Assembly: GCF_947487805.1 (NCBI RefSeq)
Contig: NZ_CANKXW010000001.1
Location: 62,001 to 126,000, forward strand
Direction: 5' to 3'
Source of the DNA: an uncultured Tateyamaria sp.
Lineage (GTDB): Bacteria > Pseudomonadota > Alphaproteobacteria > Rhodobacterales > Rhodobacteraceae
DNA length: 64,000 bases
Shown: in pieces, positions 1 to 64,000 of the stretch
How positions within the stretch are numbered: position 1 is the stretch's first letter
Layout of the letters: each line of letters begins with the position of its first letter
Position numbers and translations under genes: made by a program
Notes under the pieces: model-generated
Told to the model about the DNA's origin: nothing
Seen by the model: only the letters and a program-made list of their open reading frames with translations
The model's database searches: none

Positions 1-588
1 CGCCCGTTCTGGGGCCGTGGGGTGGCGCGGGTGATGCTGATTTCCCCGTTCTTCATCATGCCGACCGTATCGGCGCTGGTCTGGAAGAACATGCTGATGG
101 ATCCCAACAACGGTCTGTTTGCCGCTGCCGCCAATGCGCTGGGCATGACACCGATCGAATGGCTTCAGGACTTTCCGCTTTTGTCGATCATCATCATGGT
201 CAGCTGGCAGTGGACGCCCTTTGCCATCCTGATTTTCATGACGTCGCTGCAAAGCCAGGACCAAGAGCAGAAAGAGGCCGCCACGCTGGACGGTGCCGGG
301 TTCTGGTCGCAGTTCTATCACCTGACCCTGCCGCATCTGGCGCGCCCGATTTCCATCGTGATCCTGATCCAGATGATCTTTCACCTCGCGATCTTTGCCG
401 AAATCTTTGTGACCACCAGCGGTGGCCCCGGCGTGCAATCGACGAACCTCACCTACCTGATCTACATCCAGTCGCAGCAGGCGTTCGATGTGGGCGTGGC
501 CTCGGCCGGTGGTGTGTTTGCAATCATCCTCGCCAATATCGTTGCGATCTTCCTGATCCGCGCGATTGGCAAAACGTTGACGGTGTAA
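1..588 (+). CDS. smoF: Polyol/sugar ABC transporter permease (SmoF/MtlF-like), 5' end outside window
   Basis: Inner-membrane permease of a carbohydrate ABC importer (MalF-type, CUT1). The reading frame is open from base 1, so the N-terminus lies upstream of the window; the first internal Met is at 22. The visible 195 or so residues hold several hydrophobic segments and the EAA loop (EAATLDGAGFWSQF), which docks on the ATPase. It ends 4 bases before the next permease gene. The neighbouring sorbitol- and mannitol-type dehydrogenases and SmoK-like ATPase point to polyol uptake, as in the Rhodobacter smo/mtl operon. The polyol substrate is inferred from context; the permease assignment is firm. 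Confidence 0.88.
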   Translation, partial: RPFWGRGVARVMLISPFFIMPTVSALVWKNMLMDPNNGLFAAAANALGMTPIEWLQDFPLLSIIIMVSWQWTPFAILIFMTSLQSQDQEQKEAATLDGAGFWSQFYHLTLPHLARPISIVILIQMIFHLAIFAEIFVTTSGGPGVQSTNLTYLIYIQSQQAFDVGVASAGGVFAIILANIVAIFLIRAIGKTLTV

Positions 589-592
589 TCCC

Positions 593-1423
593 ATGACAGA
601 CAAGCAACGCGATATCTGGAAAAACCGCATCGCCGTTTTCTTTGCGTGGGTGGCGGCTCTGCTCTTCTTCTTTCCGATCTTCTGGATGGTCCTGACCGGG
701 TTCAAAACCGAAAACCAGGCCATCGCCATTCCCCCGCTGCTGTTCTTTGAACCGACGCTGGAGAATTTCACCGAGATCAACGAGCGCACCAACTACAGCA
801 AGTTCGCGCTGAATTCGATCATCACGTCCTTTGGCGGCACGCTGCTGGCGCTTTTGATCGCGATCCCGTCGGCCTATGCCATGGCGTTCAACCCCGGTCG
901 CTGGACCAAGGACATCCTGATGTGGATGCTGTCCACCAAGATGCTGCCCGCGGTTGGTGTTCTGATGCCGATCTATTTTCTGGCGCAGAATTCGGGCCTT
1001 TATGACACCAAGGCCGTGCTGGTCATCATCTATGCGATGATCAACCTGCCGATCGTGATGCTGATCCTGTTCAACTATTTCCGCGAGATCCCCAAGGAGA
1101 TCCTTGAGGCATCGCGCATGGACGGCACGTCGACTTTCAATGAGATCCGCCAGGTGGTGATGCCGCTGGCGTGGGGTGGGATTGCGTCCACCGCGCTGCT
1201 GTCGATCATCCTGTGCTGGAACGAGGCATTCTGGTCCATCGTTCTGACCACCACGGATGCCAGCACGCTGACTGCCTTCGTCGCGTCATTCCAGGCACCC
1301 GAGGGCCTGTTCTGGGCCAAGGTGTCGGCGGTGTCGACGCTGGCTTGCGCACCCATCGTGGTCTTTGGCTGGCTGGCGCAGAAACAGCTGGTGCAGGGCA
1401 TGACCTTCGGAGCGGTGAAGTAA
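593..1423 (+). CDS. smoG: Polyol/sugar ABC transporter permease (SmoG/MtlG-like)
   Basis: Second membrane subunit of the CUT1 importer, 276 residues, the usual length for MalG-type permeases. It has about six hydrophobic segments, starting with FFAWVAALLFFFPIFWMVL near residue 15, and an EAA loop (EASRMDGTSTFNEIRQVVMP) near residue 168. Its stop codon overlaps the ATG of the following SDR gene by one base, so translation is probably coupled. Function with the upstream permease and the ATPase at 4492 is inferred from the operon; polyol specificity rests on the two dehydrogenases encoded between them. Confidence 0.9.
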   Translation: MTDKQRDIWKNRIAVFFAWVAALLFFFPIFWMVLTGFKTENQAIAIPPLLFFEPTLENFTEINERTNYSKFALNSIITSFGGTLLALLIAIPSAYAMAFNPGRWTKDILMWMLSTKMLPAVGVLMPIYFLAQNSGLYDTKAVLVIIYAMINLPIVMLILFNYFREIPKEILEASRMDGTSTFNEIRQVVMPLAWGGIASTALLSIILCWNEAFWSIVLTTTDASTLTAFVASFQAPEGLFWAKVSAVSTLACAPIVVFGWLAQKQLVQGMTFGAVK

Positions 1424-2187
1424 TGACCCTCGATGCGGCACCCACAGACCTGACAGGCAAGGTAGCCCTTGTCACCGGCGCTGTCGGTGGCATCGGGGCC
1501 AGTGCGGTCGCGCATTTTGCCGCCCTTGGTGCGCAGGTGTACGCGACCGACATTGCCGATACGTTCGACGGCGACGCGACCTATCGCAGGTTCGACCTGC
1601 TGGACGATGCCGATCTGGGCGCGTGCTGTGACTGGGTGGCAGAGATCAAGCCCGACATCCTGTTCAACAACGCCGCGATTTTCGCCATGGGCAGTGTGAT
1701 CGATTCCGGTGATCTGGACCAATACGACCGTTTGTTCGGCGTCAATGTCCGGGCCTTTTATGCGGTGATGCAGGCCACCGCGAAATCCATGGTTGCCGAA
1801 GGCAAACCGGGATCGATCATCAATCTTGCCTCGCAGGCCGGGCACCGTGGCGAGGCCCTTGTGGCCCACTACTGTGCCACCAAGGCGGCGGTGATCAGCT
1901 ATACCCAATCTGCGGCGCTTGCGCTTGCGCCACACAAGGTGCGCGTGAACGCGATCAGCCCCGGTGTGATCGACACGCCGATGTGGGGCGAGGTCGACGC
2001 GCTCTTTGCCAAGTTCGAGAACAAGGCACCGGGCCAGAAAAAGCGCGAAGTCGGCGAGGCCGTGCCCCTTGGATACATGGGTGCGCCTGCGGATGTCGCG
2101 CGCGCGGCCGTCTTTCTTGCCTCTGACCAATCTGCCTATATGACCGCCCAGACCATCGGCGTCGATGGCGGCAATGTGTTGAGGTAG
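1423..2187 (+). CDS. smoS: SDR-family polyol (sorbitol-type) dehydrogenase
   Basis: Short-chain dehydrogenase of 254 residues, NAD-dependent, cytoplasmic. The TGxxxGIG cofactor motif is at residues 18-25 and the catalytic triad reads Ser137, Tyr150, Lys154. The segment around residues 133-160 (LASQAGHRGEALV then YCATKAAVIS) closely resembles Rhodobacter sphaeroides sorbitol dehydrogenase SmoS as I recall it, which oxidises D-glucitol to fructose. I chose ATG 1423 because it overlaps the permease stop and gives a normal SDR N-terminus; the frame is open further upstream, but that part lies inside the permease gene. Exact substrate is not proven. Confidence 0.85.
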   Translation: MTLDAAPTDLTGKVALVTGAVGGIGASAVAHFAALGAQVYATDIADTFDGDATYRRFDLLDDADLGACCDWVAEIKPDILFNNAAIFAMGSVIDSGDLDQYDRLFGVNVRAFYAVMQATAKSMVAEGKPGSIINLASQAGHRGEALVAHYCATKAAVISYTQSAALALAPHKVRVNAISPGVIDTPMWGEVDALFAKFENKAPGQKKREVGEAVPLGYMGAPADVARAAVFLASDQSAYMTAQTIGVDGGNVLR

Positions 2188-2192
2188 ATGAT

Positions 2193-3086
2193 ATGTCGAT
2201 CATGGAACCGGAAATCGAAATGGTTGACCGCAGCACGCGGTCCATCCGGTATCTGGAACATGGCTGGCCGTCGGAACTGTGCCGTTGGCACGCGCATCAG
2301 GAATGCGAATTGCACCTGATTGTCGCGTCACGGGGCAAGGCGTTCGTCGGCGACTATATCGGTGATTTCAAGGCGGGCGATCTGTTCATGACGGGCCCCA
2401 ACCTGCCGCACAACTGGGTGACCGACCAGGTCTGGTCCGAGCCGCTGGAAACCCGCGACATGCTGGTGCAGTTCAGCCATGAAAGCGTGGAAAAGCTGGC
2501 CGAGGGCTTTCCCGAGTTCTCTCAGGTTTTGAACATCCTGAAAATGAGCCAATCCGGCATCCAGTTCGAAGGGTTCAACCCGACCTTCGCACGCGGTCAC
2601 ATGGAATCGATCCGGGACAGCAAGGGCGCGGAACGCATTCTGGCCTTTGTCCGGTTCCTCGTGCGTCTGAACGAACACGCGGAAAAGAAAATCCTGTCCG
2701 CGACCAAGCTGATCCAGCCGCAGGGCGGCAGCAAACATGCCCGTATCGGTCAGGTCGTCGATCACATCATCAAGAATTTCAAGGAAGAGATCTCGGTCAC
2801 GCAGGCCGCCGATCTGGCGGGCATGACCCAGGCGACGTTCAGCCGGAATTTCCAGACGGTCACCGGCCACGGCTTTGTCGAGTTCGTCAACAGCGTGCGC
2901 ATCGGGCAGGCCTGCGGGATGCTCTATGCCTCGGACGATCAGGTGACGTCGATCTGCCACAAGGCGGGATTCAAGAACCTTGCCAATTTCAACCGCCATT
3001 TCCTGAAGCTCAAAGGCATGACCCCTTCGGAATACCGTGAAACTGCGCGCAAGGATCTTGCGCCACCGCTGGAAACGACATCATGA
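2193..3086 (+). CDS. AraC-family transcriptional regulator embedded in the polyol operon
   Basis: 297-residue regulator with an N-terminal cupin-like sensing domain (His-rich start, RWHAHQECELHL near residue 30) and a C-terminal double helix-turn-helix of the AraC type (ISVTQAADLAGMTQATFSRNF, then VTSICHKAGFKNLANFNRHF ending before GMTPSEYR). It starts 5 bases after the SDR gene and its TGA overlaps the ATG of the mannitol dehydrogenase gene (ATGA at 3083). Its place inside the operon suggests it senses the transported polyol or its product and controls this operon; no operator could be assigned because the operon start is outside the window. Confidence 0.85.
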   Translation: MSIMEPEIEMVDRSTRSIRYLEHGWPSELCRWHAHQECELHLIVASRGKAFVGDYIGDFKAGDLFMTGPNLPHNWVTDQVWSEPLETRDMLVQFSHESVEKLAEGFPEFSQVLNILKMSQSGIQFEGFNPTFARGHMESIRDSKGAERILAFVRFLVRLNEHAEKKILSATKLIQPQGGSKHARIGQVVDHIIKNFKEEISVTQAADLAGMTQATFSRNFQTVTGHGFVEFVNSVRIGQACGMLYASDDQVTSICHKAGFKNLANFNRHFLKLKGMTPSEYRETARKDLAPPLETTS

Positions 3087-4504
3087 ACAGCGCCGCGCCG
3101 AAACACATCTATGCCACCGGGTATGACCGGTCAGACTGCGCGATTGGCGTTGTGCACCTGGGTTTTGGCGCGTTTCACCGCGCGCATCAGGCCGTGTACC
3201 TTGATGATTACATCGAACAGTCGGGCGACATGCGCTGGGGTATTGCCGCGGTCAACCTGCGCCCTTCCGAGGCGCAAGCCTTCGAGATCGCCGCGTCGGA
3301 CATTGCGCGCCACGACGGGTATTTCCTGAAATCCGTGTCGCCCGATGGGGATGTCACGCTGCGCCGGGTGCGCAGTCACGTGGCCTTTTCTGATTGGAGC
3401 ACGGATATGGACGCCGCCGAGGCGCTGGTCGCTTTGCAGTCCGTGCATCTGGTCACGATTACGGTCACCGAAAGCGGGTATTACACCGATCCCAACGGTG
3501 ATCTGAATACGCAGGATTCGACCATCGCCACCGAGGTTGCCGGAGGCAAGGGCCAGAGCGTCTATGCCTATTTGCGCGCGGCCCTGACAAAACGCGTGGC
3601 CGACGGTGGCGCGCCGCTGACGCTCGCGTGCTGCGACAACATCCGCCAGAACGGCAAGATGCTGCGCCGCAACCTGTTGGCCTATCTGGCCGCCTGCGGT
3701 GACACTGGTCTTGTTGCCTGGGTCGAGGCGAACGCCGCCTTCCCCTGTTCCATGGTGGATCGCATTACCCCGCGCAGTTCCGCCGATCTGGGCGAGGAGT
3801 TGTCATCCATCGTGGGCGCCACCGTGGCCGCGCCGATCATGGCAGAAGATTTCAAGCAATGGGTGCTGGAGGACGTCGCAGCCGCAGAGATGCCGGACAT
3901 CGCCCAAGCGGGTGTCACGGTGACGGATGACGTCGACCCCTACGAGGAGACCAAGATCCGCGTGCTCAATGGTGGGCACACGGCGTTGGCCTATCTTGCG
4001 GCGCTGGAGCGGGTGGAAACCTTTGATGCCGCGATGCGGGTGCCGCACCTGAACGCGCATTTCCACGATTTTGAGACCAAAGAGGTTCTGCCTGCGATCA
4101 CGGTCGATCTGCCGTTTTCCAAGTCGGACTATGTCGTGCAAATCGCTCGTCGTTTCGGGAACCGCGCGATTGGCGACACGGTTGCCCGGATCTGTGCGGA
4201 CGGGATGGCCAAGTTCCCGATCTTTATCCGCCCGACGCTGGCTGGCTGCCTTGCCCAGGGGATCATGCCGCATTTTGCAATCCGCAGCATTGCGGGCTGG
4301 CATGTGTTTGCCACCCATGTGGCCGCAGGCAAGATGCCCTTTGACTACATCGAACCCAGCTGGGACGACCTGCGCGCCATGTTGGGCACCGAAGACTTTA
4401 TCACAAGCCGCCGCCTTTGGGGCGACTTGCCCGCAACCTACCCCGAATTTGCCGCGACCCTGCGGCGTGAGCTGACAGAATTGGAGGCGAAATGGCCGGT
4501 CTAA
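3083..4504 (+). CDS. mtlK: Mannitol 2-dehydrogenase-family polyol dehydrogenase
   Basis: 473-residue member of the polyol-specific long-chain dehydrogenase family (mannitol 2-dehydrogenase, fructuronate reductase). The N-terminal Rossmann part shows GFGAFHRAHQAVYLDD; the family catalytic signature K-x5-N-x2-H is visible as KIRVLNGGH near residue 292. These zinc-independent enzymes oxidise mannitol or arabitol to fructose or xylulose with NAD. It overlaps the AraC gene by 4 bases and the ATPase gene by 13 bases, so it belongs to the same transcript. Mannitol is the best substrate guess from the Rhodobacter MtlK precedent; arabitol is possible. Confidence 0.88.
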   Translation: MNSAAPKHIYATGYDRSDCAIGVVHLGFGAFHRAHQAVYLDDYIEQSGDMRWGIAAVNLRPSEAQAFEIAASDIARHDGYFLKSVSPDGDVTLRRVRSHVAFSDWSTDMDAAEALVALQSVHLVTITVTESGYYTDPNGDLNTQDSTIATEVAGGKGQSVYAYLRAALTKRVADGGAPLTLACCDNIRQNGKMLRRNLLAYLAACGDTGLVAWVEANAAFPCSMVDRITPRSSADLGEELSSIVGATVAAPIMAEDFKQWVLEDVAAAEMPDIAQAGVTVTDDVDPYEETKIRVLNGGHTALAYLAALERVETFDAAMRVPHLNAHFHDFETKEVLPAITVDLPFSKSDYVVQIARRFGNRAIGDTVARICADGMAKFPIFIRPTLAGCLAQGIMPHFAIRSIAGWHVFATHVAAGKMPFDYIEPSWDDLRAMLGTEDFITSRRLWGDLPATYPEFAATLRRELTELEAKWPV

Positions 4505-5526
4505 CTCTGCGCGATGTGCGCAAAAGCTATGGTGCAACCCAAGTCATGCACGGTGTGGACCTCGATATCGAGGACGGCGAATTTGTCGTCTTCGTTGGTC
4601 CGTCCGGCTGCGGCAAGTCCACGTTGCTGCGGATGATTGCCGGGCTCGAGGATATCTCGGGTGGCAGCGTCGCCATCGGGGATCGCGAGGTCAACGAGGT
4701 TGCGGCGTCCAAGCGCGGTGTGGCAATGGTGTTCCAGACGTACGCCCTGTATCCGCACATGACAGTGTACAAGAACATGGCATTCGGGCTGCGGCAGGCG
4801 AAAACCGCGGAGGCGGAGATCGACCGGCGCGTCAAGGATGCGGCCGACATTCTGCAAATCACCGACTATCTGGATCGCAGCCCGCGCAACCTGTCGGGTG
4901 GTCAGCGTCAGCGTGTGGCCATTGGCCGTGCCATCGTCCGCGACCCACAGGTGTTCCTGTTTGACGAACCACTGTCGAACCTTGACGCGGCATTGCGTGT
5001 GCAGACTCGTCTGGAGATTGCACGCCTGCATGAACGGCTGAAGACCACGATGATCTACGTCACGCACGATCAGGTCGAAGCGATGACGCTTGCCGACAAG
5101 ATCGTGGTGCTGCGCGACGGGCGCATCGAACAGGTGGGATCCCCCATCGAGCTTTATGAACGCCCGGCCAATGCCTTTGTCGCGCAGTTCATCGGCAGCC
5201 CCAAGATGAACTTCTTTTCCAAGGCGGACCTGTCCGGGGATCTGGCCCCGCTCTTGGGTCGCGCGATGGCCGACAGCGAACAGGTTGGTATGCGTCCCGA
5301 ACACATGATGGTCACCGACGCGGCCAATGCCGCTGTGCAGGGGCGTCTGGAGCTGGTCGAGAACCTGGGCGAATATGCACTGGTCCATCTGGTGACGCCC
5401 AACGGGACCGAGTTTATCGCCAAGACCGAAAAGCCGCCGGTCGAGGACAAGGGCAGCCTGCTGGGCTTTACCATCAAGCCGGACCTGATCCACGCTTTTG
5501 ACAAAACCTCTGGCCTGCGTCTCTGA
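4492..5526 (+). CDS. smoK: Polyol ABC transporter ATP-binding protein (SmoK/UgpC/MalK type)
   Basis: 344-residue ATPase for the CUT1 importer. Walker A is GPSGCGKST near residue 37, the ABC signature is LSGGQRQRVA near residue 134, and Walker B is VFLFDEPLSNLDA near residue 155. The C-terminal third after about residue 240 is the TOBE/MOP-type regulatory extension usual for MalK-like proteins. It is the last gene of the operon, separated from the two permease genes by two dehydrogenases and a regulator, and is followed by a strong terminator at 5555-5585. Confidence 0.93.
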   Translation: MAGLTLRDVRKSYGATQVMHGVDLDIEDGEFVVFVGPSGCGKSTLLRMIAGLEDISGGSVAIGDREVNEVAASKRGVAMVFQTYALYPHMTVYKNMAFGLRQAKTAEAEIDRRVKDAADILQITDYLDRSPRNLSGGQRQRVAIGRAIVRDPQVFLFDEPLSNLDAALRVQTRLEIARLHERLKTTMIYVTHDQVEAMTLADKIVVLRDGRIEQVGSPIELYERPANAFVAQFIGSPKMNFFSKADLSGDLAPLLGRAMADSEQVGMRPEHMMVTDAANAAVQGRLELVENLGEYALVHLVTPNGTEFIAKTEKPPVEDKGSLLGFTIKPDLIHAFDKTSGLRL

Positions 5527-5554
5527 CAGGCTGTTCTTTGGCGAACGACATCGA

Positions 5555-5585
5555 GAGTGGTGCGCAGGGTGCGCGCCACTCTTTT
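5555..5585 (+). terminator. Rho-independent terminator after the polyol operon
   Basis: An 11-bp GC-rich stem (GAGTGGTGCGC pairing with GCGCGCCACTC, one G-T pair) with a 5-base loop is followed directly by TTTT. It lies 28 bases after the ATPase stop codon. Confidence 0.85.
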
Positions 5586-5658
5586 ACGTTGTGCAGTTGC
5601 GGTGCAGGTGGAAAGACGGGCATCAAGGTTCGAACCCGCGCCGCTGGAGAGACGAGAG

Positions 5659-6609
5659 ATGGAGACTGCCCCGCTTTGGCTTGAGATCGCCGAGGCACCG
5701 GACACTGGCGCCGGGTACTGGGTCCGCACGGATGATGGTCTGCGGTTGCGCATCGGGGTCTGGGTACCCCCTGCACGGGCCAAGGGCACAATCCTGGTGT
5801 TTCCGGGCCGCACCGAATACATCGAAAAATATGGACGGACAGTGACCCGCCTTCGGGATGCAGGTTTTGCTTCGCTGGTGGTCGACTGGCGCGGGCAGGG
5901 CGCGTCCGACCGGATGACAGGAGAGCGCCAAGTCGGCCATGTTGGTCACTTCTCCGATTACCAGCGGGACGTTGCCGCGGTGGTAGAGGCCGCCACGGCG
6001 CTGGATCTGCCAAAGCCATGGTACCTTATGGGCCATTCATTGGGGGCCTGCATCGCGCTGCGTGCGCTGTCCGAGGGTTTGCGCGTATCGGCCTGCGCGT
6101 TTACCGCACCGATGTGGGGCATAAACCTGCCGCCCCAGAAACGCGCGGTGGCATGGCCCACGGCGTGGCTCGCCAGCGCCATCGGCAAGGGCGATGCCTT
6201 TGCCCCCGGCACGGGTGGTCAATGCTATGTTCTGGCCAATGCGTTCGACGGCAACCGGCTGACACGCGATCCGGAGATGTATGCGTATTTCATCCGACAG
6301 GCAGAGGCGCTTGGCGATCTGCAAATCGGCGGGCCCAGCCTTGGCTGGCTGTTGCAGGCATTGGGGGAAACACGGCGGCTCACGGCCTTGCCTTGCCCGG
6401 ACATTCCCTGTGTCACCTATTGCGGGACGGCTGACGTGGTGGTCGACATCCCGACGATCCAGCAGCGGATGGCGCACTGGTCCGATGGGACACTGCATAT
6501 GATCGAGGGTGCGCGGCACGACATGCTGTGTGAAACGACGCCCGTGCGCGATCAGGTCATTTCCGGGATCTGCAACCATTTCGGCGGCGGATCGAGTCCG
6601 CAGCACTGA
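5659..6609 (+). CDS. Alpha/beta hydrolase, lysophospholipase (PldB/monoacylglycerol lipase)-like
   Basis: 316-residue serine hydrolase of the Hydrolase_4 (S33-like) family. The nucleophile elbow is GHSLGA with Ser127; an oxyanion-type region FPGRTEYIEKYG is near residue 48; the late Asp (GTADVVVD) and His (GARHDML) complete a plausible triad. I chose ATG 5659 because GAGACGAGAG precedes it and upstream codons do not look like a leader; the frame is open back to 5557. The gene stands alone between a terminator and a convergent regulator gene. Lipid monoesters are the usual substrate in this family; that is inference here. Confidence 0.85.
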   Translation: METAPLWLEIAEAPDTGAGYWVRTDDGLRLRIGVWVPPARAKGTILVFPGRTEYIEKYGRTVTRLRDAGFASLVVDWRGQGASDRMTGERQVGHVGHFSDYQRDVAAVVEAATALDLPKPWYLMGHSLGACIALRALSEGLRVSACAFTAPMWGINLPPQKRAVAWPTAWLASAIGKGDAFAPGTGGQCYVLANAFDGNRLTRDPEMYAYFIRQAEALGDLQIGGPSLGWLLQALGETRRLTALPCPDIPCVTYCGTADVVVDIPTIQQRMAHWSDGTLHMIEGARHDMLCETTPVRDQVISGICNHFGGGSSPQH

Positions 6610-6622
6610 CGGCACCCGCCCG

Positions 6623-8467
6623 CTAAGAGAATTCCGACGTGTCGATCCCTAGCGCCTTGGCCTTGGAATAGGCCGTCGTCGGTGCAATCCCCAAAATGGC
6701 GGCGGCACCTGTCTTGCCGGAAATCTTGCCCTTGGACCGACGCAGCGCATTCTCGAAATTCCGTGCTTCGAGCTTGCGCAGTTCCTTTTGGGTCAGGACC
6801 TGATCCGAAACCGCAGAGGCATCCGCCTGACCGAACTGAAGGTCGAATTGCAGCCGCCCGCCCTGTGCGAGAATGGCCGTGCGTTCGATCACGTTTTCCA
6901 GTTCACGCACATTGCCGGGCCAGTCATATTGCTGGAGCGTCGAGATATTCGCCTTGGTCAGTGTCGTCTTGGGCAGCCGCAGTCGGCGCGTTGTCCGGTC
7001 GAGGAAATGTCGTGCGAGATAGGGGATGTCTTCGGGGCGGTTCCGGATCGGTTCATTGGTGATCGACAGCAGGTTCAGCGCGAAATACAGGTCCTGCCGA
7101 AAGCGACCCGCGCGCACTTCGGCCAGCAGGTCATAGGCCGTCGTGGCGATCACCTTCGCTGATACGGGTGTGTCCGTGCTGTCACCAAGCCGCCGAAACT
7201 GACCGGTTTGCAACACGTCGTGCAACCGTGCCTGCACGCTTGCGGGCAGCGCCGCGATTTCATCCAGATGCAGCGTCCCGTGATGCGCCATCAGCAACTT
7301 GCCCGTGACGTCGCGGGTGGCTCCGGGGAATGCACCGCGCCGATATCCAAACAGCTCTGTTTCCAGTTCGGTCGCGGTCTTCTGATCGCAGTTGATCCGC
7401 ACCAACGGGCGGCGGTGCCTGCTGCTGGCCTCGTGAATGGCGGAGGCGGTCATGCTTTTGCCCGAACCGGGCGGGCCGGACACCAGAACATGCGCATCGC
7501 TTTGTGCGGCCAGGTCGATCTGGGCATTCAGCGATTTGATCGCGGGCGACACGCCCACCACCCCGGTGTGCGACCGGGCAGAGCGGATTTCGGTCAACAG
7601 GTATTCGTTTTCCTGCTCCAGCTTTACCTTCAGGTCTTCGACCTGCGCCAAGGCCTCGCGCAGCTTGCGTTCATTTTCCTTCCGTTCGGTCACGTCGCGA
7701 AAGATCACCACGGCACCCGCCAGCATGTTGTGGTCATAGATCGGGGTCGAGACATATTCGACGAGAATGGGTTTGCCATCCTTGCGCCAGAACACGTCGT
7801 CTTCGACACGGACGGTCTGGTCCTGGCGGAAGGATTTGTAGATCGGGCATTCATGCGCCGGGAAATGGTCGCCGTTGATGTGCTTGTGGTGGATGATCGA
7901 ATGCAGTTCGCTGCCGATCAGATCGTCAGAGGACCAGCCCAGCATTTCCTGCGCCGCGCGGTTGACGAAAGTGGCCTGCCCCTTGGCGTTGATGCCATAG
8001 ATCCCTTCGCCTGCCGCTTCGAGGATCAGGTGGTTCTGCGCTTCGACTTCGCGGAAAAAACCATAGATGTTCTGCCATTGTGACAGGCCTGCGCTTTGGT
8101 GTGCGTCGCGTTCGGCCTGCTGGTTGCGCCGCTCATGTTCGTCCAGATCCAGAAAGCTGAGCAAGACCAAAGCGGGGCCCTGCTGCACACCATAGGTCTG
8201 CAATCGCAGCGTGCCGCCATCCGCCGCCGCGAGCCGGAGGGTGCGATCCACATAGGATCCGAAATGTGCAACCGCGTCAAAGAACACGGCAGCGACGGAC
8301 ACGTCGTTGCGCATCAGGCCACAGAATGGCGCGCCCAAGGCAGCGTCGCCGAACAGGTGCCGCGCCGTGTGATTTGCGGCGGTCATCCGGTCCGTACGCG
8401 TGTTCACAAGGACACTGGGCAACGGGTGCTGTGCGATCAGACGCATGGATTCGGTTTCGTCGAGCAT
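6623..8467 (-). CDS. PAS-PAS-AAA+ NtrC-type regulator with a GAFPGA loop, likely regulator of the cyanate operon
   Basis: 614 residues. Residues about 1-110 form a degenerate PAS-like domain, 145-265 a clear PAS domain (with HINGDHFPAHECPIY), 262-300 a coiled coil, 305-540 an AAA+ domain and 585-608 a Fis-type helix-turn-helix (GAAAILGIAPTTAYSKAKAL). Walker A is GPPGSGKS at 331-338 and Walker B HLDEI at 400-404. The sigma-54 contact loop, normally GAFTGA, reads GAFPGA at 378-383; the Thr that normally touches sigma-54 is replaced, so the protein may not work with RpoN. It is divergent from the cyanate genes, with tandem palindromes between them. It converges on the hydrolase gene, 13 bases apart. 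Confidence 0.85.
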   Translation of the reverse strand: MLDETESMRLIAQHPLPSVLVNTRTDRMTAANHTARHLFGDAALGAPFCGLMRNDVSVAAVFFDAVAHFGSYVDRTLRLAAADGGTLRLQTYGVQQGPALVLLSFLDLDEHERRNQQAERDAHQSAGLSQWQNIYGFFREVEAQNHLILEAAGEGIYGINAKGQATFVNRAAQEMLGWSSDDLIGSELHSIIHHKHINGDHFPAHECPIYKSFRQDQTVRVEDDVFWRKDGKPILVEYVSTPIYDHNMLAGAVVIFRDVTERKENERKLREALAQVEDLKVKLEQENEYLLTEIRSARSHTGVVGVSPAIKSLNAQIDLAAQSDAHVLVSGPPGSGKSMTASAIHEASSRHRRPLVRINCDQKTATELETELFGYRRGAFPGATRDVTGKLLMAHHGTLHLDEIAALPASVQARLHDVLQTGQFRRLGDSTDTPVSAKVIATTAYDLLAEVRAGRFRQDLYFALNLLSITNEPIRNRPEDIPYLARHFLDRTTRRLRLPKTTLTKANISTLQQYDWPGNVRELENVIERTAILAQGGRLQFDLQFGQADASAVSDQVLTQKELRKLEARNFENALRRSKGKISGKTGAAAILGIAPTTAYSKAKALGIDTSEFS

Positions 8468-8503
8468 GGCGCCGATCTTTTCTGCCCGATTGCCCCGTTG
8501 GAA

Positions 8504-8536
8504 TTACGAAAACCCGTAATTTACGAAAATTCGTGA
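8504..8536. promoter_or_regulatory. Tandem palindromic operator candidate between the regulator and the cyn operon
   Basis: Two adjacent dyads of the same form are seen: TTACG-N6-CGTAA at 8504-8519 and TTACG-N6-CGTGA at 8521-8536, centres 17 bases apart. They lie 36 bases above the start of the minus-strand regulator and about 120 bases above the plus-strand operon. Binding by the Fis-type domain of the adjacent regulator is inferred. Confidence 0.6.
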
Positions 8537-8657
8537 GATATGCCTAAAAATAAGTCAACAAATTCAGGGATATGACCGTTTTGAGGCGCTGTGCGCAGTG
8601 CCTTCTCCGCTGCTGGTTCGGGTGACACGCTGTAGCCAACGCTGACAGGAGACGGAT

Positions 8658-10046
8658 ATGACAATCAAAAGCCTCGGGAATCCCTATTCCGACAAGACCG
8701 ATCTGAGACACGGTGCCGACTGCGGCTGTGACGGCTGCCTTGGCGGCCACGGTCACGACAAGGCACATGTAGAACCGACGCATATGTCCTCGGAGCAGAT
8801 GATGGAGCGCGCGGTAGAAAGCGCGGTCGTCCGGTCCGTCTTTGGGCAGAACGATATCGCGCGCCGCTCCTTCATGGGGATGCTGGGGGGGTCCACATTC
8901 GCTGCGGCCCTGTCCTCGGTCTTTCCGGTCAAGGAGGCTGCAGCCGCCATTCTGGACGATCTCGGTCCGCCCGAAAAAACAGATCTGAACATCGGCTTCG
9001 TTCCGATCACCTGCGCCACACCGATCATCATGGCGCAGCCCCTGGGATTTTATGAACGCTATGGCCTGAATGCGCAGGTCATCAAGACGGCAGGCTGGGC
9101 CGTGGCGCGGGACAAGTCGCTGTCGGGTGAATATGACGCCAGCCACATGCTGACCCCAATGCCGCTGGCGATGACGCTGGGCGCCGGGTCGGTGGCCGAA
9201 CCCTACATCATGCCCGCGGTCGAAAACATCAACGGTCAGGCGATCGTGCTGTCCAACGAGCATCTGGACAAGCGCGACCCCAGCCAGTGGAAAGGGTTCA
9301 CCTTTGGCGTGCCGTTCGAATATTCGATGCACAATTTCCTGCTGCGGTACTACGTCGCCGAATTCGGGCTGGACCCCGACGTCGACATCCAGATCCGCGT
9401 TGTGCCGCCGCCGGAAATGGTCGCCAACCTGCGGGCGGGCAACCTTGACGGATACTTGTCGCCTGACCCGTTCAACCAACGGGCGGTCTATGAGGGCATC
9501 GGCTTTATCCACATCCTGACCAAGGAAATCTGGGAAGGGCACCCATGCTGCGCCTTTGCCGCTCCGTTGTCCTTTGCCACGGAGTTGCCCAACACGTATG
9601 GCGCGCTGCTCAAATCGATCATCGATGCCACGCAATACGCGTCGAACCCGGACAACAGGATCGAGATTTCCGAGGCCATCGCGCCGACGAATTACCTCAA
9701 CCAGCCGGTGACTGTGATCCAGCAGGTCCTGACAGGCACCTATGCCGACGGCCTCGGAGAGGTGAAACGCGTGCCCGACCGGATCGATTTCGATCCGTTC
9801 CCCTGGCATTCGATGGGGGTCTGGATCCTGACCCAGATGAAACGCTGGGGTTATATCGAAGGGGACGTGGACTACAAAGGCGTGGCCGAACAGGTGTATT
9901 TGGCGGCGGATGCCAAGAAGGTCATGGAGGACCTTGGCTATGACGCGCCTGACGTCACCTACAAATCGCACATGATCATGGGCAAGTCCTTTGACCCCGA
10001 AACACCTGAGGCCTATGTCGACAGCTTCGCGATCAAGGCGAACTGA
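8658..10046 (+). CDS. cynA: Cyanate/nitrate-type ABC transporter substrate-binding protein with long Tat leader
   Basis: 462-residue binding protein of the NrtA/CmpA/CynA family. A twin-arginine signal is seen at residues 69-70 (ARRSFMGMLGG followed by a hydrophobic stretch), so export should be by Tat. The 68 residues in front of it are unusually long and carry a Cys/His cluster (C22, C24, C27, H31, H33). The mature part begins around residue 96 with LNIGFVPITCATPIIMAQPLGF, typical of oxyanion binders. ATG 8658 follows an AGGAGAC site. First gene of an operon with permease, ATPase, an NTF2-like protein and cyanase, which makes cyanate the likely ligand rather than nitrate. Confidence 0.85.
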   Translation: MTIKSLGNPYSDKTDLRHGADCGCDGCLGGHGHDKAHVEPTHMSSEQMMERAVESAVVRSVFGQNDIARRSFMGMLGGSTFAAALSSVFPVKEAAAAILDDLGPPEKTDLNIGFVPITCATPIIMAQPLGFYERYGLNAQVIKTAGWAVARDKSLSGEYDASHMLTPMPLAMTLGAGSVAEPYIMPAVENINGQAIVLSNEHLDKRDPSQWKGFTFGVPFEYSMHNFLLRYYVAEFGLDPDVDIQIRVVPPPEMVANLRAGNLDGYLSPDPFNQRAVYEGIGFIHILTKEIWEGHPCCAFAAPLSFATELPNTYGALLKSIIDATQYASNPDNRIEISEAIAPTNYLNQPVTVIQQVLTGTYADGLGEVKRVPDRIDFDPFPWHSMGVWILTQMKRWGYIEGDVDYKGVAEQVYLAADAKKVMEDLGYDAPDVTYKSHMIMGKSFDPETPEAYVDSFAIKAN

Positions 10047-10879
10047 TGCGGGCCTTGTCGGAAAACAAGAAAGCGGCACTGCTGTCGGTGCTGCTTTTGG
10101 TTGTCGGGTGCCTGATCTGGGAGATGTCGATCCCCGCACAGAAGGCCGTCGGAGAATTGACGGAATACGAGCTGTTGACCGGCGGTGGGCAACCCAAGGC
10201 TGGCGTGCCGCCGCCCAGTCAGGTGCTGGGAAAGGCATGGGAACAGCTGTCGAACCCGTTTTATGACGCAGGCCCGAACGACAAAGGCATCGGCATTCAG
10301 ATCGGTTATTCGATCTACCGCGTTTTGACGGGGTACTTTCTGGCGGCTCTGATCGCGATCCCGCTTGGGTTCTTGATCGGCATGTCATCGGTTGCCTACA
10401 AGGCCCTAAATCCGTTCATCCAGGTGCTACGCCCGATCTCGCCCCTCGCATGGATGCCGCTTGCGCTGTTCATCATCCAGGACAGCGAGGCGAGCGCGAT
10501 CTTTGTCATCTTTATCTGTTCGATCTGGCCGATGCTGATCAACACCGCCTTTGGGGTGGCCGGTGTGCGCGAGGATTGGGTCAACGTGGCCCGGACACAT
10601 GAGTTGGGTCCGTTCAAGACGGCCTTTACCGTCATCCTGCCTGCGGCGGCGCCCACAATCGTGACAGGGATGCGCATTTCCATCGGCATTGCGTGGCTGG
10701 TCATCGTCGCGGCCGAGATGCTCGTCGGAGGCACAGGCATCGGGTACTATGTCTGGAACGAGTGGAACAATCTCGACCTGACATCCGTCATCTTTTCCAT
10801 CCTCATGATCGGCGTCGTTGGCATGCTGCTGGACTCCATGTTCGGCTTGCTGCAACGCGCCGTCGCCTACACCGAATAG
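10046..10879 (+). CDS. cynB: Cyanate/nitrate-type ABC transporter permease
   Basis: 277-residue permease of the NrtB/SsuC/CynB family. About six hydrophobic segments are visible, the first as a signal-anchor (AALLSVLLLVVGCLIW near residue 10). The cytoplasmic coupling loop around residue 190 (NVARTHELGPFKTAFTVILP) corresponds to the EAA region of this family. Its ATG shares one base with the TGA of the binding-protein gene (TGATG), indicating coupled translation. Partner of the ATPase that follows 9 bases later. Confidence 0.88.
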   Translation: MRALSENKKAALLSVLLLVVGCLIWEMSIPAQKAVGELTEYELLTGGGQPKAGVPPPSQVLGKAWEQLSNPFYDAGPNDKGIGIQIGYSIYRVLTGYFLAALIAIPLGFLIGMSSVAYKALNPFIQVLRPISPLAWMPLALFIIQDSEASAIFVIFICSIWPMLINTAFGVAGVREDWVNVARTHELGPFKTAFTVILPAAAPTIVTGMRISIGIAWLVIVAAEMLVGGTGIGYYVWNEWNNLDLTSVIFSILMIGVVGMLLDSMFGLLQRAVAYTE

Positions 10880-10888
10880 GAGGGCCGC

Positions 10889-11791
10889 GTGTCCAAGTCT
10901 TTTCTGAGCATCGAGCAACTGACGCAGCGATATCCGGACGGTCAGGGTGGGGAATTCACGGTTTTCGAGAACGCGAGTTTCGGCATCGAAAAGGGGGAGT
11001 TCGTCTGTATCCTCGGGCACTCGGGCTGTGGCAAGTCGACGATCATGAACATTCTTGCCGGGTTGTCGGACCCGACAAGCGGCGTGGTCAAGATGGACGG
11101 TTTCGAAGTGTCGGGACCCAGCCTTGACCGGGGCGTCGTGTTCCAGAACTATTCGTTGCTGCCGTGGTTGTCGGCGTTGAAGAACGTGACATTCGGCGTC
11201 GCAGCGCGCTTTCCGCAATGGGACAAGGCCAAGGTGATCGCGCATTCCACCGCATTTCTTGCCAAGGTCGGGTTGAGCGGTGACACGATACATCGCAAAC
11301 CCAGCCAGCTGTCCGGCGGGATGCGTCAACGGGTGTCGATTGCGCGCGCCTTTGCCAACGAGCCCAAGCTGCTGCTGTTGGACGAACCCTTTGGCGCGCT
11401 GGATGCACTGACCCGCGGTACCATTCAGGACGAGTTGATCAAAGTCTGGAGCGACACGGATCAGACGGTGTTCATGATCACCCATGACATCGATGAAGCG
11501 ATCCTGCTGGCCGACCGCATCCTGTTGATGACCAATGGGCCGATGGCTCAGGTCGCGGAAAGCGTCGAGATCACGATCCCGCGCCCGCGTAACCGTACTT
11601 CGATTGTCGAACACCCGAACTACTATGCGATCCGCAACCATCTGGTGCAGTTCCTGGGCAAACGGTCTTCTGAACTGTCGGGGCAGTCGGGCGACAACAA
11701 CCGCCCCATAAATGTTCGCATCGACCTGACGGGCGACGCGGACACCGATGACCCCGACCCTGCGCCCCTGCTGCGCGCCGTGGAGGGATAG
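10889..11791 (+). CDS. cynD: Cyanate/nitrate-type ABC transporter ATP-binding protein
   Basis: 300-residue ATPase of the NrtD/SsuB/CynD family. Walker A is GHSGCGKST near residue 45, the signature is [14 protein letters not shown] near 140 and Walker B is [16 protein letters not shown] near 160. It starts with GTG at 10889 behind a good AGGAGG site. The last 50 residues are Asp-rich and not part of the ATPase fold. It lies between the permease gene and a small NTF2-like gene in the cyanate operon. Confidence 0.88.
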
Positions 11792-11796
11792 GACAG

Positions 11797-12276
11797 ATGA
11801 CCGAACGTGCCCCGCGCGCGCCGCTGCCCCCCTTTTCCCGTGAGGACGCCATCAAGAAAGTCCGTATGGCCGAAGACGCGTGGAACACACGCGATCCGCA
11901 AAAAGTGGCGCTGGCCTATACGCCGGACACGACTTGGCGCAACCGGTCGGAATTTCTGAATGGCCGGGCCGAGGTCGAGGCGTTTCTGACCCGTAAATGG
12001 GCAGCAGAGACAGGTTACCGCCTGATCAAGGAGATCTGGGCCCATGACGACAACCGGATCGCGGTGCGCTTTTGCTACGAGTGGCATGACGCGGACGGCC
12101 AGTGGTTTCGAGCGCATGGCAACGAGAACTGGGAATTCGATGCGCTTGGCTACATGGCCGTGCGGCACGCGTCGATCAATGACGTGCCGATCGCCGATGC
12201 GGACAGGTTGTTCCACTGGCCCGAGGGCACGCCACGCCCGCCAGAGCATCCCGGATTGACTGAGTTAGGACTGTGA
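11797..12276 (+). CDS. NTF2-superfamily protein (DUF1348) in the cyanate operon
   Basis: 159 residues matching the DUF1348 branch of the nuclear transport factor 2 fold: an early helix ([19 protein letters not shown]), [20 protein letters not shown], then [24 protein letters not shown]. No catalytic function is established for this family as far as I know. It starts 5 bases after the ATPase gene and ends one base before the cyanase ATG, so it is made with them. A role with cyanate or its products (carbamate, ammonia, CO2) is only suggested by position. Confidence 0.8.
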
Positions 12277-12277
12277 A

Positions 12278-12748
12278 ATGAAGGACACGATCACAATGAC
12301 TGAGATGATGACCAAGGAAGACGTCACCGCCATGATCCTTTCGGCAAAGAAACAGGCCGGGCTGACATGGGAGGGCATCGCGGAAAAGATCGACATGTCC
12401 CCGATCTGGACCCACTCGGCCGCGATGGGCATGAACGCCTTTCCGCCGGAAAAGGCCGCGTTGATGGTCACCGTCATGGGCTTGCCACAAGAGGCCGAAT
12501 CCGTTCTGGCAGAAAGCCCCACCAAGATCTGGGAACAGGCCGTACCGACGGATCCCTGTATCTATCGTTTCTACGAGATCGTCGGCGTGTATGGCCCGAC
12601 GCTCAAGGCGATCATCCAGGAAAAATTTGGTGACGGCATCATGTCGGCCATCGATTTCGACATGTCCGTCACGCGGGTCGAACACCCCAAGGGCGACCGC
12701 GTCAAGGTCGAGATGTCGGGCAAGTTCCTGGGCTATAACAGCTGGTAA
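12278..12748 (+). CDS. cynS: Cyanate hydratase (cyanase)
   Basis: 156 residues, the same length as Escherichia coli CynS. Cyanase converts cyanate and bicarbonate to carbamate and CO2, which breaks down to ammonia and a second CO2. The three catalytic residues are present as Arg97 and Glu100 (in YRFYE) and Ser123 (GDGIMSAID). The N-terminal half is the usual helix-turn-helix-like oligomer domain. I kept ATG 12278 because it gives the family length; ATG 12296 is possible. It is the last gene of the cyn operon and turns imported or internal cyanate into usable nitrogen. Confidence 0.96.
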   Translation: MKDTITMTEMMTKEDVTAMILSAKKQAGLTWEGIAEKIDMSPIWTHSAAMGMNAFPPEKAALMVTVMGLPQEAESVLAESPTKIWEQAVPTDPCIYRFYEIVGVYGPTLKAIIQEKFGDGIMSAIDFDMSVTRVEHPKGDRVKVEMSGKFLGYNSW

Positions 12749-12764
12749 CACCCAGATTGCCTGC

Positions 12765-12795
12765 GCGGCGCCGGGGCATTGATACCCGGCACCGC
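12765..12795. terminator. Hairpin between convergent cynS and the RTX gene
   Basis: Stem GCGG-C-GCCGGG pairing with CCCGGC-A-CCGC, one mismatch, 9-base loop. There is no T tract on either side, so a terminator role is uncertain, but it is the only structure between the two convergent genes. Confidence 0.4.
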
Positions 12796-12831
12796 CTGCA
12801 CTTGATCGTGCCCGCCCGTCTGTCTGACGCG

Positions 12832-15243
12832 TCAGACCAGGATCATATCGTCGGTGAACATGGCCAGAGTTGCCCCTTCGAAGGTGACGCGCGTGCCCTG
12901 ATCGTCGATCACCACATCGTCGCCAACTTGCATCAGCAGTGCCCGCACAGCGTCCGCATCCACATAGCCCATGCCCGAGAAGCTGACCTGGTCCCATGCT
13001 TCAAGGTCGGCCACGCGGTCATCGCCGGCGTTCGGGCCAAATTTGAACACGTCCGAGAACATGCCGCCCACCAAAAGGTCGTCACCGGCGCCACCGACAA
13101 GCGTGTCGTCCGTGCCAAGCCCGCGCATCCAGTCTATCAGGTTCTGGGTGGAGTTCGTGATGAACTCCGCCGATTGCGCGATGCCCTGTACCACTTCGGC
13201 GCGGGTCCAGCCCTGATTGTCCAGCCGGTCGATCCACGTGGCCCCGCCCACCGGGTCGGGGTTCCGGTTCAGGACGTTGTTGTAGATCAGCGTCACAAAC
13301 GTGGTGCTGTCCGTGGCGGAGGCATAACGGGTCTGGAACTCGGTCGAATTCACGAACCCCTCCACCATGTCCAGCAGGTCGCGGCCATCGCCCATCCGTT
13401 CGGTCCACCCCGTGAACCCGCCAACATCAGGTGTGCGGTTCAGCGTGGCCTGATACACCCGGAACACATCGTCGGACCACACCGCATCGGTGCGTGCCTC
13501 GATATAGTCGCTTGCGTCATCTGCGGTCAGCCTGCGGTTTTCGGCGCTGTCAGAGAAACCGACGACCACCTCGGCGCGGGTCCAGCCCAGATTGTCGAGC
13601 CTGTCGGACCATCCCGCCAGACCTGCCGGATCCGGCCCGCGTCCCAGAACGTTGTTGTACATCAACGTTACAAACTGCTCGGTTGTCGAACTGGCTCCGA
13701 ACCGGCCGATGAACTCTGCGGAGGTCACGAAGCTGGCGGCCGCCTGTTCCAGAGTGAAGGTGCCCGCCACCAGACGCTCAGTCCACCCGAGGTGCCCACC
13801 GGTATCGGGCGCACGCCCCAGTGCCGTCTGGTACAGCCGGAACACCTGTGCGGCCTCATCGGCGACCAGCCCGACTTGCAAAGCCTCGCCAAAGAGAAAA
13901 TCGTTGCCCGCGTCTCCGGCGAGGGAATCCGCACCCGATCCACCGACAAGGCTGTCTTGCCCTTCGCCACCCGACAGGCTGTCGTTGCCAACATTGCCAA
14001 GCAGGGTGTCATTGCCGTCCAACCCCTGGATCAGGTCGTTACCGGCCAGACCGTCAATGGTGTCAGCCTGCGCCGTTCCGGTGAGCGTGTCATCCATCGG
14101 GGTCGGAACCGCCGGCGGGGTAACTACAACCTCAAGCGGGGTGTCGTCCCCCGGAAGCGTGATCTGCACCACCTGTCCGTCGAGAACAAAGGCGGTGTTG
14201 TTGTCGGTCCGAACGGCGGCACCCGTGCCCCAGACATAGGCCGACGTTTCGGTGTCCAGCAGGGTGCCTGTGGTGCTGTATTCCTTCAACCGCCCTTCTT
14301 GTGTTCCTTGGAAATCCAGAACGGAGTAGCCAACGACAAAGCCATCCTGGGTCGCGAACAGCAATGGCGTGTCCTGGCGGCCCGCCGTGATCGTATTGAC
14401 CAGTGTCGGGCCGGTGATCTCGCTGCCATCCGGCGCATAGATGCGAAACCAGACAGAGGTCGAATCCCCGTCTGCCTGCTGTGTCGCGGCATCCACCCAA
14501 ACCACCACCACGTTGCCATCCGGCAGCGTTTCGACCTGAACCGACGGCGAAGTGCCGAAACCCGATTGCGTGCCCTGGCTCACTTCGACGGGCGCGCGGA
14601 TCTCGCTGCCATTGGTCAGATCAAAGGCCTGAACAAAGACCGGGCCCGCCTCACCGAAAGAGTTGTCGACATAGGCATAGAACAAAGTGTTGCCGGATAC
14701 TGCGACATCGACGTTGTGGCCCTGCACTGCGGTCGCCCCGAACCCGCCCAGCGGATCAAGGGTGGTCAGCACCGCACCGGCGGCATCAACGATCAGGCCC
14801 TGTCCGCTGGGATCGACCATGAAAATGTCCGAACCTGGCAAATCGGCCGCAAATTGCAGCATGCTGGTACTGGTCGTCGAAAAAGCGCCAGACAGGATTT
14901 CCGTTGCCGGGCCAAGCGGTTGCCCTGTCTGCGCGTCGAGCGACACCTGCCAGTTACTTATGATGATCGGCAAGCCCGCACGCTGTTGGTAATAAACGGT
15001 CATGGTGCCGTCATCGTTGTCGTGCACGAACATCTCTTCGATGCTGCCAAAGGCCCCAAGCCCGCTTGTGTCGGCATAGCTGATGGCCGAGAACACCTGA
15101 CCGTCATCGTTGAAACTGGCGATCATACTGCCATTGATGATGACCGCCGCATCACCGATGCGATAGATACCATGCCCGCCTTGCGTCGTGTCGACGCTCC
15201 CCAGGCCAACCGAATACGAACTTTGCGCTACCGAAATTGGCAT
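12832..15243 (-). CDS. Secreted RTX-repeat protein with four DUF4214-like modules
   Basis: 803 residues, no N-terminal signal peptide. Residues 1 to about 380 look like beta-propeller or beta-rich repeats (several DGxxV/GNVVVVWVDA strands). Residues 384-452 are RTX-type nonapeptides (GLAGNDLIQGLDGNDTLLG and others), which bind calcium. Residues about 465-695 hold four related units in two pairs, each with a YxxxLxRxPDxxGxxGW core typical of DUF4214. A second short RTX stretch is at 709-730 and the acidic, hydrophobic C-terminus (ending DDMILV) resembles a type I secretion signal. No type I exporter genes are in the window. Cell-surface or exported role inferred; no enzyme motif seen. Confidence 0.85.
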   Translation of the reverse strand: MPISVAQSSYSVGLGSVDTTQGGHGIYRIGDAAVIINGSMIASFNDDGQVFSAISYADTSGLGAFGSIEEMFVHDNDDGTMTVYYQQRAGLPIIISNWQVSLDAQTGQPLGPATEILSGAFSTTSTSMLQFAADLPGSDIFMVDPSGQGLIVDAAGAVLTTLDPLGGFGATAVQGHNVDVAVSGNTLFYAYVDNSFGEAGPVFVQAFDLTNGSEIRAPVEVSQGTQSGFGTSPSVQVETLPDGNVVVVWVDAATQQADGDSTSVWFRIYAPDGSEITGPTLVNTITAGRQDTPLLFATQDGFVVGYSVLDFQGTQEGRLKEYSTTGTLLDTETSAYVWGTGAAVRTDNNTAFVLDGQVVQITLPGDDTPLEVVVTPPAVPTPMDDTLTGTAQADTIDGLAGNDLIQGLDGNDTLLGNVGNDSLSGGEGQDSLVGGSGADSLAGDAGNDFLFGEALQVGLVADEAAQVFRLYQTALGRAPDTGGHLGWTERLVAGTFTLEQAAASFVTSAEFIGRFGASSTTEQFVTLMYNNVLGRGPDPAGLAGWSDRLDNLGWTRAEVVVGFSDSAENRRLTADDASDYIEARTDAVWSDDVFRVYQATLNRTPDVGGFTGWTERMGDGRDLLDMVEGFVNSTEFQTRYASATDSTTFVTLIYNNVLNRNPDPVGGATWIDRLDNQGWTRAEVVQGIAQSAEFITNSTQNLIDWMRGLGTDDTLVGGAGDDLLVGGMFSDVFKFGPNAGDDRVADLEAWDQVSFSGMGYVDADAVRALLMQVGDDVVIDDQGTRVTFEGATLAMFTDDMILV

Positions 15244-15276
15244 GCTCCGCCCCCCTTCTTCTCAATCAGTCGTACA

Positions 15277-15304
15277 AAAATAAATCCGTTGAATCAGGCC
15301 TCAA
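15277..15304 (-). promoter_or_regulatory. Possible sigma-70-type promoter for the RTX gene
   Basis: On the minus strand TTGAGG and TATTTT are separated by 16 bases, about 35 bases above the ATG, in an unusually AT-rich patch. The gene itself has a GGGGGCGGAG ribosome binding site. Confidence 0.35.
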
Positions 15305-15495
15305 AAAAACGACGCGCCCCTTGCCGCAAACAAAGCAAACCTTCACGCTCATGTCTATCCTGAGGGCTTGACCCGGGCCGAAGACCCGTCTCCACAAGGC
15401 AATTGTAGCGGGATGACCGCCGGAAATGGCTTGGGGTTTCTGCTCTATTGTGTTGTGACGGGCAGGTTTCAGCGAGGCGGCGCAAAGGGGGTACA

Positions 15496-15518
15496 CAGGG
15501 CGCTGCATTGGCGCCCTG
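15496..15518 (-). terminator. Hairpin after the GMC oxidoreductase gene
   Basis: Perfect 8-bp stem (CAGGGCGC with GCGCCCTG) and 7-base loop, 6 bases past the stop codon on the minus strand. It lacks a U-rich tail, so intrinsic termination is uncertain. The rest of 15244-15523 holds no gene I can support. Confidence 0.4.
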
Positions 15519-15523
15519 GCTCT

Positions 15524-17152
15524 TCAAGCCTGTGTCGATTTCTCGGTGTCTTCGAGGATCAGATCCGCACAGCGCGCGCCCAGCATCATGGCAGGTGCAT
15601 TGGTGTTGCCCGCGTTGATATCCGGTACGGCCGCCATGTCGCACACCCGAAGCCCATCAATGCCGCGCACTCTCATGCGCGTGTCCAGGACCGCCATGGG
15701 ATCGTCATCGGCACCCATCTTGCATGTCCCCGCCGGGTGATAGTTGGTTTTGACGAAACGCTTGCAGTGGGCGCGCAATGTATCGTCGTCGTCGCGCTCC
15801 GGGATCACGATCTGGCGGATGCGGTCCGACAGGGGCCTCGTCTCAAGCGCCCGGCGAAAGAAACGCTGGCCACGGATCATCTCTGCCATATCGTCGTTGT
15901 CCTTGAGCAGATTTGGCGAGACGCTCGGCATGTCGAACGGGTTGGCAGAGCGCAGGCGCACTTCGCCCCGTGATTTCGGCTTCACGACCACGGTCGTGAT
16001 GGTGACGCCATAGTCGTCTTGCACCTCTTGCAGCGCGTCGCGGTCCAGGTAAACGATCGGCACGCAAAAGGCCTGAATGGTCGGATCGGCGTCCGGGTCA
16101 CCGGGATTGACAAACGCACCAGCCTCGACACCGGCGGATGTGACCGGGCCGCTGCCGAACAGTTTCAGTTGCAGCCCGTTGCGCAACATGCGCCAGCCAT
16201 CGCCCTGCCTGAAATAACCATAGGGGCCGTTCGCAAACGCAGTCACGGGCACTTCGGGATGATCAATCAGGTTCTGCCCGACGCCGGGCAGGTCAAGAAT
16301 GGGTGTGATCCCGTGCTCCTTCAGGTGATCTTGCGGCCCCATCCCGGACAACATCAGCACCTTCGGAGAGACAAGCGCGCCTGCCGCAACGATGATTTCA
16401 CCCGTGACTTCGACAGTATGCGTGCCGGACCTGTCGCGATACACGACCCCGTTGGCCCGGCCCTTTTTGGTTGTGATGCGCGCGACCTCTGCACGCAATT
16501 TCACGGTCAGGTTCGGGTTCGCTTTCAGTGGTTCGAGAAAGGCATAGGCCGACGAACTGCGCCGCCCGTGGCGATTTGTGAACTGATAGAAACCCACGCC
16601 ACGCTGCGTGGGGCCATTGAAATCCGGGTTGAAGGGCTCGCCCATGTGCTGAACGGCTTGCACGAACCAGCGCGACATCTCGTTTATGTGGCCAGGATCA
16701 GAGACCAGAACAGGCCCATCGGTGCCGTGCAGATCGTTGGCGAGGCGATTGTTGCCTTCCATATTGCTGAAATAGGGCAAGACATCGTGCCAGCCCCAAC
16801 CAACACCATCGTTCGCACCATGCAGGGCGTCGTTCCAGGCGTCGTAGTCAGAGGGTCGCCCGCGCATGTAGACCTGTGCATTTACGGACGACCCGCCGCC
16901 CAGAACATGTCCTTGGGGAATGTCATGGACGCGTCCGTCCAGATGGGCCTGCGGTTCGGTCTTGTAATACCGCATGAATTTGGAACCGTTGATCATCTTG
17001 AAGATGCCCGGCGGCATGTCGAGCAGGGGATGACGGTGCGAATGGCCGGCCTCGAGCAACAGAACCCGCGCGCCGGCATTGACCAGACCCGCCGCACACG
17101 CCGCACCGGCCGACCCGCCGCCAACAACGACGTGGTCGTAGCCCTGGCTCAT
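15524..17152 (-). CDS. GMC-family FAD oxidoreductase (choline/alcohol dehydrogenase-like)
   Basis: 542 residues. FAD binding is shown by VVVGGGSAGAACA at residues 8-20 and the GMC signature by GHVLGGGSSVNAQVYMRGRP near residue 80. The active-site His is in HPAGTCKMG (His472) and the second catalytic position in NAGNTNAP (Asn516). Such enzymes oxidise primary alcohols or sugars to aldehydes or lactones. Its ATG overlaps the stop of the LacI gene by 4 bases (17149-17152), so both are one transcript, divergent from a sugar catabolic operon; oxidation of the transported sugar or of an alcohol derived from it is a reasonable inference. Confidence 0.9.
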   Translation of the reverse strand: MSQGYDHVVVGGGSAGAACAAGLVNAGARVLLLEAGHSHRHPLLDMPPGIFKMINGSKFMRYYKTEPQAHLDGRVHDIPQGHVLGGGSSVNAQVYMRGRPSDYDAWNDALHGANDGVGWGWHDVLPYFSNMEGNNRLANDLHGTDGPVLVSDPGHINEMSRWFVQAVQHMGEPFNPDFNGPTQRGVGFYQFTNRHGRRSSSAYAFLEPLKANPNLTVKLRAEVARITTKKGRANGVVYRDRSGTHTVEVTGEIIVAAGALVSPKVLMLSGMGPQDHLKEHGITPILDLPGVGQNLIDHPEVPVTAFANGPYGYFRQGDGWRMLRNGLQLKLFGSGPVTSAGVEAGAFVNPGDPDADPTIQAFCVPIVYLDRDALQEVQDDYGVTITTVVVKPKSRGEVRLRSANPFDMPSVSPNLLKDNDDMAEMIRGQRFFRRALETRPLSDRIRQIVIPERDDDDTLRAHCKRFVKTNYHPAGTCKMGADDDPMAVLDTRMRVRGIDGLRVCDMAAVPDINAGNTNAPAMMLGARCADLILEDTEKSTQA

Positions 17153-18249
17153 GTGCCGGAGTTCCGCCGGTCACCCTTTGGGGCCGCGATGGAATCGCGT
17201 TCGATCAATTCGCATTCGAGCTTGGTGAGCGGATGACGACTGTTCCCGGCCTGGCCGTGAAACAACTGATCGATCACCCAGCGGCCCATGGACCGATCCG
17301 CGAGATTCATCGACGTCAGCGGCGGAGACAGGTGCCGCGCGATTTCATCATCATCATATCCGATCACCGAGATGTCCTCGGGGATCGACAGCCCCATCTC
17401 CTTCAGTGCCTCGTAGCAGCCAACGGCCATCCGGTCATTTGCGCAGAAAATCGCGGTCGGTGGCTTGGGCAAGGACATCAGTTTCTTGGTGCCTTCAAAG
17501 CCGGAGCTCGGCAGCCAGTTGCCCTCTACAACCAGCTCTTCGCTGAACGGCAGATCGGCGGAGGCAAGTGCGTTCCGGTAGCCGGTGTAGCGCCCGCTGG
17601 CGCATTCCATGAACAGTTCGCCGGTGATCAGGCCGATCCGTGTGTGGCCCGCGTTAATCAACGCGTTTGTCGCGGTATGGCCGCCCGCGATCTCACTTGG
17701 CACTACAGCAGGGCGAGACAGATCCTCGGTGTAGCAATTGAGGAGAAACACAGGAATATCAGTGTTTTGTAATATGGGAGGGAGCTCAACCTGCCGAGTA
17801 AACACACAGGCGTAAATGATCGCCGAGACACGTTGGTCGATGAAATATTGCAGCGTTTTCGGCTCAAGCACCGGGTCGTTTCGGGTCTCTGCCAGGATCA
17901 CGATGTTGCCTGTTGCCTTCACGGCTTCGAGCACGCCGTCATAGGCGTGGACGCCTTCGGGGCTGGTGGCGAGGGTGTCGATGACGAACGCGATGGGCCC
18001 GTCGATATAACCGGGGTGCTTGTCGCCGGATTTCGAAGGTTGTGCGGGGGCCTTGTACCCCAGCTCTCGGGCAGCATCGAGCACGCGCATCCGCGTCTGG
18101 TCAGAGATTTTCACACTGTCGTTGTTGTTGAGAACAAACGAAACCGTTGGTTGGGAGCATCCCGCAACCCGCGCGATGTCGCGCATCGTCACCCGGCTGC
18201 GTGATTTCGGTTTTTCCTGCGCCGCATGCGCCTTCGTGTCGTCTTTCAT
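17149..18249 (-). CDS. LacI-family transcriptional repressor of the sugar locus
   Basis: 366 residues. The LacI helix-turn-helix is at residues 21-41 (TMRDIARVAGCSQPTVSFVLN), preceded by a basic 20-residue leader; the rest is the periplasmic-binding-protein-like effector domain with FCANDRMAVGCYEAL near residue 270. I chose ATG 18249 because GAGGAG lies 7 bases upstream; the frame opens at 18309 but that part lies in AT-rich regulatory DNA. It is cotranscribed with the GMC gene and divergent from the aldehyde dehydrogenase/transporter operon, which it probably represses until a sugar binds. Confidence 0.9.
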   Translation of the reverse strand: MKDDTKAHAAQEKPKSRSRVTMRDIARVAGCSQPTVSFVLNNNDSVKISDQTRMRVLDAARELGYKAPAQPSKSGDKHPGYIDGPIAFVIDTLATSPEGVHAYDGVLEAVKATGNIVILAETRNDPVLEPKTLQYFIDQRVSAIIYACVFTRQVELPPILQNTDIPVFLLNCYTEDLSRPAVVPSEIAGGHTATNALINAGHTRIGLITGELFMECASGRYTGYRNALASADLPFSEELVVEGNWLPSSGFEGTKKLMSLPKPPTAIFCANDRMAVGCYEALKEMGLSIPEDISVIGYDDDEIARHLSPPLTSMNLADRSMGRWVIDQLFHGQAGNSRHPLTKLECELIERDSIAAPKGDRRNSGT

Positions 18250-18268
18250 ACCGACTCCTCGCTTCGGG

Positions 18269-18289
18269 AAAATCTGGTAACCGAATTTT
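18269..18289. promoter_or_regulatory. Palindromic operator candidate with GGTAACC core
   Basis: Imperfect 21-base dyad AAAAT-N2-GGTAACC-N2-ATTTT centred at 18279, 20 bases above the LacI start. The size and form fit a LacI-family operator; assignment is inferred. Confidence 0.5.
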
Positions 18290-18292
18290 CTG

Positions 18293-18339
18293 GCTAATGC
18301 AATTATCAATTATTACTAATATAACTAATTGACATTAGC
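18293..18339. promoter_or_regulatory. Long inverted repeat in the divergent LacI/aldehyde dehydrogenase promoter region
   Basis: GCTAATGCAATTA at 18293-18305 and TAATTGACATTAGC at 18326-18339 are reverse complements apart from one extra base. The 20-base spacer is almost pure AT (TTACTAATATAAC), a likely promoter zone for one or both genes. The arms may be paired operator sites. Confidence 0.5.
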
Positions 18340-18404
18340 GATCTGTCAGCTATCCAATTGGGCGACTCGTAGCGATGCTTGCTACCTTTGATAGAGAGAC
18401 CGAT

Positions 18405-19874
18405 ATGCTCGCTGCCCACCCGACCAATGATGGACCGATACGTGGCGCCATGTATGTTGATGGCGCATGGCAAGCGCCTTCGGATGCATCCTTGATCACC
18501 GTCGAAAATCCCGCGACAGAGGCGGTGATCGGGCATATCGCCGAAGGCACTGTCACGGACGCGGATGCCGCCGTGAGTGCAGCGAAGGCCGCGTTTTCTG
18601 ATTGGTCGGCGCGTCCCGCGATCCAGAGGGCGAGCTACGTTTCCGCGCTGGCTGATGCGATTGACACAGATGCCGAGCGTCTTGCGACACTGGTCACCGC
18701 CGAACAGGGCAAGCCGATCGCTCAGGCACGCGGCGAAATCGGCGCGACCTCGAATTTCCTGCGCTATGCCGCTGAACAGGCGCGGCGCATTCAGGGCGAT
18801 ATTGTCACTTCTGACAATACCTCCGAGGACATCCATATCCGCCGTCATCCGATTGGCGTGGTCGTGGGGCTGACGGCATGGAACTACCCGGCGGCACTTG
18901 TCGCGCGCAAGCTGGGACCTGCGCTTGTCGCCGGTAATACCTTTGTCCTCTTGGGTCACGAAGTGACACCATTTTCCGGGCTGGCGATTGCAGAGCTCGC
19001 GGATCGTATCGGCCTGCCCAAAGGGGTTTTCAACGTGGTGACGGGGCGCGGCCCCGTGGTTGGACAGCGTCTGGTGGAACATCCCGATACCAGTCTGATC
19101 ACCATGACCGGCAGCACCCGGGCCGGCCGCGAGATCTGCCGCGCGGCCGCAGATGAGCTCAAGATCGTGCGCCTCGAACTGGGCGGTAAAGCACCGTTCA
19201 TTGTCATGGACGACGCCGAGATCGATGCCGCTGTCGAAGCGGCAGTCACCGCGCGTTACACCAATTGCGGGCAAGTGTGCACCTGCAATGAGCGGATGTA
19301 TCTGCACGACAGGATTGCGGACGAATTCCTTGAAAAGTTCGTCGCAAAGAGCCGGGCGCTGAAAATTGGTGACCCAATGGGCGATGTCGATCTGGGGCCA
19401 AAGGTAAGCGGCGTCGAAGTGACCAAAATCGAAGAAATAGTCGCGCGCGGTGTGAGCGCTGGCGCGGACGTCCTTCTGGACGGCGGCAGGCTCGATGGCG
19501 GCGCCTATGAAAAGGGTCACTGGGTCGCGCCAACGGTGATGGAAGTCTCTGACAACGCCTCTCCCCTTCTACAAGAAGAGATATTTGGCCCCGTGGTCGC
19601 CGCAAAACGAGTCAGCGGCTTTGACGAAGCAGTGGCCCTTGCCAATGACACGTCCTTTGGCTTGTCCGCCTACATGTTCACCCAGAATGCCAAGCAGATC
19701 GCCCAGACCCCCCATGCGCTGAAATTTGGCGAGATCTACCTCAATCGGAGCAATGGCGAAGCCGTGCAGGGCTTTCACACAGGGTGGGGGCATTCCGGCC
19801 TTGGCGGAGAGGACGGGCAGTATGGCTTCGACGCCTACATGAGAAAACAGACAACGTATTTGAACTGGGGATGA
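18405..19874 (+). CDS. Aldehyde dehydrogenase, AldA (lactaldehyde/glycolaldehyde)-like, atypical cofactor motif
   Basis: 489 residues, closest by eye to E. coli AldA, which oxidises lactaldehyde and glycolaldehyde. Catalytic residues are present: Asn160 (WNYP), Glu258 (LELGGKAP) and Cys292 (GQVC). The strand that usually reads KPSE, whose Lys binds the NAD(P) ribose, reads LGHE at 183-186, an unusual loss. ATG 18405 follows GAGAGAC; ATG 18375 in the same frame is an alternative. It is the first gene of a nine-kilobase plus-strand run with a sugar transporter and sugar-acid enzymes, so it probably oxidises the aldehyde released late in the pathway. Confidence 0.85.
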   Translation: MLAAHPTNDGPIRGAMYVDGAWQAPSDASLITVENPATEAVIGHIAEGTVTDADAAVSAAKAAFSDWSARPAIQRASYVSALADAIDTDAERLATLVTAEQGKPIAQARGEIGATSNFLRYAAEQARRIQGDIVTSDNTSEDIHIRRHPIGVVVGLTAWNYPAALVARKLGPALVAGNTFVLLGHEVTPFSGLAIAELADRIGLPKGVFNVVTGRGPVVGQRLVEHPDTSLITMTGSTRAGREICRAAADELKIVRLELGGKAPFIVMDDAEIDAAVEAAVTARYTNCGQVCTCNERMYLHDRIADEFLEKFVAKSRALKIGDPMGDVDLGPKVSGVEVTKIEEIVARGVSAGADVLLDGGRLDGGAYEKGHWVAPTVMEVSDNASPLLQEEIFGPVVAAKRVSGFDEAVALANDTSFGLSAYMFTQNAKQIAQTPHALKFGEIYLNRSNGEAVQGFHTGWGHSGLGGEDGQYGFDAYMRKQTTYLNWG

Positions 19875-19926
19875 CCCCGAACAATCGCGCCGGGAGGACT
19901 TAGGCGCTCAACGTGGAGGAAAACAC

Positions 19927-20901
19927 ATGAACCGCAGAATTCTGCTATTGGCCGCAACGGCCCTGAGCTTTGGTGCCGGATCGATGGCCTTTGGCCAGTC
20001 CCTGCCGCCCCTCGAAAAGAAAGACCGCTACAAGGTCGGGTTCGCCCAGATGGAATCCAACAATCCGTGGCGGATTGCTGAAACCAAGTCATTTCACGAC
20101 ACCGCCGAGATGTGCAATTGGGACCTGATCGCCACAGACGCGGCGGGCTCCGCCGCCAAGCAGGTCGCAGATGTGGACAGCATGATCGCGCAAGGCATCG
20201 ATGTCCTCTTTTTGCCGCCACGCGAGGAAAAGCCGCTGATTCCGGCTGTGAAAAAAGCGCGTGCCGCGGGCATTCCGACCTTCCTCGTCGATCGCTCGGT
20301 TGATCCGGCGGCTGCCAAGCCCGGAGAGGATTTCGTGGCTTTCCTTGGCTCTGACTTCATCGATCAGGGGCGCCGTGTTGCCGAATGGACAATCGAAAAC
20401 TTCAAAGGCGACAAGGGTATCATCGTCCAGCTCGAAGGCACGACCGGGTCCTCGCCCGCCAACGACCGCAAGAGCGGCTTTGACGATGCAATCGCCAAGG
20501 ATGATCGTTTCGAGATTGTCGCCTCGCAGACCGGCGATTTTGCACGTGACCTTGGTCGGCAGGTGATGGAAACGCTGCTGCAAGCGCACCCGGACGTGAA
20601 TATCGTCTATGCGCATAATGACGAGATGGCGATTGGTGCGATCCAGGCGCTGGAACTGGCGGGTCGCAAGCCCGGCGAAGACGTGCTTGTCGTCTCCATC
20701 GACGGAACCCGTGACGCATTGCAGGCCATCATTGATGGCAAGATGGGCGTGACAGTGGAAAGCTCGCCATTCTTCGGGCCGCTCGCCTGTGAGGTCATGA
20801 ACCGCTACGCCAGTGGCGAAGAGATCGAGCATTGGGTGCAAGTGCAGGACCGTATCTTTACCCAAGGCAATGCGGCTGATCACATCGACGAAGCCTATTG
20901 A
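19927..20901 (+). CDS. Sugar ABC transporter substrate-binding protein (RbsB/YtfQ-like)
   Basis: 324 residues with a Sec signal peptide (MNRRILLLAATALSFGAG to about AFGQS at 25). The fold is the type I periplasmic binding protein: FAQMESNNPWRIAETKSF near residue 39, the sugar-contact segment around FLVDRSVDP near 118, and VVSIDGTRDALQAI near 257. It has GTGGAGGAAAACAC upstream. YtfQ binds galactofuranose in E. coli; similarity to that subgroup and the two separate permeases below suggest a pentose or furanose ligand, but the ligand cannot be read from sequence. Confidence 0.9.
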   Translation: MNRRILLLAATALSFGAGSMAFGQSLPPLEKKDRYKVGFAQMESNNPWRIAETKSFHDTAEMCNWDLIATDAAGSAAKQVADVDSMIAQGIDVLFLPPREEKPLIPAVKKARAAGIPTFLVDRSVDPAAAKPGEDFVAFLGSDFIDQGRRVAEWTIENFKGDKGIIVQLEGTTGSSPANDRKSGFDDAIAKDDRFEIVASQTGDFARDLGRQVMETLLQAHPDVNIVYAHNDEMAIGAIQALELAGRKPGEDVLVVSIDGTRDALQAIIDGKMGVTVESSPFFGPLACEVMNRYASGEEIEHWVQVQDRIFTQGNAADHIDEAY

Positions 20902-20978
20902 GGGCCTCCCTGTTGAAGGAGGCGCGGTCATTGACCCTGCCTCCTTTGGCTTCCTATTCTCAGCCTTGGGGGAACGAC

Positions 20979-22505
20979 ATGGCCGAGCTTCTGAAGATGA
21001 GCGGGATCGACAAGGCCTTTGCCGGTGTCAGCGCGCTGTCTGGCGCGTCTTTGGACATCGCTCCGGGTGAGGTACATGCGTTGATCGGCCAGAATGGGGC
21101 CGGAAAATCCACGCTGATCAAAATCCTGACCGGGGTCTATCGCCGCGATGGTGGCGTGGTGAAATTCAACGGTGCGGAAACGGTGCTGAGCAGCCCGCGC
21201 GAGGCGCAGGCCGCAGGTATCGCCACGATTTACCAAGAACTGAATCTGGTGCCGCTCCGCTCCGTGACCGAGAACGTAATGATGGGCTACGAGCCGAAGC
21301 GGTTCGGCGTATTCATAGACTGGAAAGAAGCGCACCGCCGCACCCGCGAGATCCTCGCAAGGTTCGGCATCGATATCGACGTGCGCGCGCCCTTGGGCAA
21401 CTATTCGACCGCCATCCAGCAGCTTGTCGCGATTGCGCGCGCGGTGTCGCTGAATGCGCGCCTGGTGATCATGGACGAGCCGACGTCGTCGCTGGATGCT
21501 TCCGAAGTCGAAGTGCTGTTCGGCGTCGTCAAAGGCCTGCGCGCGGCGGGCGTCTCGGTGCTCTATGTCTCTCACTTTCTCGATGAACTGTTCGAAATCT
21601 GTGACCGCGTGACAACGATGCGCGACGGATGCACGGTGGATTGTCGCGACATCGCGGGGACCACCAAACTGGAACTTATCGCAGCGATGCTGGGGCGCGA
21701 CACGGACGAGATCGAACAGGCCGGCATGACCGAATTTGGCGGCAGCACGCCCGGCGCGGATAAGGGTGAGGTGCTTTTGGCCGCCGAAGACGTGTCCACC
21801 GGACCACGTCTAAACGGCTTCGACATGACATTGCATCGCGGAGAGATCATCGGCCTTGGTGGATTGCTGGGCGCCGGTCGTACCGAGGCTGCGCGCGCCA
21901 TTTTCGGCGTCGACCGCCTGACCAAGGGGCGGATCACGGCAAAAGGCAACGGGGCGGGGTTGGACACGCCCGCGGCCGCCATTGCCGCCGGGTTCGGGTA
22001 TCTGACCGAGGACCGCAAGGCAGAAGGGATCATTCCGGACATGTCCGTGCGTGAAAACCTGACGCTGGCCCTCCTGCCCAAGCTCACCAAAGGCGGCCAG
22101 ATCGACCGGGCACGCGAACGCGAGCTGGTCGCGCATTTCATCAAGGCACTCGGCATCAAGACCGCGAACATGGAGCAACCGATCCGCGAGTTGTCCGGGG
22201 GCAACCAGCAAAAGGTTCTGCTGGCCCGTTGGCTGGCGATCGAGCCTGATGTGCTGATCCTCGATGAACCCACGCGCGGCGTGGATGTCGGCGCAAAACG
22301 TGAAATTCAGGCGATCATCCGCGATTGCGTCGCGAATGGCGTAGGCGTTGTTCTGATCAGCTCCGAGTTCGAGGAAATCGTCGAGGGGGCGGACAGGATC
22401 ATCGTGTTGAACGAGGGGCGCATTGTTGCCGAACTCACCAACCCGGGCATCACCGAGGCCGCGCTGGTGCGCGCCTTGGCGCATACGGAAGGGCAAGCGG
22501 CATGA
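20979..22505 (+). CDS. Sugar ABC transporter ATP-binding protein (RbsA/MglA/YtfR type)
   Basis: 508 residues with two fused ATPase domains, as usual for CUT2 importers. Domain 1 has Walker A GQNGAGKST near residue 38 and a degenerate signature; domain 2 has a non-canonical P-loop (GGLLGAGRTEAAR) near residue 292 and a full LSGGNQQKVLLARWL signature near residue 406, followed by VLILDEPTRGVDVGAKREI. ATG 20979 is preceded by GGGGGAAC; a TTG at 20898 in frame would add 27 residues without family support. The stop overlaps the next ATG by 4 bases. Confidence 0.92.
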   Translation: MAELLKMSGIDKAFAGVSALSGASLDIAPGEVHALIGQNGAGKSTLIKILTGVYRRDGGVVKFNGAETVLSSPREAQAAGIATIYQELNLVPLRSVTENVMMGYEPKRFGVFIDWKEAHRRTREILARFGIDIDVRAPLGNYSTAIQQLVAIARAVSLNARLVIMDEPTSSLDASEVEVLFGVVKGLRAAGVSVLYVSHFLDELFEICDRVTTMRDGCTVDCRDIAGTTKLELIAAMLGRDTDEIEQAGMTEFGGSTPGADKGEVLLAAEDVSTGPRLNGFDMTLHRGEIIGLGGLLGAGRTEAARAIFGVDRLTKGRITAKGNGAGLDTPAAAIAAGFGYLTEDRKAEGIIPDMSVRENLTLALLPKLTKGGQIDRARERELVAHFIKALGIKTANMEQPIRELSGGNQQKVLLARWLAIEPDVLILDEPTRGVDVGAKREIQAIIRDCVANGVGVVLISSEFEEIVEGADRIIVLNEGRIVAELTNPGITEAALVRALAHTEGQAA

Positions 22506-23497
22506 GCACGCAGGACACAGGGTTGCGCAGTGACGGGGCCAAGGCTTGTGCGTGGGGGCCGTTCCTGCGTGCCAATGGCGGGCTGGTCGCACTGGCGGTG
22601 ATCCTGATTTTCAACATCCTTGTGACGCCGAACTTCGTGCAGATGCAGACCTTGTTCGTGAACATCAGCCAGGTGGCGACAATTGCGATTGTGGCCATGG
22701 GGATGACGTTGGTCATTGCGACGGGGGGTATTGATCTGTCGGTTGGCGCGATCATGGCATTGTCAGGCGCGCTGGCGCCGCTGATTTTCCTGTCGGAATT
22801 CGGGCAGGCCTATCCTGCGCTAGGGATCGCGGCGGCAATCGTTGTACCGCTGATCGCGGCCATCGCCTGCGGTCTGTTCAACGGTATTCTGGTCGCCAAT
22901 CTCAAGGTGCAGCCGATCATCGCGACGCTGATCCTGTTCATCTCGGGTCGCGGCATCGCGCAGGTGCTGACCAACGGCAATCTCCAGACATTCTCGAATC
23001 CGACCTTCAGCTATCTCGGTACCGGCAAGGTGCTGGGACTGCCGTTCCAGGGTTGGCTGGCCCTTGTGATTGCTGCCGTTCTGTTCTGGGTAATGACGCG
23101 AACGACCTTTGGCCGCTATGTCCTGGCCATTGGGGGCAATGAACGCGCGGCGGAACTGTCCGGCGGGCCGGTCAAACGGGTAAAGATCGGTGTTTACATG
23201 ATTTGCGGCGTGCTGTCGGGCCTTGCCGGACTCATCGTGGTCGCGATCAATTCGGCCTCTGACGCCGCGCGCAATGGCAACTTGATGGAACTGGACGCGA
23301 TTGCTGCTGCGGTTGTCGGCGGTGCGTTGTTGCAAGGCGGGCGCGCCCCGATTTTCGGAGCCATCCTCGGTGCCGTCATTATCCAGCTGGTGAAATACAC
23401 GCTGCTTGCAAACGGGGTGGAAGATGAGGTGGCTCTGATCGCCAAAGCGCTCATCATCCTTGCCGCCGTTTATGTGCAACAGGCCCGGAAGGAGTAG
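22502..23497 (+). CDS. Sugar ABC transporter permease (RbsC/YtfT-like)
   Basis: 331 residues, about nine or ten hydrophobic segments, CUT2 permease family. The family-typical [19 protein letters not shown] is near residue 64 and GGALLQGGRAPIFGAILGA near residue 280. Its ATG lies in the ATGA overlap with the ATPase gene. Together with the next gene it forms the YtfT/YjfF arrangement of two different permeases served by one double ATPase. Confidence 0.9.
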   Translation: MSTQDTGLRSDGAKACAWGPFLRANGGLVALAVILIFNILVTPNFVQMQTLFVNISQVATIAIVAMGMTLVIATGGIDLSVGAIMALSGALAPLIFLSEFGQAYPALGIAAAIVVPLIAAIACGLFNGILVANLKVQPIIATLILFISGRGIAQVLTNGNLQTFSNPTFSYLGTGKVLGLPFQGWLALVIAAVLFWVMTRTTFGRYVLAIGGNERAAELSGGPVKRVKIGVYMICGVLSGLAGLIVVAINSASDAARNGNLMELDAIAAAVVGGALLQGGRAPIFGAILGAVIIQLVKYTLLANGVEDEVALIAKALIILAAVYVQQARKE

Positions 23498-23501
23498 GGG
23501 G

Positions 23502-24503
23502 ATGCTGGATACGGACGCTTTCGACCTGCGCAAATACCTGTCGCGCAATCCGCAATCGGTGGCCGTATGGGTCGCGCTGGTCGCGCTGATCCTGTTCGGG
23601 TTGCTGCGCTATGACAATTTTGGCGGTGCCTACAACATCACGTCGTTTCTGAATTACAACTCCATGTTCATCGTGATCTCGGTGGGCATGTGCTTTGTGA
23701 TCATGACAGGTGGCATCGATCTGTCGGTGGGTTCCGTAGCCGCCTTTACGTCCGTTATCGCCGCGTACCTGTCGCCCTATGGGATCGAGATTGCGCTGCC
23801 AGGGGCGGTACTGGCAGGGATCGGTTTTGGCGCATTCAATGCCTTTTGCATCATCGCAATGCGCATTCCGCCGTTCATTGCTACATTGGCCACCATGCTG
23901 GGTGCAAAAGGCGGCGCGTTGGTCATCTCCGGTGCGCAGACGATCTCGGTCGACTGGGGGTCGAACTTTACCAAGATGGGGATGGAAAAGGCGCTCAATA
24001 TCCTGCCGTGGTCCATCGTTGTGGTTGGTGTGGTTGTCGTGCTGCTGTGGTTCGTACTGGAAAAAACCACGCTCGGGCGAACCGTCCTGGCCATCGGGGG
24101 CGGCGCAGATGCCTCTGTCCTGATGGGGTTGAAGGTCAATCGTGCAACTGCGTTTGTCTACATGCTGTCAGGTGGTTGCGCCGGTCTGGCAGGGGTCATC
24201 CTCGCGTCCGGGTTCGGCGCGGGACAACCGCTCGAAGGTATCGGCTGGGAGCTGTCCGCCATCGCCTCCGTGGTGGTTGGGGGCACGCTTCTGACTGGCG
24301 GGCTGGGGTCTGTCACGGCAACCGTTGCCGGCGCACTGCTGCTCGGGCTCGTGTTCAATATCTTGAATTTTGAAAATGGACGCGGCACGATCAGCTTCAG
24401 CGCCTATTGGCAGATGGTGATCCGCGGTGTGTTCCTGTTTGCCGTGATCCTGTTTCAAGCGCGGGTCATGTCGGGACGGACAGAACGAAAAGTACGGACA
24501 TGA
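23502..24503 (+). CDS. Sugar ABC transporter permease (RbsC/YjfF-like)
   Basis: 333 residues, second CUT2 permease. The conserved [20 protein letters not shown] block is near residue 62 and [19 protein letters not shown] near residue 263. ATG 23502 follows AGGAGTAGGGGG, 4 bases after the previous stop; its own stop overlaps the ATG of the enolase-family gene (ATGA at 24500). Forms a heterodimeric channel with the previous permease, by analogy with YtfT/YjfF. Confidence 0.9.
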
Positions 24504-25588
24504 CTAAAATCGCTGCAATCGAAACGCGCCTGTTTCACATCCCGCTGGCCGAAGTTCTGGTGGATGCCAAGCATGGCGACCACCATTTCTTTGAACTGAT
24601 CACCGCGACAATCCGGCTGGAGGATGGCAGCCAAGGCACCGGCTACACCTATACCGGAGGCAAGGGCGGGCACGCGATCCAGGCGATGATTGCGCATGAC
24701 CTCGCGCCCTTTCTGACGGGCCAGGATGCCGAACAGGTCGAGGCACTCTATGAGGCGATGCAATGGCATGTGCACTACGTCGCCCGCGGCGGCATCGCGT
24801 CGTTCGCGATCTCGGCGGTGGATATCGCCCTTTGGGATTTGCGCGGCAAACGCAAAGGCCTGCCGCTGTGGCAGATGGCCGGAGGCGCCGACACGGAATG
24901 CAAGGCGTATTGCGGGGGGATTGATCTGGGTTTCGAGCTGCCAAAGCTCCTGAACTCCGTCCAAGGGTATCTGGATCGTGGCTTCAACGGGGTAAAGATC
25001 AAGGTCGGACGCGACGACGACGTGGCCCGTGTCACCGCCGTGCGCAAGCTGATCGGGCCGGACACGGCCTTTATGGTGGACGCGAATTATTCCATGGGTG
25101 TTGATCAGGCGATCAAAGCCGCCCGCGCGTTTATGGACCATGATATCCTCTGGTTCGAAGAACCCATCATTCCCGACAACTACGCCGGTTATGCCCGGAT
25201 CGTGGACGCAACCGGATGCCCGCTGGCCATGGGCGAGAATCTGCATACGATCCACGAGTTCGAATATGCCTTCGATCAATCAAGGCTAAGCTTTATTCAG
25301 CCGGACGGATCGAATTGCGGCGGGATCACGGGGTTCCTGCAAGTGGCCGAACTGTCCGAAAAACACGGCGTGCCGATTTGCAGTCACGGAATGCAGGAAC
25401 TGCATGTCAGCCTCGTGTCGGCCCGGAACAACGCGGGCTGGATCGAAGTCCACTCTTTCCCGATTGACGAATACACGATGCGGCCCTTGCAGGTGCGCGA
25501 TCACATGGCCCAAGCGCCCTCCGAACCGGGGATCGGCGTTGCATTCGACTGGGCGAAACTGGACGCCGCAAATCTCCTCTCGAACTGA
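24500..25588 (+). CDS. Enolase-superfamily (mandelate racemase subgroup) sugar-acid dehydratase or racemase
   Basis: 362 residues. The barrel carries the expected catalytic set: Lys166-x-Lys168 (VKIKVG), metal ligands Asp194, Glu220 and Glu246, and the Asp269/His296 dyad (QPDGS and CSHGM). These identify a mandelate racemase-type enzyme that abstracts the alpha proton of a carboxylate; with sugar transport and dehydrogenases around it, dehydration of an aldonate to a 2-keto-3-deoxy acid is the likely reaction. Substrate chirality cannot be told. Start chosen at ATG 24500, which overlaps the permease stop. Confidence 0.88.
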
Positions 25589-25598
25589 AGGAAACACC

Positions 25599-26630
25599 AT
25601 GACCACAGCCGCCGCCGTTTATCGCGGAGACAAGCAATTCTCTATCGAACAAGTCGATGTTCCCGCGCCCGGCCCGGGTCAGGTTCAGATCGATGTGGCC
25701 TATTGTGGCATCTGCGGGACGGATCTGCACATCTACCTTGGGCACATGGACGCGCGCGTCGGATTCGAACGCACCATCGGGCACGAGATGTCAGGCGTCA
25801 TTTCGGCGGTGGGTGCCGGTGTCGACGGTCTCGCGCCCGGTCAACACATTGTCGTGCGGCCCCTCGATCATTGTGGCGATTGCCCGGCCTGCAACGCAGG
25901 GCACGAACACATCTGCCACTCGCTCAAATTCATCGGCATCGACACCGACGGCGCCTTTCAGCAGAAATGGAATGTTCCGGCCCATACCATTCACGTGCTG
26001 CCGGATGATCTGGACCTCAGCCACGCCGCCCTGATCGAGCCGCTGGCCGTCGCCGTGCACGATGTCGACCGCGGCAACGTCCAGCCCGGAGAAGACGTGC
26101 TGGTCATTGGCGGTGGCCCGATCGGGATGCTGGTGGCGATGGCCGCGCGCGAGGCCGGGGCAAATGTCACCGTGTCCGAAATCAACGAGAACCGGTTGGC
26201 TTTTGCGCAAAAGGTAGGCTTTGCGACGATGAACCCCAAGGACACGGATGTGGCCAAGGCGATCCACGAGGACACCGGTGGCAAGGGTGCGGATGTCGTG
26301 TTCGAAGTGTCCGGCTCGCAACCTGGTGTCGACCTGATGACCGCGGCTGCCGCCACACGCGGGCGGATCGTGATGGTCGCCATCCATGCAACCAAACCGC
26401 AGATCGACATGTTCCAGTTCTTCTGGCGCGAACTGGAACTCATTGGCGCACGGGTGTACCGGCCCGAAGACTACGACAAGGCGATGGCGTTGCTTGCCAA
26501 GGGTGTCGTCGATTGCGACGCTTTCATCACCGATATTCAGGGGCTTTCCGACATCGAGGCAGCCTTCAAATCACTGACCGAAAATCCCAATGCGATGAAG
26601 TCGATGATCCGCATTTCACAGGAGGCGTGA
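25599..26630 (+). CDS. Zinc-dependent medium-chain alcohol/polyol dehydrogenase
   Basis: 343 residues of the MDR family (sorbitol/threonine dehydrogenase-like). The catalytic zinc site shows Cys39 and His62-Glu63 (GHEMSG); the structural zinc lobe has Cys92, Cys95, Cys98 and Cys106. The Rossmann motif is VIGGGPIGMLVAM near residue 169. ATG 25599 follows AAGGAAACACC. Its place between a sugar-acid dehydratase and an SDR suggests it oxidises a hydroxyl of the sugar or deoxy-acid intermediate; the exact step is unknown. Confidence 0.9.
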   Translation: MTTAAAVYRGDKQFSIEQVDVPAPGPGQVQIDVAYCGICGTDLHIYLGHMDARVGFERTIGHEMSGVISAVGAGVDGLAPGQHIVVRPLDHCGDCPACNAGHEHICHSLKFIGIDTDGAFQQKWNVPAHTIHVLPDDLDLSHAALIEPLAVAVHDVDRGNVQPGEDVLVIGGGPIGMLVAMAAREAGANVTVSEINENRLAFAQKVGFATMNPKDTDVAKAIHEDTGGKGADVVFEVSGSQPGVDLMTAAAATRGRIVMVAIHATKPQIDMFQFFWRELELIGARVYRPEDYDKAMALLAKGVVDCDAFITDIQGLSDIEAAFKSLTENPNAMKSMIRISQEA

Positions 26631-26631
26631 C

Positions 26632-27402
26632 ATGGGCCTGATGAGCAAATTCGACCTTTCCGGCAAGACGGCCCTGGTCACCGGCGCCAAGCGCGGTATC
26701 GGGTTCGGCATGGCCGAGGCGCTTGCAGAAGCCGGCGCCGACATCATCGGCGTCAGCGCCTCACTGGACCCGAACGGGTCCGAGATCGGCGACGCCGTTA
26801 CGGCCATGGGGCGGAAATTCAGCGGTTACGCCTGCGACTTCTCAGACCGCGCGGCGGTCAAGGCGTTCACGGCACAGGTGTCCGCCGACCACCCCCAGAT
26901 CGACATACTGGTAAACAACGCCGGAACGATCCTGCGCGAACCGGCGGCCACGCATCCGGACGAGATGTGGGACAAGGTGATCGAGGTCAACCTCAACGCC
27001 CAGTTCATCCTGACCCGCGACATCGGGGCCCGTATGGTCGAACGTGGCGCGGGCAAAATCATCTTCACGGCCTCGCTCCTGACCTTTCAGGGGGGTATCA
27101 CGGTGCCCGGCTACGCAGCCTCCAAGGGCGGCATCGGCCAGCTGACGCAAGCCTTTGCGAATGAATGGGCATCGAAAGGTGTGAACGTCAACGCCATCGC
27201 ACCGGGCTATATCGATACCGACAACACCGAAGCGTTGCGCAACGATCCCGAGCGGTCTCAATCGATCCTCAGCCGCATTCCCGCCGGTCGTTGGGGCTCC
27301 CCGGATGACTTCAAGGGGCCCGTCGTCTTCCTGGCCTCGGATGCTGCGGCCTACATGTATGGACATGTCATGCTGGTGGATGGGGGCTGGATGGGACGAT
27401 AG
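26632..27402 (+). CDS. SDR-family dehydrogenase (KduD/gluconate 5-dehydrogenase-like)
   Basis: 256 residues. TGAKRGIG is at 17-24, the catalytic residues are Ser148, Tyr161 and Lys165 (YAASKGG), and the family ending YMYGHVMLVDGGWMGR is intact. By eye it is closest to 2-deoxy-D-gluconate 3-dehydrogenase KduD and gluconate 5-dehydrogenases. It begins one base after the zinc dehydrogenase gene behind AGGAGGCG and is the last gene of the run. Oxidation of a 2-keto-3-deoxy sugar acid is the likely role. No aldolase, lactonase or hydrolase is encoded nearby to finish the pathway. Confidence 0.88.
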   Translation: MGLMSKFDLSGKTALVTGAKRGIGFGMAEALAEAGADIIGVSASLDPNGSEIGDAVTAMGRKFSGYACDFSDRAAVKAFTAQVSADHPQIDILVNNAGTILREPAATHPDEMWDKVIEVNLNAQFILTRDIGARMVERGAGKIIFTASLLTFQGGITVPGYAASKGGIGQLTQAFANEWASKGVNVNAIAPGYIDTDNTEALRNDPERSQSILSRIPAGRWGSPDDFKGPVVFLASDAAAYMYGHVMLVDGGWMGR

Positions 27403-27845
27403 GGTCAGACCCCTTGTGACACGACAGAAGGCGGACATGCCGTTTTCAGCGCTGGGTGCTGAACGGGATCACCCTGCGCGCCCCCGCGGAAGTCATGGCA
27501 ATGCCTCGACTGTCGGCTCTCGGCCGACGGTACGAATTTACGCAAACCTTGGCCGTTTGCATGTGCAACGTGTGATTGACCGGGCACCTGTTCGACAAGC
27601 TTGCGACAGGCCCGCAATCTGATCACTGCGTGGTGCGACGACTTTGACCATCACCGCCCGGACACAACCCTGGCTGTGCAAACGCCAGCAGAACATGCGG
27701 CCCGGTCATGGAACGATCAAATCTGACGGGGGCCAGCCCGAATTGAAGGGCCCGATAAGGCACAGCTCACGCAGGATATGGTCACTGGGAGTTTGCCATC
27801 CCCAGCCGCCTACGGCGCGAATGACAGATTATTCTCTGGATTCAG
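27403..27845. other. Noncoding stretch with weak hairpin and transposase remnant
   Basis: No intact gene is seen between the SDR stop and tRNA-Lys. A 6-bp hairpin (GTCGGC, loop TCTCG, GCCGAC) at 27512-27528 could end the upstream operon but has no strong T tract. An IS3-type transposase tail lies at about 27585-27726. Confidence 0.6.
27585..27726 (+). pseudogene. Remnant of an IS3-family transposase (OrfB C-terminus)
   Basis: Reading 27604-27726 gives RQARNLITAWCDDFDHHRPD followed by TTLAVQTPAEHAA and a TGA. This matches the C-terminal signature of IS3 OrfB integrases (AW..DYN..RPHSALG..TPAEFA). The preceding piece HLFDKL is in a different frame at 27585-27602, so there is a one-base frameshift, and a stop codon lies just above that. 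Only about 45 codons survive; no ends or terminal inverted repeats of the element were found. Confidence 0.7.
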
Positions 27846-27921
27846 TGGTGAGCCGTGCAGGGTTCGAACCTGCGACCCACTGATTAAAAGTCAGTTGCTC
27901 TACCAACTGAGCTAACGGCCC
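27846..27921 (-). tRNA. tRNA-Lys (anticodon UUU)
   Basis: The minus strand folds as a 76-base tRNA: acceptor GGGCCGT pairing with ACGGCTC (one G-T), D arm TAGCTCAGTTGGTAGAGCA, anticodon stem CTGAC with loop carrying TTT, T arm GCAGGTTCGAACCCTGC, and an encoded CCA. Reads lysine codons AAA/AAG. Confidence 0.97.
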
Positions 27922-28039
27922 ACTAGGCGGCCTATCTAGAAAGGGTCGGGGGCAGGGTCAAGCCGATTCTATGATGTTTTCCTGCGACATACTGGATTCC
28001 CCAAAATCGCGGGGTTATATGCGCCTGATGGTGGATATC

Positions 28040-28858
28040 ATGACCTCAGACTTGCCCTTCATGAAAATGCACGGGGCTGGCAACGACTTTGTCGTGATCG
28101 ATGGACGTACGTCCCCGGTCACGCTGTCCGAACCGCTTGTACGTGCGCTGGCCGACCGGCATCGCGGGGTGGGGTTTGACCAGCTTGCGCTGATCACGGA
28201 TGGCGCCGATCTGACCATCACCTTCTATAACGCCGACGGCTCGCAATCGGCGGCCTGCGGTAACGCCACGCGGTGCATCGCGGCCCGTGAACTGGCCGCG
28301 CGCGACACCGACACGCTGCGTATTGAAATCACCGGGCGCGGCACGCTTGATGCAGTACGCACCGCGGATGGCACGACAGCTGTCAATATGGGCCACCCGC
28401 AGACTGACTGGCAGGACATCCCGCTGGCCCGCGATGTCGATACCCTGTCCCTGCCCATTGATGGCGCGCCCGTCGCCACGGGCATGGGCAACCCGCATTG
28501 CACGTTCTTCGTGACCGATGTGGCCGCCGTTGATCTGGCAACAGCGGGGGCCGCCATCGAGCACCACCCGCTCTACCCCGAACGGACCAATGTCCAGTTC
28601 GCCCAGATCCTCGGCCCCGACCATATCCGCATGCGCGTCTGGGAGCGTGGCACGGGCATCACTCTGGCCTCCGGCTCTTCCTCCTGCGCCACGGCCGTCG
28701 CCGCCGCGAGACGGGGCCTCACCGGGCGTCAGGTCCGCATCGACCTCGATGGCGGCACCCTGCACATCGACTGGCGCGACGATGGCGTCTGGATGTCCGG
28801 CCCCACGGCCCACGTCTTTGACGGCACCCTCACATCCGCCTTCCTGAACAGCCTATGA
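28040..28858 (+). CDS. dapF: Diaminopimelate epimerase
   Basis: 272 residues; interconverts LL- and meso-diaminopimelate for lysine and peptidoglycan synthesis. The two catalytic cysteines are in [10 protein letters not shown] and [10 protein letters not shown], and the N-terminus [14 protein letters not shown] is typical. I chose ATG 28040; ATG 28019 and 27971 are in frame but precede the conserved start by an atypical leader. The stop overlaps the ATG of mtaB (ATGA at 28855). Confidence 0.93.
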
Positions 28859-30102
28859 CCGCGCCCGTCTTCTCCAATCACGGCTGCCGCCTCAATGCCT
28901 ACGAGACAAAGGCGATGGAAGAGCTGGCCCAGCAGTCCGGCGTGCAGAACGCCGTTGTTGTGAACACCTGCGCCGTCACCGCCGAGGCGGTGCGCAAGGC
29001 GCGCCAGGACATTCGCAAACTGCGCCGCACCCACCCGGACGCCAAGCTGATCGTCACAGGCTGCGCGGCCCAGACCGAACCGGACACCTTCGCCGCCATG
29101 GACGAGGTCGACGCGGTGATCGGCAACACCGAAAAGATGCAGGCCAGCACCTGGGCCGGCCTCGCCGGTGACTTCGGCACCGAACCGGTGCAGGTCGATG
29201 ACATCATGTCGGTCACGGAAACGGCCGGACACCTGATCGACGGCTTCGGCACGCGCAGCCGCGCCTATGTTCAGGTCCAGAACGGCTGTGACCACCGCTG
29301 CACCTTTTGCATCATTCCCTATGGCCGCGGCAATTCCCGGTCCGTCCCCGCAGGCGTGGTGGTGGACCAGATCAAGCGCCTCGTGGATCGCGGTTTCAAC
29401 GAAGTCGTGTTGACGGGTGTGGACCTCACCTCTTGGGGCGCCGACCTGCCATCCGCTCCGCGTCTGGGCGATCTGGTCATGCGCATCCTCAAACTTGTGC
29501 CGGACCTGCCGCGCCTCAGGATCAGTTCCATCGACTCGATCGAAGTCGACGACGCCCTCATGCAGGCGATTGCAACAGAACCCCGGCTGATGCCCCACCT
29601 GCACCTGTCGCTGCAACACGGCGATGACCTGATCCTCAAACGGATGAAGCGTCGTCACCTGCGTGATGACGCCATCCGCTTCGCCCAGGAGGCGCGCGCC
29701 CTGCGGCCCGACATGACCTTCGGCGCGGACATAATCGCGGGCTTCCCCACCGAAACCGAAGCCATGTTCGACAACGCGCTTCGGCTGGTAGAGGACTGCG
29801 ACCTCACATGGCTGCACGTGTTCCCTTACTCGCCGCGCCCCGGTACGCCCGCCGCCCGCATGCCGCAGGTCGACGGCAAGGCGATCAAGGACCGCGCCGC
29901 ACGCCTGCGCGCCAAGGGTGCGGCGCAAGTCGCGCGCCACCTCTCCGACCAGATCGGCAAGACGCACAGCATCCTGATGGAAAGCCCGACCATGGGCCGC
30001 ACGGAACAATTCACCGAGGTGACGTTCCAAACCCCGCAGGCCGAAGGCACGCTCGTCTCCGCCCGTATCCTGGGACAGGACGGCAACCATTTGGTCGCCT
30101 GA
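28855..30102 (+). CDS. mtaB: tRNA t6A37 methylthiotransferase MtaB
   Basis: 415-residue radical-SAM methylthiotransferase that converts t6A37 to ms2t6A37 in tRNAs reading ANN codons. The radical SAM motif CxxxCxxC is in [17 protein letters not shown] near residue 143; the N-terminal auxiliary cluster cysteines are in [17 protein letters not shown] and VTGCAAQ. The start overlaps dapF by 4 bases, a pairing common in alphaproteobacteria. Ends about 70 bases before a bidirectional terminator. Confidence 0.92.
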
Positions 30103-30149
30103 CCCCTTCCTTTCGCCCAAAATACCTCGGGGGAGTCGCGGCACGCGAC

Positions 30150-30164
30150 GGGGGCAGCGCCCCC
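30150..30164. repeat. GC-rich hairpin GGGGGC-AGC-GCCCCC
   Basis: A perfect 6-bp stem with 3-base loop downstream of mtaB, preceded by CCTCGGGGGAGTCGCGGCAC. I recall similar strings after many genes in Rhodobacteraceae genomes; that they are a dispersed family is from memory, not tested. Confidence 0.45.
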
Positions 30165-30171
30165 TGAAACG

Positions 30172-30200
30172 AAAAAGCCCCACCAGAAGGCGGGGCTTTT
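30172..30200. terminator. Bidirectional rho-independent terminator between mtaB and petC
   Basis: AAAAAGCCCC-ACC-AGAA-GGC-GGGGCTTTT: a stem of about 11 bp with A and T tracts on both sides. It serves mtaB on the plus strand and petABC on the minus strand, where five Ts follow the stem. Confidence 0.9.
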
Positions 30201-30222
30201 CAAAATCTGTGTCAGCAGACGC

Positions 30223-31014
30223 TTACTTCTTCTTGTAGCGCGCCTTGACCGGGGCCCAGAGCCGCTTGTTCGTCAGGTACAGCAGAACCGACAGGATCGT
30301 CAGGAACACAACGCCGACGAAACCGGCCTGCTTGCGTGCCATCAGCTTGGGCTCGGCTGTCCACATCAGGAACGCGGACACATCTTCGGACAGATGATGC
30401 AGGTCATTGGCGTGACCGTCTGCAAATTCCACGTCCTCGCCATACAGCGGGGGCGCCATGGAAATCCAGCCACCGGGGAAGATGGTGTTCTCATAAAGAA
30501 CCGAACCGGCCTCTTCCTTTTCCTCGCCCGTATACCCTTGCAGCAGTGCCGCAATGTATTCCGGACCACCCATGCCCTTGAGCAACTGGTTGATGCCCAG
30601 ACCATAGGGTCCGTGGAACCCGGCGCGGGCCTTGGCCATCATGGTCAGGTCCGGCGCGTTTTCCAGGTTGCTGCCGGGGAAATGGTCATTCTCCGTCGCG
30701 GGGCGGAAGTCGTCCAGTTCCGGGTCGAAGACCTCGTAGAACTCCGCATAGGCGCGCACCTGGTCCTCGGGCAGCGCGGGGCCGCCTTCGTCACCAAGGG
30801 TGCGGATCGGAACATATTGCAGGCCATGGCAGGCTGCGCAGATCTCGGTGTAGATCTGCAAACCGCGCTGCAGCTGGTTCTGGTCATAGGATCCGAACGG
30901 ACCGTCAAAGGAAAAGTCGATATTTTCCACTTTGCCACCCGGCGCACCGGCCGCGAAGGCTCCGGTGGTCAGCATCACTGCCGCCACCGCACTTGCTGCA
31001 AGTTTCTTGAACAT
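30223..31014 (-). CDS. petC: Cytochrome c1 of the bc1 complex
   Basis: 263 residues, exported and anchored. Signal peptide at residues 1-22 ([21 protein letters not shown]), heme c motif CAACHGLQ near residue 58, the Met ligand region [10 protein letters not shown] near residue 185, and a C-terminal membrane anchor ([18 protein letters not shown]) before KARYKKK. Passes electrons from the Rieske protein to soluble or membrane cytochrome c. Third gene of petABC, 13 bases after petB. Confidence 0.96.
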
Positions 31015-31027
31015 CTGCAGTCTCTCC

Positions 31028-32371
31028 TTATTCCGCAGGCTGTGACGCTGGCGTCACGCCGGCATCACCGCCACTTACATGCGCGGCAAAGTCTTCTTCG
31101 ATGGTCGCAGGTTGCGCATCCGGTTTCTCGATCACGCCCATGAGCGGCAGGATCACGAGGAAGTAGGCGAACCAGTATGTCGACGCGATCAGCGACAGCG
31201 ACGCATAGGGTTCCTCCGCAGGCATCGCGCCCAGCCACATCAAGGCAAAGAAGTCGATGACCAGAAGCCAGAACCACCATTTCAGCATCGGACGATAACG
31301 GGCCGAGCGGACCGACGAGGTGTCGAGCCACGGCGCCAGCGCCATCACGGCAATCGCGCCGAACATCGCAACCACACCAAAGAACTTGGCGTCGATGATG
31401 CCGCCGGTCAGCGTCTCAGCGATGATCACAACCCAGACGTCCGCAGTAAAGGCACGCAGGATCGCGTAGAACGGCAAGAAGTACCATTCCGGCACGATAT
31501 GCGCAGGCGTCGCCAGCGGGTTCGCCTCGATATAGTTATCGGGGTGGCCCAGATAGTTCGGCATAAAGCCCACGATGGCAAAGAACACCACCAGGATCAC
31601 GGCCAGCGCGAACAGGTCCTTGATCACGAAATAGGGCCAGAAGGGCAGGGTGTCTTTCTCGGCCTCTTCCTTGCTGCCACGGCGCACTTCGACACCTGTG
31701 GGGTTGTTGTTGCCCGTGGTGTGGAAGGCCCAGATATGCACGATCACGAGACCGGCAATCACGAAGGGCAACAGGTAGTGCAGGCTGAAGAAACGGTTCA
31801 GCGTGGCATTGTCCACGGCAGGCCCGCCCAGCAGCCATGTCTGAAGCGCCTCACCCACGAAGGGGATCGCGCCAAAGAGGCCGGTGATCACGGTCGCACC
31901 CCAGAAGGACATCTGACCCCAAGGCAGAACGTAGCCCATGAACGCCGTGCCCATCATCAACAGATAGATCAGCATCCCGATGATCCACGTGATCTCGCGC
32001 GGGGCCTTGTAGGACCCGTAGTAGAGACCGCGGAAGATGTGGGCGTAAACCGCAACAAAGAACAGCGAGGCGCCGTTCATGTGCAGGTAGCGCAGCATGT
32101 GGCCACCGTTGACGTTGCGCATGATGTGCTCGACCGAGGCAAAGGCATAGTCGACATGCGGCGTATAGTGCATGACCAGCACGATGCCGGTGATGATTTG
32201 CAGTGCCAGACAAAAGGTCAGCACGATGCCCCAGATCCACATCCAGTTCAGGTTCTTGGGCGTGGGGATCATCAGCGTGTCATAGAGCAAGCCGACAATC
32301 GGCAACCGCTTGGCAAGGCCCTTTTCCCAGGCCGCCTTCGGTTCGTAATGGTCGTGAGGAATTCCACCCAT
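31028..32371 (-). CDS. petB: Cytochrome b of the bc1 complex
   Basis: 447 residues with eight expected membrane spans. Heme b histidines fall in [25 protein letters not shown], and [21 protein letters not shown]; the Qo-site PEWY motif is seen in [16 protein letters not shown]. Oxidises ubiquinol at Qo and reduces quinone at Qi. The C-terminal 35 residues extend beyond the minimal core, as in other alphaproteobacteria. Middle gene of the operon, 15 bases after petA. Confidence 0.97.
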
Positions 32372-32386
32372 GGTTCGTTCTCTCCC

Positions 32387-32950
32387 TTAACCGAGTTTGA
32401 TCGTGGTCTCGTCCACGAATTCTGCAACAGGCACCGGCAGGTTGGTCGGTGCAGGCCCGCGGCGGATACGGCCAGCGGTGTCATAGTGCGAACCGTGGCA
32501 GGGGCAGAACCAGCCGCCAAAATCACCGGCATCGCCCAGAGGCACACAGCCGAGGTGCGTACACACACCCATCATGACCAGCCACTCGCCCGCTTCGTCC
32601 AGCGTGCGGTTCTCGTCCGACGCGTCCGCGCCGTTGGGGGCATTCGCATTCTCGGCGCCCTGGTCAGGCAGGTCCGAAAGTTCGACGTCGCGTGCGGCCT
32701 GAATTTCTTCTTCCGTGCGGCGGCGAATAAAGACCGGCTTGCCCAGCCACTTCACCGTCAGTTGCGATCCCGGCTCGAGCGAGCTGACATCGACACGGAT
32801 AGAGGACAGGGCCAAGACATCAGCCGACGGGTTCATCTGATTGACCAGCGGCCAGATTGCGGCACCTGCGGTCACCGCACCTGCGCCAGCGGTGGCGTAG
32901 TACAGAAAATCGCGCCGGTTGCCTTCGTGTTCTTCTTCTGCGTGGGACAC
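32387..32950 (-). CDS. petA: Rieske iron-sulfur protein of the bc1 complex
   Basis: 187 residues. The 2Fe-2S ligands are in [10 protein letters not shown] and [10 protein letters not shown]. The N-terminus carries a twin-arginine-type uncleaved anchor ([16 protein letters not shown]). First gene of petABC, with its promoter expected in the 247-base gap 32951-33197, where I could not pick a convincing box. PetP/PetR-like regulators, which flank this operon in Rhodobacter capsulatus, are here 11 kb away at 44320-45530. Confidence 0.96.
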
Positions 32951-33197
32951 GGGGGGCTTCTCCAGTTTCCAAGCGACCCGGAAGGGGCCAATACCGTAAC
33001 CGGCCGCACGGAATGCGGCCTGTTCATCGGGCTATCTAGCGGGGTGATGCCCCCACGTCCAGCACGCAAAGTGGTGCACGTGGTCGCAGGGGGCTTGTTT
33101 AACCTCTTGATATGACTCCGCTCCGAGCCCCGGCAGCCTGCGCGGGGTCGCACATTCCATGTCGGCAGAGGTACTGCGTACTGATTCCGTCTTGGGA

Positions 33198-33806
33198 TCA
33201 GGCCGCGGGGGCAGTGGCCTGCATCGACGGTCGCGCCGCAAATGCGTCGTACCACGCCGCCAGCGCCGCGCGGCCATTGCGCCATCCCCGCGCATCGTGG
33301 CGCAGATCAAGATAGCCCAACGCGCAGGCGACCGAGATATGTCCCATGCCCACGGGCCCGTTCAGGTTGCCCATCCAGCGTGCATTCAGCACGTCCAGAG
33401 CCCGCTCGACCTTGCCCCACTGCGCCTCGATCCACTCGGGCGATTGTTGGGCCTCCGGGCGCAGGCGGACCTCATAGGCCATTGATACCGCGCAATCCAT
33501 GATGCCGTCGCCCGTCGCCTCAAGGGTCAGCATGTCCCAGCGTCCGCTGCCCGCCGGATACATCCCGCCGTCCCACAGATCGTCCAGATAGGCGGTGATG
33601 ACCCGGCTGTCATACAAGGTGATGCCGTCCTCACGCTGCAACGCGGGCAGTTTGCCCAGCGGGTTAGCGGCCTTCAGGCCCGCATCCGACGCAAAGGCCG
33701 TGGTGGTGATCGTGTTCAACGCAACGTCGTCGGCCTTGCCCAATTCGTGCAACAGCACAACGACCTTGCGCACAAACGGAGAGGCGGGGGAATGAAACAG
33801 CTTCAT
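33198..33806 (-). CDS. Glutathione S-transferase family protein
   Basis: 202 residues. The N-terminal thioredoxin-like domain starts MKLFHSPASPFVRKVVVLLHE, with Ser-Pro-Phe at the position of the active-site Ser/Cys, and contains LGKLPALQ and YDSRVITAYLDD (the glutathione-binding Ser/Asp region). The C-terminal part is the helical domain. ATG 33806 gives the normal length; the frame is open far upstream but inside the next gene. It lies 32 bases behind the PaiB-like gene on the same strand. Substrate unknown. Confidence 0.88.
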   Translation of the reverse strand: MKLFHSPASPFVRKVVVLLHELGKADDVALNTITTTAFASDAGLKAANPLGKLPALQREDGITLYDSRVITAYLDDLWDGGMYPAGSGRWDMLTLEATGDGIMDCAVSMAYEVRLRPEAQQSPEWIEAQWGKVERALDVLNARWMGNLNGPVGMGHISVACALGYLDLRHDARGWRNGRAALAAWYDAFAARPSMQATAPAA

Positions 33807-33838
33807 GGCGGGCACGTCCTTTGATGGTTTCGCGCAGA

Positions 33839-34453
33839 CTAGGCCCCGCGCATCAGCGCGGCAAGCAGGCGCGTTTCCATACCCATGCCGTAAGCGTCCA
33901 CGTAATCCGCCGCACGCAGGCGTACGTCGTCGGGCTTGTTCTGGTTCAGCTTCCAGGTGCCGTCCACCGCCTCGATGCGCATCCGGCAAGGCACGATCTG
34001 GCGCATCATCTTTTCCAGCACCTCGGGCGTCATCTTGTCGGTCTTCCACGGCGGCTTGGGCAGCAGTTGATCCTCGAAATGCGCCGACTGCCGGTCCAGC
34101 ATCTCGCGCATCTGTGCGTGCGGCAGCATTTCCAGCGTGCCGGTGATGTGGACGGCGATATAATTCCACGTAGGCACCTGATCGGTGACCTCGTACCAAT
34201 CGGGCGAGATATACCCGTCCGGCCCACTCACCGCGATTTTCGCCTGCAAAGGCGCCTTCAGCGCTCGCGCAATCGGGTTCGACCGCACCAGGTGCAGGTC
34301 CAGCTGCGTACCGTCCGCGTCAACCAGGAACGGCACATGCGCCATCAGCGGCCCATCCGCGCCATTGACGGCCAGCATGCCAAAGGCCCGCTCGCGGGCG
34401 AACTCAAGATTGCGCTGCGCGGTCTCGGTGTGAAAGACGGGATTGGGATGCAT
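33839..34453 (-). CDS. PaiB-like FMN-binding protein (negative transcriptional regulator family)
   Basis: 204 residues. Family features include HTETAQRNLEFARERAFGMLAV near the start, PLMAHVPFLVD, SPDWYEVTDQVPTWNYIAVHITG and KLNQNKPDDVRLR, all typical of the PaiB split-barrel flavin-binding family. Bacillus PaiB is a regulator of sporulation and protease genes, but most bacterial members are uncharacterised flavoproteins. Start taken at ATG 34453. Divergent from the FMN riboswitch 67 bases away, an interesting but unproven link to flavin supply. Confidence 0.85.
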   Translation of the reverse strand: MHPNPVFHTETAQRNLEFARERAFGMLAVNGADGPLMAHVPFLVDADGTQLDLHLVRSNPIARALKAPLQAKIAVSGPDGYISPDWYEVTDQVPTWNYIAVHITGTLEMLPHAQMREMLDRQSAHFEDQLLPKPPWKTDKMTPEVLEKMMRQIVPCRMRIEAVDGTWKLNQNKPDDVRLRAADYVDAYGMGMETRLLAALMRGA

Positions 34454-34519
34454 GGGTGCGGCCTTGTGAAACGTCACGTCCGTCTTGCCTTGGTCCCGCC
34501 ACCTTGGCAAGCTGGTGGT

Positions 34520-34682
34520 GTTCTCAGGGCGGGGCGAAATTCCCCACCGGTGGTATGTAGGACCTGTCACAGGGTGCCTGCGAGCCCACGAGCGCGACGC
34601 GCCCCGCCGCAAACGGGGCATGTTGGTCAGCAGATCAGGTGCGACGCCTGAGCCGACGGTCACAGTCCGGATGAAAGAGAAC
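34520..34682 (+). ncRNA. FMN riboswitch (RFN element) controlling ribH
   Basis: All RFN landmarks are present: closing helix GTTCTC/GAGAAC, AGGGCGGGGCGAAATTCCCC, ACCGGTGGTA, AGCCCACGAGCG, GGTCAGCAGATCAGGTG, and GACGGTCACAGTCCGGATG. A downstream GC-rich region with mutually pairing arms (ACAGGC with GCCTGT, GCACGG with CCGTGC) leads to the ribH ribosome binding site AAAGGAG, suggesting control of termination or translation initiation. Confidence 0.97.
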
Positions 34683-34769
34683 GCACAGGCACGGTCGCGC
34701 CCCATCGGGGTGCCGCCTGTCCGTGCGCAATCGCCTTGGGTGACGTGTCTGAACCAAAGGAGATATGCC

Positions 34770-35210
34770 ATGACACACACCCGCTTTGCTTTTGTTCAAG
34801 CCCGCTGGCACGCTGAAATTGTCGACCGTGCCTATCAAGGGTTTACCGAGCTGATCCTGCCCGCGCAGGTCGACCGGTTTGACGTCCCCGGCGCGTTCGA
34901 GATGCCGCTGATGGCGCAGACGCTGGCCGAACAGGGCGGCTATGACGCGGTGATCTGTGCCGCGCTGGTCGTGGACGGCGGGATCTACCGCCATGACTTC
35001 GTGGCCGCCGCCGTGGTCGACGGGTTGATGCAGGTGGGCCTCAAGACCGGGGTGCCCGTCCTGTCCGTCTCGCTCACGCCGCACCAGTTTCAGGACACCG
35101 CCCATCACCGCGCGATCTATGGCGATCATTTCGTGATCAAGGGGCGCGAGGCCGCACAGGCCGCTCTGGGCATTCTTGAGACAAGGCGCTCCTTGCGCTC
35201 AGCGGCCTAG
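34770..35210 (+). CDS. ribH: 6,7-dimethyl-8-ribityllumazine synthase, type II (RibH2-like)
   Basis: 146 residues; condenses 5-amino-6-ribitylamino-uracil with dihydroxybutanone phosphate in riboflavin synthesis. Conserved parts are FDVPGAFEMPLMAQTLA and ALVVDGGIYRHDFVA. The C-terminal motif VSLTPHQFQDTAHHRAIYGDHF resembles the decameric RibH2 class of Rhizobiales (Brucella) rather than the icosahedral class. Directly behind an FMN riboswitch and a good AAAGGAG site. Its stop overlaps the end of convergent thiQ by 12 bases. Confidence 0.93.
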   Translation: MTHTRFAFVQARWHAEIVDRAYQGFTELILPAQVDRFDVPGAFEMPLMAQTLAEQGGYDAVICAALVVDGGIYRHDFVAAAVVDGLMQVGLKTGVPVLSVSLTPHQFQDTAHHRAIYGDHFVIKGREAAQAALGILETRRSLRSAA

Positions 35211-35891
35211 ATAGGCCCGCAGCGCCTCGGGCGGGTTGGCCATGATCTCGGCCACCGGCCGGGGCGCATCCACCCGCCCCTGATCCACGAACAGAACCTG
35301 ATCCGCCGCGCGTTCCGCGTCTTCGGGCGCGTGGGTGATCATCAGAACCGTCGCACCCATATCGCGCGCAACCGTGCTGGTCAGGTCCAGCATCTCGGCC
35401 CGCAAGGCAGGGCCCAGGGCGGCAAAGGGTTCGTCGAGCAACAGCAAGGGCCGGTCCTGCAACAGGATCCGGGCCAGCGCCGCGCGGCTTTGCTGTCCGC
35501 CCGAAATATCGCCGGGCCGCCGGTCTGCGTATCCGCCCAGTCCAACCTGCTTCAACGCGTCGCGCGCCCGCTCCCGTTCCTGCGCCCGCAGCCGCAGCGT
35601 CGGCCGAAGGCCCAGCCCGACATTCTGTTCCAGCGTCAGGTGGGGAAAGAGGTTGCCGTCCTGAAACAGCATCGCAATCCCGCGCTGATCGGGGGCTGCA
35701 TCCGTCACATCCCGCCCGGCGACACGCACACGGCCCGTGGCGGGCACATAGCCCCCAATCGCGCCCAGCAGGGTCGATTTCCCGGCACCAGATGGCCCGA
35801 TCACGGCAACCCGCGCGCCTTGCGCCACGCTGAACTGCGCGGTCATGGCAAAATCGCCCTGCCGCACCGTCAGGTCTTCAACGTCCAGCAT
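35199..35891 (-). CDS. thiQ: Thiamine ABC transporter ATP-binding protein
   Basis: 230-residue ATPase. Walker A GPSGAGKST near residue 31, signature ISGGQQSRAALAR near 130, Walker [20 protein letters not shown] near 150. I chose ATG 35891 (MLDVEDLTVRQ), which overlaps the end of thiP by 14 bases; an ORF start at 35930 would add 13 unrelated residues. Last gene of thiBPQ, imports thiamine or its phosphates. Confidence 0.93.
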   Translation of the reverse strand: MLDVEDLTVRQGDFAMTAQFSVAQGARVAVIGPSGAGKSTLLGAIGGYVPATGRVRVAGRDVTDAAPDQRGIAMLFQDGNLFPHLTLEQNVGLGLRPTLRLRAQERERARDALKQVGLGGYADRRPGDISGGQQSRAALARILLQDRPLLLLDEPFAALGPALRAEMLDLTSTVARDMGATVLMITHAPEDAERAADQVLFVDQGRVDAPRPVAEIMANPPEALRAYLGR

Positions 35892-37425
35892 GTCGCCGCC
35901 CCCACGCATCGCATATCCAAAACAGCCCAAAGGCCAGCACCAACAGCAACAGCGCCGCGCCCGCTGCGGCGTCGGTGCGGTAGCTGCCCATCAGGCGGTA
36001 CATCTGCAAGGGCAGTGTCGCCGTTTCCGCATCGGCAAACAGCGTCAGCACCCCAAGATCCCCCACCGACAGCGCCGCCGCCAGCCCGGCGGCAAACCCC
36101 AATTGCGGCCGGATGCGCGGCAACAGCACGATGCGCCACAGCGCCCAGCCGTGCAGCCCAAGGCCCAGACCCAGCCGCCCGTGATCGGCCAGCACCTGCT
36201 GGATCGCCGGGCGCAGGATCCGCACGGCAAAGGGCAGGGCCATCATCGCATTGACCAGTGCCGTCACAGGCAACGCAAAATCCACCGGTGCCGCAAAGGG
36301 ATAGATCAGGATGAACCACCCAGTCCCGATCATCAGCGGCGATGCAGCGAGGCCCAGCAGCGTCATCGCCTCCGCCCCGCGCCAGGTGCTTTGTGCAACC
36401 CATGCGGCCACGGGCAGGGCCAGCGCCACCAATAGCCCCGTGCTCAGCACCGCCACCCACAGCGATGTCCACGCCGCGTGCCATACCACGCCCGGCATCT
36501 GCCCCAATCCGATCAGGCCGGACCCGGCCACCGCCGCCAGCGGCATGATCAGGAACAGGGCGGCGAGCGTGATCCAACCTGTGTCCAAACCGCGCGCCAG
36601 CACACCGCCTGCATCCCAGCGTTGCACCGGGCGGTCGCGCCCGACACTGGCCAGCACCGGCGGCAGTATCCACACGGCAAGCAACGCGGCACCACCGGCC
36701 ACGGCCAGCTGCACAAGGCTCAGCACCGCCGCCCGGCCAAGGTCGAAATCAAATCGAAACGCCTGATAGATGGCCAGCTCGATCGTCGTGGCCCGCGGCC
36801 CCCCACCCAGTGTGAGCGCCACGGCGAAACTCGTCAGGCAGATCACGAACACCAGCGCAAAGGCCCCCGGCACCACCCGGCACAGCAACGGCCATTCCAG
36901 CGTTCGGAACACGGTCTGCGGCGGCAGGCCCAGCTGCGCGGTCAGGCGGAACTGCTCTGCCGGGATGGTCTGCCACCCTTGCAGGATCAATCGCGTCGCC
37001 AACGGCATGTTGAAAAAGACATGTGCCAGAACCACGCCGGTCAGCCCGTAGATCGACAAAGGCGGCAGGCCCAGCAGCCCCAGCCCCTGACTGGCCCACC
37101 CCGCCCGGCCAAACACGGCCAACAGGCCGAGCACGGCCACAATCACCGGCAAGATGAACGGCGCGCCCAGCAGGGTCACAAGCGCCCCGCGCCCGACGAA
37201 CCTGCGACGGGCCAGCGCGCGGGCCACCGGAATGGCCAGACCGACGCTGAAAAGAGCGGACAGGGTGGCCTGCCACAGCGTGAACCGCAGCACCGACCAG
37301 TCCGCCGCGCCAAAGGTGACGGGCCAGTCGGCCCGCACCGCTACGGCCCCCAGCGCGGCGAGGATCAGCCCAAAGACCGCCCCCGCCGCGACCGGACCGC
37401 TTATTGCGCCAGCGCGTCGCGCCAT
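35878..37425 (-). CDS. thiP: Thiamine ABC transporter permease
   Basis: 515 residues, a fused double permease with about twelve hydrophobic segments, as usual for ThiP and FbpB-type iron/thiamine importers. Two EAA-like loops are visible (IPAEQFRLTAQLGLPPQTVF near residue 155 and the equivalent LADHGRLGLGLGLHGWALW near residue 420). It overlaps thiB by 25 bases and thiQ by 14. TPP riboswitch in front of the operon supports thiamine over iron. Confidence 0.93.
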   Translation of the reverse strand: MARRAGAISGPVAAGAVFGLILAALGAVAVRADWPVTFGAADWSVLRFTLWQATLSALFSVGLAIPVARALARRRFVGRGALVTLLGAPFILPVIVAVLGLLAVFGRAGWASQGLGLLGLPPLSIYGLTGVVLAHVFFNMPLATRLILQGWQTIPAEQFRLTAQLGLPPQTVFRTLEWPLLCRVVPGAFALVFVICLTSFAVALTLGGGPRATTIELAIYQAFRFDFDLGRAAVLSLVQLAVAGGAALLAVWILPPVLASVGRDRPVQRWDAGGVLARGLDTGWITLAALFLIMPLAAVAGSGLIGLGQMPGVVWHAAWTSLWVAVLSTGLLVALALPVAAWVAQSTWRGAEAMTLLGLAASPLMIGTGWFILIYPFAAPVDFALPVTALVNAMMALPFAVRILRPAIQQVLADHGRLGLGLGLHGWALWRIVLLPRIRPQLGFAAGLAAALSVGDLGVLTLFADAETATLPLQMYRLMGSYRTDAAAGAALLLLVLAFGLFWICDAWGRRHAGR

Positions 37426-38378
37426 TCCGCAAGGGCCCCGTCACGGGCCGCCGCCGCGTCTTCGGGCGACAGGAGCAGAGATTTTTCCGGGGTGATCAAC
37501 GTCTCGAACCCGTCGGGCAGGCCGCCCGCAGGCGTCACCGCCGGGTACATCCAGTTGGTCGTCGGAATGATCGACTGGAACGCATCCGACACCATGAAGG
37601 ACAGGAACTGGTCGGCCAGCGCGGGCTGATCGGCATTGGCCAGCTTGCCGGCCACCTCGACCTGCATGTAATGACCCTCGTCAAAGGCGGCGGCGGCCTT
37701 GGACGCGTCCTCTTCGGCGATCAGGTGATAGGCGGGCGACGTGGTATAGGACAGCACCATGTCCGCTTCCCCCTCGAGGAACAGACCATAGCTTTCCGAC
37801 CAGCCCTTGGTCACGGTCAGGACGTTGTCGCTCAGGTCCGACCACACCGATGCGGCGTCATCGCCATAGGCGGCCTTGACCCACATCAAAAGGCCCAGAC
37901 CGGGCGTAGAGGAGCGCGGATCCTGAATGGCGATCTTCAGATCGCTTGCGGCCAGATCCTTGAAGTTCGTTGGCGCGTCCATGTCCGCATTGTGCACGAA
38001 GGCAAAGTACCCCCAGTCATAGGGCGCAAACGTGTCGTCGGTCCATGCCACGGGCAGGGTGTAATCCGCCGTCACGCTGTGCGGCGCAAAAAGGCCAGTG
38101 TCCTTGGCCGCGGCGATCAGGTTGGTGTCGAGGCCCAGCACCACATCCGCCTCGGACCGCGCGCCCTCCAGCTTGATCCGCGCCAAAAGCGCCGCACCGT
38201 CGCCCGCGCCGATCAGTTGCAGATCACAGCCACAGGTTTCCTCGAACGCGGCCTCGACCGCCGGGCCGGGGCCCCAATCGCTGACAAAACTGTCATAGGT
38301 GTACACTTTGAGAACGGGCGTTTCCGCCCAAGCCGCAGTCGCACAGAGCGCCGCAGCAGTCGTCATCAGATACTTCAT
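37401..38378 (-). CDS. thiB: Thiamine-binding periplasmic protein
   Basis: 325 residues. Signal peptide MKYLMTTAAALCATAAWA, then LKVYTYDSFVSDWGPGPAV, the standard ThiB opening. Also DWGYFAFVHN and PRSSTPGLGLLMWV. ATG 38378 follows GGAGGATGC; the in-frame extension to 38429 would run into the TPP riboswitch. First gene of thiBPQ. Confidence 0.94.
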   Translation of the reverse strand: MKYLMTTAAALCATAAWAETPVLKVYTYDSFVSDWGPGPAVEAAFEETCGCDLQLIGAGDGAALLARIKLEGARSEADVVLGLDTNLIAAAKDTGLFAPHSVTADYTLPVAWTDDTFAPYDWGYFAFVHNADMDAPTNFKDLAASDLKIAIQDPRSSTPGLGLLMWVKAAYGDDAASVWSDLSDNVLTVTKGWSESYGLFLEGEADMVLSYTTSPAYHLIAEEDASKAAAAFDEGHYMQVEVAGKLANADQPALADQFLSFMVSDAFQSIIPTTNWMYPAVTPAGGLPDGFETLITPEKSLLLSPEDAAAARDGALAEWRDALAQ

Positions 38379-38430
38379 CGCATCCTCCATCAAGAGAGGC
38401 GGCGGGATAAGGGTATTGGGATGATCCAAA

Positions 38431-38512
38431 CCTTCCCTCCGCCGGTGTTAACCGGTTCAGGTTCTACGGGTTCGCATCATTGCATCTCAGCCTGTCAGGG
38501 CACCCCGAGGTG
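38431..38512 (-). ncRNA. TPP riboswitch (THI element) controlling thiBPQ
   Basis: On the minus strand the conserved parts read GGGGTGCCC, GGCTGAGATG, GCGAACCCGTAGAACCTGA and CCGGTTAACACCGGCGGAGG. The element ends about 50 bases above the thiB start. Under high thiamine pyrophosphate it should shut off the transporter. Confidence 0.96.
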
Positions 38513-38611
38513 CGGCAATAGCTAGGCGGGCCGCACCCCAAGGGCAAGCACAAATCGCCTTGAGCCGAAAACGCCGCACGGCTAGACGGGTGCGGCAAGC
38601 AGGAGCCGCAC

Positions 38612-39712
38612 ATGTCGATCAACAGTTTTGGCCATCTTTTCCGCGTCACCACTTGGGGCGAAAGCCACGGGCCCGCCCTGGGCGCGACGGTCGACGGCTG
38701 CCCCCCCGGCGTCGCGATTGACGAAGCCATGATCCAGCAGTGGCTCGACAAGCGCAAACCGGGCCAGAACAAGTACACCACCCAGCGGCGCGAAGCGGAC
38801 GAGGTGCGGATCCTCTCCGGCGTGTTCGAAGGGGTGACAACCGGCACGCCCGTTCAGTTGATGATCGAAAACACCGATCAGCGGTCCAAGGATTACGGCG
38901 ACATCGCCGAGAAATTCCGCCCCGGCCACGCCGACATCACCTATTGGCAGAAATACGGCATTCGCGATTATCGCGGCGGCGGGCGGTCTTCGGCCCGCGA
39001 AACGGCGGCCCGCGTGGCGGCGGGTGGTCTGGCCCGCGCGGCACTGGCCAAGCTGGCTCCGGGGGTCGAGATCAAGGGCTACATGACCCGCATGGGCACG
39101 CACGAGATTGACCGTGACCAATTCGACTGGGACCAGATCGACCAGAACCCGTTCTGGGTGCCCGATGCCAACGCCGCCACCACATGGGCGGATTACCTCG
39201 ACCGGCTGCGCAAATCCGGCAGCAGCGTCGGCGCGGTGATCGAAGTCGTCGCGCGCGGCGTGCCTGCGGGCCTCGGCGCGCCGGTCTATGGCAAGCTCGA
39301 CACCGATCTGGCGGCGGGCATGATGTCCATCAACGCCGTCAAGGGCGTCGAGATCGGCGAAGGCATGTCTGCGGCCATGCTCACGGGCGAGCTGAACGCG
39401 GACGAGATCAGCATGGGACCGGATGGCCCCGAATATTCCTCGAACCACGCGGGCGGCATCCTTGGCGGTATCTCCACCGGGCAGGACATCGTCGTGCGGT
39501 TCGCGGTCAAACCGACCTCGAGCATTCTGCAAACCCGAAAGACGATCACCAAATCCGGCGCGGCCGCGGAAATCATCACCAAGGGGCGGCACGATCCTTG
39601 CGTCGGCATCCGCGCGGTGCCGGTGGGCGAGGCGATGATGGCCTGCGTGATCCTCGACCATCTGCTGCTGGATCGTGGGCAAACGGGCGGCGTGCGCGGC
39701 CCGATCGGCTAG
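38612..39712 (+). CDS. aroC: Chorismate synthase
   Basis: 366 residues; converts EPSP to chorismate, FMN-dependent, last step of the shikimate pathway. The three family signatures are seen: [18 protein letters not shown] near residue 17, [18 protein letters not shown] near 126, and [17 protein letters not shown] near 328. The stop codon shares the palindrome CTAG with the stop of the convergent TetR gene. Confidence 0.97.
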
Positions 39713-40290
39713 GCCAGCATCACACCTACGGACCGCACCGCATTGCGCAATGTCTCCGTGTCGATCCGGGCCCGCGCCATGGTGCGCAGGCCCATATATT
39801 GCGCGACCAGCATGTCGGCCAAGGCCCGGCGCGCGCTGGGTTTCAGATCCGCGTGCTTTGGGGACGCCTGCAACGCCACATCAATGCCGTCACGCATCGC
39901 ACCAAGGCCCCGCGATACCGCTTCGGCGATCTCGTCGTCATAGGTGCTGGGCCCCGCCGCGGCGGTACACAAGAGGCACCCGCGCTGATCGCCTTCGGTC
40001 ACCGCGCGGTAAGAATTCGTGAACATCGCCATGATCCGCTCGGCCCCGTTGGGAATGCCCGGATCGGTCAACAGGTCAACACCCGCGCGCACAGCCTTGC
40101 CTTCGTAGTGATCCAGCACCTTGAGAAACAGCGTCTTCTTGTCGGTGAATGCCTTGTACAGGCTGCCACGCGTCAACCCCATCCCCTCCAGCAGGTCAGG
40201 CAGCGACGCGCCCTCATAGCCATGGGTCCAAAAGACCTGCATCGCCTTTTCCACTGCTTCGTCCGTGTCGAATGTTCTGGGCCGTGCCAT
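39709..40290 (-). CDS. TetR-family transcriptional regulator
   Basis: 193 residues. N-terminal helix-turn-helix around residues 27-47 ([21 protein letters not shown]); C-terminal ligand domain contains [14 protein letters not shown], a feature of the AcuR/NemR-like branch whose cysteines can react with electrophiles. It is divergent from a DM13 protein and an EamA transporter, with inverted copies of a 16-base element in the gap. Confidence 0.88.
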
Positions 40291-40362
40291 GTCGCTGCTC
40301 CTTTGGTGTCCCTTACATAATCATAGGGAACCAAATAGTCCAGAACTCACGAATCTGTGTAT

Positions 40363-40416
40363 TGTACCAATGAGTTCCCCAAGTTATCTATCGATTATTC
40401 GGAACCAATCGGTACA
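40363..40416. promoter_or_regulatory. Inverted operator pair between the TetR gene and the DM13 gene
   Basis: TGTACCAATGAGTTCC at 40363-40378 and GGAACCAATCGGTACA at 40401-40416 are imperfect reverse complements (13 of 16). A further GGAACCAAATAGTCC lies at 40327-40341. Spacing of 38 bases between repeat centres is near whole helical turns. Binding by the adjacent TetR protein is inferred. Confidence 0.5.
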
Positions 40417-40431
40417 CAAAGGACTGCCCAA

Positions 40432-40830
40432 ATGCTCAAGACCCTCAAATCCCTCGCCGCCATTGCCCTCGCCGCGCTTGTCGCCATTGCACCCCTGCCT
40501 GCTGCCGCAGCCGATCCCGTTGCCTCCGGCACATTCACCGGCGCATCCGACCACATCACCACCGGTGGTGTCGAGATCATCAAGAACGACGACGGCAGCC
40601 ACACCATCGTCCTCGCCGCAGATTTCAGCCTCGACGGCGCGCCCGACCCGCGCGTCGGTCTGGGCAAGAACGGTTTCTATGACGGCAACACCGACGCAGG
40701 CGTTCTCGGCAACCTGACCGGCGCGCAATCCTTTGTCGTGCCCGCGGGCGTCGATGTGTCTGCCTTCAACGAAGTCTACATCTGGTGCGAAAAGTTCAGT
40801 GTCCCGCTCGGGGTCGCAAAACTGAACTGA
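40432..40830 (+). CDS. Exported DM13-domain protein
   Basis: 132 residues. Signal peptide (LKTLKSLAAIALAALVAIAP, cleavage near AAA at 25), then one DM13 domain: GTFTGASDHITTGGVEIIK, VVLAADFSLDGAPDPRVGL-like strand, and the conserved cysteine in VYIWCEKFSVPLG. DM13 is a predicted extracytoplasmic redox or adhesion domain with one near-invariant Cys. ATG 40432 chosen for the signal peptide; the frame is open to 40357. Divergent from the TetR gene; an EamA transporter follows 42 bases later and may share the transcript. Confidence 0.85.
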   Translation: MLKTLKSLAAIALAALVAIAPLPAAAADPVASGTFTGASDHITTGGVEIIKNDDGSHTIVLAADFSLDGAPDPRVGLGKNGFYDGNTDAGVLGNLTGAQSFVVPAGVDVSAFNEVYIWCEKFSVPLGVAKLN

Positions 40831-40872
40831 CCGCTTGCCAAACCACTCACGAAGCGACAAGGCTCGGGGGAC

Positions 40873-41814
40873 ATGAAAGCGCCCTCGACCCAAAACAGAC
40901 CCGGCACCGCCATCAGCCTCAAGCTGTTGGCGGTGTTTTTGTTCATGGTGATGGCCGCGATGATCAAGGCCGCCACACAGAACGTGCCCGCCGGTCAGGC
41001 GGTGTTCTTCCGGTCGTTCTTTGCCATGCCGATCATCCTCGCCTGGATCTGGCAGCGGGGCGAAATGCGCGAGGCCCTCGTGCCGGTGAACCTGACGGGC
41101 CACATCTGGCGCGGGCTGTTCGGAACGTCGGCCATGGCGCTCACCTTTGGCGGGCTGGCCCTGCTGCCACTGCCCGAGGTGACGGCCATCGGCTACGCCA
41201 CGCCGATCTTCACCGTGATCCTCGCGGCCCTCATGCTGGGCGAACGCGTGCGCATCTTTCGTATCACCGCCGTTGGCCTTGGCCTTGTCGGGGTGATGAT
41301 CGTCCTCTGGCCGCGCCTCTCCATCGGTACGGATGCCCTCAGCACGGCCGCAGGGCTCGGTGCGGTCATGGTGCTGGGCGCGTCGCTCTTGCGCGCAGTG
41401 GTCCAGATCCACATCCGCACACTGGTCAAGACCGAACACACCGCCGCCATCGTCTTCTATTTCTCGCTGACCGCGACCGTCCTCAGCCTGATCAGCATCC
41501 CCTTTGGCTGGGTCGTGCCCTCCACTTTGGATGCGGGCCTGCTGATCGGTGCCGGGTTGGTGGGCGGTGTGGCGCAGATCCTCGTCACGGCCAGCTACCG
41601 CTTTGGCGCGGCTTCCATGCTGGCCCCGTTCGACTACGCTTCGCTGATCTTTGCCGCGCTGATCGGCTACGTGATCTTTGCCGAACTGCCCACGACACCC
41701 ACAGTGATCGGCGCGTCACTGGTGGTGCTGGGCGGCGTCCTCATCATCTGGCGCGAACGCCAGCTGGGCGGTGGCCGCAACCGCGCGCGGGCCGTGACCG
41801 ATCCCAAGGGCTAA
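40873..41814 (+). CDS. EamA/DMT-family transporter
   Basis: 313 residues, ten predicted membrane segments in two EamA repeats (AVFLFMVMAAMIKAATQNVP at residue 17; second repeat from about residue 160). Drug/metabolite transporters export amino acids, metabolites or act as S-adenosylmethionine importers; substrate cannot be told. Preceded by GGGGGAC. May be coregulated with the DM13 gene through the TetR protein. Confidence 0.85.
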   Translation: MKAPSTQNRPGTAISLKLLAVFLFMVMAAMIKAATQNVPAGQAVFFRSFFAMPIILAWIWQRGEMREALVPVNLTGHIWRGLFGTSAMALTFGGLALLPLPEVTAIGYATPIFTVILAALMLGERVRIFRITAVGLGLVGVMIVLWPRLSIGTDALSTAAGLGAVMVLGASLLRAVVQIHIRTLVKTEHTAAIVFYFSLTATVLSLISIPFGWVVPSTLDAGLLIGAGLVGGVAQILVTASYRFGAASMLAPFDYASLIFAALIGYVIFAELPTTPTVIGASLVVLGGVLIIWRERQLGGGRNRARAVTDPKG

Positions 41815-42028
41815 AACTGCGAAATTAAATTTTCTAGTTGTCAGCACTATATTTTGGTGCGTTCTTTTTTCGTTCTCACCGATTGTGGGCAAATCTATTT
41901 CGTTAAAGGAAAATGTTAAGGCTTGTCAATGGCCTGAATGAAAATTTTGTTGTCGTTTGCGGTAACATGTGTAAATCTTCTTTTCAATATGATGTAGCTG
42001 CCCACTATATTGATCGGGGGATCAACCA

Positions 42029-42160
42029 ATGAAGGAAGAATGCCCAGTCTGCCGCCTGCGCCGTGAGCAAAGAGAAAACAATGTGATGCTGCTGACCGCC
42101 CTTGCGGCAGTCGCCACGACAATTGGCGTCGTGGTCGCTTTGATCAACCAGCTAAGTTGA
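42029..42160 (+). CDS. 43-residue membrane microprotein with N-terminal CxxC
   Basis: Begins MKEECPVCRLRREQRENN and continues as a single hydrophobic segment at residues 19-40 (MLLTALAAVATTIGVVVALI) ending NQLS. GGGGGATCAACC precedes the ATG. It ends 7 bases before the next gene, so the two are probably cotranscribed. The 214 bases upstream (41815-42028) are AT-rich compared with the neighbourhood and hold no other gene. I do not recognise a family. The CPVCR motif could bind a metal or form a disulfide; basic residues next to it favour a cytoplasmic N-terminus. Confidence 0.6.
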   Translation: MKEECPVCRLRREQRENNVMLLTALAAVATTIGVVVALINQLS

Positions 42161-42167
42161 GGTCCAA

Positions 42168-42950
42168 ATGACACCCTCAATCAACAACGCACCCCAGCAC
42201 GCTGAGGCAAAAGCGACGCGGTTCATTGATATCGTCGCCGCCTATGGCAAAGATCGAAAGATGACACAGCGCTCTATCGCGGTTGAGTTGGGGTGCAGTC
42301 CATCAACGCTGTCCTTGGTGGGCAGCGGCGCGCGCAAATTGTCTGACGCGATGGCGACAAAGCTGTCTTTGTTGTTCGGCGGGAGCCCCGACAACTGGAA
42401 GGATATTCATCGTCAGACGCAATCCGGCAGCAAGCACCCCGTTGCCTATTTTCGCGCGATCCTGAATGAATACTCAACGCTCGAGGACCTGCCCGGCGCG
42501 CGGGTCAGACGGTTGCGCCGCGAGCATATCCTTGAGTTCATGCAGGCCAGCCCAAATAGCGGGCTCCAACGCGAAACGCTGTCAATAGACGGCTTTGCCG
42601 AAGAACGCCTGAGGGTGACCAGCTATGACACAGCATTCGGGTCTTTTTTCAGTGAGGACACGGGAAAGGACGAAGAGATCAACGGAACGTTCGTCATCCC
42701 GGCAGGTCGGAGCATTTTGATGACGACTAAAGAGGCCGTAACCATGCCAATGTGGATGGAAGCCGATGTGCACCCCGCAACGAGCCTTGCGCGAAAGCAC
42801 TTGATCGTGTCCGGAGGCCCGATCATTGACCCCGGATTTGACGATTTCTTGGTGGCGTCTGTCTTCAACCCAACGCGGGATCCGATCGAGGTTAACTCGA
42901 ATGATACGTTCCTGACCTTGCGGTTTTGGCTGCACGAGCTGGATCGCTAA
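42168..42950 (+). CDS. HigA-like HTH protein fused to a degenerate dCTP deaminase/dUTPase-like domain
   Basis: 260 residues. Residues 32-82 form a HigA/XRE-type helix-turn-helix (SIAVELGCSPSTLSLVGSG, then LSLLFGGSPDNWKDI). Residues 172-258 align by eye with the core of dCTP deaminase: IPAGRSILMTTKEAVTMP, ATSLARKHLIVSGG, IIDPGFDDFLVASVFNP, and NDTFLTLRFWLHEL. In the enzyme the nucleotide-binding RSS(x)xR reads ATSLAR here and the catalytic Glu of LEFYN reads Ser, so activity is unlikely. A nucleotide-sensing regulator is the simplest idea. Probably cotranscribed with the 43-residue membrane protein upstream. Confidence 0.75.
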   Translation: MTPSINNAPQHAEAKATRFIDIVAAYGKDRKMTQRSIAVELGCSPSTLSLVGSGARKLSDAMATKLSLLFGGSPDNWKDIHRQTQSGSKHPVAYFRAILNEYSTLEDLPGARVRRLRREHILEFMQASPNSGLQRETLSIDGFAEERLRVTSYDTAFGSFFSEDTGKDEEINGTFVIPAGRSILMTTKEAVTMPMWMEADVHPATSLARKHLIVSGGPIIDPGFDDFLVASVFNPTRDPIEVNSNDTFLTLRFWLHELDR

Positions 42951-42956
42951 CAGCAA

Positions 42957-43298
42957 TCAGGGCTTGTGACAGGCGGACGCCTCGATCACCAGACCGTCCG
43001 GGCCAAAGCGCAAGGTCTCAGCCGCCAGCACATCGCGCTGGTTGCGATAGGTGATCACCAGCATCCCATGCCCATGCAACACGTCCACCACGACAAAGGA
43101 CAGATCCGGCTGCCCCTCCAGCGCGCGTGCCCAATAGGTGCGCAGCGCCGCCTTGCCGCGCAGCTCTCCTGTCCCCACAAGCCGCATCGCCTTGTGCGAA
43201 CGGAACACGATGTCTTCGCTGTAATGTGCCAGAATGCGGTCAAGGTCATGGGAGTTCCAGCCGGCCTCCCACGCCTCTGCAAAGGCCTCGAAATCCAA
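42957..43298 (-). CDS. SnoaL-like (NTF2-fold) protein
   Basis: 113 residues starting MDFEAFAEAWEAGWNSHDLDRILAHY, the standard opening of SnoaL-like polyketide-cyclase-fold proteins; the ending SACHKP fits too. Such small alpha+beta barrels bind diverse ligands and no catalytic claim can be made. It begins 3 bases after the ilvE stop on the same strand and converges with the HTH gene, 6 bases apart. Function unknown. Confidence 0.8.
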   Translation of the reverse strand: MDFEAFAEAWEAGWNSHDLDRILAHYSEDIVFRSHKAMRLVGTGELRGKAALRTYWARALEGQPDLSFVVVDVLHGHGMLVITYRNQRDVLAAETLRFGPDGLVIEASACHKP

Positions 43299-43301
43299 GG
43301 C

Positions 43302-44168
43302 TTATTCCCGGACGAGCTTTTCGTACCCTTCGGCGATGTCCCGCGCGATGGCCCCGACCTCAAAGTTGAAGTCGGCGATCTGCCCTACCGGCGTCACCTC
43401 GGCGGCGGTGCCGGTCAGCCAGCACTGCTCGAACCCTTCGAGTTCCTCGGGCATAATCACCCGCTCGTGCACCTTGATCTGGCGATCTTCGAGCATGCCG
43501 ATGACCGTCTGGCGCGTCAGACCGTTCAGGAACACATCGGCCTTGGGCGTGTGCACCTCACCATCCTTGACGAAAAAGATGTTGGCACCGGTGCATTCGG
43601 CCACGTATCCACGGTAATCCATGAACAGCGCGTCCGAACAGCCCTTGGCCTCGGCGGCATGCTTTGATGTGGTGCAGATCATGTAAAGACCAGCGGCCTT
43701 GGCGTGCACCGGGATCGTCTCGGGGCTGGGGCGCTTCCATTTGGCGATGTCGATCTTGGCGCCCTTGAACTTGGCGTCGCCGTAATAGCTGCCCCATTCC
43801 CACGCCGCGATGGCCAGATGGACGGGGTTGCGCGCGGATGCGACACCCATGTCCTCGCCCGCACCGCGCCATGCCACCGCCCGCACATACGCATCCGTCA
43901 GGCCATTGGCGGTCAGCACCTGCTGCTTGGCCGCCTCGATCTCGTCCACCGTATAGGGGATCTGGAAATCCAGCTCTCCCGCGGAAAAGTGCAGCCGTTC
44001 CGAATGCTTTCGGCTCAGGAAAATCTTCCCGTTATAGGCCCGCTCGCCCTCGAACACCGACGACGCATAGTGCATGGCATGGCTCAGGACGTGGACATTG
44101 GCACTGCGCCAGTCGACCATCTGGCCGTCCATCCAGATTTTCCCATCACGATCATCATAGCCAGCCAT
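43302..44168 (-). CDS. ilvE: Branched-chain amino acid aminotransferase
   Basis: 288 residues, PLP-dependent fold type IV. Features are HYASSVFEGERAYNGKIFL, AWRGAGEDMGV, and the family signature YVAECTGANIFFVKDGEVHTPK followed by LNGLTRQTVIGMLED. Moves amino groups between glutamate and branched-chain keto acids. ATG 44168 is preceded by GGAGGACGCC; ATG 44180 is in frame but weaker. A good sigma-70-type promoter lies at 44240-44268. Confidence 0.93.
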   Translation of the reverse strand: MAGYDDRDGKIWMDGQMVDWRSANVHVLSHAMHYASSVFEGERAYNGKIFLSRKHSERLHFSAGELDFQIPYTVDEIEAAKQQVLTANGLTDAYVRAVAWRGAGEDMGVASARNPVHLAIAAWEWGSYYGDAKFKGAKIDIAKWKRPSPETIPVHAKAAGLYMICTTSKHAAEAKGCSDALFMDYRGYVAECTGANIFFVKDGEVHTPKADVFLNGLTRQTVIGMLEDRQIKVHERVIMPEELEGFEQCWLTGTAAEVTPVGQIADFNFEVGAIARDIAEGYEKLVRE

Positions 44169-44239
44169 GGCGTCCTCCATTTTGCATTTGTTGCGCTGAT
44201 AAGTCCGAAACGGTCATAAAGTTGCGCAAAACCTGCGAT

Positions 44240-44268
44240 TCGATATCGCTTCGCTCTTGGAATGTCAA
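44240..44268 (-). promoter_or_regulatory. Sigma-70-type promoter for ilvE
   Basis: On the minus strand TTGACA (44263-44268) and TATCGA (44240-44245) are 17 bases apart, about 70 bases above the ilvE start. Confidence 0.6.
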
Positions 44269-44279
44269 CAAGGCTGACA
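44263..44279. promoter_or_regulatory. Palindrome TGTCA-N7-TGACA, possible MarR/PetP operator
   Basis: The dyad overlaps the -35 box of the ilvE promoter and lies about 40 bases above the MarR-type gene. A MarR protein binding here could repress both genes; this is inferred. Confidence 0.4.
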
Positions 44280-44319
44280 TAAACTGACGGCAAAACACGA
44301 CACAAAGGACAGGGACAGC

Positions 44320-44832
44320 ATGGCCGACGGACGCCCGAGTGCCGCGATCAGCGGGGAAAACCTGCTGTTCTTGACGGACGAACAATTGCGGCAGGGGATC
44401 GAGGCGATGTTCTTTGCCTATCGCGGCTTTACCGCCGATCCCGATCGCATCCTGTCGGATCTGGCCTATGGGCGAGCGCATCACCGCGCGATCCACTTTA
44501 TCAACCGGGCGCCGGGCACAACCGTGAATAACCTGCTCAACATCCTCGGCGTGACCAAACAATCGCTCAACCGCGTGCTGCGTACCCTGATCGCCGACGG
44601 TCTGGTGCAAAGCCGGGTGGGACAGTCTGACAAGCGCGAACGCCACTTGTTCCTGACCGACGAGGGCCGCGCGCTCGAAGGGCGGCTGTCGGATGCCCAA
44701 CGGGCCCGTATGCGCACCGCCTTCCGCGACGCAGGTCCCGAGGCTGTGGCAGGGTTCCGCACGGTGCTCGAGGCGATGATGGACACAGAGATGCGCCGCA
44801 CCTACACAAGACTGAAGGAAAGCGGGGCGTGA
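44320..44832 (+). CDS. petP: MarR-family regulator (PetP-like)
   Basis: 170 residues with a winged helix: TVNNLLNILGVTKQSLNRVLRTL as the recognition part near residues 65-90 and the wing QSDKRERHLFLTDEG near 105-120. It overlaps the following response-regulator gene by one base (TGATG). The MarR plus OmpR-type pair matches petP-petR of Rhodobacter capsulatus, where petR is essential and the pair lies next to petABC; here the bc1 genes are 11 kb away. Confidence 0.85.
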   Translation: MADGRPSAAISGENLLFLTDEQLRQGIEAMFFAYRGFTADPDRILSDLAYGRAHHRAIHFINRAPGTTVNNLLNILGVTKQSLNRVLRTLIADGLVQSRVGQSDKRERHLFLTDEGRALEGRLSDAQRARMRTAFRDAGPEAVAGFRTVLEAMMDTEMRRTYTRLKESGA

Positions 44833-45530
44833 TGGACTTTGATGCACACCTTTTGATTGTCGACGATGACGAGCGGATCCGCACGTTGTTGCAGAAGTTC
44901 CTGATGCGGAACGGGTTTCTGGTGACGGCGGCGCGTGATGCCGAACATGCCCGGCGCATCCTCGCGGGGCTCGATTTCGACATGATCGTGCTGGACGTGA
45001 TGATGCCGGGCGAGGACGGGCTGAGCCTGTGCCGGTCCTTGCGCGAAACCCATGCGACGCCGATCTTGCTGCTGACGGCCAAGGGCGAGACCGACAACCG
45101 GATCGAGGGGCTGGAGGCCGGGGCCGACGATTATCTGGCCAAGCCGTTCGAGCCCAAGGAACTGCTGCTGAGGATCAACGCGATCCTGCGCCGCGTGCCC
45201 GATGTGGCACCGGAGGAGGCGACGCCGAAAATCCTGACCCTCGGGCCGATCCGCTACGATATGGAACGCGGCGAGATGTGGCAGGGGGCCGATCTGGTCC
45301 GGCTGACGGCCACGGAAATGCAGCTGATGAAGATTTTCTCGGCCCAGCCCGGCGAGGCGGTCAGTCGCGCGCAGCTGGTCGAGGATCTGGGCCGCGACCG
45401 CGGTCAGGCCCAGGAACGCGCGGTAGACGTGCAGATCACCCGGCTGCGGCGCAAGATCGAGAGCGACCCGAAACAACCGCGCTATCTGCAAACCGTGCGC
45501 GGTGCAGGGTACATGCTGGCGCCGGATTGA
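44832..45530 (+). CDS. petR: OmpR-family response regulator (PetR-like)
   Basis: 232 residues. Receiver domain with acidic pair DDDE near residue 10, phospho-acceptor Asp in IVLDVMMPGEDG near residue 56 and Lys in LAKPFEPKELLLRI near 105; C-terminal winged helix with LTATEMQLMKIFSAQPG and RLRRKIESDPKQPRYLQTVRGAGYM. ATG 44832 preferred to the GTG three bases earlier. No histidine kinase gene is adjacent, as also for PetR in Rhodobacter. Confidence 0.9.
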   Translation: MDFDAHLLIVDDDERIRTLLQKFLMRNGFLVTAARDAEHARRILAGLDFDMIVLDVMMPGEDGLSLCRSLRETHATPILLLTAKGETDNRIEGLEAGADDYLAKPFEPKELLLRINAILRRVPDVAPEEATPKILTLGPIRYDMERGEMWQGADLVRLTATEMQLMKIFSAQPGEAVSRAQLVEDLGRDRGQAQERAVDVQITRLRRKIESDPKQPRYLQTVRGAGYMLAPD

Positions 45531-45551
45531 CCCGGTGACGGCGTGGGATAG

Positions 45552-45866
45552 TCACTGACGGTCCATTGGGACGCACGGCTGCAAAGCGCCAAGCAGTGGT
45601 GTTGAGGCCGCGTCTTCAAAGGACACGACGATACCGTCTTCATCCTGCGAGGAACCACAGGTCGCAAAAGCGGTGCCGGCGAGCGCGCAGCAATGCGTTA
45701 CCACGCTTTCCTGAAAGACGACGCTGGAACTGGTTGATACCGTGCGCAGCAATGCGCGGTTGGTGGTGGGGTTTTCGGCATGATCGGGGGCCGACATCCG
45801 GCCAGCCGCAAACGCCGCGATGGCAACGAAAGCAACACCGATCCAAATCAGCATTTGCCGCGACAT
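45552..45866 (-). CDS. Hypothetical membrane-anchored small protein
   Basis: 104 residues. An N-terminal hydrophobic segment (LIWIGVAFVAIAAFAAG, residues 6-22) is an anchor or signal peptide, followed by a Ser/Thr-rich part and four cysteines (HCCALAG, FATCGSS, LQPCVP). AAAGGAG lies 8 bases above the ATG. No family recognised. The cysteines in an exported region could form disulfides. It converges with petR, 21 bases apart. Confidence 0.6.
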   Translation of the reverse strand: MSRQMLIWIGVAFVAIAAFAAGRMSAPDHAENPTTNRALLRTVSTSSSVVFQESVVTHCCALAGTAFATCGSSQDEDGIVVSFEDAASTPLLGALQPCVPMDRQ

Positions 45867-45959
45867 GATCGCGCTCCTTTTCCCGTATGTTCAGACCCGG
45901 GACTTTGATCAAAACAATCGGCGCTGGCAACCGGGCAGCCCACTGCTATTGTCCAAACC

Positions 45960-46898
45960 ATGAAAACAGCGCTCCTCACCCACGCCGACGGCCTCTTGCA
46001 CGTCACCCCCGCAGGCATGCCCGAGCAGGTGGCGCGGTTGGACTATATCCAGAGCGCGCTGGCGGATCTGGATCTGGTGCGGGTCGATCCTCCACTGGCA
46101 ACAGACGCGCAGATCGCGTTGTGTCATCCGCAGGACTATATCGACCGGGTCCGCGCGCAGATGCCAGCGGACGGCTTTGCCGGGCTGGACCGGGAGACGG
46201 ATGCGGAGACGTTCCTGTCGCCCACCTCTCAGAACGCGATCTGGCGCGCGGCAGGGGGGGCTGTGCGCGCCGTGGACATGGTGCTGGACGGGGAGGTGAC
46301 GAACGCCTTTGTCGCGATGCGCCCGCCGGGGCATCATGCGGAGCAGTCCCTGCCCATGGGGTTCTGCATCTTTGGCAATGTGGCGATTGCGGCCAAGCAC
46401 GCGTTGGAGGTGCGGGGGCTGGCCCGTGTGGCGGTTGTCGATTTCGACGTGCATCACGGCAACGGCACGCAGGCGCTCTTGCAGGACGATCCGCGCGCGC
46501 TTGTTGTGACCAGCCAGCAGATGCCGCTGTGGCCGGGTACGGGGGCGGCGTCCGATCGCGGCCCGCATGGCACGGTGTTGAACGTCCCGCTGGCACCGGG
46601 CACGGACGGTGCTCATGCGATTGCGGAATACACCCGCGTCGTGATGCCTGCGCTGATCAAACACCAGCCCGAGCTGATCCTGATTTCTGCCGGGTTCGAT
46701 GCCCATCAGGATGACCCGCTGGCCCAGTTGAACTGGACAGTGGACACCTATGCGCGCCTCACGGACATGTTGGCGGAAACTGCACGAGACCTGTGCAAGG
46801 GCCGGGTGGTGTCGGTGCTGGAAGGCGGCTATGATCTGGATGCGCTGGCGGCCTGCGCCCGCGCCCATGTACAATCGCTGATGAAGGCCCCGACATGA
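45960..46898 (+). CDS. Histone deacetylase-family (AcuC/acetylpolyamine amidohydrolase-like) protein
   Basis: 312 residues. Zinc and catalytic residues are visible in RPPGHHAEQS, DFDVHHGNGTQALL and ISAGFDAHQDDPL, all conserved in class II-type deacetylases of bacteria. Removes acyl groups from lysines, polyamines or small molecules; the substrate is unknown. Its stop overlaps the xseB start by 4 bases, so it heads the xseB-ispA-dxs run. Confidence 0.9.
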   Translation: MKTALLTHADGLLHVTPAGMPEQVARLDYIQSALADLDLVRVDPPLATDAQIALCHPQDYIDRVRAQMPADGFAGLDRETDAETFLSPTSQNAIWRAAGGAVRAVDMVLDGEVTNAFVAMRPPGHHAEQSLPMGFCIFGNVAIAAKHALEVRGLARVAVVDFDVHHGNGTQALLQDDPRALVVTSQQMPLWPGTGAASDRGPHGTVLNVPLAPGTDGAHAIAEYTRVVMPALIKHQPELILISAGFDAHQDDPLAQLNWTVDTYARLTDMLAETARDLCKGRVVSVLEGGYDLDALAACARAHVQSLMKAPT

Positions 46899-47137
46899 CT
46901 GACCGCCCCGTAGACGAGATGAGCTTCGAAGAAGCGATGGCCGAGCTGGAACAGGTTCTGGGCCAGTTGGAGCGTGGCGATGTGGCGCTGGATGCATCGA
47001 TCACGCTCTATGAGCGGGGGGCCGCGCTCAAGGCGCGCTGCGAGGCCAAGCTGAAGGAAGCTGAAGAGAAGGTGGCCGCGATCACGCTGGATGCGGATGG
47101 CAATCCCACCGGGTTGAAAGCCGCGGGCGATCTCTGA
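46895..47137 (+). CDS. xseB: Exodeoxyribonuclease VII small subunit
   Basis: 80 residues, mostly two helices: SFEEAMAELEQVLGQLERGDV and LDASITLYERGAALKARCE, the XseB signature. Binds the XseA large subunit (not in this window). Lies between the deacetylase-like gene and ispA, the usual alphaproteobacterial context. Confidence 0.93.
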   Translation: MTDRPVDEMSFEEAMAELEQVLGQLERGDVALDASITLYERGAALKARCEAKLKEAEEKVAAITLDADGNPTGLKAAGDL

Positions 47138-47140
47138 GCG

Positions 47141-48007
47141 ATGTTTCAGGACCGGTTGAAGGGCGCGGCCGCCGTCATACAGGCGCAGTTTGATGCCGTG
47201 CTGGCGGGGTTTGACGACCTGCCGGTGGTTCATGCGATGGCCCATGCCACCCACGGGGGCAAGCGGCTGCGCGGGTTTCTGGTGCTGGAAAGCGCGCGGT
47301 TGCACGGGGTGGAGCCGGGTGCCGCCCTTTGGCCTGCGACAGGGATCGAGGCGCTGCATGCCTATTCGCTGCTGCATGATGACCTGCCTTGCATGGATGA
47401 CGATGATCTGCGGCGCGGCGCGCCGACGGTGCACGTGAAATGGGACGAAGCCACCGCCGTGCTGGCCGGGGATGCGCTGCAAACGCTGGCCTTCGAGCTG
47501 GTGAGCCACCCGGATGTGGGCCCCGGTGACGTGCGCGCCGATCTGACCGCATCGCTCGCGCGGGCCTCGGGCGCGCAGGGCATGGTGCTGGGTCAGGCGC
47601 TCGACATCGCGGCAGAGACGGCGGACGCGCCCCTGACGCTGGACCAGATCACCGCCCTGCAACGGGGCAAGACCGGCGCGCTGATCGAATGGGCCGCCAC
47701 GGCGGGCGCGCGGATGGCGCAGGCGGACACCGGCCCGTTGCAGGCCTATGCCCGGGCGCTGGGCCTCGCCTTTCAGATCGCCGATGACATTCTGGACGTG
47801 ACCAGCGACGCCGCCACCATGGGCAAGGCCACCGGCAAGGATGCGGATGCGGGCAAGGCGACATTCGTGTCGCTGCTGGGTCTGGACGAGGCGAAACGCC
47901 GCGCCGATCAACTGGTGACGGATGCCTGCGACGCGTTAAGTATGTACCAAGCGGACGCCGACGTATTGCGGGACGCCGCCCGCTTTGTCGTGACCCGCAA
48001 GACGTGA
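47141..48007 (+). CDS. ispA: Polyprenyl (farnesyl/geranylgeranyl) diphosphate synthase
   Basis: 288 residues. First Asp-rich motif DDLPCMDDDDLRRG near residue 82, second FQIADDILDVTSD near residue 210. Chain length is most likely C15 from the context with dxs and xseB. Begins 3 bases after xseB. Supplies ubiquinone, carotenoid and lipid-carrier synthesis. Confidence 0.92.
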   Translation: MFQDRLKGAAAVIQAQFDAVLAGFDDLPVVHAMAHATHGGKRLRGFLVLESARLHGVEPGAALWPATGIEALHAYSLLHDDLPCMDDDDLRRGAPTVHVKWDEATAVLAGDALQTLAFELVSHPDVGPGDVRADLTASLARASGAQGMVLGQALDIAAETADAPLTLDQITALQRGKTGALIEWAATAGARMAQADTGPLQAYARALGLAFQIADDILDVTSDAATMGKATGKDADAGKATFVSLLGLDEAKRRADQLVTDACDALSMYQADADVLRDAARFVVTRKT

Positions 48008-48013
48008 GTGCCC

Positions 48014-49942
48014 ATGACGGATCGCCCCAACACCCCCCTGCTTGATACGGTCAAGCGCCCTGCGGACCTCAAACGGTTCTCCGATGCGCAGCTGCGCCAG
48101 ATCGCGAACGAGGTCCGGGCCGAAACGGTGTCGGCGGTGTCGGTCACCGGCGGGCATCTGGGCGCGGGTCTCGGTGTGGTCGAGCTGACCGTGGCGCTGC
48201 ATGCGGTGTTCGACACCCCGCGGGACAAGTTGATCTGGGACGTGGGCCACCAGTGTTACCCGCACAAGATCCTGACTGAACGGCGCGACCGCATCCGCAC
48301 GCTGCGGATGAAGGACGGGCTGAGCGGGTTCACCAAGCGCAGCGAGAGCGATTATGACCCGTTTGGCGCGGCGCACTCGTCGACCTCCATCTCGGCGGCG
48401 CTGGGATTTGCCGTGGCGCGTGATCTGGGCGGCACTGTCCCCGCGGGGACAGGCGACGCGATTGCCGTGATCGGCGACGGATCGATGAGCGCGGGCATGG
48501 CGTATGAGGCGCTGAACAACGCCGGTCACCTGGGCAAGCGCCTGATCGTGATCCTGAACGATAACGAGATGTCGATTGCCCCGCCGGTGGGCGCGATGTC
48601 GTCCTACCTTTCGCGGCTCTATGCCCAGAACCCGTTTCAGGATCTCAAGGCCGCGGCCAAGGGCGCGGTCAGCCTGCTGCCCGAACCGTTCCGCGAAGGG
48701 GCCAAGCGTGCCAAGGAGATGCTCAAGGGCATGGCCGTCGGCGGCACACTGTTCGAAGAGCTGGGGTTCTCCTATCTCGGCCCCATCGACGGGCATGACA
48801 TGGACCAGCTGTTGCCGGTGCTGCGCACGGTCAAGGAGCGCGCCAACGGGCCGATCCTGATCCACGTGCTGACCAAAAAGGGCAAGGGCTATGCTCCCGC
48901 CGAAACCGCCCGCGACAAGGGCCACGCCACGGCCAAGTTCGACGTGGTCACCGGCCAGCAGAAAAAGGCGCCCAGCAACGCGCCCAGCTATACGTCCGTC
49001 TTTGCCCAGCACCTGATCAGGCAGGCCGAGGGCGACGACAAGATCTGTGCGGTGACGGCGGCGATGCCTGATGGCACGGGCCTGAACCTTTTTGCCGAAC
49101 GCTTTCCCAGCCGCTGCTTTGACGTGGGCATTGCCGAACAACACGGCGTGACCTTTTCGGCAGCACTTGCCGCAGGCGGGATGAAGCCGTTTTGCACGAT
49201 GTATTCGACCTTTCTGCAACGCGGGTACGATCAGGTCGTGCACGATGTGGCGATCCAGCGGTTGCCGGTGCGCTTTGCCATCGACCGCGCGGGGCTCGTT
49301 GGTGCGGACGGGGCGACCCATGCGGGCGCGTTCGACGTGGCCTATCTGGCGAACCTGCCGGGCTTTGTCGTGATGGCCGCCGCGGACGAGGCGGAATTGG
49401 CGCATATGGTCGCCACGGCGGCCGCGCATGACGCAGGCCCCATCGCCTTCCGGTTCCCGCGCGGCGAAGGCACCGGGGTCGAGATGCCGGAGCGCGGCAC
49501 CCCGCTGGAGATCGGCAAGGGCCGCATGATCCAGACCGGCAAGGGCGTGGCCATCCTGTCCTTTGGCACCCGCTTGGCTGAGGTGCAGAAAGCCGCCGAA
49601 AACCTGGCCGCCAAGGGGATCGTGCCCACCATCGCCGACGCCCGCTTTGCCAAGCCGCTGGACCGCGACCTGATCCTGCAACTGGCCGCCGATCACGAGG
49701 CCCTCATCACCATCGAAGAGGGCGCCATCGGCGGCTTTGGCAGTCACGTGGCACAGCTTCTGGCGGAGGAGGGCGTGTTCGATACCGGCCTCAAGTACCG
49801 GTCCATGGTCCTGCCCGACACGTTCATCGATCAGGCCAGCCCGGCGGACATGTATGCCGTCGCGGGCATGAACGCGGACCAGATCGAGGCCAAGGTGCTG
49901 AACGTGCTTGGCGTAACGTCACTTGACGAGGCGCGCGCCTGA
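48014..49942 (+). CDS. dxs: 1-deoxy-D-xylulose-5-phosphate synthase
   Basis: 642 residues; joins pyruvate and glyceraldehyde 3-phosphate, first step of the MEP isoprenoid pathway, thiamine-diphosphate-dependent. TPP motif [18 protein letters not shown] near residue 157, [11 protein letters not shown] near residue 77, [18 protein letters not shown] near residue 420. ATG 48014 chosen over the GTG two codons earlier. Its TPP need links it to the thiamine transporter operon elsewhere in this window. Confidence 0.96.
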
Positions 49943-50003
49943 CGCTTGCGGGGCGGGGCGGGCTTCGGCCAGACTGCGCCCACCGAAACGCAAAGGGTGC
50001 CCC

Positions 50004-50663
50004 ATGTCGATCCACAGCCGACCCGTCCACATCTATCGCTGGATCGTGTTCCTGCTGGCGGCGGGCTATTGCCTGCACCAGCTGGTGCTGGGGGCCTGGA
50101 CCGGGCCGGGCGGGCCGTTCCGCTACCTGACGATCTGGGCGCTGTTCCTGTCATTCTACGCGGCCAGCCGGATGCTGGCCCTGTCCGAACACCGCATCAC
50201 GCGTCGGCACGAGGTCACCGCCATGTGCGCCGCCGTGCTGAACGTGATGGTCGTGTTCCTCTACTGGCGGCTCTATTTCACAGACCCTGCACTGGTGAAC
50301 AATGGCGGTCCCATCGTGTGGTGGCTGGAATACTACCTGCATGCGCTGGGCCCGGCGCTCCAGATCATTGATGCGCTGTTCATCGGCCGTGTCTTTCGAC
50401 GGGTCTGGCGCGGCATCGTGCCGATGATCCTGATCATCAGCGCCTATGTCGCCTGGAGCGAGCTGTTCGTGCAGCGCTTCAACGACCGGCCTGCGGGCGA
50501 GGTGACCAGCGGGCTGCCCTATCCGTTCCTCAACAACATGGAATTTTCGGAACGGGCGATGTTCTACCTGGTCAATGGCGGTACGGCGCTGTTCCTGCTG
50601 TTGGTCTTTGGATGTCTGGGCTGGGTGCTGTCGCGCGTGATGCGCGGTCAGGTACCGGCCTGA
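50004..50663 (+). CDS. Six-to-seven-span membrane protein, Pr6Pr/FAR-17a (AIG1)-like
   Basis: 219 residues, hydrophobic, about six membrane segments. Conserved-looking parts are NNGGPIVWWLEYYLHALGPA (with a His in the position of the AIG1-family His) and GLPYPFLNN. This resembles the FAR-17a/AIG1 or bacterial Pr6Pr families; AIG1 proteins hydrolyse fatty-acid esters, but that activity is not established for bacterial members. Start at ATG 50004. The stop overlaps convergent exoD by 16 bases. Confidence 0.65.
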   Translation: MSIHSRPVHIYRWIVFLLAAGYCLHQLVLGAWTGPGGPFRYLTIWALFLSFYAASRMLALSEHRITRRHEVTAMCAAVLNVMVVFLYWRLYFTDPALVNNGGPIVWWLEYYLHALGPALQIIDALFIGRVFRRVWRGIVPMILIISAYVAWSELFVQRFNDRPAGEVTSGLPYPFLNNMEFSERAMFYLVNGGTALFLLLVFGCLGWVLSRVMRGQVPA

Positions 50664-51241
50664 ACCAGCCATAGCGTCAGCGCCGCAAGACCGCCCACCA
50701 CGCCGTAACCCAGCAGCACATAAAGCCCGTCGCGTGTAAACAGCCCGAACGCCATCAGCGACACCGCCCCCGCCCCGAAGGACGTGACAAAGGGCAGCAG
50801 TTCGAGCAGGGGCCATGTCATGGGAATGAGCAGGCACAAAAGCAACGTGCCCAGTCGCAGTGGCCCGCCCGTCAACATCCGCAGCCGAGGGTGTGAATGC
50901 CGGTCGATCCACCGCGCCGGGCGGCGCAGGGCCGCCACCGCCCTGCGCAGCCGCCGTACCGGCACGGCCCGGTTGCGCACAAGCCCCGGCAGCCACAGGT
51001 GCCTGCGCCCGAACAGGGCCTGCACCATGACCATCACGATCAGCAGCGCGGACAGGGTGGGCAGGCCCGGAATGCCCGACAGGGGCGACACCATAAGCAG
51101 CGCAATCGCCAGCACGATGGGCATGATCGACCGGTCGCCGATCTCGTGCAGGATGTCCTGAACCGTGACCCTGTCGCCCTGCGCAGCCTCTTCGAGGATA
51201 TCCAGAAGATGCGTCAGCGACGGGTGGTCGGTAGGGTCCAT
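50648..51241 (-). CDS. exoD: ExoD-family exopolysaccharide synthesis protein
   Basis: 197 residues with four or five membrane segments. The family core GDRVTVQDILHEIGDRSIMP, LLMVSPLSGIPGLPTLSALL and RPARWIDRHSHPRL are all seen. ExoD was named for a rhizobial exopolysaccharide and alkaline-tolerance mutant; biochemical role unknown. Starts 3 bases after the epimerase-like gene stop on the same strand. Confidence 0.85.
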   Translation of the reverse strand: MDPTDHPSLTHLLDILEEAAQGDRVTVQDILHEIGDRSIMPIVLAIALLMVSPLSGIPGLPTLSALLIVMVMVQALFGRRHLWLPGLVRNRAVPVRRLRRAVAALRRPARWIDRHSHPRLRMLTGGPLRLGTLLLCLLIPMTWPLLELLPFVTSFGAGAVSLMAFGLFTRDGLYVLLGYGVVGGLAALTLWLVQAGT

Positions 51242-51244
51242 GGC

Positions 51245-52096
51245 TCAGCCGTCGCGGGCCAGCAAGGCTGCAAGCCCGTCCCTGTAGTTCGGATAAAGCA
51301 GGGTGACACCCAGATCGTCCTTGATGCGGTCATTCCGCACCCGCTTGCTCTCGGCATAGAAACTGCGCGCCATCGGCGTCATCTCGGCGGTCTCGAAATC
51401 CTCTGCCGGGGGCACGGGCAGGCCCAGCAGGGCGGCGGCATGGGCAATGACGTCCTGCGGCGGGGCGGGGTCATCGTCGCACAGGTTATAGACCGCGCCC
51501 GGCGCGGGCTGGTGGATCGAGGCCAGCACGATCTGTGCGATGTCCTCGACGTGGATGCGCGAAAACACCTGATCCGGTTTGATGATCCGCCGGGCGGTGC
51601 CTGCGCGCACCTTGGCAAAGGGGCCGCGCCCCGGCCCATAGATCCCGGCCAGCCGAAAGATGTGCAGCGGCAGATCGGGGATCTCGCGCCACGCGGTCTC
51701 GGCGGCGACGCGCCACTGCCCGCGCCGGGTCGAGGGGGTCAGGGCGGTGTCTTCGTCGACCCAACCGCCCTTGTGATCGCCATAGACGCCGGTGGTGGAC
51801 AGGTACCCGGCCCATGCGAACTGCGCGGCGCTGGCGCGGATCTGGTCACCCACCGCGCGCAACACCGGATCGCCCTCGGCATCCGGCCCGGCAGAGATCA
51901 GCAGATGCGTCGCATCGTCCAGCGCCGCGTCGACCGCATCACCGGGAAAGATCAGCGGCTCGACCCCGCTGGCGGCAAGTGCGGCGGCCTTGTCGGCGCT
52001 GCGCGTGGTGCCGATCACCCGCCAGCCCAGCGGCAGCAACAGCCGGGTCAGCGCCTGCGCTGAATACCCGTGGCCAAAGGAAAGAAGCGTCTTCAT
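51245..52096 (-). CDS. NAD-dependent epimerase/dehydratase-like protein (YeeZ type)
   Basis: 283 residues, extended SDR fold. The nucleotide motif is shortened to SFGHGYSA near residue 6, and STTGVYGDHKGGWVDE includes the Tyr-like catalytic region; HIFRLAGIYGPGRGPF and YNLCDDDPAPPQDVI are typical of the YeeZ/SdrA-like group. ATG 52096 preferred. Substrate unknown. Confidence 0.82.
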   Translation of the reverse strand: MKTLLSFGHGYSAQALTRLLLPLGWRVIGTTRSADKAAALAASGVEPLIFPGDAVDAALDDATHLLISAGPDAEGDPVLRAVGDQIRASAAQFAWAGYLSTTGVYGDHKGGWVDEDTALTPSTRRGQWRVAAETAWREIPDLPLHIFRLAGIYGPGRGPFAKVRAGTARRIIKPDQVFSRIHVEDIAQIVLASIHQPAPGAVYNLCDDDPAPPQDVIAHAAALLGLPVPPAEDFETAEMTPMARSFYAESKRVRNDRIKDDLGVTLLYPNYRDGLAALLARDG

Positions 52097-52188
52097 GCGC
52101 CCCACCGTACCGACTGTCCCCGCGGGGACAAGTCCCTTGGCGCGCGCGCGCCCTTGCCAAAACCCGTCCCGGGCGGCCTTATTGCGCC

Positions 52189-52812
52189 ATGACGGATGAT
52201 CCTGATCTCGACCGCGCCTATGCGCTGAAAACGCCCGAGGATTCGGTGCGGCTCTATCGCGACTGGGCCGACACCTATGACCGCGATTTCGCGCAAGCCA
52301 GCGATTACGTCCTGCCCGCCGAGGTCTCGCGCCACTATGCGGTGCTTGGCGGGTTCGGCCCGGTGCTGGATGTGGGCGCGGGCACGGGCCTGTGCGGCGC
52401 GGCGCTGGCGGGGCGGGGCATTGGCCCCGTCGATGGCACCGACATCTCCGCCGAGATGCTGGAAACCGCGCGCACCAAGGGGATCTATCGCCACCTGTTC
52501 ACCGGCAATATCCTGACCGGGCTGGACGCGCCGGACACCTATCAGGGCGCGGTCAGTTCCGGCACCTTCACCAACGGCCATGTGGGGCCAGACGGTCTGG
52601 ACGCGATGCTGGCCGCCGTGCGCCCGCGCGGGTGGATCGTGGTGTCGGTCAACGCGCAGCACTACGCCGCCACCGGTTTTGCGGCCAAGCTGGCGGCGCT
52701 GGGCGACGCGATTTCGGATCTGAGCGAAACCGAGGTCGCGATCTATGGCCCGGGCGCGACGGGGCCACATGCAGGCGATACCGCGCTGCTGATCGCGTTC
52801 CGCCGGGCCTAG
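52189..52812 (+). CDS. SAM-dependent methyltransferase
   Basis: 207 residues. SAM motif I is VLDVGAGTGLCGAALA near residue 63, motif II around DGTDISAEMLETAR, and the acceptor part GAVSSGTFTNGHVGP. WADTYDRDF at residue 26 is common in small-molecule class I methyltransferases. Start at ATG 52189, 25 bases after AAACCCGTCC with no strong ribosome site. Shares CTAG with the stop of the convergent sulfatase gene. Confidence 0.85.
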   Translation: MTDDPDLDRAYALKTPEDSVRLYRDWADTYDRDFAQASDYVLPAEVSRHYAVLGGFGPVLDVGAGTGLCGAALAGRGIGPVDGTDISAEMLETARTKGIYRHLFTGNILTGLDAPDTYQGAVSSGTFTNGHVGPDGLDAMLAAVRPRGWIVVSVNAQHYAATGFAAKLAALGDAISDLSETEVAIYGPGATGPHAGDTALLIAFRRA

Positions 52813-54185
52813 CGGCTGTCGGCGGGGGTATAGTCAAAGGTCGGAATGGCGCGGATGGCGTCGATGCCGCCGAGGGCCGCAATGCGCCGCGCCTGGTCGG
52901 CATGGGCGCGGGCATTGGCGTCCTCCGGGTCAACGAGGGCAAGCATCCGCCGCGTCCCTTCGGCGATAATGTCAGGCCGGGCGATGGCGAGGTCCACCTC
53001 TTCCTGCGGGTCGGCTGCCATGTCAAAAAGCTGCGCGGCGTGCCCTTCGGCATAGTGGACCATCTTCCACGTGCCCCAGCGCACCATGGTCACGCCCACC
53101 GAACAGCCGCCGTCGTGATATTCGGACAGCACGGTGCGGTCCGGATCCGGACGGCGCAGGTCGCGGCCCGAGAACCCGGAGGTCCGGGCCCCCAGCGTGC
53201 CGCAGATCGTCGGCGCGATGTCGATCAGGCTGACCGGCGTGGCGCAGGTGCCCGCATCGATCCCCGGCCCGGCCAGCATCAGCGGCACGCGCGCGGCGCT
53301 GTCATACATGGTCGACTTCGTCCAGAACCCCTTTTCCCCCAGCATCTCGCCATGATCGGCGGTAAAGACGACAAGCGTGTCCTCGGTCAGGCCCGCCGCA
53401 TCCAACGCATCAAGGACGCGTCCCACCTGCCGGTCCAGAAAGGTGCAGAGGCCGAAATAGGACGCCGTGGCGATACCGCGCGATTCGGGCGTGAAATACG
53501 GATCGTGATCAAAGAACCCGGCGATTTCCCGCAGGATCGGATGATCCGGCACCTCTTGCGCGCCACGGGCAAGGGCCTGCGGATCGTACAGGGCATAGTC
53601 CTGCGGCGGCGCCGTCAGCGGAAAGTGCGGGGCCAGCCATGACACAAAGGCGCACCACGGCGCGTTCTGGCGCGCAGGTGCTGCGATCCAGTCACAGGCC
53701 GCGGCCGTCACCGTCCGGTCCTGCGCCAGATAGGCAGTGTCCCCCGGCCCGATGTCGCGCGCCAGCGTGTGGGTCATGTCGTAGGGTTCGACCGGGCGGC
53801 GCAAGAGCGCTTGTGCCCAGCCGATGCCATCCACCACGTGCACCGGCGCGATCTGGGTGCCGAACCCGCAATCGGCGTCGCCGGATTGATAGTGCAGCTT
53901 GCCGATGGACACCGGGTCAATACCAACATCGCGCAAAACATGCCCCCAGCTGGGCGTGGCCCCGTCATAGGGTTCGGCAGAGGACCAGTTCCCGATCTCG
54001 TGCACATATTTGCCCGTCGCAATCGCCGCCCGCGTCGGTACGCAGATGGGCGAGGGGGTATAGGCCGCGTCGAACCGCATCCCGCGCGCGGCCAGCCGGT
54101 CCAGATGCGCCGTGTGGATGCGTGGGTCGTGATGGCCCAGAGCCCACCACGACAGCTCATCCGCCATCAGGAAGAGGACGTTCAT
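52809..54185 (-). CDS. Type I sulfatase (choline-sulfatase/arylsulfatase-like)
   Basis: 458 residues. The formylglycine motif C-x-P-x-R is present as CVPTRAAIATGKY near residue 48; metal ligands appear in MADELSWW and VVFTADHGEMLGEKG. No signal peptide, so cytoplasmic, like choline sulfatase. It hydrolyses sulfate (or phosphonate) esters; substrate unknown. Lies 24 bases behind a class II aldolase gene on the same strand, which suggests that a sulfated sugar, polyol or related compound is processed. Confidence 0.9.
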   Translation of the reverse strand: MNVLFLMADELSWWALGHHDPRIHTAHLDRLAARGMRFDAAYTPSPICVPTRAAIATGKYVHEIGNWSSAEPYDGATPSWGHVLRDVGIDPVSIGKLHYQSGDADCGFGTQIAPVHVVDGIGWAQALLRRPVEPYDMTHTLARDIGPGDTAYLAQDRTVTAAACDWIAAPARQNAPWCAFVSWLAPHFPLTAPPQDYALYDPQALARGAQEVPDHPILREIAGFFDHDPYFTPESRGIATASYFGLCTFLDRQVGRVLDALDAAGLTEDTLVVFTADHGEMLGEKGFWTKSTMYDSAARVPLMLAGPGIDAGTCATPVSLIDIAPTICGTLGARTSGFSGRDLRRPDPDRTVLSEYHDGGCSVGVTMVRWGTWKMVHYAEGHAAQLFDMAADPQEEVDLAIARPDIIAEGTRRMLALVDPEDANARAHADQARRIAALGGIDAIRAIPTFDYTPADSR

Positions 54186-54209
54186 CCCGTCCGCGACGTG
54201 CCGGGGTCG

Positions 54210-54965
54210 TCACGTCGCATAGGTCGACCCTTCCTCGTCCAGGATCGCCTTGAGCTCCGCCAGATGGCGTTCGTCCTGTTCGGGATAATCCTCGATCTCC
54301 TGTGCCGTCTGCGCGGCCACGTCATGCGGGATCAGGCGCAGCGGCTTGCCGGTCTGCAACGCCAGCAGATAGGTCTGGCACGCCCGCTCGAAATAAAACA
54401 TCCGGTTGAAGGTTTCGGCTACAGTGTCGCCCACGACCATGATGCCGTGATTGCCCATCACCATCACCTTCTTGCGCGGATCGTCAAACAGCCGGGCACA
54501 GCGCTCGCCCTCTTCCTCAAAGGCCAGCCCGCCGTAATTGTCATCGACCACCACCCGTTCATAGAACATGCAGCCGTTCTGATCGACCGGGGGCAGCGTG
54601 CTGTCGGCCAGCGCGGCCAGCGCCGTGGCATAGGGCGAATGCACATGCATCGCACAGCGCGCGTGGGCACAGTGCCGGTGCATCCCGCCATGCAGCCCCC
54701 AGGCCGTGGGGTCGGGCGCGTTCGGCCCCTCCATGCTGGCGGGGTCATTGGCGTCCACGACGATCAGGTCCGACGCCTTGATGCGCGAGAAATGCATCTG
54801 GTTCGGGTTCATCAGGAACTTGGTCCCGTCGTCATTGATGGCGAGGGAAAAGTGGTTGGCCACGGCCTCGTGCATGTTCAGCCGGACGGTCCAGCGGAAC
54901 GCCGCGGCAAGGTCCACGCGCTCCAGCCAGTGATCCATGTTCGGGCGCAGTTCTGTGACGGTCAT
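54210..54965 (-). CDS. Class II aldolase/adducin-family protein
   Basis: 251 residues. Zinc ligands are seen in CAMHVHSPYATAL (HxH) and a later His (VMGNHGIMVVGD); a catalytic Glu lies in MNPNQMHFSR to the KASDLIVVD region typical of fuculose aldolase-like proteins. ATG 54965 follows GGGAGACGCCAC. It is cotranscribed with the sulfatase. Actual reaction may be aldol cleavage, epimerisation or decarboxylation in this family. Confidence 0.87.
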   Translation of the reverse strand: MTVTELRPNMDHWLERVDLAAAFRWTVRLNMHEAVANHFSLAINDDGTKFLMNPNQMHFSRIKASDLIVVDANDPASMEGPNAPDPTAWGLHGGMHRHCAHARCAMHVHSPYATALAALADSTLPPVDQNGCMFYERVVVDDNYGGLAFEEEGERCARLFDDPRKKVMVMGNHGIMVVGDTVAETFNRMFYFERACQTYLLALQTGKPLRLIPHDVAAQTAQEIEDYPEQDERHLAELKAILDEEGSTYAT

Positions 54966-55114
54966 GTGGCGTCTCCCTTTGGCTTTGACTCAAAGCGTGC
55001 ATGAGGTCGCCCGCCCAGATCAACTCAAAAGGCTGTTCTGGCCGCGACATTTCTCGAGGGTCTGGCGTTTACATGGGTTGTCGGGGTTGCGGACGGTGCT
55101 GCCTTTTGCGGCGG

Positions 55115-55151
55115 TTGAGCCAATGCCCGCTGCCGGGAGGCGGGCACTCAA
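55115..55151. terminator. Hairpin in the aldolase/GNAT intergenic region
   Basis: TTGAG-N4-TGCCCGC and GCGGGCA-CTCAA form a two-part stem of 12 bp with a 4-base bulge and 9-base loop. No T tract. It may end the GNAT transcript on the minus strand. Confidence 0.35.
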
Positions 55152-55188
55152 GTGAAGCCGAAATGACCCGGGTTCGAAGTGAAAACCA

Positions 55189-55635
55189 TCACGTGTTCAG
55201 TTGGTAGGTTACCCAGCTACTCTTCGTTGCATGCCGATCATACACTGACCTGGCCCGATAATTGGTCTCAGAGGTCATCCAGCGAACCACATCCAGGCCT
55301 TGTTCCTTGGCATATTTGCCGACCGAAGCGATCAACTGATCGACAACACCCTGTCCGCGCGCTGACGGCGAGACGAACATGTCGTCGATGTAAGCCCCTT
55401 TGGTGGCGGGCATCGGGCGTTCATACTCTCTAAAATGCACGAAACCGATGACCTCGCCCCCGTCATTTTCGGCGATGAAGCACGTTGTTTGCGCCGTTTT
55501 GTCGTGTATCCAACCCCAAACCCTGTCTCTCATCTCAGCGGTTTGCTGATCTCCGCCAAACGCGCAGTAGGCCTCAAACAGGGTATCCCATTCCTGTCGA
55601 TCACGCTCTGCTGCTGGCCGGACTTTTACTGACAT
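55189..55635 (-). CDS. GNAT-family N-acetyltransferase
   Basis: 148 residues. Acetyl-CoA motif A is IDDMFVSPSARGQGVVDQLI near residue 82 (Q/RxxGxG/A form). Ends with YDRHATKSSWVTYQL, common in GNATs that act on small amines. ATG 55635 chosen for the GGTGGAG site; the frame is open to 55692. Substrate unknown. Its base composition is lower in GC than its neighbours, which may mean acquisition. Confidence 0.83.
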   Translation of the reverse strand: MSVKVRPAAERDRQEWDTLFEAYCAFGGDQQTAEMRDRVWGWIHDKTAQTTCFIAENDGGEVIGFVHFREYERPMPATKGAYIDDMFVSPSARGQGVVDQLIASVGKYAKEQGLDVVRWMTSETNYRARSVYDRHATKSSWVTYQLNT

Positions 55636-55780
55636 CTCCACCTCGAGTTCCTTTTCCAAAGTGAAATTCCGCCACATCTCGACAGATCGCAAGAGATGGA
55701 CAGTCTGAAATTGTCGATGCGCACGGCGTTAAGCTCTTTGGCTTCACACCCGCCTGTCGCCGCTCAGTCATGGCGCAATG

Positions 55781-56206
55781 TCAGGCATCCTTGCCCCGCG
55801 ACGGCACCCAGGCATAGCCGTTGTCGCAGAGGATATAGGCCTCGCGCAGGCCGTGGGGTTTGTCGGTGGGCGCTTGCAGGATCGTGGCCCCGTGGGCCGT
55901 GGCGCGGGCCACTGCCTCTTCGGGATCTGTGTCATAGAGCCGGATTTCGATGCCGCCGCCGCGTGGCGGGTTCTCGGGCAAGAGGCCCAGCAGCGGGTTG
56001 GCGTGGTAGGTGCCGTCGCTGTGCAGCTGAAACACCTGATCGCCATAGGCCATGATCGCGAAATCCGCCGTGGGCTGGTGGGCGCGCATGTCGAACAGGG
56101 CCTTCAGAAAGGCCACCTGCGCGCCGACGTCGCGCACCAGCAGGTTCAACCCGATCCCGCGCAGGCCGCGGCCAAAACTGTCTGCGTCTATGCTGTCATA
56201 ATCCAT
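55781..56206 (-). CDS. VOC (glyoxalase/dioxygenase fold) protein
   Basis: 141 residues made of two beta-alpha-beta-beta-beta units: GIGLNLLVRDVGAQVAFLKA at the start and GIEIRLYDTDPEEAVARATAHGA in the second half. Possible metal ligands (FQLHSDG, and an acidic end) are not conclusive. Start ATG 56206; a GTG at 56221 is possible. Function unknown. Confidence 0.8.
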   Translation of the reverse strand: MDYDSIDADSFGRGLRGIGLNLLVRDVGAQVAFLKALFDMRAHQPTADFAIMAYGDQVFQLHSDGTYHANPLLGLLPENPPRGGGIEIRLYDTDPEEAVARATAHGATILQAPTDKPHGLREAYILCDNGYAWVPSRGKDA

Positions 56207-56237
56207 GGGGCGACCGTTCACGCCCGGCGCCTGTCCG

Positions 56238-57218
56238 TCAAGTCAGAAGCGCCATGAGCGCCCGTTCGGACTGGCGCAGGCCTGTGGGGGTGTCCGGCAC
56301 CTTGGGCCGCTGCGACGTGCCGGCAAGGGCGATGACCTGCGGGTGGATATAGCTGTTGCGCGCGATCGTGGGCGTGTTGTGCAGCGCGCTGGCGGCGGCC
56401 TCGGCCATGTCGGTGATGCGCACGGGCTCCGGGCTGGCCAACTGGGCCGCGAGGGCGGCGGCGGATCCGTTCCAGGTGCGGAACGTCTTGGCCGTCAGCC
56501 CGTCGTGGTCGGTGACCTCGCGCAGCCAGCGGTTGACCTGTTCCGGCCCCAGTTGGCGCAGGGTGCCCGCGTCGTCGTGGTACTGCATCAGCGCGCCGCC
56601 GGGCAGGTCGTCCATCTTGTCCAGGGCGCGCATCAGCGTCCGGTCGTTCAGCCGCTTGCGCACGCGCTGGCCACCCTTGGCCCTGTAGTCGAGGCGGATC
56701 ACATTGCCATCAAGGCGCAGGTGCCGCCCGCGCAGGGTGGTGGCACCGTATGTCTTGTTGTCCGCGGCATAGTCCGGCGTGCCCACCCGCAGCGACGCGC
56801 GGTCGATCAGGCGCAGGGCGGCGGCAATGGCGAACTCCTCGTCGCCGCGCGCTGCGGTCAGGGCGGCGTGCACGCGCCTGCGGATTGCAGGCAGGCGCGC
56901 GCCGAACCGGGCCAGATCGTCGAACTTGTTCCGGGCGCGAAAGGCGCTGTAGTCGGGGTGATAGCGGTACTGCTTGCGGGTGCGCGCATCATAGCCCGTG
57001 GCCAGCAGGTGCCCGTTCGCGCGCGGGCTGATCCACACCTTGTCATAGGCGGGCGGCACGGCCAGCGCCTCGATCCGCTTGCGCTCTGCGGTTTGGTCGA
57101 TGCGGGTGCCGTCGGGGGCCAGATAGGTAAACCCGCGCCCCGCACGCTTGCGCGTGATGCCGGGCCGGTCGTCCGGGTACCAGATCAGGCCGTCGGGTAT
57201 ATCGGTGGCGTCCATCAT
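56238..57218 (-). CDS. DNA topoisomerase IB
   Basis: 326 residues, poxvirus-like bacterial type IB topoisomerase that relaxes supercoils by a 3'-phosphotyrosine. RRRxGRGFxY-like start (KRAGRGFTYLAPDG), RKQYRYHPDYSAFR, KTFRTWNGSAAA, and the nucleophile Tyr290 in ARNSYIHPQV are all seen. ATG 57218 chosen; an upstream in-frame ATG at 57269 would add 17 atypical residues. Divergent from ade. Confidence 0.92.
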   Translation of the reverse strand: MMDATDIPDGLIWYPDDRPGITRKRAGRGFTYLAPDGTRIDQTAERKRIEALAVPPAYDKVWISPRANGHLLATGYDARTRKQYRYHPDYSAFRARNKFDDLARFGARLPAIRRRVHAALTAARGDEEFAIAAALRLIDRASLRVGTPDYAADNKTYGATTLRGRHLRLDGNVIRLDYRAKGGQRVRKRLNDRTLMRALDKMDDLPGGALMQYHDDAGTLRQLGPEQVNRWLREVTDHDGLTAKTFRTWNGSAAALAAQLASPEPVRITDMAEAAASALHNTPTIARNSYIHPQVIALAGTSQRPKVPDTPTGLRQSERALMALLT

Positions 57219-57309
57219 CCTGTGCAACGCGGGCGGGGCCACGGCGGTTCCCTGCCCGTGCCTGCGCAATTGCGCTTGCAGCCTCTGGGGCGTGGTGAAA
57301 TATTAGGGG

Positions 57310-59124
57310 ATGGAACATGACCTTTCTCCCCCCCCGTTTCCGTCGTGGCCCGATGTTGCCCCCGATCTTGTGAATGTCGCCGCAGGCCGCGCGCCCGCCG
57401 ATACGGTCATTCATGGCGGCATATGGGTGAACGTGCACACGCGCGAGGCGTTGCCGGGCCATGATATCGCGATCCGTCACGGGCGCATCGCCTGTGTCCT
57501 GCCAGATGCCAGCGCGCAGATCGGCCCCGAGACAGAGGTGATCGAGGCGCGGGGGCGGTACATGATCCCCGGCCTGTGCGACGGGCATATGCACATCGAA
57601 TCGGGCATGCTGACGCCCGCGGAATTTGCCGCCGCCGTGATCCCGCATGGCACGACCACCATGTTCACCGACCCCCACGAGATTGCGAATGTTCTGGGCC
57701 TCGACGGTGTGCGCCTGATGCACGATGAGGCGCTGATGCAGCCGGTGAACATCTGGACCCAGATGCCGTCCTGCGCCCCCTCGGCGCCGGGGATGGAGAC
57801 AACCGGGTTCGAGATCAGCGCCGAGGACGTGGCCGAGGCGATGGGCTGGCCCGGTATCATCGGTCTGGGCGAGATGATGAACTTTCCCGGCATGGCCGCC
57901 GCCGATCCCCAGATGCTGGCCGAGGTCGCGGCGACACAGCGCGCGGGCAAGACGGTGGGCGGGCACTATGCCTCGCCCGATCTTGGCCCCGATTTTGCGG
58001 CCTATGTGGCGGGTGGTCCGGCGGATGATCACGAAGGCACCTGCGAGGCCGACGCCATCGCCCGGATGCGGCAGGGCATGCGGTCGATGATCCGGCTGGG
58101 CAGCGCGTGGTACGATGTCGAAACGCAGATCACCGCGATCACCGAACAGGGGCTGGATCCGCGCAACATGATCCTGTGCACCGATGACTGCCATTCCGGC
58201 ACGCTGGTTAATGACGGGCATATGAACCGTGTGGTGCGGCACGCCATCGACTGCGGCTGTGACCCGCTGGTGGCGTTGCAGATGGCGACGATCAACACCG
58301 CCACCCATTTCGGGCTGGAGCGCGAGATCGGGTCGCTGACACCCGGACGCCGGGCGGATGTCATCCTGACCTCGGACCTGCGGACGCTGCCGATTGAACA
58401 TGTGATCGCACGCGGCCGGACGGTGGCGATGGACGGGGCGCTGACGGTGGACTGCCCGCACCTCGACTGGCCCGCCAAGGCGCGTCAGACGGTGAACATG
58501 GGCGCACCCAAGACCGCCGCGGATTTCGAGATCGCAGCCCCCGCAGGGCGCAATTCGGTCACCGCCAACGTGATCGGCGTGGTCGAGAACCAGGCCCCGA
58601 CCAAGGCGCTGAAACGCGACATGCCGGTCACTGACGGCAAGGTCGAACCGCATGGCGACACCTGCCAGATCGCGCTGGTCGAACGGCACCGGGCGACCGG
58701 TGGCGTGACCAATGCGCTGGTGTCAGGCTTCGGTTACACCGGGCGGATGGCCATGGCCTCGACCGTGGCACATGACAGCCACCACATGATCGTCGTGGGC
58801 ACCGACCGCGCCCAGATGGCGCTGGCCGCCAACCGGCTGGCCGAGGTGGGCGGCGGGATCACGATCTTCCGCGATGGAGAAGAACTGGCCCTGGTCGAAC
58901 TGCCGATTGCGGGGCTGATGTCCGACAGTCCGGCCCGCGACGTGGCCGCCAAGGCCGACAATATGGTCGCGGCGATGATCGCCTGCGGCTGTACCCTGAA
59001 CAACGCGTATATGCAGCATTCGCTGCTGGCCCTCGTGGTCATCCCCGAACTTCGGATTTCAGATCTGGGGCTGGTGGATGTGCGTACCTTTGAATTCTTA
59101 CCCGTACTTGAGCCAACAACATGA
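57310..59124 (+). CDS. ade: Adenine deaminase
   Basis: 604 residues, amidohydrolase superfamily; adenine to hypoxanthine and ammonia. Metal site HMHIESGMLTPAEFA near residue 95, TDPHEIANVLG near 118 and ILCTDDCHSGTLVNDGHMN near 288. The Ade C-terminal domain (VALVVIPELRISDLGLVDV) is intact. Its stop overlaps the amn start by 4 bases, making a two-step AMP salvage operon. Confidence 0.95.
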   Translation: MEHDLSPPPFPSWPDVAPDLVNVAAGRAPADTVIHGGIWVNVHTREALPGHDIAIRHGRIACVLPDASAQIGPETEVIEARGRYMIPGLCDGHMHIESGMLTPAEFAAAVIPHGTTTMFTDPHEIANVLGLDGVRLMHDEALMQPVNIWTQMPSCAPSAPGMETTGFEISAEDVAEAMGWPGIIGLGEMMNFPGMAAADPQMLAEVAATQRAGKTVGGHYASPDLGPDFAAYVAGGPADDHEGTCEADAIARMRQGMRSMIRLGSAWYDVETQITAITEQGLDPRNMILCTDDCHSGTLVNDGHMNRVVRHAIDCGCDPLVALQMATINTATHFGLEREIGSLTPGRRADVILTSDLRTLPIEHVIARGRTVAMDGALTVDCPHLDWPAKARQTVNMGAPKTAADFEIAAPAGRNSVTANVIGVVENQAPTKALKRDMPVTDGKVEPHGDTCQIALVERHRATGGVTNALVSGFGYTGRMAMASTVAHDSHHMIVVGTDRAQMALAANRLAEVGGGITIFRDGEELALVELPIAGLMSDSPARDVAAKADNMVAAMIACGCTLNNAYMQHSLLALVVIPELRISDLGLVDVRTFEFLPVLEPTT

Positions 59125-60581
59125 AAATAATGACACCTGACCACAGGCCGCACCAATCCTTTGACGATGCCAAGGCCGCCGTGGCCCTTTTGACCGCCCT
59201 TTATGCCGAGGCATCCGATCACCTGAACACGCATTTCCGCAAGGCGATGGAGGACGGCGCCCCCGATGGGCGTGTGCGGGCCTTTTACCCCGAGATCCGG
59301 TTCACCACGTCAAGCTATGCGCAGGTGGACACCCGCCTCAGCTTTGGCCACGTGTCGACGCCGGGCACCTATGCCGCGACCATCACCCGCCCGGACCTGT
59401 TCGAGCATTACCTCGTCCAGCAGATCGGCCTGTTGATCACCAATCACGGCCAGCCGGTCGAGATCGGGTTTTCCGACACGCCGATGCCGGTGCATTTCGC
59501 CGTGGCCAATGACGACAGCATCTCCGTGCCCCAGCAGGGGGCGGCGGAGTTCCCGCTGCGCGACGTGTTCGACGTGCCGGACCTGAGCAATACCAACGAC
59601 GACATCGTCAACGGCACTTACGAGCCCGCCAACGGCGTGCACCCGCTGGCCCCGTTCACGGCCCAGCGCATCGACTATTCGCTGGCGCGGCTGGCGCATT
59701 ATACGGCGACCGACCCGTCGCATTTCCAGAACCACGTGCTGTTCACCAACTACCAGTTCTACGTCTCGGAATTCGAGGCCTATGCCCGGTCACGGCTGGA
59801 TGATCCGGACAGCGGTTACACGTCTTTCGTGTCCACCGGCAATGCCGAGATCACCAGCGGTGACGCGGTCCTGCCCGAAACGGCCAAGATGCCGCAAATG
59901 CCGACCTACCACCTCAAGCGCGCGGATGGGTCGGGGATCACGCTGGTCAATATCGGCGTGGGCCCCTCAAACGCCAAGACGGCGACGGACCACATCGCAG
60001 TGCTGCGCCCACATGCGTGGCTGATGGTCGGGCACTGTGCGGGCCTGCGCAACTCTCAGGCGCTGGGTGATTTCGTGCTGGCCCACGGATACCTGCGCGA
60101 GGATCACGTGCTGGACAACGACCTGCCGCCATGGGTGCCGATCCCGGCGCTGGCCGAGATCCAGATCGCGCTGGAGGAGGCGGTGGCCGAGGTCACCGCG
60201 CTGAAGGGATACGAGCTGAAGCGGATCATGCGGACGGGCACCGTGGCCACCCATGACGACCGCAACTGGGAACTGCGCGACCAGCGCGGCCCGGTGCAGC
60301 GCCTGTCGCAATCGCGCGCCATCGCGCTGGACATGGAAAGCGCCACGATCGCCGCCAACGGCTACCGGTTCCGGGTGCCTTACGGCACGCTCCTGTGTGT
60401 CTCTGACAAACCGCTGCACGGCGAATTGAAGCTGCCGGGCATGGCGTCGAACTTCTACAAGGAGCAGGTCGCGCGGCACCTGATGATCGGTATTCGCGCG
60501 ATGGAGCACCTGCGCAAGATGCCGCTGGAACGCATCCACAGCAGGAAATTGCGGTCCTTTGACGAGACGGCATTCCTGTAA
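59121..60581 (+). CDS. amn: AMP nucleosidase
   Basis: 486 residues; splits AMP to adenine and ribose 5-phosphate. The C-terminal nucleoside-phosphorylase-like domain shows VNIGVGPSNAKTATDHIAVL, GHCAGLRNSQALGDFVLAHG and ALDMESATIAANGYRF; the N-terminal Amn domain precedes it. Supplies adenine for the adenine deaminase encoded just upstream, an AMP-to-hypoxanthine route that bypasses AMP deaminase. Confidence 0.95.
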   Translation: MKIMTPDHRPHQSFDDAKAAVALLTALYAEASDHLNTHFRKAMEDGAPDGRVRAFYPEIRFTTSSYAQVDTRLSFGHVSTPGTYAATITRPDLFEHYLVQQIGLLITNHGQPVEIGFSDTPMPVHFAVANDDSISVPQQGAAEFPLRDVFDVPDLSNTNDDIVNGTYEPANGVHPLAPFTAQRIDYSLARLAHYTATDPSHFQNHVLFTNYQFYVSEFEAYARSRLDDPDSGYTSFVSTGNAEITSGDAVLPETAKMPQMPTYHLKRADGSGITLVNIGVGPSNAKTATDHIAVLRPHAWLMVGHCAGLRNSQALGDFVLAHGYLREDHVLDNDLPPWVPIPALAEIQIALEEAVAEVTALKGYELKRIMRTGTVATHDDRNWELRDQRGPVQRLSQSRAIALDMESATIAANGYRFRVPYGTLLCVSDKPLHGELKLPGMASNFYKEQVARHLMIGIRAMEHLRKMPLERIHSRKLRSFDETAFL

Positions 60582-60658
60582 CGCAGGGGCAACCGGCCCA
60601 TTCCCCGCTGAAAACCGCCGAAAACGCCTGTTTTTCCCTTGCCATGGGCCACTATTCG

Positions 60659-60688
60659 TTGTGTGTTCGCACAACATTCCGTTACACT
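60659..60688 (+). promoter_or_regulatory. Promoter and palindrome upstream of the HU gene
   Basis: TTGTGT (60659-60664) and TACACT (60683-60688) are 18 bases apart. The -35 region lies inside the dyad TTGTG-N6-CACAA (60659-60674), a possible regulator site. Confidence 0.5.
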
Positions 60689-60734
60689 GCGGAACAGAGG
60701 CCCAAGAACTCGGGCAGACGAAGGAGACCAGAAA

Positions 60735-61022
60735 ATGGCAAAACCAATGACAAAAACCCAACTCGTCGCCGCGCTGGCCGAAGAAATGGGGACAGACAAG
60801 AAAGCCGCAGGCGGCGCGCTGGACGCGATCTGCGGGCTGATCACCAAGGAAGTTTCGGGCGGCGGCGCAGTCACTCTGCCCGGCGTTGGCAAGATCTACT
60901 GCCGCGAGCGTCCCGAGCGCATGGTGCGCAACCCTGCCACCGGTGAGCAGTTCAAGAAAGAGGCGGACAAGGTCGTCAAGATGACCATCGCCAAGGCGCT
61001 GAAAGACAGCGTGAACGGCTAA
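60735..61022 (+). CDS. HU-family DNA-binding protein
   Basis: 95 residues. MTKTQLVAALAEEMGTDKKAA, TLPGVGKIYCRERPERMVRNPATGE and the flexible-arm RNPATGE signature identify HU/IHF-type architecture; it lacks the Pro-rich IHF-specific parts, so HU-like. ATG 60735 follows AAGGAGACC. Has its own promoter and a strong terminator. Confidence 0.92.
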   Translation: MAKPMTKTQLVAALAEEMGTDKKAAGGALDAICGLITKEVSGGGAVTLPGVGKIYCRERPERMVRNPATGEQFKKEADKVVKMTIAKALKDSVNG

Positions 61023-61043
61023 GTCCCCTGCGGACACCGTTTG

Positions 61044-61072
61044 AAAGGGTCGCCCGACGGGGCGGCCCTTTT
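61044..61072 (+). terminator. Rho-independent terminator after the HU gene
   Basis: AAAGGGTCGCCC-GACGG-GGCGGCCCTTTT: a 12-bp stem with one mismatch and a T tract, 21 bases after the stop codon. Confidence 0.88.
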
Positions 61073-61077
61073 GCGTT

Positions 61078-62445
61078 TCAGCCGTCGTAGACCGTGGCGC
61101 TGTCGCCCAGATAGTTGTCCCAGGCGAACCAATAGCTGATATGCCCCGCGACGCGCGGCAGCGATGCACCGTCCGGCCCCAGCAACGCGGTTTCGGTCAC
61201 GCGCCACTCGGCGCCGGCCTCATCGCGCAGCCGCCCGCCCGCGGGGGCAAACCGGTGGTCCTTGCGTTCATAGGCGCGCACGCTGCGGGTGGCGGGATCG
61301 CCCACCAGCAACAGCGCCGTGTCCGCGATGGCGTCGTTGATCACCGGCATCCCCTCGAACGCGTTGAGCGGCCAGGCGCGCGCGGCACCGAACTGGCGGA
61401 TGGCAAAGACGTAATCCTTTTGCTGGTGCGTGCCCTGATCCACCTGCGCCGGGAACATCAGGTCAGGCGAGGCGAAATAGTCATTGTAGACAACGCCCGA
61501 CCCGTAATCGCGCCGGTGCCCGGTCTCGAGGCTCAGGACACGGGTGTCGGGGTTGGCGGCGGTCCAGTTGTCCCATGTGGTGATGACCACGGGCCGCTGC
61601 CTGAGTTCGATGCCGCTGTCGACCAGCGGGCCGACCACGGGCTTGCCCGTCCACTGGTTCCAGAGCGAGTTTGTCTCGCGGTCGAACATCAGCTTGTTGG
61701 ACCGGTAAAGGAACCCGGACGACCCAAAAACCAGCGGTGCGGCACGTCCCGGCACATCCGTCTCGAACAGGATGCCCGAACCGCAGAGCGTGCAATAGGC
61801 CAGCGCCACGGGCACCCCGCCGATGACCTCGTTGAACATCTCGTGCCAGCCCATGATCCGCAGCGGATAGGCCCGCACATCGCCGTTGATCGACACGCCG
61901 AACACAAGATCGTCGCCGCGCATGTAATCGGCCTGCGCCGCCGTGATCAGGTCGGGATTGTCCAGCGACGGGATGCCGTCCTTGACCACGCCACCCCACG
62001 TGATCTCCTCCAGCCGGATGCGCATCCGGTCGGGCTGGATGTATTCGGTGCGCAGGAATTCATCGAAATTCTCGTCGATGCGCAACATCAGTTCGCGTTT
62101 GAAGGCGGGAAAGTCGGCATGCGGTTTGATCTGGGGGTTCTTCTCCTGCCAGAGCATCCAGGCAAACCAGTCGGTAAAGTAATCCTCGCCCGTGACCGCC
62201 TGAAGGGTTTCGGCGATCTGCGGCCCCCTTGACCGGGAAAAGCGCAGCGCGTTGATCAGGCTGGCGGCCACGTCCGGGTTGCCGCGCGTGCGCATCATCT
62301 CCATCGCGGCGTTGAACTCGCTGGTGGGTGCCGACAGCGGCGCGCGCATCGCGTCGAGCATCGAAATTTCCTGGGCCAGTGCGGTGCGGGGCAGGGCCAG
62401 CCCGGACAGGGCAAGGCCCCCAAAGGCGCGTCGTGACAGATCCAT
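61078..62445 (-). CDS. Exported DUF3179-family protein
   Basis: 455 residues. A twin-arginine signal is at the start (MDLSRRAFGGLALSGLALP to TALAQ at about 25). The DUF3179 core shows VFGVSINGDVRAYPLRIMGW, ALAYCTLCGSGILFE, SGFLYRSNKLMFDRET and SLWNQWTG. The CTLC pair suggests metal or redox chemistry; no function is established. Stands alone, convergent with HU. Confidence 0.88.
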   Translation of the reverse strand: MDLSRRAFGGLALSGLALPRTALAQEISMLDAMRAPLSAPTSEFNAAMEMMRTRGNPDVAASLINALRFSRSRGPQIAETLQAVTGEDYFTDWFAWMLWQEKNPQIKPHADFPAFKRELMLRIDENFDEFLRTEYIQPDRMRIRLEEITWGGVVKDGIPSLDNPDLITAAQADYMRGDDLVFGVSINGDVRAYPLRIMGWHEMFNEVIGGVPVALAYCTLCGSGILFETDVPGRAAPLVFGSSGFLYRSNKLMFDRETNSLWNQWTGKPVVGPLVDSGIELRQRPVVITTWDNWTAANPDTRVLSLETGHRRDYGSGVVYNDYFASPDLMFPAQVDQGTHQQKDYVFAIRQFGAARAWPLNAFEGMPVINDAIADTALLLVGDPATRSVRAYERKDHRFAPAGGRLRDEAGAEWRVTETALLGPDGASLPRVAGHISYWFAWDNYLGDSATVYDG

Positions 62446-62574
62446 GGGTCATCCTCCTGTGCTGCCTATGTGCACCTTAGCGCGTTCACATGCACCCAAC
62501 AGACGCGTGAACGCCCGCTTGCATCCCGGATCGTTTTGCCAGAACACTCCGCCCGAAGGAAAAAGGCCAGACCG

Positions 62575-63444
62575 ATGGACATCCGCGCAATCTTGATGGG
62601 GCTGAGTTTTGCGCTGATCTGGTCGTCGGCGTTCACTTCCGCGCGCATCATCGTCACCCATGCCCCGCCGCTGGCGGCGTCCTCGCTGCGGTTCCTGATC
62701 GCGGGGATCATCGGGGTCGCGGTGGCGCGGGCGCTGGGCCAGTCGTGGCGTCTGACCCGCGACCAGTGGCGCGCGACGCTGATCTTTGGCCTGTGCCAGA
62801 ACGCGATCTATCTGGGCCTGAATTTCGTCGCCATGCAGACCATCGAGGCGTCGCTGGCCTCCATCATCGCGTCCACCATGCCGCTGATGGTGGCCTTTGC
62901 CGGGTGGGTCGTGTTCCGCGACCGGCTGCCGCTGCTGGGGGTGGTCGGGCTGGTGCTGGGGATCGGCGGTGTCGTCGTGATCATGTCGGCGCGGCTTGAG
63001 GCCGGTGTCGACGTGCGCGGCATCGCCATGTGCGTGATCGCCGCCGTGGCGTTGACCGTCGCGACCCTGTCGATGCGCACCATGTCGTCGGGGGGCAACC
63101 TGATGATGGTCGTGGGATTGCAGATGTTCGTGGGCGCGGGCGTGCTGGGCGTGGTGTCGGCGCTGACCGAAACGATCCAGGTGACGGTCACGCCCGTTTT
63201 CCTCGTGGCCTTTGCCTATACCGTGCTGGTGCCGGGTCTGGTGGCGACGTGGATCTGGTTTGCGCTGGTGGCGCGGATCGGGCCGACCAAGGCGGCGACA
63301 TTCCACTTTCTCAACCCGTTTTTCGGTGTGGCCATCGCCGCGCTGCTGCTGGGTGAACGTCTGGGCCCGCTGGACGTGATCGGCGTCGTCGTGATTGCGG
63401 CGGGCATTCTTGCGGTGCAATTGTCACGACAGGCCAAAACCTGA
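62575..63444 (+). CDS. EamA/DMT-family transporter
   Basis: 289 residues, ten membrane segments in two EamA repeats (GLSFALIWSSAFTSARII near residue 9; TKAATFHFLNPFFGVAIAALL near residue 241). ATG 62575 follows AAGGAAAAAGG. Not closely alike the EamA protein at 40873. Substrate unknown. Confidence 0.87.
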   Translation: MDIRAILMGLSFALIWSSAFTSARIIVTHAPPLAASSLRFLIAGIIGVAVARALGQSWRLTRDQWRATLIFGLCQNAIYLGLNFVAMQTIEASLASIIASTMPLMVAFAGWVVFRDRLPLLGVVGLVLGIGGVVVIMSARLEAGVDVRGIAMCVIAAVALTVATLSMRTMSSGGNLMMVVGLQMFVGAGVLGVVSALTETIQVTVTPVFLVAFAYTVLVPGLVATWIWFALVARIGPTKAATFHFLNPFFGVAIAALLLGERLGPLDVIGVVVIAAGILAVQLSRQAKT

Positions 63445-63517
63445 CGCTGCCCCCTTGCGCGGGCGCGCACGCGCCATATTCTGCCGCGTGATTTCATTCC
63501 AGTACCCGGAGCCGTCG

Positions 63518-63913
63518 ATGCACCGCCGCATGTTCCTTTTGTCTTCTGCCGCGCTGATACCGACCATGGCGCTGTCCTATCCGGCAGAGGTGTTTTCACC
63601 CGCGGTCTGGGATGCGCTGAAACAGACGGACCAGACCGTGATCCTGAACTACCGCGCGTCGTGGTCGCTGACCTGCCAGATCAAGGCCGAACTGATCGAA
63701 GAGGCGCTGGCCGAAAACCCGGCCTATGGGCAGCTGACCTTTGTGGACGTGGATTGGGACACGTTCGGCCAGTCGCAGATGACCCAGCGGTTGCGCGTCG
63801 AACGGCGGTCCACGCTGGTCGTGATGAAGAACGGCACCGAAGTCGCAAGGCTGGTCAACGAACCCTATGCGCGTCGGGTCCGCGCGCTCTTGGACACCGC
63901 GCTTGCCGCCTGA
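63518..63913 (+). CDS. Exported thioredoxin-fold protein with an SxxC site
   Basis: 131 residues. Signal sequence MHRRMFLLSSAALIPTMALS, then a thioredoxin fold: VILNYRASWSLTCQIKAELI matches the WCxxC region but the first Cys is Ser (Ser50-Leu-Thr-Cys53); QLTFVDVDWDTFG and STLVVMKNGTEVARLV are the later strands. Such a protein cannot form the usual disulfide; it may be a chaperone or use a single Cys. ATG 63518 chosen for the signal sequence. Overlaps the next start by 11 bases. Confidence 0.78.
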   Translation: MHRRMFLLSSAALIPTMALSYPAEVFSPAVWDALKQTDQTVILNYRASWSLTCQIKAELIEEALAENPAYGQLTFVDVDWDTFGQSQMTQRLRVERRSTLVVMKNGTEVARLVNEPYARRVRALLDTALAA

Positions 63914-64000
63914 GGCCTCCGGGACGCGGCGCTACGCGTTTCTGCTGATCCCCGGCTATTCCCAGCTGGGATTTGCCTGCGCGCTCGAGGCGCTCAGCCT
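63903..64000 (+). CDS. GlxA-family AraC-type regulator, 3' end outside window
   Basis: Only the first 32 codons are visible. RRYAFLLIPGYSQLGFACAL followed by EALSL is the standard opening of GlxA-family regulators (DJ-1/PfpI-like N-domain plus AraC helix-turn-helix). The only visible start in frame is TTG 63903, inside the end of the thioredoxin-fold gene. The DNA-binding part lies beyond the window. Confidence 0.75.
   Translation, partial: MPPEASGTRRYAFLLIPGYSQLGFACALEALS

Follow-up and report, generated by a model that had tools for sequence, protein, structure and literature searches.

A 64,000-nucleotide stretch of the genome of an uncultured Tateyamaria sp. (the window) carries a small, inserted, two-gene cassette that looks like a toxin-antitoxin or defense module. 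The first gene (positions 42029 to 42160, + strand) encodes a 43-amino-acid single-span membrane microprotein with a charged, CPVC-containing N terminus, the proposed effector, delineated from its open reading frame (ORF), its hydropathy, and a positional counterpart in a related genome, G615. The second gene (42168 to 42950, + strand) encodes a 260-amino-acid protein that joins a helix-turn-helix (HTH) at about residues 19 to 84 to a pseudo-dCTP-deaminase (DCD) fold at residues 114 to 260, the proposed repressor or antitoxin and sensor. Both ORFs lie where a preliminary description of this DNA had placed them, both begin with ATG, and a 7-base gap separates them. We give an even chance to the reading that they form a mobile module of toxin-antitoxin layout, in which a small membrane effector is paired with an HTH-pseudoDCD repressor or antitoxin acting as the sensor.

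RESULTS

The cassette occupies a variable insertion site

The preliminary description had assigned the gene pair to an AT-richer gap and suspected a mobile insertion, and comparison with other genomes of the genus agreed on both points. In the near-identical congener G401, whose flanks are ~95% identical, the site is cleanly empty: the matches to an EamA-type transporter and a SnoaL-like protein adjoin with 0 bases between them. Because the flanking genes directly adjoin there, the extra DNA in the window can be delimited to positions 41815 to 42960 (1146 bp). The transporter gene (40873 to 41814, + strand) forms the left border and the SnoaL-like gene (42957 to 43298, − strand) the right border, both outside the cassette. 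Neither gene is damaged, since the SnoaL-like protein terminates in CHKP in both genomes and the TAA stop codon of the transporter gene lies at the junction. At 52.5%, the GC content of the insert is below that of the window (62.6%), and no stretch as low was found among 629 of the same length taken in 100-base steps.

A protein search (E value of ≤1e-6) did not find the HTH-DCD gene in any of the 19 congeners. The site itself could be compared in 17 of them; G399, which lacks a SnoaL match, and G397, where the region falls on two contigs, were left out. The tail-to-tail EamA/SnoaL junction (window 41814/42961) is variable in the genus and holds PhoD, an APP1-type phosphatase, the cassette, or nothing. 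It measures ≤7 bases in 8 of the 17 congeners and 71 in G410; a PhoD-like gene is present in G394, G403, and G411 (Pfam run on G394), and an APP1-type phosphatase gene is present in G402, G408, and G409 (Pfam run on G409). In G404, the 402 bp at the site include no intact large gene; G407 lacks a SnoaL match, and its 546 bp extend to ilvE. Since congeners hold differing genes at this site or none, it is a permissive slot for varied cargo.

The leader of the cassette (41815 to 42028, + strand) is AT rich (36.9% GC) and is presumed to be the promoter/operator region; no sigma-70-type match was found on its + strand. A perfect inverted repeat, TTGATC-GGGG-GATCAA (42010 to 42025), overlaps the Shine-Dalgarno-like GGGGGA of the microprotein gene and was considered as a weak candidate operator. 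It was rejected as not significant, as the same arm length occurred in 60% of 200 shuffles of the leader. A second exact TTGATC-N4-GATCAA lies at window positions 25101 to 25116, inside a gene judged by eye to be enolase superfamily-like, making two copies in the window versus 0.01 expected; a further 400 kb of this genome contains none.

A single-span ORF is coupled to the HTH-DCD gene in both close contexts

As described initially, the microprotein has a single span, with one hydrophobic segment whose best 19-residue Kyte-Doolittle mean (KD19) is 2.5. At the sequence level it matched no toxin family, HigB and RelE included, in Pfam, PHROGs, NCBIfam, or PADLOC. The other close relative of the HTH-DCD protein with genomic context comes from G615, a genome of the same bacterial family (35% identity across the whole protein). 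There, a 40-amino-acid ORF with a basic N terminus and one hydrophobic segment (KD19 of 2.08) overlaps the start of the HTH-DCD gene by 11 bases, and GGAGG is found 6 bases ahead of its ATG. Two coupled genes with the HTH in the second, an arrangement like that of HigBA, are thus found in the window (7-bp gap) and in G615 (11-bp overlap). The layout and the membrane topology recur between the two genomes; the sequence and the CxxC motif do not. The initial claim that the small gene belongs with the fusion was therefore upheld for position and topology and not for sequence, and CxxC, which had been put forward as a defining feature, was rejected as such because the G615 counterpart lacks it.

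How often such an arrangement occurs by chance was estimated from 400 kb of each of the two genomes, with a KD19 threshold that was chosen after both cases had been seen. Maximal ORFs of 30 to 60 amino acids that abut a gene of at least 200 amino acids, with any start within the first 60 codons of the large gene accepted, reached a KD19 of ≥2.0 in 0/273 and 1/270 cases in this like-for-like control; at ≥1.6, the counts were 0/273 and 5/270. When only the first ATG start was considered, they were 0/273 and 0/270 at ≥2.0. A looser control that admitted nested ATGs, which are C-terminal ends of longer upstream ORFs, gave 6/224 and 7/263 at ≥2.0.

These counts bear on an alternative that we find rather unlikely, if by no means negligible, namely, that the HTH-DCD protein works alone, as an orphan antitoxin or as a horizontally moved regulator that responds to nucleotides, and that the 43-amino-acid ORF is not its functional partner. 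Such a protein would fit with the failure to find any homologue of the microprotein except itself among 5.8 billion proteins (E value of ≤1), with the lack of detectable sequence similarity between the window and G615 microproteins, and with a divergent HTH-DCD gene in G269 that has no small transmembrane (TM) ORF upstream on its strand. However, a single-span ORF is tightly coupled in 2 of 2 close contexts versus 1 of 543 control genes, and sequences resembling ribosome binding sites precede both small ORFs. The two-gene module remains the reading that we prefer, and it is weakened by the fact that context for the close family comes from two genomes only.

An HTH is fused to a DCD fold that lacks deaminase catalytic residues

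Profile searches supported the proposed fusion of an HTH to a DCD fold. The C-terminal domain matched Pfam DCD (5e-9) and dUTPase (8.3e-5), both over their cutoffs. The 260-amino-acid protein also matched TIGR02274 (2.6e-12) at a score under the equivalog cutoff, as expected of a nonenzyme. In a predicted structure, the DCD fold spans residues 114 to 260, wider than the 165 to 260 originally proposed. The HigA-like character of the HTH was borne out by NCBIfam HigA (4.5e-6, under the family cutoff); Pfam HTH_3 fell just under its cutoff for the window protein (3.6e-4, 20.9 versus 23 bits) and was over it for the G615 relative (2.6e-12). In PADLOC, the window protein gave only a weak HTH_VI match (E value of 0.008), and the G615 homologue matched HTH_VI (1.2e-12), capH (7.8e-9), and restriction-modification (R-M) control proteins through its HTH region alone. 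Judged by these matches, the G615 homologue has an HTH like those of defense system regulators.

Alignment with the Bacillus halodurans enzyme (4xjc) confirmed the two substitutions noted earlier, of the catalytic Glu by Ser and of RSS by ATS: GRSSVGR of the enzyme corresponds to PATSLAR in the window protein, and TLELFN corresponds to VASVFN. The catalytic Glu, which we take to be E138 in E. coli numbering, is found in 0 of 27 full-length family members (Ser in 16, Thr in 5, Ala in 4, Asn in 1, and Arg in 1). At the first Arg of RSS, the 27 have Ala (25), Pro (1), or Thr (1), and the second Arg is variable. Only 3 to 18 residues follow the final RFW, so that the C-terminal lid of the enzymes is absent. 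Other positions are kept in all 27 members (Y153, G217, N234, E189, E198, T250, and R252) or in 26 (D154, P218, and D221). On the sequence evidence, this pattern of conservation is that of a predicted pseudoenzyme under constraint: relative to dCTP deaminases, the fold is present, and the catalytic Glu, the first Arg of RSS, and the lid are missing.

The picture for dUTP hydrolysis is less clear-cut. D154 and D221, presumably the Asp residues of dUTPase motifs I and III, are each present in 26 of 27 members, while the Arg of what we likewise take to be motif II and the C-terminal motif V arm are missing. Among solved structures, the nearest homologues by sequence are 8y1w and 9ln0; both have Met in place of the Glu, and the title of each entry is dUTPase (molecule name, dCTP deaminase). 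Since these proteins also lack the Glu, its loss settles the matter for deamination but not for dUTP hydrolysis. The claim of catalytic degeneracy thus stands firmly for deamination, with both Glu and Arg lost, and less firmly for dUTP hydrolysis. An active domain would be a dUTPase-like pyrophosphatase without the deaminase step, and the state of the repressor would track substrate turnover. The dUTPase titles of the two Glu-less structures and the retained Asp residues speak for such an enzyme, but 25 of 27 members have Ala for the phosphate-binding motif II Arg, the Arg115 equivalent varies, and there is no C-terminal arm; we consider this reading improbable.

The host genome has two DCD-model matches in one 385-amino-acid frame and a third, weaker match in a 188-amino-acid frame, none of them over the cutoff. 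By sequence, the 385-amino-acid two-domain protein is probably the housekeeping dCTP deaminase of the host.

The HTH-DCD family is small and patchily distributed

A single-sequence search retained 15 proteins (E value of ≤0.001) from 797 candidates, and an alignment search retained 28 (E value of ≤1e-10) from 4713. Of these 28, one is the record of the window protein itself, two are shorter (162 and 165 amino acids), and the other 25, of 250 to 284 amino acids, align across both domains. The family is small, with a single fixed architecture; the source name of one member is "deoxycytidine triphosphate deaminase/plasmid maintenance system antidote protein VapI." Genomes near the window were searched in overlapping sets of 394, 390, 385, 398, 33, and 301. 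With the full-length profile, 344 of 394 genomes gave a match; among the matches listed, nearly all were confined to the HTH and were discounted as generic Xre proteins, and profiles of the DCD domain alone were used instead. Among 33 genomes of G615's genus, G615 alone had a close match, and G1383 had a distant DCD-TM match. The HTH-DCD gene is patchily distributed among genomes.

Phage or plasmid origin was considered and set aside, as phage, plasmid, and viral-contig searches gave nothing beyond weak matches. The only plasmid match of the window protein was weak (27% identity over 47%, in Rhizobium). Its homologue P0010 had no plasmid match and had weak DCD-domain matches in 4 phage records, two of which are copies of one virus. 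Two genome-contig scans gave no confirmed match. The Rhizobium leguminosarum plasmid NZ_CP007047.1 encodes a distant DCD-like hypothetical protein (L101:5956-6690), and a uracil-DNA glycosylase is annotated two genes upstream of it on the opposite strand.

It is likewise improbable that the cassette is a phage satellite or prophage fragment, with an Stl-like master repressor, its DCD domain as receptor for a phage signal, and a leftover ORF: the family profile does also match the HTH of Stl (Orf20) in PDB (E value of 7.7e-5), and phage dUTPases switch Stl repressors according to PMC4231751 and PMC6695447, but the 1146-bp insert fits these two genes only and has no integrase, the window protein has no match at an E value of ≤1e-5 in 50,697 phage records, where P0010 reaches only the weak matches given above, and two scans of viral contigs with a few short patterns gave no confirmed match.

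Distant pseudo-DCD proteins often carry TM-like segments

Twenty distant DCD-like proteins were collected with profiles of dead domains (E value cutoffs of 1e-3 to 1e-8), with G126 and G267 picked by hand. The catalytic Glu is found in 0 of the 20, which is partly by construction because ordinary enzymes score lower with such profiles. Protein length and the position of the match (plus Pfam for G302, G1383, and G625) indicated that 19 of them have no HTH. A TM-like segment lies C-terminal to the DCD core in 18 of these (KD19 of 1.59 to 2.57; G968 has none), a feature that was not selected for and that was called by hydropathy mean alone, without a control. These sequences suggest that pseudo-DCD domains are often coupled to a membrane, in cis or in trans.

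The neighbors of these genes vary. G302 (L088:3144-4415) encodes a pseudo-DCD protein with a C-terminal TM-like segment, and similar genes occur in L090, L091, L092, L098, L099, and L005. In G302, G480, G126, G1009, and G1122, a gene for a protein of ~160 to 250 amino acids precedes the pseudo-DCD-TM gene; the G302 partner matched no Pfam family over the cutoff. From sequence features, this pair is possibly a separate membrane-effector system. An adenylosuccinate synthetase-like gene followed by a pseudo-DCD gene with a TM-like segment occurs in G1383 (L118:2290-4636), G267 (L007), and G1058 (L100), with the synthetase confirmed by Pfam in G1383 only; in G1058, an ORF with a P loop, possibly nucleoside kinase-like by eye, comes next. 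A P-loop gene in G625 (L084:3503-4933), weakly guanylate kinase-like at a score under the cutoff, abuts the gene for a pseudo-DCD protein with C-terminal hydrophobic segments. The pseudo-DCD-TM gene of G167 (L093:5858-6598) lies just downstream of a 450-amino-acid ORF that, by eye, resembles a portion of a type II R-M/methylase protein.

DISCUSSION

In the two-gene module that we favor, the order would be that of HigBA, with the effector first and the HTH antitoxin or repressor second. The single-span protein would be the effector, most likely acting at the inner membrane. The HTH-pseudoDCD protein would repress the operon through DNA binding and autoregulation, restrain the effector, or do both, and its pseudo-dCTP-deaminase domain may sense a nucleotide or deoxynucleotide or a protein of phage nucleotide metabolism. 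Binding of this ligand would alter the state of the HTH-pseudoDCD protein and release the effector, which may be toxic and may serve in phage defense. Each half of this mechanism has a separate precedent: PanA, described in PMC8832971 as a promiscuous antitoxin domain with some small TM partner toxins that depolarize the membrane, and Stl, which is switched by phage dUTPases in the sources cited above.

More tentatively, and with somewhat less expectation that it is right, the cassette may belong to a wider class of nucleotide-gated toxin-antitoxin or defense systems. A dead DCD domain would respond to a phage nucleotide enzyme or to disturbance of the deoxynucleoside triphosphate (dNTP) pool, thereby freeing a membrane effector encoded separately (in trans, as with HTH-pseudoDCD and the microprotein) or as part of the same protein (in cis, as with the pseudo-DCD-TM fusions among the distant matches). 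Should the pseudo-DCD domain sense nucleotides, toxin-antitoxin control would be tied directly to a pool that phages remodel, that of dNTPs, and there would be a hint as to why Glu-less DCD domains repeatedly occur with membrane segments.

The preliminary description had not recognized the cassette as an established system, and the open-license literature that we searched likewise describes no HTH-pseudoDCD system or regulator. In the DefensePredictor paper (PMC13092281), dUTPase is among the domains of predicted, unvalidated defense systems.

Several established systems share features with the cassette. HigBA, with HigA-type antitoxins (TIGR02607), likewise has a small gene closely before a HigA-like HTH gene and is mobile and patchy; the first product of the cassette, however, is a single-span peptide without a toxin family match and not a HigB RNase, and its HTH protein bears a 147-residue DCD fold. 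In PanAT (Panacea/DUF4065), the antitoxin sometimes has an N-terminal HTH and some are paired with small TM toxins, as stated in PMC8832971, whereas the second domain of the cassette protein is a pseudo-dCTP deaminase, and a Pfam search to an E value of 10 found only DCD, dUTPase, and HTH families in it and no Panacea domain. Mono- and bifunctional dCTP deaminases and dUTPases (4xjc, 2qlp, 1xs1, and 8y1w) share the fold and the core motifs SYD and IDPG; the cassette protein differs in lacking the RSS Arg, the C-terminal lid, and the deaminase Glu (the last also absent from 8y1w) and in having an HTH fused in front. Stl of SaPIbov1 is an HTH repressor tied to a dUTPase fold as its signal, but it binds a separate phage dUTPase, whereas the cassette has a related fold within the repressor-like protein itself. 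Defense dCTP deaminases and dGTPases, which deplete nucleotides, act as enzymes; the former also place a DCD fold in a mobile accessory gene, and the cassette protein lacks their deaminase residues. The cassette is of a known kind, a small module under HTH control, but its proposed sensor domain is new.
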